This document shows, one piece after another, positions 1 to 42,665 of a DNA stretch of 42,665 bases; position 1 is the first letter of the stretch; each line of letters begins with the position of its first letter. The position numbers were made by a program, and so were the translations under genes. Source of the DNA: Crenothrix polyspora (lineage in GTDB: Bacteria > Pseudomonadota > Gammaproteobacteria > Methylococcales > Methylomonadaceae); assembly GCA_945902915.1 (NCBI GenBank), contig CAMDNJ010000009.1, positions 1-42,665 of the forward strand. The letters are read 5' to 3'. The notes under the pieces are model-generated. The model did not search any database and had not been told where the DNA came from. It saw only the letters and a program-made list of their open reading frames with translations.

Positions 1-1
1 A

Positions 2-370
2 ACCGGCGACCCACTAAAGCTCCATATTTATGATTATGTGTTTACCGATTCAGACACTGAACGTAAGTTTGTCAAAGAACTGGATACCAGTGCCGAGGTG
101 GTGGTTTATGCCAAATTACCGAATGGTTTCTCTATACCCACCCCTGTAGGAGACTACAACCCGGATTGGGCCATTTCCTTTAAAGAAGGCGCGGTAAAAC
201 ACATCTACTTTGTTGCCGAAACCAAAGGCTCAATGTCATCGATGGAGTTAAGAAAAATTGAAGACTGTAAAATTGAATGTGCCAAGAAGTTTTTTAGCAA
301 AATAACGTCTGACCAAGTTAAGTATGACGTAGTGAGCAGTTATGGCAAGTTGATGGAATTAGTGTCTTAA
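2..370 (+). CDS. type III restriction enzyme Res subunit, C-terminal end (partial)
   Basis: The reading frame is open from the left edge of the window to a TAA at 368-370, so this is the 3' end of a longer gene; the GTG at 38 is internal. The visible part contains a PD-(D/E)xK nuclease core, with NPDW followed about 28 residues later by AETKG. This matches the endonuclease domain at the C-terminus of type III restriction (Res) subunits, which cleave DNA after ATP-driven translocation by the upstream helicase domains. The partner Mod methyltransferase would lie outside the window. The gene is followed by a strong hairpin and by a converging gene. The family call rests on the nuclease motif and its position at the protein end; I am fairly confident but cannot see the helicase part. 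Confidence 0.75.
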
Positions 371-401
371 GAATAAAAATATAATAACTTGAGCATTGTT
401 T

Positions 402-452
402 GTGGGAGCGGCTTTAGCCGCGTAATAGTCGCGGCTAAAGCTGCTCCCTCAC
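402..452. terminator. REP-like hairpin between converging genes
   Basis: Two arms of about 20 bases are complementary: GTGGGAGCGGCTTTAGCCGC on the left and its near-exact inverse at 431-452, with a loop of roughly 8 bases. It sits between the 3' end of the restriction gene and the 3' end of nrdJb, so it can act as a bidirectional terminator. The core resembles REP-type intergenic palindromes common in gammaproteobacteria. No T-tract follows directly, so terminator function is an inference. Confidence 0.6.
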
Positions 453-480
453 ATAACTAAAGCCTATAAGTGCTAGACCT

Positions 481-1149
481 TTATTGGCATTTACTTTCGC
501 CGCAATTCAAGCACGTCATACAACCATCCATCATGACCATGGCTTTGGTACTGCACTTTTGGCAAAGTATGGCTTTTTCGGGGAACGCCTGACCTTCTGA
601 TTCGCCATGTTGCGCTTCAAATTCACGGCGTTTTTCATCTAAAAAGTTTTTTTGATGATCGGTCATGACATCGGGCTTGATCATGCCTATATGTTTAAGA
701 TGTGATTCAATGGCATAACCAATTTCAGCAACTAATGAAGGCATAAAGACTCCGCCTTTCTTAAAATAGCCACCACGCGGATCAAACACACCTTTCATTT
801 CTTCAACCAAAAAGCAAGCATCCCCGCCCTTACGAAATACTGCCGAAATAACGCGCGTCAGCGCTAACACCCATTGAAAATGCTCCATATTTTTGGAGTT
901 GATAAAGATTTCATAAGGTCGGCGTTCTTCATGAGTCGTGCCAAGGTTCAACACCATATCATTAATAGTGATATACAAAGCGTGTTCAGACTGCGGAGTT
1001 TTAATCTTATAAGTAGAGCCTAACAGTACTTCTGGGCGCTCTACTTTTTCGTGCATACTTTCTAACGATAACTCGGGTTTAACTGGCTCGGTAGTATCTT
1101 TAGTCACTACTTTGTAGCTGACGATTTTTTTAGCAATTTTATGTGTCAT
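481..1149 (-). CDS. nrdJb: class II ribonucleotide reductase small chain NrdJb (TSCPD and zinc-ribbon)
   Basis: This is the second chain of a split adenosylcobalamin-dependent ribonucleotide reductase, 222 residues long from the ATG at 1149. The frame also opens with a TTG at 1155, but an AGAGAG sequence sits well placed upstream of the ATG. The central part (about 70-155) looks like the TSCPD domain found in class II reductases, with an RRPYEIFINSK stretch. The C-terminus carries paired cysteines (CQKC, CMTC, then further Cys), which in class II enzymes serve as the redox-active tail that re-reduces the active site, probably with a zinc-ribbon fold. It lies 38 bp after nrdJa in the same orientation. 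The same split arrangement is known in Pseudomonas aeruginosa. Confidence 0.85.
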   Translation of the reverse strand: MTHKIAKKIVSYKVVTKDTTEPVKPELSLESMHEKVERPEVLLGSTYKIKTPQSEHALYITINDMVLNLGTTHEERRPYEIFINSKNMEHFQWVLALTRVISAVFRKGGDACFLVEEMKGVFDPRGGYFKKGGVFMPSLVAEIGYAIESHLKHIGMIKPDVMTDHQKNFLDEKRREFEAQHGESEGQAFPEKAILCQKCSTKAMVMMDGCMTCLNCGESKCQ

Positions 1150-1187
1150 GTTCAACTCTCTGTTTAGTATTAAGGCCGCAAGTTAAA

Positions 1188-3338
1188 TTAAAACTTTCCG
1201 TAATAACCTTCTTTCAAGGCATCAAACAGATTAGCTGCACTATGAATTTCGCCATCGTACTCGACATCGTCATTACCTTTAAATTCTACGACGTGTCCAT
1301 CTTCCAAAGTAAATTGATAAGTGGTGTTTTCCAAATCAGATTCTTTAACGAGTACACCTTGGAATACTTCTGGATTAAAACGGAAGGTCGTGCAGCCCTT
1401 TAAACCTTTGTCATAGGCATACTCATAAATAGACTTAAAGTCTTCATAAGGAAAGTCGGTAGGCACATTCGCTGTTTTGGAAATAGACGAGTCTATCCAT
1501 TTTTGCGCAGCCGCTTGTATATCAACATGTTGCTTAGGACTAACATCATCTGCGGCAATAAAATAATCGGGTAGCTTTTGATCTGGATCTTCACTATAAG
1601 GCATAGCCTTAGGATTAATCATTTCTCTATAGGCCAATAATTCAAAAGAAAATACATCGATCTTTTCTTTTGATTTTTTACCTGCACGAATCACATTACG
1701 AGAATAATGATGAGCAAAACTTGGCTCTATGCCATTACTGGCGTTATTGGCTAATGACAAAGAAATTGTTCCTGTCGGTGCAATAGAACTGTGATGGGTA
1801 AAGCGCGCGCCGGTTTCAATCAATTCAGCAATTAACTCTGGCTCTTCCTTTGCGATTTGCTGCATATAGCGACTGTATTTTGCATGTAACACTTTGCCTG
1901 AAATGGAGTCACCCACTTTGTAGCCATCCGCGATCATTTCAGGACGCTTGTGCAGCATTTCACCGTTGACGGTAAATAATTGCTCCATAATAGGGGCAGG
2001 GCCTTTTTCTTTCGCTAACGATAAGCCCGCTTTCCAGCCTTCTATCGATAAAACCTTAGTTACTTCTTCGGTAAAACTTAAAGAAGCATCGTCACCATAT
2101 CTCATACCCAACATAGTCACTGTTGAACCTAAGCCCAAGTAGCCCATGCCATGGCGACGTTTACTAATAATTTCTTCGCGTTGTTTAGGTAAAGGCAAGC
2201 CATTAATTTCGACGACATTATCTAGCATACGTGTGAAAATTTTGATGGCTTTACGATAGGTATCCCAATCAAAATAGGCATCATTGGTAAAAGGTTTTTT
2301 AACAAAACGAGTCAAGTTAATAGAACCCAGCAAACAACTACCATAAGGTGGTAAAGGTTGCTCTCCGCAAGGATTGGTTGCGCGAATCTTCTCGCAAAAC
2401 CAGTTATTATTCATTTCGTTAACTTTGTCGATCAAAATAAAGCCAGGCTCAGCATAATCATAAGTGGAACTCATGATAATGTCCCATAAGCGACGCGCTG
2501 GTAAGGTTTTAGATATCTTACAAGCAATCAAGCCATCGCTATTAAGTACATATCCTTCTGTAACAGGAAGATCACGCCAAATAATTTTTTCGCGGTCATT
2601 TAAATCTAACTGATCTAACTGAACTTCCTTTTCAGTGACTGGGAAAGATAAAAACCAAGGTAAATCGCCTTTAACAGCTTGCATAAATTCAGCCGTAATC
2701 AACAACGACAAGTTAAATTGGCGCAAACGACCATCTTCACGCTTAACTCTTATAAAATCAATGACATCAGGATGGCCTATATCAAAAGTGGCCATTTGTG
2801 CGCCACGACGACCACCCGCAGAGGAAACGGTAAAGCACATCTTGTCATAAATATCCATGAAGGATAGTGGTCCCGAGGTATAAGCGCCCGCACCCGAAAC
2901 ATAGGCGTCTTTTGGTCTTAAGGTAGAAAACTCATAACCAATCCCACAGCCGGCCTTTAAGGTAAGTCCTGCCTCATGCACCTTACCGAGGATATCATCC
3001 ATAGAATCTGCGATAGTCCCTGATACCGTACAGTTAATCGTTGACGTCGCAGGTTTATGATCTAGTGCGCCGGCATTTGAGACGATTCGTCCAGCAGGAA
3101 TAACACCTTGACGTAAAGCCCAGAGAAATTCTTTATAGTATTGTTCCTGTTTCGCACGGCCTTTTTCTACACCTGACAAGGCCATAGCAACCCGCTGATA
3201 AGTTTCATCAATAGAGCCGTCTACCGCTAAGCCATCTTTACTTTTTAAACGATATTTTGTATCCCAAATATCCATAGAGGCATCTTGGAAAGGAATTTCC
3301 GTAACAGTATTAGCGATAACATGAAGTTTTGCTGGCAT
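1188..3338 (-). CDS. nrdJa: adenosylcobalamin-dependent ribonucleotide reductase, catalytic chain NrdJa
   Basis: The 716-residue protein reduces ribonucleotides to deoxyribonucleotides with a cobalamin-generated thiyl radical and works with or without oxygen. Diagnostic pieces are INCTVSG (Cys103, one of the active-site redox pair), KAGCGIGYEFSTLRP near 128-142, the radical-site loop NPCGEQPL at 322-329 and the IAPTGTISL loop in the C-terminal third. It ends in GCTTFRFNPE plus a short tail, and the TSCPD and Cys-rich tail are supplied by the separate downstream nrdJb. The ATG at 3338 is preceded by a weak AGAGAT. A pair of NrdR boxes lies about 90-130 bp upstream, so NrdR repression is likely. 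Confidence 0.93.
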   Translation of the reverse strand: MPAKLHVIANTVTEIPFQDASMDIWDTKYRLKSKDGLAVDGSIDETYQRVAMALSGVEKGRAKQEQYYKEFLWALRQGVIPAGRIVSNAGALDHKPATSTINCTVSGTIADSMDDILGKVHEAGLTLKAGCGIGYEFSTLRPKDAYVSGAGAYTSGPLSFMDIYDKMCFTVSSAGGRRGAQMATFDIGHPDVIDFIRVKREDGRLRQFNLSLLITAEFMQAVKGDLPWFLSFPVTEKEVQLDQLDLNDREKIIWRDLPVTEGYVLNSDGLIACKISKTLPARRLWDIIMSSTYDYAEPGFILIDKVNEMNNNWFCEKIRATNPCGEQPLPPYGSCLLGSINLTRFVKKPFTNDAYFDWDTYRKAIKIFTRMLDNVVEINGLPLPKQREEIISKRRHGMGYLGLGSTVTMLGMRYGDDASLSFTEEVTKVLSIEGWKAGLSLAKEKGPAPIMEQLFTVNGEMLHKRPEMIADGYKVGDSISGKVLHAKYSRYMQQIAKEEPELIAELIETGARFTHHSSIAPTGTISLSLANNASNGIEPSFAHHYSRNVIRAGKKSKEKIDVFSFELLAYREMINPKAMPYSEDPDQKLPDYFIAADDVSPKQHVDIQAAAQKWIDSSISKTANVPTDFPYEDFKSIYEYAYDKGLKGCTTFRFNPEVFQGVLVKESDLENTTYQFTLEDGHVVEFKGNDDVEYDGEIHSAANLFDALKEGYYGKF

Positions 3339-3424
3339 GGTTTATTGATCTCTGCAAGTAATAATGAATAGGTGAATAGCGAATAAATCACTAGCTGATA
3401 TCTCGGAGAGTTCTTGCTCTAAAA

Positions 3425-3471
3425 TATCTATATGTAGTTTGTTTTTAATATTTAGACACAATATATAGTGT
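3425..3471 (-). promoter_or_regulatory. tandem NrdR boxes upstream of nrdJa
   Basis: ACACAATATATAGTGT at 3456-3471 matches the 16-bp NrdR box consensus (ACACWATATATWGTGT) at every position. A second, weaker box at 3425-3440 (TATCTATATGTAGTTT) matches 11 of 16 positions. The two starts are exactly 31 bp apart, the three-helical-turn spacing known for NrdR operators. They lie between the divergent nrdJa and hslV genes and about 87-133 bp upstream of the nrdJa start. An AT-rich -10-like sequence overlaps the boxes on the minus strand. NrdR is a zinc and ATP/dATP-sensing repressor of ribonucleotide reductase genes; its own gene is not in this window. Confidence 0.82.
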
Positions 3472-3509
3472 TTTATGAAAGAAACAACTGATTTATTGGC
3501 TAAGCTAAT

Positions 3510-3540
3510 AAGCACCCAATCAAAGCTTATCTAGGTGCTT
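3510..3540. other. hairpin in the nrdJa-hslV divergent gap
   Basis: AAGCACC at 3510-3516 pairs with GGTGCTT at 3534-3540 across a 17-base loop, followed by GTTTTG on the plus strand. The 480-bp gap 3339-3818 also holds the NrdR boxes and a TTGACA at 3676-3681 that lacks a well-spaced -10 partner. I found no cobalamin-riboswitch box in it. The role of the hairpin is unknown. Confidence 0.4.
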
Positions 3541-3818
3541 GTTTTGTAAGCTATGGGCTTTCTTAAAGGCAAGCTTTCTATGCAAGAAATTTTTTTATCG
3601 CTATTTCCAGTTGCCGCTATAAAATCACTGCAAACTATGACGAGCCTATTTTTATCACTAACATTTAACATTCCATTGACAAATCCTGACTATTATCAAA
3701 GGTCTCCCATGGCTATAACTTAATATAGAGACATATAGCTTCAGTATTTTTCCCAACATTTTAAATTTATACCATGTAAAATTGTGAACTTGTTTTTTGT
3801 TATTTTTGGGATGTTAAC

Positions 3819-4364
3819 GTGTTTAGAGGAACTACCATTCTTTCTGTACGTCGAGGCGGCAAAGTTGTCATCGGTGGCGATGGCCAAGTCACATTAGGTA
3901 ATACGGTCATGAAAGGCAATGCCCGTAAAGTACGCAGACTTTATCATGATAAAGTTATCGCTGGTTTTGCAGGCGCCACATCAGATGCTTTTACCTTATT
4001 TGAACACTTTGAAGGTAAACTGGAAAAGCATCGTGGCAACCTTACCCGTGCAGCAGTTGAGATGGCTAAAGATTGGCGTACAGACCGCGCTTTACGTAAA
4101 CTAGAAGCCTTACTCACCATCGCTGACTCAAGAACCTCATTAATTATTTCCGGTACCGGTGATGTTATCGAACCTGAATTTAACTTAATGGCCATCGGTT
4201 CAGGTGGGGCCTTTGCTCAAGCGGCTGCTCGCGCATTATTGGAAAACACCGACCTTAGTGCTAGGGAAATTGTCGAGAGATCTTTAAATATTGCTGCCGA
4301 TATTTGTATTTATACCAATCATAATCTTCGTATAGAAGAGCTAGACGCAGAACCCAACGAGTAA
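3819..4364 (+). CDS. hslV: ATP-dependent protease peptidase subunit HslV
   Basis: HslV is the proteasome-like peptidase of the cytoplasmic HslUV (ClpQY) protease. The 181-residue protein begins [12 protein letters not shown]; removal of the first four residues would expose Thr5 as the N-terminal nucleophile. Conserved blocks follow: [33 protein letters not shown] and [16 protein letters not shown]. The start is a GTG at 3819, chosen because it gives the usual N-terminus; a nearby ATG at 3809 is in another frame. hslU follows after only 4 bp, so the two are one operon. In many gammaproteobacteria the operon is heat-shock controlled, but no clear sigma-32 promoter was seen here. Confidence 0.96.
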
Positions 4365-4368
4365 GCGC

Positions 4369-5694
4369 ATGACACAAATGACCCCTAAAGAAATTGTAAG
4401 CGAATTAGATAAGCATATTGTTGGTCAAGCCAGCGCCAAGCGTTCAGTGGCGATTGCACTAAGAAACCGTTGGCGTCGCCAGCAAGTTGATCCTGCCTTA
4501 CGTGATGAAATCACACCTAAAAATATCTTGATGATAGGCCCTACCGGCGTAGGTAAAACTGAAATCGCAAGACGTTTGGCAAGATTAGCCAACGCCCCCT
4601 TTATTAAGATAGAAGCCACCAAATTTACTGAAGTCGGCTATGTTGGCCGTGATGTTGAATCTATCATTCGTGACTTGGCTGATACTGCCATCAAAATGAC
4701 ACGGTTAGTAGAAATGGAAAAGGTTCAAAACAAAGCCTTTGATGCCGCTGAAGAAAAAGTTTTAGACTTACTTTTACCTAAAGCGGATGGAGGTATGTTA
4801 TCCGATACCCAAGAAGCGACTCGTCAAAAAATGCGTAAGAAATTGCGAGAAGGCGATCTGGATGATAAAGAAATAGAAATTGATGTGCATGTTGCGCCTA
4901 TTGGCGTAGAGATCATGGCTCCTCCTGGTATGGAAGAAATGACCAGTCAGTTACAAGGCATGTTTCAAAGCATGGGCTCAGGTAAAACTAAGTCTCGCAA
5001 AATGTCTATTAAAAAAGCCTTACAAACTTTGCAAGAAGAAGAAGCGGCTAAATTAGTTAATGAAGACGATATACGCACACGAGCAGTCGATGCTGTAGAA
5101 CAAAACGGCATCGTCTTCTTAGACGAAATCGACAAAATTTGTAAACGTTCAGAAATGGGCAGTGGCGGCAGCGATGTCTCGCGCGAAGGCGTACAGCGTG
5201 ATTTACTACCCTTAGTTGAAGGTAGTACGGTTAGCACCAAATATGGCACGATTAAAACCGATCATATCTTATTTATTGCTTCAGGTGCTTTTCATGTCGC
5301 CAAGCCTTCTGACATGATTCCCGAACTACAAGGACGCTTCCCGATTCGTGTTGAACTCAGCGCCTTGTCAGCCGATGATTTTGTGCGTATTTTAACCGAA
5401 CCGAATGCTTCATTAACTGAACAATATATCGCTTTATTGGCTACAGAAGGCGTGTCATTAAGCTTCACCCCAGAAGGTATACTGCGTATTGCAGAACTCG
5501 CATGGGAAGTTAATGAAAGCACTGAAAATATCGGTGCCAGACGTTTACACACCATGCTGGAGCGCTTGTTGGAAACTATTTCCTATGACGCCCCTGACTT
5601 AATCGAAAAAACGATCGTTATTGACGCATCTTATGTCAATCAAAGTTTAGCCGAACTGGTTAAAGACGAAGATTTAAGTCGCTATATTTTATAG
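4369..5694 (+). CDS. hslU: HslU ATPase, unfoldase of the HslUV protease
   Basis: This 441-residue AAA+ ATPase unfolds substrates and feeds them to HslV. Visible motifs are the Walker A GPTGVGKT (57-64), the pore loop GYVGRD (90-95), the family-specific I-domain between about 110 and 240, Walker B VFLDEIDK (249-256) and a sensor-2 region around IGARRLH. The protein ends in DLSRYIL, the C-terminal tail that docks into HslV and activates it. Length is normal for the family. It is the second gene of the hslVU operon, and the DUF971 gene follows after about 130 bp. Confidence 0.97.
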
Positions 5695-5825
5695 CTTGGT
5701 GTCCGACTAGGTAACTCGCAATAAATAAAATATCCCATAGGCTGTGCTGAAGACTAGTGAAGTGCTTGTTATTGTGTCTTACGCTACAACTAATCCGATT
5801 TATTTCACTGATGTTTTTAAATCCC

Positions 5826-6224
5826 ATGCGCTTAACTGTAACACCTTGCAACACTTGGCCTACTGAAATCAAACTGCATCAAGTATCCGACATACTTGAA
5901 ATCAGCTTTGATGACGGCAGCGTCTTTAAACTGCCCTGTGAATATTTGCGTGTCTACACGCCTTCAGCAGAAGCAGTCGGACATGCGCCCGGCCAAGAAA
6001 TTCTGCAGCTAGGTAAAGAAGCCGTCAGTATTAACGAAATTAAACCCATAGGTAACTATGCCATTTGTCCCATCTTTAGCGACGGACATAATAGTGGCAT
6101 TTACACTTGGGATTTATTATATAAACTAGGCGCTGAATATAAAGCCTTATGGGCTAACTACCTAAACGAACTTAAAGATGCCGGACACCCGCGTCAAGAA
6201 TCACTTAATACACGGTATAACTAA
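5826..6224 (+). CDS. DUF971 / gamma-butyrobetaine-hydroxylase-like N-domain protein
   Basis: The small soluble protein belongs to the DUF971 family, which shares the fold of the N-terminal domain of gamma-butyrobetaine hydroxylase. It has the family signature: [30 protein letters not shown] and [10 protein letters not shown]. The frame is open further upstream, but the ATG at 5826 (132 residues) fits the usual family length; an ATG at 5811 is the alternative, and neither has a strong ribosome site. Its stop overlaps the ubiE start (TAATG). It commonly sits between hslU and ubiE in gammaproteobacteria. Its biochemical role is not established; an iron-sulfur or redox function has been proposed for related proteins. 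Confidence 0.85.
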
Positions 6225-6973
6225 TGACAAACGATAACACCACCCATTTTGGTTTCAAGCAAGTTGCCACCGATGAAAAAGTTAATCTGGTACGAGGCGT
6301 ATTTGATTCGGTTGCCGGACAATATGACATCATGAATGATTTGATGTCACTGGGCATACACCGTATTTGGAAGCGCGTTGCCGTACAACTCAGCAATGTG
6401 CGCCAAGGTGAAAAAGTGCTGGATTTAGCCGGTGGAACAGGCGATTTAACGATACTCTTTGAACAACGCGTCGGCAAAGACGGCCAAGTCGTTTTGGCCG
6501 ATATTAATTCTGAAATGTTACGCACCGGTCGTAGTCGTCTGATTGATAAAGGCTTAGTAGGTAATATTCGTTATGCCCAAGTTAATGCCGAATGCTTACC
6601 CTTCGAAGATAATACCTTTGATTGTGTGTGTATTGCTTTTGGTCTGCGCAATGTCACTGATAAAGACGCTGCCTTACGCTCTATGCATAGAGTATTAAAA
6701 CCAGGTGGTCGCGTCATCGTCTTGGAGTTCTCTCATCCTGTCGATAAAGTCACCGAAAAAGTCTACGACTTTTATTCATTCAAGTTATTACCCAAAATTG
6801 GTAAGTTCGTTGCCAAAGATGAAGACAGCTACCGCTATCTTGCCGAATCTATTCGTATGCACCCAAAGCAAGACGAACTTAAAAAAATGATGGAGAACGC
6901 AGGCCTAGAACGCTGTGAATACTTCAACATGACCCAAGGCATTGTTGCTGTACATAGAGGTTATAAAATCTAA
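6224..6973 (+). CDS. ubiE: ubiquinone/menaquinone C-methyltransferase UbiE
   Basis: UbiE transfers a methyl group from S-adenosylmethionine to the quinol ring during ubiquinone (and menaquinone) synthesis. The 249-residue protein has the class I methyltransferase motif [12 protein letters not shown] at 65-75, DINSEML after it, and the UbiE-specific [25 protein letters not shown] stretch split around residues 145-170. The C-terminal [11 protein letters not shown] is the normal family end. The start overlaps the DUF971 stop by one base, and ubiJ begins one base after its stop, which implies translational coupling across the three genes. Confidence 0.96.
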
Positions 6974-6974
6974 T

Positions 6975-7595
6975 ATGGCGATTAAAGCCTTGTTGATGAA
7001 TGCCTTAGAAACAGCCATCAATCAATATATTAGTTTAGACCCTAATGCCTCTACTTTTTTAGCGCCCTTAGCTGGAAAAGTTATCAAGGTAGCAATAACG
7101 TCGCTTAATGAAGACCTCTATCTGTGCCCTAGCGCAGATGCCATACAGCTACTCGATTTCAGCTCAGAGCCAGCTGACACGCAATTAACTGGCTCAGTGT
7201 TTGCTTTTGGCTTAATGGGTTTAAGCTCCAAACCTATGCGTTCGATTTTTTCTGGTGACATACAAATCGAAGGCGATATGCAACTAGGCCGCAAGTTTCA
7301 AGCGCTATTTTCTAAACTAGAAATTAATCTCGAACCGCATGTTGCTCGCTACACGGGCGACAATGTCGCCCAGCAGCTTAGTCAGTTTTTTAAATCCGGT
7401 CAAGAATGGAGCAAAGAGTCTATTGAAAGTTTTAGGCTAAATGTCTCAGAATATTTACAAGAAGAAACGCGCGAACTTCCTTCTGAGCCAGAAGTAGCTA
7501 TTTTCCATTCCCAAGTAGATGAGTTACGCACGCAGTTTGATAGACTGCAAAGTCGTATAGAGCGATTAGAACATGCTCTCCTGAATAAATCGTAG
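6975..7595 (+). CDS. ubiJ: ubiquinone biosynthesis accessory factor UbiJ (SCP2 domain)
   Basis: UbiJ is a lipid-binding accessory factor of the aerobic ubiquinone (Ubi) complex; with UbiK it delivers hydrophobic intermediates. The frame opens at 6942 inside ubiE, but the ATG at 6975, one base after the ubiE stop, gives the family-like start MAIKALLMNALETAIN and a 206-residue protein. Residues about 20-110 fit the SCP2 sterol-carrier fold (GDIQIEGDMQLGRKFQALF). The C-terminus from about 165 is a coiled coil (DELRTQFDRLQSRIERLEHAL), as expected for contact with UbiK. Its place between ubiE and ubiB is the standard one. Confidence 0.88.
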   Translation: MAIKALLMNALETAINQYISLDPNASTFLAPLAGKVIKVAITSLNEDLYLCPSADAIQLLDFSSEPADTQLTGSVFAFGLMGLSSKPMRSIFSGDIQIEGDMQLGRKFQALFSKLEINLEPHVARYTGDNVAQQLSQFFKSGQEWSKESIESFRLNVSEYLQEETRELPSEPEVAIFHSQVDELRTQFDRLQSRIERLEHALLNKS

Positions 7596-7624
7596 TTATT
7601 CAGTAACGTTGCTTTAGTCTCGTT

Positions 7625-7840
7625 TGCAGCGCTGAGCACCGCAGGTTTTGTCGGGATTAGCCCGAAGGGGCGCGGCATGGATGCCTTGGGTCGGTAGGAG
7701 GGCAGGACGCCCTCTCTACCGACCCAAGGCAAAACCGAGGAGCGCAGATCGAGCTGCAATCGAGCCGCCTTTTCTTTGGATACTTTCTAAAGGCTGCCCA
7801 AAAGAAAGTATCTCGCCTTCGGGTGCGAAGACCCGATTAA
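7625..7840. repeat. composite intergenic repeat with a long palindrome
   Basis: The gap between ubiJ and ubiB (7596-7955) holds no gene but is dominated by nested inverted repeats. The main one, 7683-7730, has arms of about 21 bases starting GCCTTGGGTCGGTAG and closing CTACCGACCCAAGGC around a GC-rich tip. Beside it are TCGGG-CCCGA at 7651-7665, GATACTTTCT at 7779-7788 pairing with AGAAAGTATC at 7803-7812, and TCGGGT-ACCCGA at 7819-7836. CCCGAAGG (7661-7668) also pairs with CCTTCGGG (7816-7823), enclosing the whole block. This looks like a dispersed repeat family of methanotroph-type genomes; that is from memory. Confidence 0.65.
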
Positions 7841-7955
7841 CACATCGTCGCGATAGCGACTTCATTATTTGTTATTTTAATCCGCTGAATGGCTGCGTAA
7901 CATCGGTTAATAATTACAATAAATCTAACTAAAGCCCAACACCTAAAGGTAATTC

Positions 7956-9506
7956 GTGATCCGACCTAACATATTATTACGCCTGATCCATATCAACTGG
8001 GTACTGGTCGTTCACGGCCTAGACGAAATTATTTTAAAGACCCATTTATTTCGCCCTATACGCTATTTAGCTGTTTTTACCCCCAGTTATTGGCTTAAGA
8101 AAAAAACCGAACCGCGTGGCGTTAGGATTAGGCGGGCACTGGAAGACTTAGGGCCTATTTATGTCAAATTCGGCCAAGCCTTATCGACGCGCAAAGATTT
8201 ACTGCCTGATGATATTGCCGATGAGCTGGTAAAACTACAAGACCGAGTCCCGCCTTTTAGTAACGACATTGCTCGTAATATTATCGAAAAAGAACTAGGC
8301 ATGTCCATTGCCGAGGCTTTTGCAGAATTTGATGCCACGCCTTTAGCCTCAGCCTCGGTAGCCCAAGTGCATACTGCCATCTTGCATAGCGGCGAGAATG
8401 TAGTGGTTAAGGTTTTGCGCCCTGATATTGAAGCGCGTATTCGTTCTGATATCGGCTTACTTTATGAACTCGCAGGTTTTGCAGAACGCTTCTGGCCTGA
8501 TGCCAAACGCTTACGCGCTAAAGAAGTCGTCGCCGAATTTGAAAAAACCACCTTAGATGAATTAGATTTAGTTAGAGAAGCCGCCAACGCGGCTAAATTG
8601 CGCCGCAATTTTGAAAACTCAGAACTTATCTATATCCCCGAAGTTCATTGGCCATTGACCCGTCAAAAAGTTATGGTCATGGAACGCATTTATGGCATAC
8701 CGGTTGGTGACATTGAACAACTTAAAGCCAGTGGTGCTGATTTCAAAGCATTGGCAGAACGCGGCGTAGAAATATTTTTTACGCAAGTGTTTAGAGATAA
8801 CTTCTTTCATGCCGACATGCATCCCGGCAATATCTTCGTTGATTTACCGGACAAATACATCGCAGTAGATTTTGGTATCGTTGGTTCTTTATCGCTTTCT
8901 GATCAGCGTTATCTGGCAGAAAACTTCTTAGCGTTTTTTAACCGCGATTACCGTAAAGTCGCAGAAATGCACGTAGAATCTGGCTGGGTACCTAGCACCA
9001 CGCGCATAGAAGAATTTGAATCGGCCATACGCAGCGTTTGTGAACCTATCTTTGAAAAACCCCTCAAGGATATTTCCTTTGGCCAATTATTACTGCGCTT
9101 GTTTCAGACCGCTCAACGCTTTGATATGCGTGTACAACCCCAACTGGTGTTGTTACAAAAAACTTTACTCAATATTGAAGGCTTAGGCAGACAGCTTTAT
9201 CCAGAACTAGACTTATGGCAAACCGCCAAACCTTACTTAGAAAAATGGTTTCATGAACGCATAGGCCCTAAAGCCAAAATTGATAAAATCATTAAACAGC
9301 TTCCTGAGTTTGCCGAGCAATTTCCGCAAATACCCTCATTACTGTACAAGGCCTTAGATAGTGCCGCACAAAGCCAAGCTAACACACAAGCACAGCAACA
9401 AGAACTAAAATTATTACGGCAGCAAATAACTGATAATCATCGCAGCACCTTATGGGCGATGATTATCAGTGCGACAGTCATCAGTTTGGCGATATTGTTT
9501 CAATAG
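7956..9506 (+). CDS. ubiB: ubiquinone biosynthesis ATPase/kinase-like protein UbiB
   Basis: UbiB is an ADCK/ABC1-family atypical kinase needed for ubiquinone synthesis; it hydrolyses ATP at the membrane and is thought to help extract quinone intermediates. The 516-residue protein shows the family's KxGQ motif (KFGQ, 71-74), the alanine-rich loop ASASVAQVH (131-139), Lys152 in [18 protein letters not shown] (285-294) and the DFG at 305-307. A C-terminal hydrophobic segment (about 497-516) is the membrane anchor. The GTG at 7956 has AAAGGT upstream. It is separated from ubiJ by a 360-bp repeat-bearing gap, so it may have its own promoter. Confidence 0.95.
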
Positions 9507-9522
9507 CGAACGAACGAATCAA

Positions 9523-10281
9523 TTAACAACCGACTTGCCCCAGTTTAATACTGGCTGTTGTGGTATTACCATTGGTATCACAAAAAGTATAAGTGCCATT
9601 GCCGTTGTCGTAGACAGTATTGGTATAATTCAAACCATCGTGATAAGAATAGTTAACAGTATTCCCTGAGATAGCCCAAGTTCCTACTGGTGCAGTAGGA
9701 TCATTCTTACTACTGGGGCCATGTTTATAATCAATCAAATTATTCATACCACCAGAAGGTCCTTGATGATATTCCTGCCCTTGCCAATTATTTGCAACAC
9801 CTACACAAACTGTACTACCCTCTAATAATGTTTTGAGGGCAACAATAGGTGGCGCACCTTGAATTGTGATAGTGGGTGGATTAGAGCCAGTGCCAGACAC
9901 AACAAGTGGTATCATGTTAGGGCTAAGTGAAACAAAGGTTATGGTAGCGCCTGATACCAGTGCATTCGTCGTCCCCCAACCCGAAATAGCGGTAGCCCCA
10001 AAATCAGAATTGTTACGTCCACCTCCACTTCCTATAAGTTTTTCAGCAAAAGCAGTAGCGACATCGCTACCCGATTTGTAGGAGCCTGAACCATTTGCAG
10101 TTAAAGTCAAGCCACTAACTGTCGCCGCCTCCTTATTGGCTATTGCACCAAAAGTAACGACCGTATTGCCAGACATAGTAGCATTAGCCATAACTTGTCC
10201 TGTCGTCGGACAAACTGCTAGCGCGTCAGCCATTAGAGTATTGAGCATTAACAAACTACTGATAAAAATTATAGGTTTCAT
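9523..10281 (-). CDS. secreted protein of unknown function
   Basis: I do not recognise a named family. The frame begins at 10347, but the ATG at 10281 is preceded by GAGGAAAT and gives a clean signal peptide: MKPII, a hydrophobic core and a cleavage site after ADALA, so a 252-residue precursor. The mature part is rich in Gly, Ser, Thr and Asn, low in charge, and probably beta-rich. It has four cysteines (VCP near the N-terminus, TVCVG, TFCD and the final VGC), which could form two disulfides. The C-terminal half has an NYSYHDGLNYTNTVYDNGNG stretch that looks like a beta-strand repeat. It converges on ubiB with a 16-bp gap and stands alone; export to the periplasm or beyond is the only firm inference. 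Confidence 0.7.
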   Translation of the reverse strand: MKPIIFISSLLMLNTLMADALAVCPTTGQVMANATMSGNTVVTFGAIANKEAATVSGLTLTANGSGSYKSGSDVATAFAEKLIGSGGGRNNSDFGATAISGWGTTNALVSGATITFVSLSPNMIPLVVSGTGSNPPTITIQGAPPIVALKTLLEGSTVCVGVANNWQGQEYHQGPSGGMNNLIDYKHGPSSKNDPTAPVGTWAISGNTVNYSYHDGLNYTNTVYDNGNGTYTFCDTNGNTTTASIKLGQVGC

Positions 10282-10553
10282 TAGGGTATTTCCTCTGCTA
10301 ACTAAAGATAAAAAAAGACACTCGACTAACGGCAATGATCTTGCCACTAAACCACTAATTGCGCAAGCTTAAAGGCAATAAAAATATTTAAATGAATAAG
10401 GGCGTAGTTTATATACTAGTTAAATGTAAGCCTTAAGAAGCTAAAGTAGTTATATGTTCCAGATTTAATAAGCAGCCGAATGCTTAGAGTAAGCACGGTT
10501 GTGCTAAACTATGCGACATTAAACCCACTTTACGCGAAGATTTGCTTACCCGC

Positions 10554-11090
10554 ATGGCACTTAAGTCAACCATCTATAAAGCCGACTGTCAGATTGCTGA
10601 CATGGATAGAGGCTATTATGCTTCGCATAACCTGACCATTGCCCTGCATCCTTCCGAAACCGAAGAACGTATGATGGTGCGCTTAGTGGCTTTTGTACTC
10701 AATGCCCATGAGCATTTACAATTTTCTAAAGGCTTAAGCTCAGAAGATGAACCTGATATTTGGCAAAAAAGTTTAACCGATGACATCGAACTCTGGATCG
10801 ATGTAGGCATGCCCGATGAAAAGCGCATCCGCAAAGCATCGAACCGAGCAGAGCAGGCGCTGATCTATACCTATGGCGGACGTAATAACGTTTGGTGGAC
10901 ACAGATTGAAAATAAACTAAATCGTTTTAACAACATCAAGATCATTAACTTACCCAAAACAGACACTGACCAATTAGCAACACTGATAAAACGCAGTATG
11001 CAATTACAAATCAGCCTACAAGATGGTCAACTTTGGCTGAGCGATGAGCACCATAGCGCTCATATAAGGCCTGAAATCTGGCTAAGCTAA
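10554..11090 (+). CDS. yaeQ: YaeQ family protein
   Basis: The 178-residue protein matches YaeQ, a small family with a PD-(D/E)xK nuclease-like fold and no settled function; E. coli YaeQ was once linked to suppression of an rfaH defect. Family blocks seen are the start MALKSTIYKADCQIADMDR, the ALHPSETEERMMVRLVAFVLNA region split over two strands, then LWIDVGMPDEKRIRKAS and QLQISLQDGQLWL near the end. The frame extends to a TTG at 10542, but the ATG at 10554 gives the family start. It is preceded by about 270 bp divergent from the secreted protein gene and followed by ybiT. Confidence 0.9.
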   Translation: MALKSTIYKADCQIADMDRGYYASHNLTIALHPSETEERMMVRLVAFVLNAHEHLQFSKGLSSEDEPDIWQKSLTDDIELWIDVGMPDEKRIRKASNRAEQALIYTYGGRNNVWWTQIENKLNRFNNIKIINLPKTDTDQLATLIKRSMQLQISLQDGQLWLSDEHHSAHIRPEIWLS

Positions 11091-11188
11091 GCAGTCATAT
11101 AGTCAGTTTGAGTAAGCTTGGGTAGCTTTCCACTCAATAACAATCAACCAAACATCTAACTTTTTACTCTACTCTTCGGAACCATACC

Positions 11189-12775
11189 TTGATCTCTACA
11201 GCTAACATCACTATGCAATTTGGGGCTAAGCCCTTATTTGAAAACGTCTCCGTTAAATTTGGTGACGGCAACCGTTACGGCCTAATCGGCGCTAATGGCT
11301 GCGGAAAATCAACCTTCATGAAAATACTGAGCGGCGATTTAGACCCCTCAGCAGGCAACGTCAGTGTCAGCCCTAATGAGCGTCTAGGTGTGTTACGTCA
11401 AGATCAATTCGCCTATGAAAACTTCCGTGTATTAGATGTGGTCATGATGGGCCATGCTGAAATGTGGGCGGCCATGTCCGAACGTGATGCCATTTACGCC
11501 AACCTCGAAGCCTCTGAAGATGATTACATGCATGCCGCAGAGCTTGAGGCGGTAGTCGGCGAATATAACGGCTATACTGCAGAATCGCGTGCTGGTGAAT
11601 TACTGTTGGGTCTGGACATTCCTTTAGAACAGCATAATGGCTTAATGAGTTCTGTCGCTCCGGGCTGGAAATTACGTGTTTTGTTAGCGCAAGCCTTGTT
11701 TGCCAATCCAGACATTATGTTACTGGATGAACCGACCAACAACTTGGACATCAACACCATACGCTGGCTAGAAAACATACTCAACCAACGCGATTGCACC
11801 ATGGTTATCATCTCGCATGATCGCCATTTTTTAAACAGTGTCTGCACACACATGGCCGACATGGATTATGGTGAACTCCGTGTTTATCCCGGCAACTATG
11901 ACGACTACATGATTGCCGTCACCGAAGTGCGTGAACGTTTACTGTCTGGCAACGCCAAGAAAAAAGTTCAGATTGCCGAACTGCAATCTTTCGTAAGCCG
12001 ATTTTCAGCCAATGCCTCTAAAGCTAAGCAAGCGACTTCACGCGCCAAGCAATTGGATAAAATCAAACTGGATGAAGTTAAACCCTCTAGTCGTGTTAAT
12101 CCCTTTTTGCGTTTTGATCAAACAAAAAAGCTGCATCGCTTAGCCTTAGAAGTTGAAGACTTAAGTAAAGGCTACGGTGAAGCACCTTTATTCCAAAACC
12201 TAAAACTCTTGATAGCAGTTGGTGAACGTGTTGCGATCATAGGCCCTAACGGTATTGGTAAATCGACGCTATTACGTACCTTGGTGGGTGATTTAATGCC
12301 TGATACTGGCCTAGTCAAATGGTCTGAAAACTCTGAAATAGGTTACTTTGCCCAAGATCACACCGAAGACTTTGCCGAAAACTTAACTCTAATAGATTGG
12401 ATGGGGCAATGGCGTAAAGAAAGCGACGATGATCAAGCCATACGCGGCACCTTAGGCCGTTTATTATTTACCGCCGATGACATTAACAAACCCGTTAAAG
12501 TTCTTTCTGGTGGTGAGCAAGGTCGTATGTTATTTGGTAAATTAATCTTACAAAAGAACAATATCATGGTGATGGATGAGCCTACTAACCATTTAGACAT
12601 GGAGTCTATTGAATCGCTAAATACCGCCTTAGAAAACTACCCAGGCACTTTGATTTTTGTTAGTCATGATAGAGAATTTGTCTCATCCTTAGCCACCCGT
12701 ATTATTGAATTAACACCGAATGGTATTGTTGATTTTAGCGGTAATTATGAAGACTATTTAAATAGTCAAGCCTAA
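11189..12775 (+). CDS. ybiT: ABC-F family ATPase YbiT
   Basis: This is a duplicated ATP-binding-cassette protein of the ABC-F class, without membrane domains; such proteins act on the ribosome. It closely follows E. coli YbiT over all 528 residues ([36 protein letters not shown]-like linker, [11 protein letters not shown]-like end). The first Walker A is GANGCGKST (34-42); the first signature is APGWK rather than LSGG, normal for this subfamily. The second domain has [17 protein letters not shown] and DEPTNHLD. The start is a TTG at 11189, chosen because it gives the family N-terminus with CGGAA upstream; no in-frame ATG lies nearby except Met9. Confidence 0.93.
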
Positions 12776-12786
12776 TGTATTTAAGC

Positions 12787-12811
12787 AAGGATAGGCAAAC
12801 GGCCCATCCTT
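12787..12811 (+). terminator. hairpin downstream of ybiT
   Basis: AAGGAT at 12787-12792 pairs with ATCCTT at 12806-12811, with three further GC pairs inside after one mismatch. It lies 12 bp past the ybiT stop and is followed by a short pyrimidine-rich run (CTATCCCTTT). It probably ends the ybiT transcript. Confidence 0.5.
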
Positions 12812-13743
12812 ACTCTATCCCTTTAAACTAATGAGTAACCACTCATTAACACTTATAAGCCACCCTCATTTTGTGCGTCGTCGTCGACGACGCGGTGAAA
12901 TTCTGCATAGCGCCCGAAGCAATCCATAATCTAAATGTAATGTTGTAATAAAAATTCCCCTGCCTCTTAAATATATCACCCTAGCAACCTTGTTAATGAT
13001 CCATTTGCATACACGACCTAACCATTAAAAACAGTGCTTGATGAATTGCTGATGTAATCATCATTGTAGAAAAATAAATTCGACGACTTATTCTAAAAGA
13101 CTATTGTTAACTACTTAGCAGTATCTATGCCAAAACATAAAAATAGCTGTGATAACAATCTATTGAGATTTATGGCTCTTGAAATCAATATTCTTAGCAA
13201 GCTGTTTTTGGTTCATTGTAAATAAATCCGACGCTTACGCTGAATTAAGCTGTATTAATCAGTGAACATTGATGCTTAACAAATTGATTTCCCTAACTTT
13301 ATCTAGTGTAAAAAATTTTGACAATGAAAGATTGAATAAATATGTAGTGCAAACTAGGGCCAAAATGGATGATTTACAAAACTAATATGCAAATATAGGG
13401 CTCTTTCACTAGGGCATTAACTATTGTGTAGGAATGTACTAATACTAGAATTGGAAACAACGTCTCCCATATAGGATTAACCATAAAATAACGAGAGAGC
13501 GCTTACCCATTTTAAGAAACAGGGTAGTTGCTCCAAAGGTCGCATACTGAATTGAAAATAATAATAGCGCGCTTGCCAGCATGATGGCACTAAATAAATA
13601 CGACCTTGCTTGAAATGAGTTTCCAGCAAAATATGAGGGCGGATGGATTCAATGAACATCATGAAAAAGGCAATTTAACAAAATAATACACTTGTTGGGC
13701 TGATTAAAGAGGCCGCCCAATCCAAAGCTAAACCTCTATGCTG
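12812..13743. other. gene-poor intergenic region
   Basis: I see no convincing gene in this stretch of about 930 bp. It holds a GC-rich perfect 14-bp palindrome CGTCGTCGACGACG at 12880-12893 that stands out from the AT-rich surroundings. A 61-codon minus-strand frame at 13477-13662 has no ribosome site and no recognised motif. A 24-codon minus-strand frame crosses the palindrome (about 12862-12936) and could be a gene remnant. No tRNA-like or insertion-sequence ends were seen. Confidence 0.5.
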
Positions 13744-13956
13744 CTATCGATTTGGGCTTGTTAATTTCAAAGCGCTATTTGAACAATCACCCGTACTAAT
13801 AACCCCTAAAAACGCATTCAGCTCTACTTTGCATTTTTCTATAGTTAAACCATTAGCGCCATCACTAGATATATTGGTCACATAAGGCCCCGCTGTTGTG
13901 CAGCCCGCTAATAATAAGACGGCGCAAAAAACAAAATTACTTTTCGATATATTCAT
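13744..13956 (-). CDS. small predicted lipoprotein
   Basis: A 70-residue protein with a clear lipoprotein signal: MNISKSN, a hydrophobic core and the lipobox LLAGC with Cys19 as the lipidated residue. The mature part is about 50 residues (GPYVTNISSDGANG, then a segment with two cysteines at IEKCKVE and TGDCSN that may pair). A GGAG ribosome site sits about 8 bp before the ATG, which strongly supports a real gene despite its size. I do not recognise a named family. It stands alone between two gene-poor stretches, near another unknown gene on the same strand, so envelope location is the only inference. Confidence 0.7.
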   Translation of the reverse strand: MNISKSNFVFCAVLLLAGCTTAGPYVTNISSDGANGLTIEKCKVELNAFLGVISTGDCSNSALKLTSPNR

Positions 13957-14041
13957 AGTGCTCTCCTAAAGCAGTTAAAAAATTACGCTGAAATAGTACA
14001 AAATTTATGCGTTAAGCATGTAAATCGAGCAGGCAAGGCCA

Positions 14042-14725
14042 TTAAACCCCGACAGTAATACTCAACACATCGCTCCAGTGCCCGACTTGTTCGTCATGTA
14101 GGCGATAAATGGCTTTATATCTCCATAGAGCACTAGTGCTAGGTAAGGGATAGTTATCATTGGTATTGGGCTCGGTGTTGATAGTCAGAAAAACAAAACT
14201 AGCACCATCACCACGGTCTACCCAAATTTCTATAGCTGCTGCAGTCCCTTTAGTCCAAGCGATGATCGGATGTCCGGCTTTATTTTGAATGCTGAGGATG
14301 GGTTTCCAGGTACTAGGATCTACCACACTACTTGTGCCAACCAAACCTAAATCTAAACCTATCGCCGAGGTATAGTTTTTATGACTTTTAAGATGCACAC
14401 CTAAGGCCGATAGCCTAGGAATAATGCCAGGGCTGACCGCAGATGGCATGGGTTCAGCCAGCATCGGTGCCACTGCCCAATCGGCACCACCAGCACCACC
14501 ATCACGCAGTAAATTTTTAAATTCAGTTAAATGATGGGTATAGGCCTGCATATTCGCCAAGCTTTTCATGGCATAGCGAAAAGCAGCCGCATCTGCTTGT
14601 AGGCTGGCCAAATCTTCATTACTTACCTCCAATACGGCGGTATAATGGGGCAAAATACTGGCGGCATGATCTAACAGATCGGCTTTTCCGCTATCGGTGC
14701 TGGGCATAAAACTATTACTCATCAT
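14042..14725 (-). CDS. unknown protein with a fibronectin-type-III-like C-terminus
   Basis: A 227-residue protein without signal peptide or membrane segment. AAGGAAT lies a good distance before the ATG at 14725; the adjacent ATG at 14722 is equally possible. Residues about 20-75 look helical (DLASLQADAAAFRYAMKSL), followed by a Gly/Ala/Pro-rich linker. Residues about 135-227 look beta-rich, with EIWVDRGDGASFVFL and a closing WRYKAIYRL, then VGHWSDVLSITV; that pattern resembles a fibronectin type III domain of the sort found in repeat-bearing hypothetical proteins of environmental bacteria. I do not know the function. It may be distantly related to the gene remnant at 36420-36703, but I could not align them. 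Confidence 0.65.
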   Translation of the reverse strand: MMSNSFMPSTDSGKADLLDHAASILPHYTAVLEVSNEDLASLQADAAAFRYAMKSLANMQAYTHHLTEFKNLLRDGGAGGADWAVAPMLAEPMPSAVSPGIIPRLSALGVHLKSHKNYTSAIGLDLGLVGTSSVVDPSTWKPILSIQNKAGHPIIAWTKGTAAAIEIWVDRGDGASFVFLTINTEPNTNDNYPLPSTSALWRYKAIYRLHDEQVGHWSDVLSITVGV

Positions 14726-15084
14726 GATTAATTCCTTAAAGTTAAGTGTGGGTTCAGATTAAATTTAGCAACATTTAAGCCAACACTTACTTTTCTTAGC
14801 TTTAATAGGGTAAGTGCTTCTGTATCAAGAGGCACATCTGCTAATGTGTAAAAAAACCTGACATATTAAAACGCTACGCACTATGACAAACAGCTTAAGT
14901 CGGCATTATTGACAGCCTAAATGACTATATGTATTTGAAATGGTTGGCTTATATTTATTGCCCTTGCAGTCGACTGAGGCTGTGCATTTGTAAATTTTCC
15001 TGACCGTTAGTAGCGGATGTATGTCTTAATATTTGCATGGCGCACTGCTGCTGAGTGATGGCTACTAGATATTTTGTTATTGCC

Positions 15085-15460
15085 GAGTGCTACGCAAATC
15101 TTGTTGAGCACTCGGCTAACCTAAGCTAGCACTGGGCCAATCGTTAGCTCAAAAATGCTGACCTTATTGAGCATTACGCTAAGCTGACAGAGCACTCTAT
15201 TAAGCTTGCCGAGTGCTCAGCAAGTCTTGCAGAGGCTTGACGCCCCTTACTGAATGCTCAGCAACACCTGAAGAGTGCTTAGCAGCACTTGATGAGACTA
15301 GCCAATGCCTGCAGAGCACTCATCAAGGTCGCATCAGGCCTCATTAAGGGCATATGAGGACTCAGTAAGATCAGCGCAGTACTCAGCAAGATGCGGCCAA
15401 TCCTAGTCAGTGCTTGCAAAGCGCTGTTCAAGTAATGCGTAACGCTTATCGTTATAGACT
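15085..15460. repeat. degenerate 21-bp tandem repeat array (about 18 units)
   Basis: From 15085 the sequence divides into consecutive units of 21 bp: starts at 15085, 15106, 15127, 15148, 15169, 15190, 15211, 15232 (20 bp), 15252, 15273, 15294 (20 bp), 15314, 15335, 15356, 15377, 15398, 15419 and 15440. The approximate consensus is GAGCACTCAGCAAG, one variable base, then CTTGCA. Because 21 bp is seven codons, every frame is heptad-periodic. On the plus strand it reads E-(H/C)-S-A-x-L-x, starting from a short frame at 15058 but broken by stops in several units. On the minus strand an open frame covers units 10-18. The surrounding gap 14726-15672 holds nothing else convincing. Confidence 0.75.
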
Positions 15461-15518
15461 CACAAAGTAAGCCGTCATAGCCGATGGGAAGCGAGTATCC
15501 AGCACCAAGAATGCTCAT
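15279..15518 (-). CDS. short heptad-repeat ORF, possibly a decayed gene
   Basis: This 79-codon frame is the only long open frame across the 21-bp repeat array. It has an AGAGG sequence six bases before the ATG at 15518, which supports a real start. The first 35 residues (MSILGAGYSLPIGYDG and on) are non-repetitive; the rest follows the seven-residue period with leucines recurring. The frame stops inside unit 10, and the two 20-bp units at 15232 and 15294 shift the phase, so a longer original protein may have been lost by frameshift. I do not recognise a family. It could equally be a chance frame in repetitive DNA. Confidence 0.3.
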   Translation of the reverse strand: MSILGAGYSLPIGYDGLLCESITISVTHYLNSALQALTRIGRILLSTALILLSPHMPLMRPDATLMSALQALASLIKCC

Positions 15519-15574
15519 CTAGTACCTCTGTGTAAGCTAGATTTCAGCAGTCCATGCCAGAATGACGACACATA

Positions 15575-15592
15575 ATAGGTATAGATACCTAT
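15575..15592. promoter_or_regulatory. 18-bp inverted repeat upstream of tgt
   Basis: ATAGGTAT and ATACCTAT are perfect inverse copies separated by two bases, 80 bp before the tgt ATG. The size and symmetry are what a dimeric regulator would bind, but no matching regulator is known to me, and it could also be a chance palindrome in AT-rich DNA. Confidence 0.35.
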
Positions 15593-15639
15593 ACTTTAAA
15601 TCTAGGCTTATTGCGCTAATACTACAAAAGGTTGGATAA

Positions 15640-16788
<1,149 letters not shown>

Positions 16789-16828
16789 TGAGCAAATTTT
16801 TTAATAACAATAACCCTTGAGGATAACC

Positions 16829-17185
16829 ATGAGTTTTTTTATCTCTGACGCTGTAGCCGCTGCGGCTCCTGCCGCCCAATCACCCGGCATGGAAGGCATG
16901 CTATTTCCACTGGGAATATTAGCCTTCTTTTACTTTTTATTTTTGCGCCCGCAGTCTAAACGCGCTAAAGAAAAGAAACAAATGATCGCCACTATCAGCA
17001 AAGGTGTGGAAGTGGTTACTAATGGTGGTATTTTAGGTAAAGTCGCTGATTTAGATGATAACTTCGTCAAACTCGAAGTCGCTGATAATGTTTTTATTCA
17101 AGTACAACGCCAAAGCATTGAAAGCATGATGCCTAAAGGTACGTATAAAGCCATCACTAAAAAAGTAGTCATTACTAAAGCTTAA
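16829..17185 (+). CDS. yajC: preprotein translocase subunit YajC
   Basis: YajC is the small single-span membrane protein of the SecDF-YajC complex that assists export through SecYEG. The frame opens at 16817, but the ATG at 16829 follows GAGGATAACC and starts MSFFISDAVA; this gives 118 residues. A short periplasmic N-terminus is followed by one membrane segment (about 24-40, ending FLFLRPQSKRAKEKK) and a cytoplasmic domain with VTNGGILGKV and ADNVFIQVQRQSIE. It lies between tgt and secD in the standard operon. Confidence 0.95.
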   Translation: MSFFISDAVAAAAPAAQSPGMEGMLFPLGILAFFYFLFLRPQSKRAKEKKQMIATISKGVEVVTNGGILGKVADLDDNFVKLEVADNVFIQVQRQSIESMMPKGTYKAITKKVVITKA

Positions 17186-17201
17186 TGAGATAAGCCTAGG
17201 C

Positions 17202-17252
17202 TGGGTAATGCTAGTCATTCACGTCAAACTAAGGCGTGAAGCGCATTGCCCA
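17202..17252 (+). other. long hairpin in the yajC-secD leader
   Basis: TGGGTAATGC at 17202-17211 pairs with GCATTGCCCA at 17243-17252 (one G-U type mismatch), and inside it TTCACG (17218-17223) pairs with CGTGAA (17234-17239). The structure sits in the 100-bp gap just before secD. It may be an attenuator, a processing site or a remnant of a repeat; there is no T-run after it, so full termination is unlikely. Confidence 0.45.
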
Positions 17253-17285
17253 TCTTAAGATCTGCTGCAATTATTGGAATAACAC

Positions 17286-19133
17286 ATGCAAAATCACTAC
17301 CCTCTTTGGAAAAATATTTTAATCCTAGTTGTTTTTAGCATTGGGATTATTTATTCCTTACCCACGCTGTATGGTGAAGACCCCTCTGTTCAGGTGTCTT
17401 CGACTCAAGCTGAAGCCATTAGCCAGGGTTTAGCTGGCAAAATAGAAGCGGATATTAAAAGCACAGGCATCAGCCTTAAAGCCTTCGAATTTAAAGAGGG
17501 CCATGTTTTAGCCCGCTTTAATAATACGGATGATCAGCTTAAAGCCGCAGATTTTCTTAGAGACAACATGGGTAGCAATGTGACCGTTGCTTTAAATCTT
17601 GCTCCTACTACTCCGCCATGGCTACGTGCCTTACACGCCAACGCTATGTATTTAGGTCTGGATTTACGTGGTGGGGTACACTTTCTGCTGGAAGTGGATA
17701 TGGACGCTGCTGTTAAACAAGCTGAAGATCGTTATAACGATGACCTACGTTTAGCCTTACGTAGTGAAAAAATACGTTATCAGTCGGTTGCTAAAGATGA
17801 TGGCTATCTTAAAGTAACGCTCAATAGTGCTGACGATAAAGCCAGCCTGTTTACCTTACTGGGTAAGGACTTTCGTACTTTGGAAATCACTGAGCCTACC
17901 GATAAAAATCAGGTTTGGCTAAATATATCTGATAAAGAAGAGCGTGAACTTAAGAAAAATGCTGTCGCGCAAAACATGACCACCTTGCGTAATCGTGTTA
18001 ATGAATTAGGTGTCGCAGAACCCGTTATTCAGCAACAAGGTGAAAACCGCATCGTGGTGCAATTACCCGGTGTGCAAGATACGACGCGCGCTAAGGAAAT
18101 CTTAGGCACAACAGCCACCTTAGAATATCGTTTAGTCGATGTTGAACATGATGTACAACAAGCCGTCGCAGGTCATGTACCGGTCGGCAGTCGTTTGTAT
18201 TATGAAAGAAAGGGCGCACCTATCTTATTAGATAGACGCATTATCGTTACTGGTGACCAAATTGTCGATGCCTCCTCAGGTGTTGATCAAGATGGCAGAC
18301 CTTCGGTGAACATTTCTTTAAATGGTGTAGGTGCCGCGAAAATGGCTAAAACCACGCAAGTCAGTGTCGGCAAACCCATGGCTGTGGTGTTTATTGAATA
18401 TAAAATAGATACTAAAATCGTTAATGGTCAGAAAGTTCGTCATAAAGAAAAAGTAGAAAAAGTCATTAATGTCGCGACTATTCAAGGTGTGTTTAGTAAA
18501 CGTTTTCAAACCACTGGCTTAGATAGTCCACAAGAAGCTAGAAACTTATCCTTATTATTAAGAGCCGGTGCTTTAGCAGCTCCAGTCGATATCGTTGAAG
18601 AACGCACGGTAGGGCCAAGTTTGGGTCAAGATAATATCAACCAAGGTATGCTGTCGTTTGTGGTTGGTTTTGCTTTAGTCGTGTTGTTTATGGCGGTTTA
18701 TTACCGTGTGTTCGGCATGATCGCCAACCTTGCCTTAGCCTTTAACGTGGTTATCGTGGTGGCTATTTTATCCATGCTACAAGCCACGCTAACTTTACCA
18801 GGTATTGCCGGTATTATCTTAACCGTGGGCATGTCAGTTGATGCCAACGTCTTGATCTTTGAACGTATTAAAGAAGAGCTTAAAAATGGTAATACGCCAC
18901 AATCAGCGATCTTTGCTGGTTATGACAAAGCCTTTGGTACTATTCTTGATTCGCATTTCACCAACTTAGTCGTGGCCGTCGTGTTGTTTGCTTATGGTAC
19001 CGGTTCGGTTAAAGGTTTTGCCGTCACTCTGATTATCGGTATTTTATCCTCTATGTTTACGGCGATTACCGGAACACGGATGGTGATTAACTGGGTCTAC
19101 GGTAACCGTAGAGTCGAAAAATTATCAATTTAA
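17286..19133 (+). CDS. secD: protein translocase subunit SecD
   Basis: SecD, with SecF, uses the proton gradient to pull exported proteins through SecYEG on the periplasmic side. The 615-residue protein begins with one membrane segment (about 9-27), then a large periplasmic P1 region containing GLDLRGGVHFLLEVD near 124-138, and a C-terminal RND-type block of five membrane segments from about 455 with VGMSVDANVLIFERIKEE, the family's proton-relay and signature region. The ATG at 17286 gives the usual start MQNHYPLWKN. Length is typical. secF follows after an 87-bp gap. Confidence 0.97.
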   Translation: MQNHYPLWKNILILVVFSIGIIYSLPTLYGEDPSVQVSSTQAEAISQGLAGKIEADIKSTGISLKAFEFKEGHVLARFNNTDDQLKAADFLRDNMGSNVTVALNLAPTTPPWLRALHANAMYLGLDLRGGVHFLLEVDMDAAVKQAEDRYNDDLRLALRSEKIRYQSVAKDDGYLKVTLNSADDKASLFTLLGKDFRTLEITEPTDKNQVWLNISDKEERELKKNAVAQNMTTLRNRVNELGVAEPVIQQQGENRIVVQLPGVQDTTRAKEILGTTATLEYRLVDVEHDVQQAVAGHVPVGSRLYYERKGAPILLDRRIIVTGDQIVDASSGVDQDGRPSVNISLNGVGAAKMAKTTQVSVGKPMAVVFIEYKIDTKIVNGQKVRHKEKVEKVINVATIQGVFSKRFQTTGLDSPQEARNLSLLLRAGALAAPVDIVEERTVGPSLGQDNINQGMLSFVVGFALVVLFMAVYYRVFGMIANLALAFNVVIVVAILSMLQATLTLPGIAGIILTVGMSVDANVLIFERIKEELKNGNTPQSAIFAGYDKAFGTILDSHFTNLVVAVVLFAYGTGSVKGFAVTLIIGILSSMFTAITGTRMVINWVYGNRRVEKLSI

Positions 19134-19220
19134 AGGTAAATATTTCTAGGGGGATTGTGTAAGCAATCTCCCCTAACCCTAGTGATGGAACTTAAGTTCA
19201 AGACTGAGAAGATTAACGAC

Positions 19221-20147
19221 ATGAAGACTACTAATATAAATTTTATAGGCAACCGAAATATCGCCATGATTTTTTCCGGCATATTGATGGTGCTGTCCAT
19301 TATTTCGCTATCGACACGCGGCTTACAAATGGGTATCGATTTTACCGGCGGTACCTTAATTGAAGTCGGCTATCAAAAAGCCGCCGATTTAACCGTGCTG
19401 CGTAATACCTTAGACACCGAAGGTTTTAACGATGCCACGGTGCAAAATTTTGGTACTGCAAAAGATGTACTCATTCGTCTAAAGCCTCATGAGGGTGTCA
19501 GTAGTGCAGATTTAAGCACTAAAGTACTAGAAGCGATTAACAAAAACACCGCCGAACCTGCTAGCGTAAGACGCGTTGAGTTTGTCGGCCCACAAGTCGG
19601 CGATGACTTGGCTGAAGATGGCTTCTTGGCTTTGCTGTATTCAACGCTAGGTATTTTGATTTATATCGCTTGGCGCTTTGAATGGAAATTCTCTACCGGT
19701 GCGATTATTGCCACCTTACATGACGTTGTTGTCACCTTAGGCTTATTCTCGGCTTTAGGCCTAGAGTTTGATTTAACTGTGTTAGCGGCAGTCTTGGCTT
19801 TGATTGGTTATTCCTTAAACGATACCATCGTGGTTTATGACCGTATCCGTGAAAATTTTCACTTATTTAGAAACACCTCTACCGAAGAAATCATGAACAT
19901 TTCGGTGAACGTGACTTTAAGCAGAACCATCATGACTTCCTTAACCGTGATTTTGGTTTTGGTGTCTTTGTTTTTCTTAGGCGGCGAAATCATCCATAAC
20001 TTTTCTATCGTGTTATTATTTGGCGTATTTTTTGGTACCTATTCATCAATCTTTATCGCAAGCCCTATGGCTTTGATTTTAGGCGTCAGCCCTGAAGATT
20101 TAATGATACCGGTCAAAGAAGGCGCTGACATCGATCAAAGACCTTAA
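19221..20147 (+). CDS. secF: protein translocase subunit SecF
   Basis: SecF forms the second half of the SecDF motor. The 308-residue protein has an N-terminal membrane segment, the periplasmic GIDFTGGTLIEVGY block, and five C-terminal segments with LALIGYSLNDTIVVYDRIREN, the family's signature, and ISLSTR near the start. The frame extends back to 19155, but the ATG at 19221 follows GAGAAG and gives the family start MKTTNINFIG; an ATG at 19185 is the alternative. It closes the tgt-yajC-secD-secF group, and is followed by a hairpin-rich gap. Confidence 0.95.
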   Translation: MKTTNINFIGNRNIAMIFSGILMVLSIISLSTRGLQMGIDFTGGTLIEVGYQKAADLTVLRNTLDTEGFNDATVQNFGTAKDVLIRLKPHEGVSSADLSTKVLEAINKNTAEPASVRRVEFVGPQVGDDLAEDGFLALLYSTLGILIYIAWRFEWKFSTGAIIATLHDVVVTLGLFSALGLEFDLTVLAAVLALIGYSLNDTIVVYDRIRENFHLFRNTSTEEIMNISVNVTLSRTIMTSLTVILVLVSLFFLGGEIIHNFSIVLLFGVFFGTYSSIFIASPMALILGVSPEDLMIPVKEGADIDQRP

Positions 20148-20167
20148 CGGCCAAGTATCGGTCATTT

Positions 20168-20414
20168 GGAGTGCAACAGCTTTTGCTGTTGCTTTAAAAC
20201 AGCTAAAGCTGTTTTACTCCACTCAAGCGGGACGGGGCTTGTAGCCCCGTCCCAAACGTTTAGATGCACCCAAACGGCGTTATATAAACAAAAGTATGCC
20301 TGTTTCTTCGGTGATCTTTCAAAGATAATGGCAATATCAAACGTTTGAGACGGGGTTATAAACCCCCGTCTCGCGAGTTTGATGTAGGTCGGGTTAGCGC
20401 TAGCGTAACCCGAC
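20168..20414. repeat. cluster of five REP-like hairpins between secF and ndk
   Basis: The gap 20148-20516 has no gene but holds consecutive palindromes: GCAACAGC/GCTGTTGC at 20173-20192, AAAACAGC/GCTGTTTT at 20196-20215 (both inside a GGAGT/ACTCC frame), GGGACGGGGC/GCCCCGTCCC at 20229-20253, GAGACGGGG paired with CCCCGTCTC at 20347-20372, and GTCGGGTTA/TAACCCGAC at 20388-20414. The last matches a widespread gammaproteobacterial repeat. Several are of different families, so the site looks like a sink for repeats. The first could end secF transcription. Confidence 0.65.
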
Positions 20415-20472
20415 AATTTTATTATTAACCTTGAATCTTAATCCTTGAAGTGCTACTCAAGCGTTAATCCGC

Positions 20473-20478
20473 TATAAT
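20473..20478 (+). promoter_or_regulatory. -10 promoter box for ndk
   Basis: TATAAT lies 39 bp upstream of the ndk ATG at 20517. No -35 box is well spaced: the nearest, TTGAAG at 20445-20450, is 22 bp away. The position fits a promoter for the ndk-rlmN-pilW group, but only the -10 is supported. Confidence 0.4.
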
Positions 20479-20516
20479 TATCTATCTTTTTTACCAACTC
20501 GGAGCTTTACCTCAAC

Positions 20517-20948
20517 ATGGCAATAGAACGCACTTTCTCAATTATTAAACCTGATGCTGTCGCAAAAAATGTAATCGGTCAAATATACAGCCGCTTTGAA
20601 AGCAATGGCTTGCAAATCGTTGCTGCAAAAATGTTACATTTAACCCAAGCACAAGCGGAAGGCTTTTACGCAGAACACAGCGAGCGCGGCTTCTTTAAAG
20701 ACTTAGTTGCTTTTATGATTTCAGGTCCTGTGATCATGCAAGTATTAGAAGGCGAAAACGCCGTCCTTAAACATCGCGACATTATGGGCGCTACTAACCC
20801 TAAAGAAGCAGCTGCTGGTACTATTCGCGCGGACTTTGCGTCTAGCATCGATGAAAACGCGGTACACGGTTCTGATGCAGTAGAAACTGCTCAAAGAGAA
20901 ATCGCTTATTTCTTCGCGGATAATGAAATCAGTGCTAGAACCCGTTAA
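20517..20948 (+). CDS. ndk: nucleoside diphosphate kinase
   Basis: Ndk moves the terminal phosphate between nucleoside triphosphates and diphosphates through a phospho-histidine. The 143-residue protein starts [15 protein letters not shown] and has the active-site NAVHGSD with His117. All family blocks are present ([32 protein letters not shown]). rlmN begins within its last 26 bases in another frame, so the two are probably co-translated. Confidence 0.97.
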
Positions 20949-22050
20949 TCTTACTTCCGTTAAACCCAAAAAGTTTAACCTGCTAGATTACGACAGAAAA
21001 GGTCTTGCGGCCTTTTTTGTTGCTTTAGGCGAGAAACCTTTTCGAGCTACCCAGATACTGAAATGGCTTTATCAGGAAGGCGTTGAAGATTTCGACCTGA
21101 TGACTGATTTAAGTAAGTCTTTACGTGCTTATCTCAAGGAAAATTGTTATCTAGCCACACCTGAAATTGTCATTGAACAAATTGCTAGCGATGGTACCCG
21201 TAAATGGGCGCTACAAACCAGTTGCGGTAATCGTATCGAAACGGTATTTATTCCAGAAGAAGGACGCGGTACTTTATGCGTCTCCTCTCAAATTGGTTGT
21301 GCACTGGCCTGTACGTTTTGTTCTACCGCCCAGCAAGGCTTCAATCGCAACTTAACCACCGCTGAAATTATCGGCCAAGTGATTGTTGCCCAAAAGCGCT
21401 TAGGAACTTCAAAAAAAATCACCAACGTGGTCATGATGGGCATGGGCGAACCTCTGCTTAATTTTGATAATGTCGTTGCTGCTATGAATTTAATGATGGA
21501 TGACTTTACCTTTGGCTTGTCCAAACGCAGAGTGACCATTAGTACCTCCGGTGTCGTGCCGGCGATGTATCGTTTAACACAAGCCTGTGATGTAAGTCTT
21601 GCGGTGTCGTTACATGCGGTCAACGATGAACTACGCGACGAATTAGTCCCTATTAATAAAAAATATCCATTAAAGGAATTAATGGAAGCCTGTAGAGACA
21701 ACGCTAAAATTGCACCACGACGTACGGTCACCTTTGAATATGTGATGCTGGCAGGCGTTAATGATTCTATGCAAGATGCCAAGGGCTTGATTAAATTATT
21801 AAAAACCGTGCCATCAAAGCTTAATTTAATACCTTTTAATCCGTTTCCTAATAATAATTATCGCTGCTCTAGCAGTGAAACTATCCATCGCTTTAAAACC
21901 TTATTAAACGATGCCGGCATTATTACTACCGTCAGAAAAACACGCGGCGAAGATATTGATGCTGCTTGTGGTCAATTAGTCGGCCAAGTAGACGATAAAA
22001 GTCGTAGACATTTAAAACTTAAACTGGTCAGTTCAGAAAGTGCAGCCTAA
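20923..22050 (+). CDS. rlmN: dual-specificity RNA methyltransferase RlmN
   Basis: RlmN is a radical-SAM enzyme that methylates C2 of adenine 2503 in 23S rRNA and adenine 37 in some tRNAs. The 375-residue protein has the iron-sulfur motif C126-x3-C130-x2-C133 (CALACTFC), the methyl-carrying cysteines Cys119 in LCVSSQ and Cys349 in [15 protein letters not shown] and the [12 protein letters not shown] region. The ATG at 20923 overlaps ndk by 26 bp; a GTG at 20932 is the alternative. Its end overlaps the GTG start of pilW by 11 bp, which continues the chain of overlapping genes. Confidence 0.96.
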
Positions 22051-22810
22051 TTTATTAAAAACAGTGTTCCGCTGGAGTTTAGCGCTATTAGTCATCACTA
22101 GTTTAAGTTCTTGTGCGCTGTTAAAAGACCACGGTACCGAACACGCTGACTATACGCGCATCCATCTACAGTTAGGTGTGCGTTATTTAGAAATGAATAA
22201 GCTAGAACTGGCTAAAGAGAATCTACTCTTAGCGGTCGAGCAAGAACCTAATAATGTTCAGGTACAAAACTCGATCGGCTTTTTGTATGAAAAATTAAAT
22301 AACACTGAGCTGGCTAATAGTCATTATCAAAAGGCGCTGAATCTTGCCCCAGATGACTGGAGTGTACAAAATAATTATGGTCGCTTTCTATGTGAACGTG
22401 GCGATAATCAGCAAGGCTTGGAGTTACTCACTAAAGCCATAGCCACGCCTTTAAATGATAAACCTTGGTTAGCTTTGACTAATGCAGGACGCTGTCATGA
22501 ATCCGCTCAACAAGTACAACAGGCTAAAACTTTTTTTAAACAGGCCCTAAGCCTAAATAATAGCTACGCACCTGCTTTGCTGGAAATGCAAAAAATTAGC
22601 TATCATAGTGCTGATTACTGGGCAGCAAAAAGCTATTTACAGCACTATTTAGCTATCGCAGAGCAAACCTCCATTAGCTTATGGTTTGCTCTACAAACTG
22701 AGCTCGCCCTAGGCAATAAGAGCTTGGCGAAGCAATATCAAAAAGAATTACTAGAAAAATTCCCGTTTTCTAATGAAGCACAAAAGAGCGCAAACATAAA
22801 AGATTTTTAA
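22040..22810 (+). CDS. pilW: type IV pilus biogenesis/stability lipoprotein PilW (PilF)
   Basis: The outer-membrane lipoprotein helps the PilQ secretin assemble in type IV pilus systems. The 256-residue product starts at GTG 22040 with a signal peptide ending in the lipobox LSSC (Cys25). Several tetratricopeptide repeats follow from about residue 38 ([21 protein letters not shown], then repeated A-A-L-P units), which give the superhelical binding surface. It sits between rlmN and hisS, its usual location. The rodZ and ispG genes that often lie between pilW and hisS are missing. No other pilus gene is in the window. Confidence 0.88.
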
Positions 22811-22849
22811 AGGGTTATGACTCATAACCTCCAGCACTTGACTTAAGAC

Positions 22850-24133
22850 ATGGCCAATAATATACAAGCAATTCGCGGGATGCACGACGTGCTACCTGAG
22901 CAAACGCCTTTATGGCAATATACCGAACAAATACTGCGTGAAGTATTAGGCTGTTATGGCTATAGCGAAATACGCTTACCTATCGTAGAAAAAACCGAAT
23001 TATTCAAACGGTCTATCGGCGAAGTCACCGATATTGTCGAAAAGGAAATGTATACCTTTGAGGATCGAAATGGCGACTCTTTAACCTTAAGACCTGAAGG
23101 TACGGCCGGTTGCTTAAGAGCTTGCCTTGAACATGGCTTACTACATAATCAAACGCACCGTTTGTGGTATTACGGGCCGATGTATCGTCATGAACGCCCA
23201 CAAAAAGGCCGTTATCGTCAGTTTATACAACTAGGTGTTGAAACCTATGGTATGTCAGGGCCGGATATTGATGCCGAACTGATACTCATCATGGATAGGC
23301 TCTGGAAAAAACTGGGCATACGCGATAAAGTGCGCTTGGAGTTAAATTCCTTAGGCACGATTGCTGAGCGCTTGGTTTATCGTGAAACCTTAGTCAATTA
23401 TTTTCAAACCCATTTAGCTTGCTTGGATGAAGATAGTTTACGACGCTTAAAAACTAATCCCTTAAGGATTTTGGATACAAAAAACCCAGCTATGCATGAA
23501 GTGGTCGCCAACGCGCCAGAACTCATGGCTTATTTGGGTGAAGATAGCTTAACGCACTTTACTACTTTAACAGCGACCTTAGATGATTTAGGTATTAGCT
23601 ATGTAATCAATCCACGTCTAGTGCGTGGCTTAGATTATTACAGCAAAACCGTTTTTGAATGGGTGACCGATGAACTTGGCTCTCAAGGCACGGTCTGTGC
23701 TGGGGGGCGTTATGATAACCTCATCGAACAATTAGGTGGCAAACCTAATTTTGCAGTTGGCTTTGCCATGGGCATAGAGCGTTTATTAGCCTTATTGGAA
23801 AATTCAGAGTCCATTCAGCTTAATAGTGTTGTTGATGTTTATATGATACGAGTCGGTGTACAGGCTGAGCAAGCAGGCTTTCGTTTTGCGGAAACCATCA
23901 GAAATGAACTGCCTGGACTCAAACTGCAAGTTAATTGCGACGGCGGCAGTATTAAAAGTCAATTTAAGAAAGCCGATAAATCCGGCGCATTATACGCGCT
24001 TATTTTAGGCGATGATGAAGTCAGTCGCGGCGTAGTGAGCATTAAATCCTTACGTAATGCACAAGACCCGCAGCAAACTTTAAATCAAGCACAAGCTTGT
24101 GAGTTTTTAATGCACGCCTACAATAAAGGCTAG
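22850..24133 (+). CDS. hisS: histidyl-tRNA synthetase
   Basis: HisS charges tRNA-His. The 427-residue class II synthetase has the family start [12 protein letters not shown], motif 2 ([14 protein letters not shown] from about residue 112), [11 protein letters not shown] near 83, the histidine-A motif [15 protein letters not shown] and [14 protein letters not shown], then motif 3 [11 protein letters not shown]. The C-terminal anticodon-binding domain ends the protein. Length is normal. It begins 39 bp after pilW and is followed by yfgM and bamB. Confidence 0.97.
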
Positions 24134-24192
24134 TTGCTTGAGTTAAGAGCTCAGTCAAAACTATTTTTAAAATATAACCTTAGAGAAAACTA

Positions 24193-24861
24193 GTGGAAAT
24201 TTACGATACAGAAGAAGAACAACTCGAAGCCGTCAAACGTTGGTGGAAAGAAAACGGACAAGCGACAATTATTGGCTTAGTGATGGGCATAGCCCTAATT
24301 TTAGGCTGGAATTACTGGCAGGAACATAAAAAAGCACAAGCAGTGCAAGCCTCTAGTTTATATAGTGAATTATTGCAAGCAACTGCCAGCAATAACTTAG
24401 AGAGTGCTGAAAAAATTGCCGAACGTATTCAACAGCAACATCCAAAAACAGAATATGCAGCTTATAGTGGCCTATTACTAGCAAAAATAAAAGTACAACA
24501 GGGTGATCTTGCTAAAGCTGAAACTATTTTAGCTAGCATTGCCAGTGGCTCAAATAAAGAACTTAGTAATATCGCTAATATTAGACATGTACATTTAATG
24601 ATGGCTAATGGTCAATATGAGCAGGCCCTACAACTCATTAATAGCATTGATCCTGCTAGTTCAGCTAGCTATGCTGGTAACTATGATGAATTAGTTGGTG
24701 ATTTATATGTCGCACTTGATCGTCTTGATCTTGCACGCAGTTCATATCAAAAAGCTTTAGAAAGTGGCTACCGTTCGCCCTTATTGCAACTTAAAATTGA
24801 TGATTTAACGGCATCTGAAAAAGATGCAACTCCAGCTACTGAAACTGAAACTGAAAAATAA
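24193..24861 (+). CDS. yfgM: YfgM family TPR protein, SecYEG ancillary chaperone-like factor
   Basis: YfgM is an inner-membrane protein with a periplasmic TPR domain that associates with the SecYEG translocon and the chaperone PpiD. The 222-residue product begins MEIYDTEEEQLEAVKRWWKENG, has one membrane segment (about 23-40) and periplasmic tetratricopeptide-like repeats. The start is the GTG at 24193, which gives the family N-terminus. The acidic Thr/Glu tail is low-complexity. Its TAA overlaps the bamB ATG by one base, and the hisS-yfgM-bamB-der order is the standard one. Confidence 0.92.
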   Translation: MEIYDTEEEQLEAVKRWWKENGQATIIGLVMGIALILGWNYWQEHKKAQAVQASSLYSELLQATASNNLESAEKIAERIQQQHPKTEYAAYSGLLLAKIKVQQGDLAKAETILASIASGSNKELSNIANIRHVHLMMANGQYEQALQLINSIDPASSASYAGNYDELVGDLYVALDRLDLARSSYQKALESGYRSPLLQLKIDDLTASEKDATPATETETEK

Positions 24862-26057
24862 TGCACTTAATTTCGATTTTATTAATAAGCTTAGCCTTAA
24901 CAGGCTGCTCAGGATTCGATACCGTTAAAGAAACCTATTCTGGTATCACCGATTACTTTAGTGGTGGTGAAGATAATTCAGAACCGCCGTCGGTACTCGT
25001 TGAATATCCGCCTGAAATAACAATCGAAGAAGTTTGGCGTGAATCAGTCGGAGTAGGCTCTGATCAACAATCACTCAAATTAATACCCGCTATCGCCGCA
25101 GGTAAAATAATAGCCGCCGATAAAGAAGGCTTAGTTGAAGCGCGTGATTTAAATACCGGTCATTTAATTTGGAAAGCCAAAACGCAACTTAATCTTTCCG
25201 CAGGCCCAGGCGTTGGCGTTGGCACACTGTTACTCGGATCAAGTGATGCGGATGTCATTGCCTTAAATATAGAAAATGGTGAAATGTTGTGGAAAGCACA
25301 AGTCACTAGTGAAGTGCTCTCAGTCCCCTTAGTTTCTCATGGCGTTGTAGTGGTGCGAACTACTGATGGCGCAGTGAGCGCTCTCAATGAAAAAACTGGG
25401 GCAAAGCTTTGGCATTATGAGCTCACCTCACCGGCTTTAAGTGTACGCGGCATCGGCGCGCCTATTATTTATGAAGATAATGTCATTGCAGGTTTCGATA
25501 CCGGAAAATTAATGGCCTTACGTTTACTCGATGGTAAATATGCTTGGGAAACCAGTATTGCCATCCCTAAAGGCCGAACCGAAGTCGAACGTTTAGTTGA
25601 TATCGATGTTGATCCTCTTGATGTAGGGGGCACACTCTTTATTTCCGGCTATCATGGCGGTACAGCGGCAGTCTCTGAAATAGATGGCGACGTCTTATGG
25701 CGTAAAGAAGACATATCTTCGTACACCGGTATTAGTCATGACTTTAGGTATTTGTATTTAGCTGATGCCAATGACAATGTCTTGCAAATAGACCAACGCA
25801 CCGGAGCCGGTCTTTGGAAACAAAAAGAATTACAACACAGAAAACTTACCAAGCCAGCAATTTATGACCACTATTTGGTCGTTGGCGATTTTGATGGCTA
25901 TGTGCATTGGCTTGCTATTAATGATGGCCGACAATTAGGGCGTTTTAAAGCCACCAAACATATAGCCATCGATGTGCCACCTATCGTGATAGATAATACT
26001 GTATACATTTACGCAAAAGACGGCACACTCACCGCCTTAAGAACCCGATCACATTAA
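24861..26057 (+). CDS. bamB: outer membrane assembly lipoprotein BamB
   Basis: BamB is the beta-propeller lipoprotein of the BAM complex that inserts outer-membrane proteins. The 398-residue protein has a lipoprotein signal with LTGC (Cys16), and PQQ/WD-like propeller repeats recognisable by recurring A-x-D/N-x-x-T/N-G-x-x-W units such as [26 protein letters not shown] and [11 protein letters not shown]. It overlaps yfgM by one base and lies 4 bp ahead of der. Length is typical. Confidence 0.95.
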
Positions 26058-26061
26058 AACT

Positions 26062-27462
26062 ATGTTACCTGTAATTGCCCTAGTAGGGCGCCCCAATGTT
26101 GGCAAATCAACTTTATTTAACTTCTTAACACGAAGCAGAGAAGCCTTAGTAGCTGATTTTGCAGGTTTAACCAGAGACCGTCAGTATGGTCGAGTCAAGC
26201 ACGGCGATCGAGCTTGCCTAGTCGTCGATACCGGCGGTATTGCTGATGATGCCGAAGGCATAGAAAGCTTTGCCAGAAAACAAGTACAAATTGCTTTAGA
26301 AGAAGCCGACCTAGTGTTATTTATGGTCGATGCTCGCGAAGGTCTTAGTGCCTCTGATAAAGTCATTGCCGATACGCTACGTAAGCTGGATAAACCCATT
26401 TTATTGGTCACCAATAAAGTAGATGGCATCGACGCGACTATTGCTGCTGCGGATTTTTATTCGCTGGCACTCGGCGAACCAGTACAAATTGCAGCCTCAC
26501 ACGGCAGAGGCATACCCGAATTATTACAACGCGTAGACCAACTTTTACCACCTGCTGATGAAGAGTTGGTCGACGAAGAAAGCAAAGGCATTGCCATTGC
26601 TGTGGTTGGTCGCCCTAACGTCGGTAAATCGACCCTAGTTAATCGCTTATTGGGTGAAGAACGCGTTATCGTCTACGATGAACCAGGAACCACGCGCGAC
26701 AGCATTTACATTCCCTTTGAACGTAATGGCAAACAATTTACCCTGATTGATACCGCAGGTATGCGTAGGCGTTCAAGGGTTTCTGATGCCATAGAAAAAT
26801 TCAGTGTTATTAAAACGCTACAAGCCATCGAAAAGGCTAACGTCGTTATTTATTTAGTGGATGCTCGTGAAGGTATAACCGATCAAGATGCACATTTATT
26901 AGGTTTAGTGCTAGAGGCCGGACGCGCGTTAATCATCGGCTTGAATAAATGGGATGGCATTAGTACCGAGCAAAAAGATACTATTAAACGACATCTGGAT
27001 GTAAAACTGTCTTTTCTTGAGTTTGCTGAAAAGCATCCTATTTCTGCGCTGCATGGCAGTGGTGTTGGTAAATTATTTGATGTGGTCGGTCAATTATATG
27101 CGGCCGCCATGATCGATATGTCAACACCGGTATTAACTCGAATCTTAAAAGAAGCGACTGATGCACATCAGCCACCGATTATTCATACTCGTCGTATTAA
27201 ACTAAAATATGCTCACCAAGGCGGTCGCAATCCACCGGTAGTGATCATACATGGTGCACAAACTGATGCCTTACCGACCTCTTATAAACGCTATTTAATG
27301 AATTACTTCCGTGACAAACTCAATTTGTCAGGAACGCCCATACGCATAGAATTTAAATCACCGGTGAATCCTTTTCATGGCAATAAAACCAAACTAACCG
27401 ATTGGGCCGTAGAAAAACGTATACGTCTCATTAAACGTGCAAAAAGTAAGAAAGATTCATAA
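26062..27462 (+). CDS. der: ribosome assembly GTPase Der (EngA)
   Basis: Der is a double GTPase needed for 50S ribosomal subunit maturation. The 466-residue protein has two G domains, each with P-loop GRPNVGKST (starting near residues 9 and 180), G2/G3 (DTGGI and DTAGM) and NKVD/NKWD specificity motifs, followed by the KH-like C-terminal domain (ARVLKEA-like, [23 protein letters not shown]). It is the last gene of the hisS-yfgM-bamB-der group, and a hairpin follows. Confidence 0.97.
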
Positions 27463-27490
27463 GCACTCTGTGCTAGGCATAGAGCTTATG
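27458..27490 (+). terminator. hairpin downstream of der
   Basis: CATAAGC at 27458-27464, overlapping the der stop, pairs with GCTTATG at 27484-27490, with partial pairing of CTCTGTGC and GGCATAGAG inside. A T-rich run (CCTTTTGTCTTT) follows 8 bases later. It likely ends der transcription before tpx. Confidence 0.45.
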
Positions 27491-27532
27491 CTTAATGCCT
27501 TTTGTCTTTAACCCTTAACCTATATCAAATTT

Positions 27533-28036
27533 ATGGCCACTATCAGTTTTCAAGGCAAACCATTGAACACTTCAGGTGAACTACCTGCATTGGGCAGCAA
27601 AGCCCCCGACTTTTCATTAACGACTAATAAATTAACCGATGTGTCACTGGCAACTTATGCAGGTCAAAAGAAGATATTGACCATCGTGCCTAGCTTAGAC
27701 ACACCGACTTGCGCGGCCTCTACCCGTAAATTTAACGAAAAAGCTTCACACTTGTACCATACCGTGGTCTTGGTGATTTCTGCTGACTTGCCGTTTGCAC
27801 AGTGTCGTTTTTGTGAAATAGAAGGTTTAAAAGATGTCATTCCCTTATCCACTTTTCGTTCATCATTTGCTGAAGATTACGGTGTAAAACTGCTAGATAC
27901 CTTTCTAGCAGGTTTAACCGCTAGAGCTATCGTGATTATCGATGAGCATGATACGGTTATTTATAGCCAATTAGTTCACGAACTCGCAGACGAACCCGAT
28001 TACGAACACGCTTTAGCGGCACTGCATAATCTTTAA
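27533..28036 (+). CDS. tpx: thiol peroxidase Tpx
   Basis: Tpx is an atypical two-cysteine peroxiredoxin, typically periplasm-facing or cytoplasmic, that reduces lipid hydroperoxides with thioredoxin. The 167-residue protein has the peroxidatic Cys60 in LDTPTCA and the resolving Cys94 in FAQCRFC (Cys91 is an extra one), and the family start ISFQGKPLNTSGELP. Length and all blocks are normal. It is flanked by a der-side hairpin and by an inverted repeat, so it is probably its own unit. Confidence 0.96.
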   Translation: MATISFQGKPLNTSGELPALGSKAPDFSLTTNKLTDVSLATYAGQKKILTIVPSLDTPTCAASTRKFNEKASHLYHTVVLVISADLPFAQCRFCEIEGLKDVIPLSTFRSSFAEDYGVKLLDTFLAGLTARAIVIIDEHDTVIYSQLVHELADEPDYEHALAALHNL

Positions 28037-28065
28037 AATCGAGGCTGTAAGAAGTTTTGTGTTAA

Positions 28066-28115
28066 TAGTCATTTCTAGGGCATTTTAGTTTTCTAAAAAC
28101 AATTAGAAATGACTA
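28066..28115. repeat. nested inverted repeat after tpx
   Basis: TAGTCATTTCTA at 28066-28077 is an exact inverse of TAGAAATGACTA at 28104-28115. Inside it TTTTAG (28083-28088) pairs with CTAAAA (28093-28098) across TTTT. The nested shape, 30 bp past the tpx stop, could be a terminator or a small mobile-repeat remnant. The gap 28037-28240 holds nothing else but the PAP2 leader. Confidence 0.5.
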
Positions 28116-28200
28116 CAAGAAAAGTCATAACTTATGAGCTTGAAAAAATAGTAGTTATAGTATAATAAGTAAAAGTACTTACGTGATTTTTTACCCCACA

Positions 28201-28243
28201 ATAAATCACACATTAGCAATAGACCTTATAAGGTTAAGTTATG
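28201..28243 (+). repeat. duplicated leader of the first PAP2 gene
   Basis: The 43 bases before and including the first PAP2 start match those before the second PAP2 gene (29018-29060) at 35 of 43 positions, including the shared ATAAATCA and TATAAGGTTAAGT. The AAGG serves as ribosome site in both. The tandem copy therefore included the leader, not only the coding part. Confidence 0.7.
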
Positions 28244-28942
28244 CAAAAAGCAGCTATAAAAGATTGGGCCACACCGATTGCTGTTCTTCTCGTCCTCACT
28301 GTTTTGTTTCGGATCTTTCCTTGGGATCTCCAGTTGCAATCAGCATTTTATCAAATCGAAAACGGCTGGTGGTTTTTGGAAGAGCATTTCCTTATCATCC
28401 TACTCGATAAGTACGGATACATACCTGCTTTGATAATGTCGCTACTCTCAGCATTTGTTCTTATCGCCGGATTTCGACGTTTCCGATTTGAAAAATTCAG
28501 AAAGATCGCCCTACTGTTTCTCCTGACCTTAGCGATCGGGCCAGGGTTATTTGTCCATGGGGTCTTTAAAGAACATTGGGGAAGACCACGTCCCCACGAT
28601 ATCGTGGAATTCGGAGGTACTTTTGCTCATAAGGAAGTTCTCCAGCCTAGTTCTGGCAGGGGAAAATCATTTCCAAGCGGGCACGCTTCCTTGGGTTTTA
28701 TACTCCTAGTCCCCTATTTTTTTCTTAGAAAAGCAAACCGCAAAATAGCCCTTAGTTTTCTCGCACTTGGACTCTGTTACGGAACACTGAGGGGACTGGG
28801 TCGCATGGCCCAAGGCGCACATTTCGCAAGTGATGTCCTTTGGTCCGGTGGCTTAGTATATCTGAGCGGACTAGGGATGTATTACCTACTTCGAATGAAC
28901 AAAAACATTTACTGGACTTCGGGCCAAAACTTAAGGGATTGA
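28241..28942 (+). CDS. PAP2-family membrane phosphatase, copy 1
   Basis: The 233-residue protein is a PAP2/haloperoxidase-superfamily phosphatase, of the kind that removes phosphate from membrane lipids or lipid carriers such as undecaprenyl pyrophosphate, phosphatidic acid or lipid A. All three catalytic motifs are present: K110-x6-RP (KEHWGRPRP), PSGH at 145-148, and R188-x5-H194-x3-D198 (GRMAQGAHFASD). About six membrane segments are spread over residues 12-220. The next gene downstream is a close paralogue. Codon choice looks richer in CTC, ATC and GGA than in neighbours, which hints at acquisition, but this is by eye. The substrate cannot be told from sequence. Confidence 0.85.
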   Translation: MQKAAIKDWATPIAVLLVLTVLFRIFPWDLQLQSAFYQIENGWWFLEEHFLIILLDKYGYIPALIMSLLSAFVLIAGFRRFRFEKFRKIALLFLLTLAIGPGLFVHGVFKEHWGRPRPHDIVEFGGTFAHKEVLQPSSGRGKSFPSGHASLGFILLVPYFFLRKANRKIALSFLALGLCYGTLRGLGRMAQGAHFASDVLWSGGLVYLSGLGMYYLLRMNKNIYWTSGQNLRD

Positions 28943-29017
28943 TCACCATAGAATTTTGTGTCAAAGTCAAATAAGCTAAGGCCGATTAACTTAAGTTTTT
29001 TGTAAAATAAACTAGCT

Positions 29018-29060
29018 ATAAATCATATATTACCAATAAGCGCTATAAGGTTAAGTCATG
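29018..29060 (+). repeat. duplicated leader of the second PAP2 gene
   Basis: This is the second copy of the leader described at 28201-28243 (35 of 43 positions match) and ends at the ATG of the second PAP2 gene. Confidence 0.7.
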
Positions 29061-29756
29061 CTAAAAGCTGCCACAAAAGATTGGCTCATACCGATTACTG
29101 TTCTCCTGATCCTCACCATCCTGTTTCGAATCTTTCCTTGGGATCTACAGTGGCAGGCAGCTTTTTATACAACAGGAAACGGATGGTTTGCCAAAGAACC
29201 TGGCTTTTGGATCAGTCTATATACCTACGGATACATCCCTGCGTTGCTTATGCTTGCAATCTCGGCATTTGTTCTTATCACCGGATTCTGGGTTTTTCGA
29301 TTCAAGAAATTCAGGAAGATCGCCCTGCTGCTGCTGCTAACCATGGCGATCGGGCCGGGGCTCTTTGTCAATCTGGTCTTTAAAGATAACTGGGGAAGGA
29401 CGCGTCCTCGTGATGTCGTGGAATTCGGTGGCACCATGCCTTATTATGCAGTTCTCGAGCCTAGTCCAGGCAAGGGAAAATCATTTCCAAGCGGGCACGC
29501 CTCAATAGCTTTTTTTCTCTTTATCCCCTATTTATTTCTTCGAAAAACTCACCGAAAAACGGCTCTTAGTTTTCTCGCGCTTGGGCTCAGTTACGGAACA
29601 CTGGTGGGGATCGGTCGTATGGTTCAAGGCGGACATTTTGCAAGTGATGTCATCTGGTCCGGTGGCATGGTTTATCTCTCCGGACTTGGAATGTATTATC
29701 TACTTCGAATGGACAAAAATATTTACTGGGCTTCGAGTAAAAAAATACAGGACTGA
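29058..29756 (+). CDS. PAP2-family membrane phosphatase, copy 2
   Basis: The 232-residue paralogue of the preceding gene keeps every catalytic residue: K109-x6-RP (KDNWGRTRP), PSGH at 144-147, and R187-x5-H193-x3-D197. Long stretches such as FRIFPWDLQ, GKGKSFPSGHAS and ALSFLALG are nearly the same as in copy 1, while the loop at about 36-60 and the 125-140 segment differ. That suggests a duplication followed by divergence of the substrate-facing parts. The gap between the two copies is 115 bp. It converges on trmB. Both genes look intact, and I cannot tell whether they have different substrates. Confidence 0.85.
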   Translation: MLKAATKDWLIPITVLLILTILFRIFPWDLQWQAAFYTTGNGWFAKEPGFWISLYTYGYIPALLMLAISAFVLITGFWVFRFKKFRKIALLLLLTMAIGPGLFVNLVFKDNWGRTRPRDVVEFGGTMPYYAVLEPSPGKGKSFPSGHASIAFFLFIPYLFLRKTHRKTALSFLALGLSYGTLVGIGRMVQGGHFASDVIWSGGMVYLSGLGMYYLLRMDKNIYWASSKKIQD

Positions 29757-29857
29757 TACGATCCAGCGTATAAAGGCATCCAAAACTTTCGCTTCAATCT
29801 AAGCCTTAGAGACACTTGCTTGTTCGGGATTATGCCCGTCATAGTTTATTTTTCAAA

Positions 29858-30547
29858 TTATACTTTACGAAATATCAAATCCCAGACGCCATGACCTAAG
29901 CGTAAACCACGTTGTTCAAACTTGGTGAGCGGACGATAGTCTGGGCGTTCACAATAATCTTGACTAAGACTGGTATTTTTTAAACCCTCGCTGGCCGATA
30001 AAACCTCCAACATGGACTCGGCATAATGCTGCCAATCGGTTGCGGCATGAAAATAGCCGCCCACTTGCAGCTTTTTATTCAATAAATCGACAAAACTGGG
30101 CCGTACTATACGACGCTTATGATGTTTCTTTTTATGCCAGGGATCAGGAAAAAATAAATGCAGGCCAGCTAGGCTATGATCTGGTAGTTTTTGTTCTAAA
30201 ATTTCAATCGCATCATGGCAATAAACCCTAACATTCGTTAAAGCTTGCTCATGTAACAATATCAGTAAATGACCTACACCCGGCTTATGAACTTCAATAC
30301 CAATATAATCATGATCTGGATTAGCGGCAGCCATTTTGGCTAGGCTATCACCATTACCAAAACCGATCTCTACAATCAATGGCGCTTGGCGACCAAATAC
30401 CTTACTAAAGTCGTAATCTACCTCGGGCTCTAAACCATATTGAGGCCAATACTGATCCAAGGCGACTTCCTGCCCAGGCGTAAGACGCCCTTGCCTACGA
30501 ATGAAACTACGAATTCTTTGGGGCAGCGTTTGAGCTATGTCGGTCAT
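29858..30547 (-). CDS. trmB: tRNA (guanine-N7-)-methyltransferase
   Basis: TrmB methylates guanine-46 of tRNA using S-adenosylmethionine. The 229-residue protein has the SAM-binding EIGFGNGDS (60-68), [17 protein letters not shown], the family's signature, and a C-terminal [17 protein letters not shown] end. It begins 2 bp after the thiSG stop in the same orientation, so it is the last gene of the aroG-thiSG-trmB operon. Confidence 0.95.
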
Positions 30548-30549
30548 AA

Positions 30550-31527
30550 TTAGAAAAACAAGCCATCAATAGGCGATGACGCAGAGGCAAAGCGCTTTCT
30601 AGGCATACGTCCGGCTAAATAGGCTGCTCTACCGGCTTCAATACCTTTACGCATGGCCATTGCCATTAATATAGGATTTTTAGCTTCAGCAATGGCAGTA
30701 TTCATTAATACACCAGCACAACCTAATTCCATAGCAATAGCCGCATCTGAAGCTGTACCTACACCCGCATCGACTAAAATAGGCACAGATGCATTTTCAA
30801 CGATGGTCAGAATATTATAAGGATTACGAATACCCAAACCTGAACCTATAGGAGCCGCCAAAGGCATCACAGCGACACAACCAATTTCTTCTAAGCGTTT
30901 AGCGGCAATAGGATCATCATTGGTATAAACCATGACATCAAAGCCTTCTTTAACCAATATTTCAGCCGCGATATACGTTTGGGCAACATCAGGAAATAGC
31001 GTCTTTTGATCTGCTAATACTTCCAGCTTAACCAATTTATGGCCGCCCAATAATTCACGCCCTAAACGACAAGTACGCACGGCTTCTTCTACGGTATAAC
31101 AACCGGCCGTATTTGGCAAAATTGTATATTTATCGGGAGAAATAACATCTAGCAAATTAGGTTCGCCTTGATGTTGACCAATATTGGTACGTCTAATAGC
31201 GACGGTTACAATTTGAGCGCCACTGGCCTCAATAGCCAGACGCGTTTCTTCCATGTCCTTATATTTACCCGTGCCCACTAACAAGCGCGAATAATAAGTG
31301 ACACCGGCAAGTACAAAGCTATCGTCTTGACCACCGCCAATAGCATGAACAATTTCTAAGCGATCTTCTGTTTGCAATATCTGGTTGGCATAAAACTGGA
31401 ACGGTAAAATTTCTTTATTCAATTCAACCGCAATCTTTTTACTGGTTAAACCCAGATCTGCAATGACATCGGCGACACTGGTATTTTCTGCATACTGATG
31501 CTCTTCACCATTAACATAAATAATCAT
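30550..31527 (-). CDS. thiSG: ThiS-ThiG fusion, sulfur carrier and thiazole synthase
   Basis: The 325-residue protein joins two thiamine-pathway proteins. Residues 1-66 are a complete ThiS ubiquitin-like sulfur carrier ([11 protein letters not shown] to EIVHAIGGG); residues about 72-325 are ThiG, which builds the thiazole phosphate from deoxyxylulose phosphate, dehydroglycine and ThiS thiocarboxylate. The imine-forming lysine is Lys167 in VKLEVLAD, and GIGSGLGI-like and [14 protein letters not shown] phosphate-binding regions follow. In separate ThiS the C-terminal Gly-Gly must be free to become the thiocarboxylate; here it is followed directly by QDDS. The ATG overlaps the aroG stop by four bases (ATGA). 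Fusions of this kind are annotated in some methanotrophs, as far as I recall. Confidence 0.92.
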
Positions 31528-32612
31528 ACCTTTAAGCTCCGATTACTATCGATGGTTCTGCGCTTTTGCACGGCTAGTGCTAGCGACTTTAATAATGGCG
31601 CGGTGTCATCCCATGATAAACAACCATCGGTAATACTTTGGCCATAGACTAATTCTTGGCCTTCAATGACTTGTTGGTTACCGGCTTTAAGATGACTTTC
31701 TATCATCACACCCATAATCCTATGATCACCATTGGCGATTTGCCCTGCGACATCATCACCGACTATCAATTGCCGTTGGCATTGTTTTAGGCTGTTATCA
31801 TGACTAAAATCAATCATGATATTAGGTCTAAGTTGGGCTTTTTTCAGGCCTTCTGCCACTTGCTCAACACTGACTGCATCATAATTTGGACGTCCGTTAC
31901 CGCCTCTTAAAATGATATGCACATCATCATTGCCTGTGGTTGAAAAAATCGCGGAATGTCCCGATTTAGTCAATGATAAAAAATGATGAGGGCTCATGGC
32001 TGCTCTGATTGCATCAATAGCAATTTTTATAGTGCCATCTGTTGAGTTCTTAAAACCGATAGGGCAGGAAACGCCTGAGGCTAATTCACGGTGACCTTGG
32101 CTTTCAGTAGTTCTGGCACCTATCGCGCCCCAAGCTACTAAATCAGATATATATTGCGGAGAAATTAAGTCTAAATATTCAGTAGCCGCAGGAACTCCGA
32201 GGGTTGCAACATCCACCAATATTTGCCTAGCAACACGCAAGCCTTTATTAATATTAAAACTAGAATTAAGGTCAGGATCATTAATTAACCCCTTCCAGCC
32301 TACTGTCGTGCGTGGTTTTTCAAAATAAACCCGCATAACAATCAATAGCTCATCTCTAAGTTCATCTTTAAGCACTTTCAAAAGCTTCGCGTATTCTAAT
32401 GCCGCTTTAGGATCATGAATAGAGCAAGGGCCGACAACAACCAGCACTCGGTCATCCTTGCCGGTTAAGATGTCATGTATCTCTGTTCGGGCTTGTAGCG
32501 TTGTTTGAGCGGCTATATCGTTAATCGGTATTTCATCATGCACCTGAACTGGAGGAATAACTTCCTTAGTTGCACAAATTCGGAGGTCATCAGTATTATA
32601 TTTTGTTTGCAT
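31524..32612 (-). CDS. aroG: DAHP synthase, class I AroG-type
   Basis: The enzyme condenses phosphoenolpyruvate and erythrose 4-phosphate to DAHP, the first step of aromatic amino acid synthesis. The 362-residue protein has GPCSIHDP (61-68, with metal-binding Cys63), [40 protein letters not shown] and GVMIESHL, and is close to E. coli AroG over its length. Which aromatic amino acid inhibits it cannot be told from sequence by eye. It is the first gene of the minus-strand operon with thiSG and trmB. The 182-bp gap to folA contains no clear TyrR box or attenuator. Confidence 0.93.
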
Positions 32613-32794
32613 GTAGCTACCAAGCTGTTGCTTTTAGAGAAGTATCTTAAATTAGCGAGCGTTTAATGCAGCACATTAGGTTTAATCCTATATTCCACAC
32701 TTTAACGCCAAATTCTAGGCTTTAATATAATCGATGCTAGAAGAGAGCGCTGCCGTTATAGCCGAGCATTTTAACTGTTTTCATCGCTATCAGG

Positions 32795-33298
32795 TTAGTT
32801 ATTGCTCAGCTTTATCTTGTTCAATTTCAAAAAACTGTAACTAAAGTCAACATCCACGTCATTATTAACATCTATACGCTCTATTTCCAGCCACTCATCT
32901 TTATTAAAATCAGGAAAGAAAGTATCGCCTTCAAAGACTTTGTTAATTAAAGTTAGGTATAGGGTATCTGCCAAAGGCAAGGTTGCTTTATAAAGATCAA
33001 AACCACCAATGACAAACAATTCTTCAGCCGTTACACTGGCTTTTTCTAAAGCCACGTTAATATCGTTAACCACAATACAGCCATCTTGCTGATAGTCTAG
33101 GTTACGGCTAATGATAATATTGCTACGACCAGGAAGGACACGACCTATAGACTCGTGGGTTTTTCTACCCATTAAAATAGGTGAGCCCATAGTGATTTCT
33201 TTGAACTTTTTTAAATCCGCCGATAAATGCCAAGGCATTTTATTATTCAGTCCAATAGCCTGATTAGTAGCCATGGCAACAATGAGTGATATTTTCAT
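32795..33298 (-). CDS. folA: dihydrofolate reductase
   Basis: FolA reduces dihydrofolate to tetrahydrofolate with NADPH, the target of trimethoprim. The frame begins with a TTG at 33310, but the ATG at 33298 gives the normal start MKISLIVAMATNQAIG and 167 residues. Conserved elements are NKMPWHLSADLKKFK, MGRKTHESIG, LPGRSNIIISR and ELFVIGGFDLY. It is close in length to E. coli FolA (159). It lies alone, between aroG and the inverted-repeat element. Confidence 0.95.
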   Translation of the reverse strand: MKISLIVAMATNQAIGLNNKMPWHLSADLKKFKEITMGSPILMGRKTHESIGRVLPGRSNIIISRNLDYQQDGCIVVNDINVALEKASVTAEELFVIGGFDLYKATLPLADTLYLTLINKVFEGDTFFPDFNKDEWLEIERIDVNNDVDVDFSYSFLKLNKIKLSNN

Positions 33299-33327
33299 AT
33301 TTTTAATCAAGATGCTTTAATATTCTT

Positions 33328-33523
33328 GGCTACCAACTTAAGGCGGGACAGTTTAGCTTAACCGTTCACTTTTAGACGGGACTCTCCTAAGCGCAGACAA
33401 AGGGCGAAAGGTTAAGGGCGAAGGATTAAGCCTAGTAATTTGCCTAGGCTAAGTTGCTAGCCTTAATCTTTCGCCTTGTGCCTTTCGTCTGTGCTCATGC
33501 TGTCCCGGCTTAAGTTGCTAGCC
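33328..33523. repeat. 196-bp element bounded by 24-bp inverted repeats
   Basis: The ends are near-perfect inverse copies: 33328-33351 begins GGCTACCAACTTAAGG and the right end 33500-33523 reads its inverse, with 22 of 24 positions pairing. Inside, GCGCAGACAAAGGGCGAAAGG (split as two halves around 33391-33412) is largely repaired by an inverse copy at about 33465-33496, so the whole stretch can fold into a long stem. It is too short for a transposase gene; it looks like a miniature inverted-repeat element or a REP-type composite. It occupies most of the folA-ansA gap. Confidence 0.6.
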
Positions 33524-33638
33524 ATATTCTTTAACAGTTTATTAATGGCTCCGCTAAGCTTTTGCAAAACACGGAGCTAAGCGTTAAGCTTTGCGCCTAT
33601 CTGTTCTAAGTAAAACCTATAACATGCAGCATCATACT

Positions 33639-34670
33639 ATGAAAAATATTCTAGTTCTATTTACCGGTGGAACTATCGGTTCCACTACGACTGAAGGAAC
33701 TATCGATATTTCAGGCGGAACAGCCTTTAAGCTGTTACAACTATTTCAACAGCAGACCCCGAAATATCAGAGCATTCATTTTACTTCGCGCCAGCCCTTG
33801 CAGATTTTAAGTGAAAATCTTGCGCCGCCTGCTTGGAAAATACTGATTGCGGCCTTAGACGCTGAACACCTTGATCAATATGATGGCGTCATTATAACGC
33901 ATGGCACAGACACTTTGGCCTATACCGCAGCAGCCTTAAGTTTTTACTTTAACAATCTTAAGGTACCCATGCTGTTGGTTTCTAGTGATTATCCTTTAGA
34001 TGATCCTAGAGCAAATGGCCTTGCTAACTTTAATTGCGCTGTTGAGTTTATTTTGCAAAATATTCAACTAGGTGTGTTTGTACCTTATCGCAATCAACAA
34101 CAACAAAAAACCCTAGTTCATAAAGCTTCACGTTTAAGCTGTTCTTTGCAATTAACGGGTGATTTTTACAGTGTACAAGGCAATAGCTTTGCGCAATTTG
34201 AAAAGAAGCGCTTTTCAGGCTTGCCTGCTTCTACGGCCCTTGATGCAACTATTAATACCCCAACTACATCCGCTATCAGTGCTCGTTTTTGTTCACGTAT
34301 TTTAATGATCAAACCTTACCCTGGCTTAGATTACAGCTACTTTAACCTGGAACTTGTTGATGTGGTATTACATGATTTATATCATTCAGGTACGGCTTGT
34401 ACCTCAACACAATGGGGAGAAAATCATTCCTTACTCAGCTTTATAAAACACTGTAATGACAAAAATATTCCTGTTTATTTAGCACCCGCGACTCAAGCTA
34501 CCGATGCTTATCAGAGCACTCGCACCTTAATAGATTTAGGCGCCGAAATGATTTGGAATATGTCTATAGAAAGCGCTTACGTTAAACTCATGCTTGCTTA
34601 TGGAAACTTCAATAATAAACAACACATATTGGCTTATTTAAATCAAGATAGTGCTGGAGAGCATGTTTAG
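33639..34670 (+). CDS. ansA: L-asparaginase, type I (AnsA-like)
   Basis: The enzyme hydrolyses asparagine to aspartate and ammonia. The 343-residue product has the N-terminal nucleophile motif TGGTIGS and the second motif HGTDT, both diagnostic. The frame is open from 33591, but the ATG at 33639 starts MKNILVLFTGGTIGS and gives the typical length; the ATG at 33624 is an alternative. There is no signal peptide, which favours the cytoplasmic low-affinity type I enzyme. It lies between a repeat element and the mntA-hepT pair. Confidence 0.88.
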   Translation: MKNILVLFTGGTIGSTTTEGTIDISGGTAFKLLQLFQQQTPKYQSIHFTSRQPLQILSENLAPPAWKILIAALDAEHLDQYDGVIITHGTDTLAYTAAALSFYFNNLKVPMLLVSSDYPLDDPRANGLANFNCAVEFILQNIQLGVFVPYRNQQQQKTLVHKASRLSCSLQLTGDFYSVQGNSFAQFEKKRFSGLPASTALDATINTPTTSAISARFCSRILMIKPYPGLDYSYFNLELVDVVLHDLYHSGTACTSTQWGENHSLLSFIKHCNDKNIPVYLAPATQATDAYQSTRTLIDLGAEMIWNMSIESAYVKLMLAYGNFNNKQHILAYLNQDSAGEHV

Positions 34671-34718
34671 AAAACGTTATTAATGATATCAAACCACCAG
34701 AATAATGATGGATGGTTT

Positions 34719-35138
34719 TTAGTCATTTTGTAAATCTTGTCCCGCTTTTTGCAAAAATTCAGTTAAAAACTGGTAATGACGCTCTGCAAGTACTTGCTGA
34801 AGTAACTCACTATCAATCGTTAAATAATCGTGCACTAAGGCATTGCGCATACCGATGATTTTTCGCCATTTTTTTAATTCTTCTAGTGATACTTTTTGTA
34901 GCTCAGCTAGTTTATTAAAATTTTCGTAAGCCTCTAAAGGCTGATTTTTGCCTGTAGCTTTTAACCAATGCTTTGCCACACCAATACAAGACTCAATCAA
35001 TACTTGTAAAACTCTTTCCGCCGCTAGTCGCTCAATACGATTAAAAGGACGCTGTACCGCAATACTGGCTAAATTGTCCAAATCTTCTAAACATTCGCAG
35101 CGATGTTGCTCAATAGCGATAAGATATTCTTTTAACAT
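34719..35138 (-). CDS. hepT: HepT-like ribonuclease toxin
   Basis: HepT is a HEPN-family ribonuclease, toxic in the free state. The protein is helical with the catalytic motif R-x4-H-x-Y (RNALVHDY) near its last third. I place the start at the ATG at 35138 because GGAA lies ten bases upstream; a GTG at 35153 in the same frame would give 144 residues and overlap mntA by 10 bp. It directly follows mntA on the same strand, the standard order for the MntA-HepT toxin-antitoxin system. The gene is intact. Confidence 0.85.
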   Translation of the reverse strand: MLKEYLIAIEQHRCECLEDLDNLASIAVQRPFNRIERLAAERVLQVLIESCIGVAKHWLKATGKNQPLEAYENFNKLAELQKVSLEELKKWRKIIGMRNALVHDYLTIDSELLQQVLAERHYQFLTEFLQKAGQDLQND

Positions 35139-35143
35139 CAGCT

Positions 35144-35554
35144 TCAGTTCCACAGTTGCAAAGGATATTCATGAACAGGCGGGGTGAAATCTATTTCCAT
35201 ACGACTACCAATTCGACGCGTTTCTTGCCATAACCTTCTTTCATCACTGCAATACAACACACAATCTAATTCAATTATTTGCCATGCCAAGGGAATAGGT
35301 GCTTGATTAATATCAACAATGGATAGTTTAAAGTCTTTCAAACCTAGTGCTTGTTGCCAGTCTAATGCCAAACACTCTGGTCTTAAGCGTTTCTCCAGCG
35401 CATCGTTCTTAATAAAGGATTTAAAAGCGACAGCAATATCATAATCACTGTATATATTGGCAAGCCCTTTAACGCGGGAACCATAAAGCCAGACAATAGC
35501 AATATCTGAGTTTTGTCTGGCTAATTCAATCATCGCTGTTTGTATGCTATCCAT
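35144..35554 (-). CDS. mntA: MntA antitoxin, minimal nucleotidyltransferase
   Basis: MntA neutralises HepT by adding AMP groups to it. The product, 136 residues from the ATG at 35554 (the frame is open to a TTG at 35581), is a minimal nucleotidyltransferase with the family motif GS-x10-D-x-D (GSRVKGLANIYSDYD). Its stop lies a few bases before the hepT start, so the pair is co-translated. Upstream is the non-coding block at 35.6-37.5 kb. Such pairs are common on chromosomes and mobile elements of environmental bacteria. Confidence 0.87.
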   Translation of the reverse strand: MDSIQTAMIELARQNSDIAIVWLYGSRVKGLANIYSDYDIAVAFKSFIKNDALEKRLRPECLALDWQQALGLKDFKLSIVDINQAPIPLAWQIIELDCVLYCSDERRLWQETRRIGSRMEIDFTPPVHEYPLQLWN

Positions 35555-35626
35555 ATTGCAAAGGCCGTGTTTATTCTTCAATGGTTAGCTAAAAGGAATA
35601 TGGCTTTGAACTGCGTCATAGTTAGT

Positions 35627-35713
35627 AGGATGGGTAGAGCGATAGCGAAACCCATTAATCACATTGGATGTTTATGATGGGTTTCAGGTTTCGGCTATTG
35701 CCTCTAGCCATCT
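35627..35713. repeat. REP-like imperfect hairpin
   Basis: Left arm 35627-35655 (AGGATGGGTAGAGCGATAGC and onward to AACCCAT) pairs imperfectly with the right arm at 35677-35713, which reads the inverse with a seven-base insertion. The ATGGGT-GAGC-GAAACCCAT core resembles a widespread intergenic palindrome family. It sits 40-130 bp upstream of mntA. Confidence 0.55.
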
Positions 35714-36419
35714 TATGGATTGCATTTTTGTTAGGACGTAATAAGTTGTGCTACATAAATGAATTTTAAGTTATTTTACATTTTAATAAATGATTAGACA
35801 AAAGAATGATGTAATGTTTTGCGTCAATTAGGTTGTCTAATTAGTGTTAGGATGTGATAAAAACAGGCAAATGACACATATATCAGAAACGGAGATGCTA
35901 AAAAATATGGTTTCAATCAAACTTACAACTTCTAACTTTAGGTTTGCTAGATTTCAGTTTTTTGGATATAACAGCCTTAGGTGCACTTTTCTGGACATCA
36001 TTATGCACCAATTGCTCTGTGATTAAAAAGTAAGCAGTCCGTGTTTCGACAGATAATAATGACACGTTTAAAAAACATAGCCTAGGCAGTGGCTTGTTGT
36101 AAATCGAAGAAAAAAATCCCCAGCCCATGTGTTGCTTTATAAGTTGCCAGCGGAGCATCTACCAATTTATTTTCTCTTTAAAAAATCACTGCGCTGTCCG
36201 ATAGCTTACGCCTTTTTCAGTCCAACGCGACAGACCTCGCATCGTTACGCGACCCGTCATCGACAACATAACATCAATAATCAGGGTCATCTGTTTAGAG
36301 TGCGTCCTGTTAAGAGTGGACTCAACGTGCTTAGTATTGCTATGATTTCGCTCATGGCCAGTTTCGGTGGGAATGCTTTGTCAGAAAATGTATTCTGGCC
36401 ATTCTCCTTTCTTCGATAT
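35714..36419. other. region without a convincing gene
   Basis: Three short frames cross this stretch: plus 35844-36026, minus 35913-36158 and plus 36129-36455. None has a good ribosome site or a recognised motif. The plus frame ends with a hydrophobic segment (LSIAMISLMASFGG) before NALSEN that resembles a signal peptide, which could be the start of a lost exported protein. I list it as unresolved. Confidence 0.4.
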
Positions 36420-36703
36420 TTAAAAATCACTCATGCCGATTGGCGAAGGTATTGAACCATTCGTTACTATATTAACGTAGCCCGCTAAGTCTCTAAACAA
36501 GTCAGCTGTGATTCTTTCTTTATCATTTCTCATAGCAATATCACTATGCGTACCGTCTTTTACTGCTAACACGGCACTTTCAAAATCATCAACGCTTGCT
36601 TTAATTGTCGCTAGGGGTACTGGAAGATTGGGGAAGATACTAGTATCAGCCAGTTGAATGGCAATATTCCTATAAAAAGCCAGATCATATTATAAGAAGT
36701 CAT
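36420..36703 (-). pseudogene. frameshifted, truncated gene remnant
   Basis: On the minus strand an uninterrupted frame of 89 codons runs from 36689 to a stop at 36420, reading YDLAFYRNIAIQL, FPNLPVPLATIKASVDDF and RNDKERITADLFRDLAGYV. It looks like a real protein: regular helix pattern and no low complexity. It has no start codon; the plausible ATG at 36703 (MTSYN) is in another frame, so a one-base frameshift near 36685 seems likely. The segment resembles the N-terminus of hypothetical proteins with C-terminal fibronectin-like domains, but the expected C-terminus is absent. This similarity is from memory and unverified. Confidence 0.5.
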
Positions 36704-37525
36704 TAATAAAAAGATATTTTTATAACTTTAACCTTTAAAATTAGTTTCTTATAATCATCACTTTAAAAACGAACTGCCTGTATTGCTTAAACATTTTAGA
36801 TAGAAAACCCCGAAAAACCCCTTTTACTTAAGTAATACAGGCAATTAATCGCATTAATTTTTCAAATACTCGCCAGAAAACTAATAATAAATCTCTAAAA
36901 ACACTAAATACTTTTAAAGGAAATATTTTTAAAAGAGCGACTTCTGGCATTATTTTAATAACTTTTATTTCTCTTTAACGAAAAGTTATTTTTTCTTTTA
37001 AAACATAACTTCTTCGTTAAAGAACAAGCTATTTATTTCTTGAAAAACTCAGAATTACTTTTGATAAAACTAAAGTTTAATATCGAATTTGCAAAATTCA
37101 ATGTTGAATCAGCGAAGTTCGACAATAGTCAGGCGACTTTCCCCAAGTAATAAAAAAAAATTCCTTAACCAAAAGCCAGTATTAAATAACTAAAAAGCAA
37201 AGTTGCTTAAGCAAAAGATGTTTTTGCTTAACTAAAAAGCAGTTATTTAAAATAAATTTAAACTATTCAAATTAGAATAGGTTACGACTGACAGCAAAAA
37301 AGGATCGTACTTCTTAACTGACAGCCAGATTTTAATAACTAAAAAGCAAAATAGTTATTAAAAAACGCTTTTTAGTAAAGAAAAAATGCCTAGTCGAATA
37401 TAAAAAGCAAAAATATCAAAACAAACCGCCTAAAACGAGGTGGGCTAGCTAGATAGGATGCTTACTTTTCGTTACAGATATTATATATCGATCGAATAAG
37501 ATCATGGAATTGCTGTCAATAACGA
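36704..37525. other. AT-rich block of alternative hairpins and direct repeats
   Basis: No gene is visible. Hairpins: TGCCTGTATTGCTTAA at 36775-36790 pairs with 36828-36843 (15 of 16); AATAACTTTT (36957-36966) with AAAAGTTATT (36981-36990); CTTTAACGAA (36973-36982) with TTCGTTAAAG (37013-37022), so the last two compete; CTAAAAAGC (37339-37347) with GCTTTTTAG (37367-37375); AATAACTA with TAGTTATT (37334-37359). Direct repeats: TAACTAAAAAGC occurs near 37188, 37229 and 37336, and a longer unit starting GCCAG and ending AAAAAGCAAA recurs at about 37175 and 37324, 150 bp apart. There is no coding signal and no tRNA or insertion sequence. Confidence 0.6.
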
Positions 37526-38593
37526 TTAATTTCGCATTCGATTGACTGAATAAAGCGCTAGCATCAACATGGTTAAAGACGGGGTAAAAGCAATTAAAGG
37601 CGGATTGAGGTCATAAATCAAACCTAGATGCCCCACAACTTCATCAACAATATTAAAGCCCATACCGATGACTATACCTATCATCATACGTTCACCTACA
37701 CTGACGCCCCGTTTAACGCTAATAATAAAAGGTGCCGATAACAACAGCATCATTAGTATAACTAAGGGATTAACAATTCGCGCCCAAAAAGCTAATTCAA
37801 AAGCATGTGATTTCTGATGATTTTTCTTCAAAAAATCAATATGGCGGCTTAAATCCACGAAGGTTAAATAATTTGGATTAATAGCCACGCTCTTTAGCAA
37901 ATTAGGCGCTATTGAAGTCAACCAAAGTAAATGCTCTTGCTTACTCACTAGCATTTGCTGAGTTGAAATGACCGAGGTTTTAATATTTGTAAACTCCCAT
38001 TGTTGATTACCTAGAAAAACGGCTGATTCTGCATGCAAAGCCTGCTGTAACTGTTGCTGCTCATTTAACTCATAAATATTGATATCAACTAGATGATGGT
38101 CATCAATAATCTCACGCACATTGATAAACTTTTTGCCTTCACGTAACCAAATATCATAATCAGAATTAATTTGTAGCTGTTGATGCTGGGCCGTTAGCCG
38201 CAGGTTTTTAGCTAGGCGTTCAGTGATGGGCACTACAAATTCACCTACCAATATTGATGTAATCACCAACACCACACCGGCCAACATAACCGCTCTTATA
38301 ATCCCAAAGATAGAAAGCCCTGCAGCTCTCATAGCAATAAGCTCACGATTATTACCCATTGCCCCTAGTATAAATAAACTGCCCAATAGGCCAGAGGCGG
38401 GCACTAATTCACAGAAAATACCTGGTGATAATAAGGCAATAAAATAAAAAATTTCTTTTAGGCCATAAGATTCCGTCATATCAGGTAATTCATCACTAAA
38501 GGTAAATAAATTAAATAACATCAATAATAATATGACGGCAACAAAAGCACCCTTAAGCACTTCTCTGACAATATAGCTTGTTAATACATTCAC
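37526..38593 (-). CDS. lptG: LPS export permease LptG
   Basis: LptG and LptF form the membrane part of the LptB2FG transporter that extracts lipopolysaccharide from the inner membrane. The 355-residue protein has three N-terminal membrane segments (from about 15 to 120, SPGIFCELVPASGLLGSL), a periplasmic beta-jellyroll region and three C-terminal segments (SAPFIISVKRGVSVGERMMIG region). It begins at a GTG at 38593 overlapping the lptF stop (GTGA). The long AT-rich block follows its end, so no downstream gene depends on it. The gene that lptFG often adjoins, pepA, is absent. Confidence 0.93.
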   Translation of the reverse strand: MNVLTSYIVREVLKGAFVAVILLLMLFNLFTFSDELPDMTESYGLKEIFYFIALLSPGIFCELVPASGLLGSLFILGAMGNNRELIAMRAAGLSIFGIIRAVMLAGVVLVITSILVGEFVVPITERLAKNLRLTAQHQQLQINSDYDIWLREGKKFINVREIIDDHHLVDINIYELNEQQQLQQALHAESAVFLGNQQWEFTNIKTSVISTQQMLVSKQEHLLWLTSIAPNLLKSVAINPNYLTFVDLSRHIDFLKKNHQKSHAFELAFWARIVNPLVILMMLLLSAPFIISVKRGVSVGERMMIGIVIGMGFNIVDEVVGHLGLIYDLNPPLIAFTPSLTMLMLALYSVNRMRN

Positions 38594-39735
38594 TTAAGTA
38601 CCTGGCCTTTTATTTTTAAAACCAACCATTGCCAACTATATAAACGAGCCAATAAAAGACTACCTATTAAAAACAACAGTACATTAACTCCAGCACCTCC
38701 GAGCCAAGTCGGAATAACACCATTAGTGACCCAGCCTTGACTGAGGCGAGTAAGATTTCCATAAGTAAAGTATATTAAAAATCCGGCAGCCATGTTTCCA
38801 TAAACACCACCTCTAGGCGAAATTTGTGCTAAAGGCACAGCAATGAAACTTAATAATAAAGCACCCATAGGTATAGAAAGCCGATGCTGTAGCTCAGCAA
38901 TATAAGCTTTAGTATGCTTCTGCCATAATGAATACGTTGAAACAGTGTGTATATGAATAGAGCTACGATTGGGTATTTTGGTTTCCAATCTAACTGCATA
39001 TTCAGCAAATTGTTCGATAACATAATCTAAATTACCAGGCTGGCCTTTTATGCGTTCACCCTGTTCAAATATAATATAACGGCCATCCGTTGAATCTTCT
39101 ATTCTAGCGACTGCTGAAGTTATTACACTGACATCCCTCTTGTCGTGTTCTAAACTTTGTACAAAAACCTCATGCATTTTTTTATCAGCATCAATCGTTT
39201 CCACGTAGAAAACTAAATCGCCTGCACTATATTCACTAAACTTACCTGCTGCTATACCTCTGGTTTCAGAAGTCTCTTCATCGTGTAATGCCAGCGTAAG
39301 TACTCTAGCCTCTGCCCAAGGCGCAGCAAACAATGACATTGCTACAGCCAAAAGACTAACGGGAAAAACCAATAAAAATACCGCTCTATAAATAACACCA
39401 GAACCACCGCCTGCCGAAGAAACAGCCGCCATTTCATGGTCTCTGTACATTCTACCCAACACCATCAAAACGGCTAAAAATAAAGCGGCAGGTAATAACT
39501 CTGCGATAGTCACGATTGTTTTTAGCCCCAGAATACTCAACAATGTTTCATTGGAAACTTGGCCGCTAATAGCCTGATCAAGAACACGTATAAATAGCCG
39601 ACTAACGATAATCACGACAAGAACTGATAAACCTCCTAAAAAAGTCTTCAGCAAGTCCTGAACGACCATTTTATCAAGAACGGTAATCCATGGTCGCGCT
39701 GTCTTTTTACGAGCTTTAGCCTCATCTTTCCTCAA
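38590..39735 (-). CDS. lptF: LPS export permease LptF
   Basis: LptF is the partner of LptG; the pair passes lipopolysaccharide from the inner membrane to LptC. The 381-residue protein has the same layout: three N-terminal segments, a periplasmic domain around 140-270 and C-terminal segments with IAVPLAQISPRGGVYGNMAAGFLIYF split across the membrane. The TTG at 39735 is supported by GGAGAG eight bases upstream; the ATG at 39669 is an alternative and would drop a basic N-terminal tail of 22 residues. Its stop overlaps the lptG start. Confidence 0.92.
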   Translation of the reverse strand: MRKDEAKARKKTARPWITVLDKMVVQDLLKTFLGGLSVLVVIIVSRLFIRVLDQAISGQVSNETLLSILGLKTIVTIAELLPAALFLAVLMVLGRMYRDHEMAAVSSAGGGSGVIYRAVFLLVFPVSLLAVAMSLFAAPWAEARVLTLALHDEETSETRGIAAGKFSEYSAGDLVFYVETIDADKKMHEVFVQSLEHDKRDVSVITSAVARIEDSTDGRYIIFEQGERIKGQPGNLDYVIEQFAEYAVRLETKIPNRSSIHIHTVSTYSLWQKHTKAYIAELQHRLSIPMGALLLSFIAVPLAQISPRGGVYGNMAAGFLIYFTYGNLTRLSQGWVTNGVIPTWLGGAGVNVLLFLIGSLLLARLYSWQWLVLKIKGQVLK

Positions 39736-39862
39736 ACCTGCTCTCCAATCATTTTTTGTTTTTCATGTTAAATCTAAATGTTACCTACCATTCTCCGCCT
39801 TGATAAGCTAAAGCAGTTATCATGTCCTCGGCTAAATGGGGGGCAAGCAACCTAAAAAAAGC

Positions 39863-40864
39863 TTATCTTTTTTTAGAAATTTGACGTCTTGGCTCAGGTT
39901 TGACGTTATTAAGAACAGGCTCAACTCTTTCTAAACCCGCAAACTCAAATAACAAATCCAATTCCTTATCGGTCAATTCATAAAAGTCACGTGTTCTTAA
40001 CCCGTCTGGTAACACAATAGGCCCATAACGCACACGCATCAAACGACTAACAACAACTTCTTGAGATTCCCATAAGCGCCTTACCAAGCGGTTACGACCT
40101 TCGTTAACAATAACGTGATACCATTTATTGGCACCTTCTCCACCAAAAAATCGAATCGCATCAAACTTAGCAATACCATCTTCAAGCTCCACACCTTGTT
40201 TTAGTTTTTCTAGAGTTGCATCTGAAACATCGCCTAGAATACGTACGGCATACTCACGTTCTACTTCAGTAGAGGGATGCATTAATCGATTAGCTAACTC
40301 ACCATTATTGGTTACTAGCAAAAGCCCCGAGGTATTAATATCTAATCTTCCTACGGAAATCCATCGTGCCGTTAACAATTCAGGTAACTGAGTAAATACT
40401 AGCGGCCTACCTTCTGGATCACGTCGAGTAACGATTTCACCAGTGGGTTTATGATAAAGCAACACGCGCGTCGGTTGTATAGCAAATTTTTCCCAATGCA
40501 CTACTCGCTCATTTAATTGAAGATGGTCGCCTTCTTTTAAACGATCGCCTAATTTAACGACATTATGATTAAGCTTGAGTCGACCTTCATCTATCCAGCG
40601 CTCAATTTCTCTACGTGAACCCATGCCACCACGAGCAAGTACTTTTTGTATCCGCTCTCCGACTTCGGGTTGAGCGCGAACATTTCTGCTCGTAACTTTG
40701 CTTACATCCGCAGGTTTAGCTGAAGGAATTGTTGCTTTAGCATCAGTGGTTTTCGGTGCCTGTTTTTGTTGATTTTTACGCTGTTGCTTAGGTGTCTTAT
40801 TGGCTCTCGTAGGCGAACTATTTGGCCGTTTGGATGAATCATTAGTTGGTTTCTTGCTGTTCAC
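39863..40864 (-). CDS. rluB: 23S rRNA pseudouridine synthase RluB
   Basis: RluB makes pseudouridine 2605 in 23S rRNA. The 333-residue protein starts with a basic, low-complexity tail of about 65 residues (Lys, Asn, Pro, Gln-rich), then an S4 RNA-binding domain (RIQKVLARGGMGSRREIERWI) and the RsuA-type catalytic domain with GRLDINTSGLL (catalytic Asp175). The long tail resembles those of other rluB genes. It overlaps scpB by 23 bp. An AT-only palindrome (39851-39875, CTAAAAAAAG and inverse) crosses its stop and may help end the transcript. Confidence 0.93.
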   Translation of the reverse strand: MNSKKPTNDSSKRPNSSPTRANKTPKQQRKNQQKQAPKTTDAKATIPSAKPADVSKVTSRNVRAQPEVGERIQKVLARGGMGSRREIERWIDEGRLKLNHNVVKLGDRLKEGDHLQLNERVVHWEKFAIQPTRVLLYHKPTGEIVTRRDPEGRPLVFTQLPELLTARWISVGRLDINTSGLLLVTNNGELANRLMHPSTEVEREYAVRILGDVSDATLEKLKQGVELEDGIAKFDAIRFFGGEGANKWYHVIVNEGRNRLVRRLWESQEVVVSRLMRVRYGPIVLPDGLRTRDFYELTDKELDLLFEFAGLERVEPVLNNVKPEPRRQISKKR

Positions 40865-41474
40865 TCATTACCTGCATAGGTTGTTGCATTTTATCTATCG
40901 GCCATTCAAGCTGTTGTATCTCTTGCAAAGTCGGTAGTTCATTTATTGATGCTATATTAAAATAATCTAAAAATTGTTTGGTTGTGCCATAAAGTCCTGG
41001 CCGACCAGGCACTTCTTTATGGGCAACGACTCGCACCCATTCTCGTTCAAGTAAGGTTTGAATAATGCTTGAGCTGACACTGACGCCGCGTATATCTTCA
41101 ATTTCACCCCGTGTTACCGGTTGTTTGTAAGCAATAATAGCTAAAGTTTCCAATAAGGCTCTGGAATATTTAGGCGGCTTTTCCTCAAATAAACGAGAAA
41201 CCCAACGCGACAATTCCTGCTTAACTTGAAACCGATAACCACTAGCGACGGCTTTTAATTCTATAGGTCGAAATCGATAATCTTCAATAATAGAATCTAT
41301 TGCTGACAGTATATCTGGAAGTTCTGGCTGCTCCAGCTCAGGAAAAACCTGCTGCACTTGTTTAGGCGTCATTGGCCGTCTAGCAGCAAATAAAATAGCC
41401 TCAACGATACGTTTAGTTTTCACATTGGCTTCAGGTAGCTCAGAGACTATAGATACATTATTCAAAGGTGTCAT
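40842..41474 (-). CDS. scpB: chromosome segregation/condensation protein ScpB
   Basis: ScpB is the winged-helix kite subunit that, with ScpA, binds SMC and shapes the chromosome. The open frame reaches 41876, overlapping scpA by 275 bp, but those upstream residues are a shadow. I place the start at the ATG at 41474 (210 residues), where the family-like TKRIVEAILFAARRPMTPKQV follows shortly. A GTG at 41585 is the alternative. The winged-helix part shows ALLETLAIIAYKQPVTRGEIEDIRGV and the WVRVVAHKEVPGRPGLYGTT end. A gap of 127 bp separates it from scpA if this start is right. Confidence 0.88.
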   Translation of the reverse strand: MTPLNNVSIVSELPEANVKTKRIVEAILFAARRPMTPKQVQQVFPELEQPELPDILSAIDSIIEDYRFRPIELKAVASGYRFQVKQELSRWVSRLFEEKPPKYSRALLETLAIIAYKQPVTRGEIEDIRGVSVSSSIIQTLLEREWVRVVAHKEVPGRPGLYGTTKQFLDYFNIASINELPTLQEIQQLEWPIDKMQQPMQVMSEQQETN

Positions 41475-41601
41475 GGTTAACTTCTTACGTCGTGATCTGA
41501 TTTTTTCAGCTACATGCTGAATATCTTTAGCGTAGGGCTTAAGTTTAAGTGGTACGACTTTTAAAGTGACATTTTCTGATCGCACACGCGCTTTAGAGGC
41601 C

Positions 41602-42417
41602 CTAGGTTTCGCTATGACAATTGACTTTTCTAACTCGAATTTCGGTATAGGGCTCAGATTGGATGATTTCGATAAGTCCTTCTTTGCCAAGTTCGAGGAT
41701 GGCCAAAAACGAGACAACAACTCCGTGTCGACCTTCTTTTCGGACAAATAATTGCGAGAAAAGGAGGTTATTTTCTCTTTCAAGGTATTCCAAAATGGTT
41801 GCCATTCGTTCACGGACAGATAACGCTTCTTTAGTAATTTGATGATGACTAAGTTGCGCAACCCGTTTAAAAACATCCTTAAGTGCCAGCAACATATCGT
41901 TTAACTGGACATCGGGTAACGGTTGATCAACACCTAATAAAGACACATCGACATCAATGGCGAATATGTCACGTTCAATTCTAGCTAATAAATCGATTTC
42001 TTCAGCTGCAGCCTTAATACATTCATATTCCTGCAAGCGACGAATCAAGGTGGCCCTAGGGTCCTCTTCTTCGTCATCGGCTTCAACTTGCCTAGGCAGT
42101 AGCATTCTCGATTTTATCTCTGCCAATAAAGCTGCCATAACCAGATATTCTGCAGCCAACTCTAAATTCAATTCCCCCATCAATTTAATATAACTAATAT
42201 ATTGTTGGGTAATTTGAGCAATTGGGATATTCACAATATCTAGATTTTGTCGCCGAATCAAATACAGCAATAAATCCAAAGGACCTTCAAATAAATCTAG
42301 AAAGACCTCTAAAGCATCCGGTGGTATATAAAGATCATCGGGTAACTTTTCAAAAGGTGCGCCATTAACTATGGCGAAAGCCGCCGACATTGGCTGTATT
42401 GATGCAATCGCAGTCAT
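41602..42417 (-). CDS. scpA: chromosome segregation/condensation protein ScpA
   Basis: ScpA is the kleisin that bridges the SMC heads and binds two ScpB subunits. The 271-residue protein has the N-terminal ScpA motif FEGPLDLLLYLIRRQNLDI, IAQITQQYISYI and LAAEYLVMAALLAEIKSRMLLP, and ends with the C-terminal winged-helix block (VVSFLAILELGKEGLIEIIQ). An acidic DDEEEDP stretch near 115 links the parts. The first ATG at 42417 is used; an in-frame Met10 is possible. The order M50 protease, scpA, scpB, rluB is a conserved gammaproteobacterial arrangement. Confidence 0.93.
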   Translation of the reverse strand: MTAIASIQPMSAAFAIVNGAPFEKLPDDLYIPPDALEVFLDLFEGPLDLLLYLIRRQNLDIVNIPIAQITQQYISYIKLMGELNLELAAEYLVMAALLAEIKSRMLLPRQVEADDEEEDPRATLIRRLQEYECIKAAAEEIDLLARIERDIFAIDVDVSLLGVDQPLPDVQLNDMLLALKDVFKRVAQLSHHQITKEALSVRERMATILEYLERENNLLFSQLFVRKEGRHGVVVSFLAILELGKEGLIEIIQSEPYTEIRVRKVNCHSET

Positions 42418-42435
42418 GTCCTAGCCTTATAAAAA

Positions 42436-42665
42436 CTACATACCCGCAATGGAAAAAAATATTTTCTGAGCGATGAACAGAGGATATTCTAAAATAACAT
42501 TTAAAATTTTAGTATAAAGCAGCACTAATAAAACTATAAAGCCATAGCGTTCTAAACGATTATATTGGCTAGCCCAGTAACGGGGTAAAATACCCGTCAA
42601 AATACGACTGCCATCTAAGGGTGGAATCGGTAATAAATTAATCATTGCCAAAACTAAATTAATTG
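42436..42665 (-). CDS. site-2 protease family M50 membrane metalloprotease, C-terminal part
   Basis: The frame is open past the right edge of the window, so only the C-terminal 75 or so residues are seen. They contain NLLPIPPLDGSRIL, where the LDG aspartate is the third zinc ligand of M50 (site-2) proteases, followed by two hydrophobic segments (about IVLLVLLYTKILNVIL and LFIAQKIFFSIAG). The N-terminal HExxH motif is outside the window. Small M50 homologues of this type commonly sit just before scpA. Substrate unknown. Confidence 0.82.
   Translation of the reverse strand, partial: INLVLAMINLLPIPPLDGSRILTGILPRYWASQYNRLERYGFIVLLVLLYTKILNVILEYPLFIAQKIFFSIAGM

Follow-up and report, generated by a model that had tools for sequence, protein, structure and literature searches.

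On balance, and with moderate confidence, we conclude that Crenothrix polyspora acquired by horizontal transfer a tandem pair of LpxF-like PAP2 phosphatase genes, which arrived already diverged at a variable locus flanked by tpx and trmB and whose likeliest substrate is lipid A. The pair lies in the window, that is, the whole stretch of DNA that was analysed (42,665 nucleotides), which corresponds to contig C9 of a draft genome of 2.7 Mb, 97% complete and assembled in 209 contigs (hereafter, the host or G000). Both the kind of enzyme and the process are already known; the interest of the case, a modest one for most readers, lies in the two genes having probably arrived together and in the changes found in copy 1. 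If this reading is right, genes for lipid A remodelling move between environmental bacteria as a diverged tandem pair, and their destination is a core-gene interval that swaps cargo among close species. Among the papers listed by the nearest literature searches, none dealt with such a pair, judged by titles.

The PAP2 pair and its relatives

Copy 1 (28241-28942, + strand) and copy 2 (29058-29756, + strand) are intact open reading frames encoding proteins of 233 and 232 aa, respectively. The left neighbour is tpx (27533-28036, + strand) and the right neighbour is trmB (29858-30547, - strand); these names, like those of the other core genes in the window, come from reading the sequences by eye. 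Both proteins belong to the PAP2 family PF01569, with scores of 77.2 bits for copy 1 and 79.3 bits for copy 2 against a gathering cut-off of 27.2 (E-values of 1.3e-21 and 2.8e-22, respectively), and they are identical at 163 of 233 aligned columns. As the original prediction held, all catalytic residues are present in both members of the tandem, with KX6RP, PSGH and RX5HX3D found in each. In copy 1 numbering, the alignment places them at K110, R117 and P118, at 145-148 (PSGH), and at R188, H194 and D198, with equivalents in copy 2. Following the motif wording in PMC6581854 (KX6RP - PSGH - SRX5HX3D), the leading serine of the third motif is replaced by glycine in both copies.

The similarity of the two genes extends into their upstream regions. 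The leader of copy 1 (28201-28240, + strand), which ends in the Shine-Dalgarno-like AAGGTTAAGTT before the ATG, and that of copy 2 (29018-29057, + strand) are identical at 32 of 40 positions, or at 35 of 43 if the ATG is included, which is the very count given originally. The similarity ends at -40, with identity dropping to 4/10 and then to 2/10 in the blocks further upstream, and the runner-up ungapped match of the leader 40-mer across the whole window, on both strands, reaches 25/40. Taken together, the protein alignment and the leader match show that the tandem is a genuine duplication in which the leaders were copied too, as had been proposed. A related, gapped leader, with the Shine-Dalgarno-like end AAGGTTAAG, precedes the single homologue in G017, another genome of the host's genus; its gapped score was matched by 4 of 2000 shuffles for the copy 1 leader and by none of 2000 for the copy 2 leader. 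Leader identity (80%) is only slightly higher than third-position identity (65.5%; P 0.035). The further suggestion that the duplicated unit carries its own expression signals holds weakly: the common 40-nt stretch includes a Shine-Dalgarno-like AAGG, but no sigma-70-type promoter was found on the + strand by a simple scan, so that the support is limited to a probable ribosome-binding site.

Tree position, profile scores, predicted fold and the gene neighbourhoods of relatives all place the pair in an LpxF-like clade, outside the LpxF equivalog family. The best specific profile for both copies, covering nearly the full length, is NCBIfam LpxF (NF045633), with 106.9 bits for copy 1 and 104.0 bits for copy 2, far below the equivalog cut-off of 400 bits. 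Scores also fall below the cut-offs of NF028538 (PAP2 lipid A phosphatase; 37.2 and 37.7 bits, cut-off 275) and NF028536 (PAP2 near MCR1; 18.9 and 30.7 bits, cut-off 475), as do those of copy 2 for PgpB (NF007975; 22.7 bits, cut-off 261) and for the C55-PP phosphatase PRK11837 (NF008813; 15.8 bits, cut-off 229), two profiles for which copy 1 is unlisted at E 0.1. All 37 members of alignment A3 match NF045633, which is the best model for the two copies and for the 10 other members scanned singly. One relative, L100, which comes from the host's class, exceeds the LpxF cut-off (412 vs 400 bits) and is the sole row tested to do so.

The original prediction had left it to a PAP2 tree to place the copies, and this tree groups them within the LpxF-like clade. 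Among 42 sequences, the 37 LpxF-like proteins, including L100, branch apart from PgpB, LpxT and YbjG of E. coli and from the host's two other PAP2 proteins (96/99*), the outgroup branches being long and flagged as such by the tool. Copy 1, copy 2 and the G017 protein form a clade of their own in two trees (100/99* and 100/100*). The trees and the alignments A3 and A4 exclude two partial sequences (L012, L013), duplicate loci and relatives weaker than E 1e-8 (e.g. L014-L016, L018). At the level of the order, E 1e-15 is reached by matches in 78 of 301 genomes. Counts in the tree and neighbourhood analyses refer to the fetched loci and, since these were taken best first, favour nearer relatives. 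AlphaFold models of the two copies are of equal confidence (pLDDT 91.5 and 91.9) and each displays, as read by eye, six long membrane helices in the six-helix PAP2 fold. The best PDB matches of the copy 2 model are 5JKI (Z 14.7), followed by Aquifex LpxE (6EBU, Z 12.7); Foldseek returned no match at E 0.001 or better.

We surveyed the neighbourhoods of 34 more distant relatives, many of them at loci with only ~1.5 kb of flank and some with less. In 18 of the 34, a PMT_2-type gene similar to that of G007 is encoded on the same strand, no more than 46 bp from the aligned part; in three, lptG lies upstream on the same strand (at distances to that part of 314, 27 and -9 bp); and in the remaining 13, neither gene is found within 600 bp. 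The Pfam names used in this survey derive from two PMT_2 genes and one lptG, and the PMT_2 genes are presumably GT39 members of the ArnT- or Rgt-like kind, labels given by eye. All 18 PMT_2-linked sequences fall among the 22 from the host's own family. The three lptG-linked sequences are the three examined from family f70, in each of which the PAP2 gene comes after lptG in the same orientation (L093:1504-2187, L094:1471-2151 and L095:1489-2160), an order that suggests a link to LPS export; in one genome of this family, G497, GT9 and PMT_2 genes are close by as well. The PAP2 gene of G017 adjoins lptF-lptG in convergent orientation. A PMT_2/GT39 query, run with no positive control, had no match in any of the seven genomes searched, G000 and G017 included. 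In Rhizobium-type lipid A, dephosphorylation by LpxE/LpxF is described together with the galacturonic acid transferase RgtD acting at 4', according to PMC7663294, and the PMT_2 pairing of the relatives may, as a lead, be likened to this arrangement.

The position within the LpxF-like clade bears on the possibility that the two proteins are general envelope lipid phosphatases, engaged in undecaprenyl pyrophosphate recycling or phosphatidylglycerophosphate (PGP) dephosphorylation and not in lipid A modification. This is a less probable reading, though one to be taken seriously: the top structural match is a PGP phosphatase, ranking above LpxE, and Aquifex LpxE, as stated in PMC6581854, acts on C55-PP and PGP besides lipid A, so that the main substrate may be other than lipid A. 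By contrast, the sequences group as LpxF-like and away from PgpB and YbjG, albeit across long outgroup branches, the LpxF profile scores far above PgpB and PRK11837, relatives adjoin lptG or PMT_2 genes, and the host's two other PAP2 proteins could do such work. Lipid A is in our view most likely the substrate on which the pair acts.

Foreign codon usage and the age of the duplication

The two genes are the most atypical in codon usage among 35 genes of the window (Z -9.2 and -8.0, the next being -3.8), where the other 33 were hand-picked from the list of open reading frames. The codon comparison proposed in the original prediction therefore bears out the suspicion that codon choice is unlike that of the neighbours, and marks the pair as clearly foreign. 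The codons CTC (Leu), GGA (Gly) and ATC (Ile) are used in excess, and TTA is under-used. When genomes are compared, the host copies (Z -8.3 and -8.7) are followed by the G017 copy with an intermediate value (-4.4), PMT_2-linked relatives in three members of the genus are nearer to typical (-1.3 to -2.8), and five G017 core genes are codon-typical (-0.2 to 1.2).

Matches at E 1e-44 occur in only two of the 237 genomes of the host family, namely, the host and G017. The single G017 copy, located beside lptG and nearest to copy 2 (77%), is the sole close relative in this set. No match to the pair at E 1e-3 was obtained in G015, G023, G025, G030 or G019, and TrmB of the first four of these genomes is 95-97% identical to that of the host. 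Given that the sole close relative is in G017 and that these four nearer relatives are without the gene, the pair was probably acquired horizontally. At E 1e-30, matches were found in 12 of 369 genomes of the class and in 1 of 398 of the phylum, with the host included in both counts.

The donor was not found. Searches of genome contigs yielded 122 pattern-matching stretches and no relatives with copy 2 alone, and 84 stretches with two relatives (G017's own and one from an Akkermansiaceae MAG, 40%) with alignment A2. Viral contigs gave 90 and 9 stretches in two runs, none of them a relative, plasmids gave 34 records, all below 60% identity, and phages gave three weak records. With a narrow pattern step and whole-genome searches within the phylum, these results are weak evidence of absence.

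A recent duplication, as put forward originally, is rejected by the synonymous divergence of the copies. Their dS of 0.57-0.66 (dN 0.20; dN/dS about 0.30-0.36) is of the same order as the dS of 0.72 between core genes of the host and G017 (six genes, 1985 codons). For copy 2 and the G017 gene, dN is 0.13-0.14 and dS 0.68-0.93 (dN/dS 0.14-0.20), and for copy 1 and the G017 gene the values are 0.19-0.22 and 1.3-1.7, respectively. Both copies are under constraint, judging by dN/dS. Protein trees pair copy 2 with the G017 protein (96/84 and 99/88), but the AU test (p 0.3) allows the two copies to be sisters. Across the first 30 codons, third-position likeness is 0.73 between the copies and 0.47 between copy 2 and G017. 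At the 47 synonymous differences between the copies, GC3 is 0.43 in copy 1 and 0.55 in copy 2 (0.45 in identical codons) vs 0.23-0.46 in the 33 other genes of the window, and a shift towards the host mean is thus not apparent. We infer that the copies probably diverged before reaching the host and would have been transferred as a ready-made pair; since the AU test leaves the sister arrangement standing, this timing depends on the composition of the 47 codons, which are few.

The same data can be set against a different history, in which an ancestor of the group containing the host and G017 acquired the gene family once, and the gene was subsequently duplicated in the host line, moved about, and was lost in G015, G023, G025, G030 and G019. 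In favour of such a scenario, the dS between copy 2 and G017 is like that of core genes, the pair and lptG, the neighbour of the G017 gene, are only 8 kb apart in the window, and the copies may be sisters. We nevertheless consider it less likely, because several losses would be required, the codons of the host copies are far less host-like than those of the G017 copy, and the synonymous differences between the copies are not shifted towards the host mean. Arrival of an already diverged pair is the history that we prefer.

Differences between the copies and proposed activity

Divergence between the copies was originally thought to be concentrated at residues 36-60 and 125-140, in loops possibly facing the substrate. 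The two regions are identical at 12 of 25 and 8 of 16 positions, respectively, that is, at 20/41 vs 143/192 elsewhere (Fisher p 0.002; as low in 5 of 233 circular shifts), a contrast to be read as post hoc, the regions having been chosen by an earlier reader after seeing the data. When the entire TM1-TM2 (26-59) and TM3-TM4 (112-145) loops are considered, the difference is not significant (43/69 vs 120/164, p 0.12), and the concentration is reduced to a tendency. In the AlphaFold models, both regions map to these loops on what appears by eye to be the catalytic side, in agreement with their possible exposure to the substrate.

More specific differences are seen at conserved columns. Copy 1 departs at 2 of the 22 columns that are at least 95% conserved among the 34 other sequences, namely, N106H and G193A, and copy 2 and the G017 protein depart at none. 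Copy 1, copy 2 and G017 depart at 3, 1 and 1 of 30 columns, respectively, with 90% conservation and at 7, 4 and 4 of 40 columns with 80% conservation. By this sequence comparison, copy 1 is altered beside the predicted active site, at columns that its relatives keep. Amino-acid changes of its own outnumber those of copy 2 by 36:15, and third-position changes by 43:23 (Fisher p 0.56); as the imbalance is similar at third positions, faster protein change in copy 1 is not shown, and the counts, which come from a three-sequence comparison that has no root, represent branch lengths. Departures at two near-invariant columns might also be taken as signs of decay, with no separate function left for copy 1, but we find this improbable given its open frame, retained catalytic residues, dN/dS of 0.30-0.36 and a structural model as confident as that of copy 2.

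We propose that the catalytic residues of each enzyme would be located at the helix end that is periplasmic in solved relatives. The likeliest chemistry would be that of a metal-independent PAP2 enzyme, with attack of the histidine on the lipid phosphate and loss of Pi, and the likeliest substrate would be lipid A at the outer face of the inner membrane, prior to Lpt export. Copy 2 would be a typical enzyme of this kind. In copy 1, the changes affect the loop that follows KX6RP, the position four residues ahead of the catalytic Lys and the Gly that immediately precedes the catalytic His, and, because of these changes, it would likely have a changed preference (for position or head group) or reduced activity. 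The phosphate removed may be at the 4' or at another position of lipid A, and the copies may differ in their roles. A more elaborate variant, which we regard as rather doubtful, is that of a ready-made two-enzyme set, in which one of the lipid A phosphates would fall to copy 2, and the other phosphate or another head group to copy 1 with its altered active-site surroundings. If true, one transfer could dephosphorylate lipid A at both positions, and this would take place in a methanotroph where no PMT_2-linked route like that of its genus was detected. The two genes would offer a natural paralogue pair for mapping the specificity of PAP2 lipid phosphatases, with copy 1 positions 106, 128-135 and 193 as the relevant sites.

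The tpx-trmB interval and known systems

The acquired segment extends approximately from 28042 to 29837, bounded by the 3' flanks of tpx and trmB; its ends were set by eye from alignments with the G015 flanks and from synteny, and are uncertain by tens of bases. Where the host has the pair, G015 has a gene for a 157-aa protein, which is present in 17 of 35 genomes of the genus and has no match in the host. The interval in G023 contains the 157-aa gene together with genes for an exosortase and a sigma-54 response regulator and one of the asparagine-synthase type. The trmB gene of G025 and that of G030 adjoin a different gene, judged by eye to be Sel1-like, and the contig examined in either genome showed no tpx. 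In G017, the 157-aa gene is on a different contig, of which the 3.5 kb examined include neither tpx nor der nor trmB. Because the contents differ among G000, G015, G023, G025 and G030, the tpx-trmB interval is a site that exchanges cargo among close species. The conserved flanks also make it very improbable that a foreign fragment was joined into the contig during assembly, as the foreign codon usage and the 209-contig draft might suggest: both flanks keep the G015 gene order on one contig, so that an artefact would take two false joins, both of them intergenic, and the G017 assembly has a relative inside a contig with lptF-lptG.

A mobile element was considered and rejected: no tRNA and no Rfam match were found at the locus, repeated flanks in the genome are absent except for copy 2's leader and matches of 19-28 bases, and no transposase or integrase was noticed by eye among the open reading frames adjoining the pair. 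Near the left end of the segment, 3' of tpx, there is an imperfect, nested palindrome of 50 nt (28066-28115; -18.9 kcal/mol, z -5.1), which has no second long copy in the genome and is possibly a terminator or a remnant. An inversion of the trmB-ansA block behind the host and G017 locations was rejected by eye, since the PAP2 direction, convergent with the next core gene, is unchanged in both genomes.

The nearby lptG region has features of its own. At 34719-35581 (- strand), a HepT-like gene (PF01934) overlaps a nucleotidyltransferase gene (Polbeta) in what we take to be a HEPN/MNT toxin-antitoxin layout. The two genes occupy the slot between ansA and lptG, which measures only 12 bp in G015 and G023. 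Between them and lptG lies a low-GC stretch (35600-37500; 0.27-0.30 at lowest), containing a 218-base match (80%) to the lptG flank in G025. For lptG/lptF (37526-39735), NG86 dS to G015, G023, G025 and G030 is 0.55-0.89, compared with 0.26-0.56 for trmB, thiSG and aroG, and this higher divergence suggests that the lptFG block recombined separately. The exosortase, sigma-54 regulator and asparagine-synthase-type operon between tpx and trmB in G023 (L134:1205-6052) resembles a set with similar lengths and starts, compared by eye, beside lptG in G025 (L137:5281-10210), and like cargo is thus seen at two nearby sites in close species.

Of the known systems, LpxF, the lipid A 4'-phosphatase of NF045633, provides the best profile for the pair, has the same PAP2 motifs and joins it in one tree group through L100. 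The copies differ from it in falling well short of the cut-off of 400 bits (107 and 104 bits) and in forming a tandem pair. The lipid A 1-phosphatase LpxE of Aquifex (6EBU) shares the fold over 152 residues (Z 12.7) and broadly the same tripartite motif, but identity over the aligned part is 19%, and the corresponding profile NF028538 reaches only 37 and 38 bits. The YodM-type PGP phosphatase of Bacillus subtilis (5JKI), the top structural match with Z 14.7 over 187 residues, is 22% identical and comes from a Gram-positive source with no lipid A. The PMT_2/GT39-linked proteins of G005, G007, G010, G021 and G029 fall in the same LpxF-like group, with similar length and the same motif residues. 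They are, however, 33-34% identical to copy 2 in A3 (37-39% in local matches, up to 43% over 132-134 residues), have PCGH where the host copies have PSGH, are paired with a PMT_2 gene and, in the three tested, have codons close to those of their hosts (Z -1.3 to -2.8).
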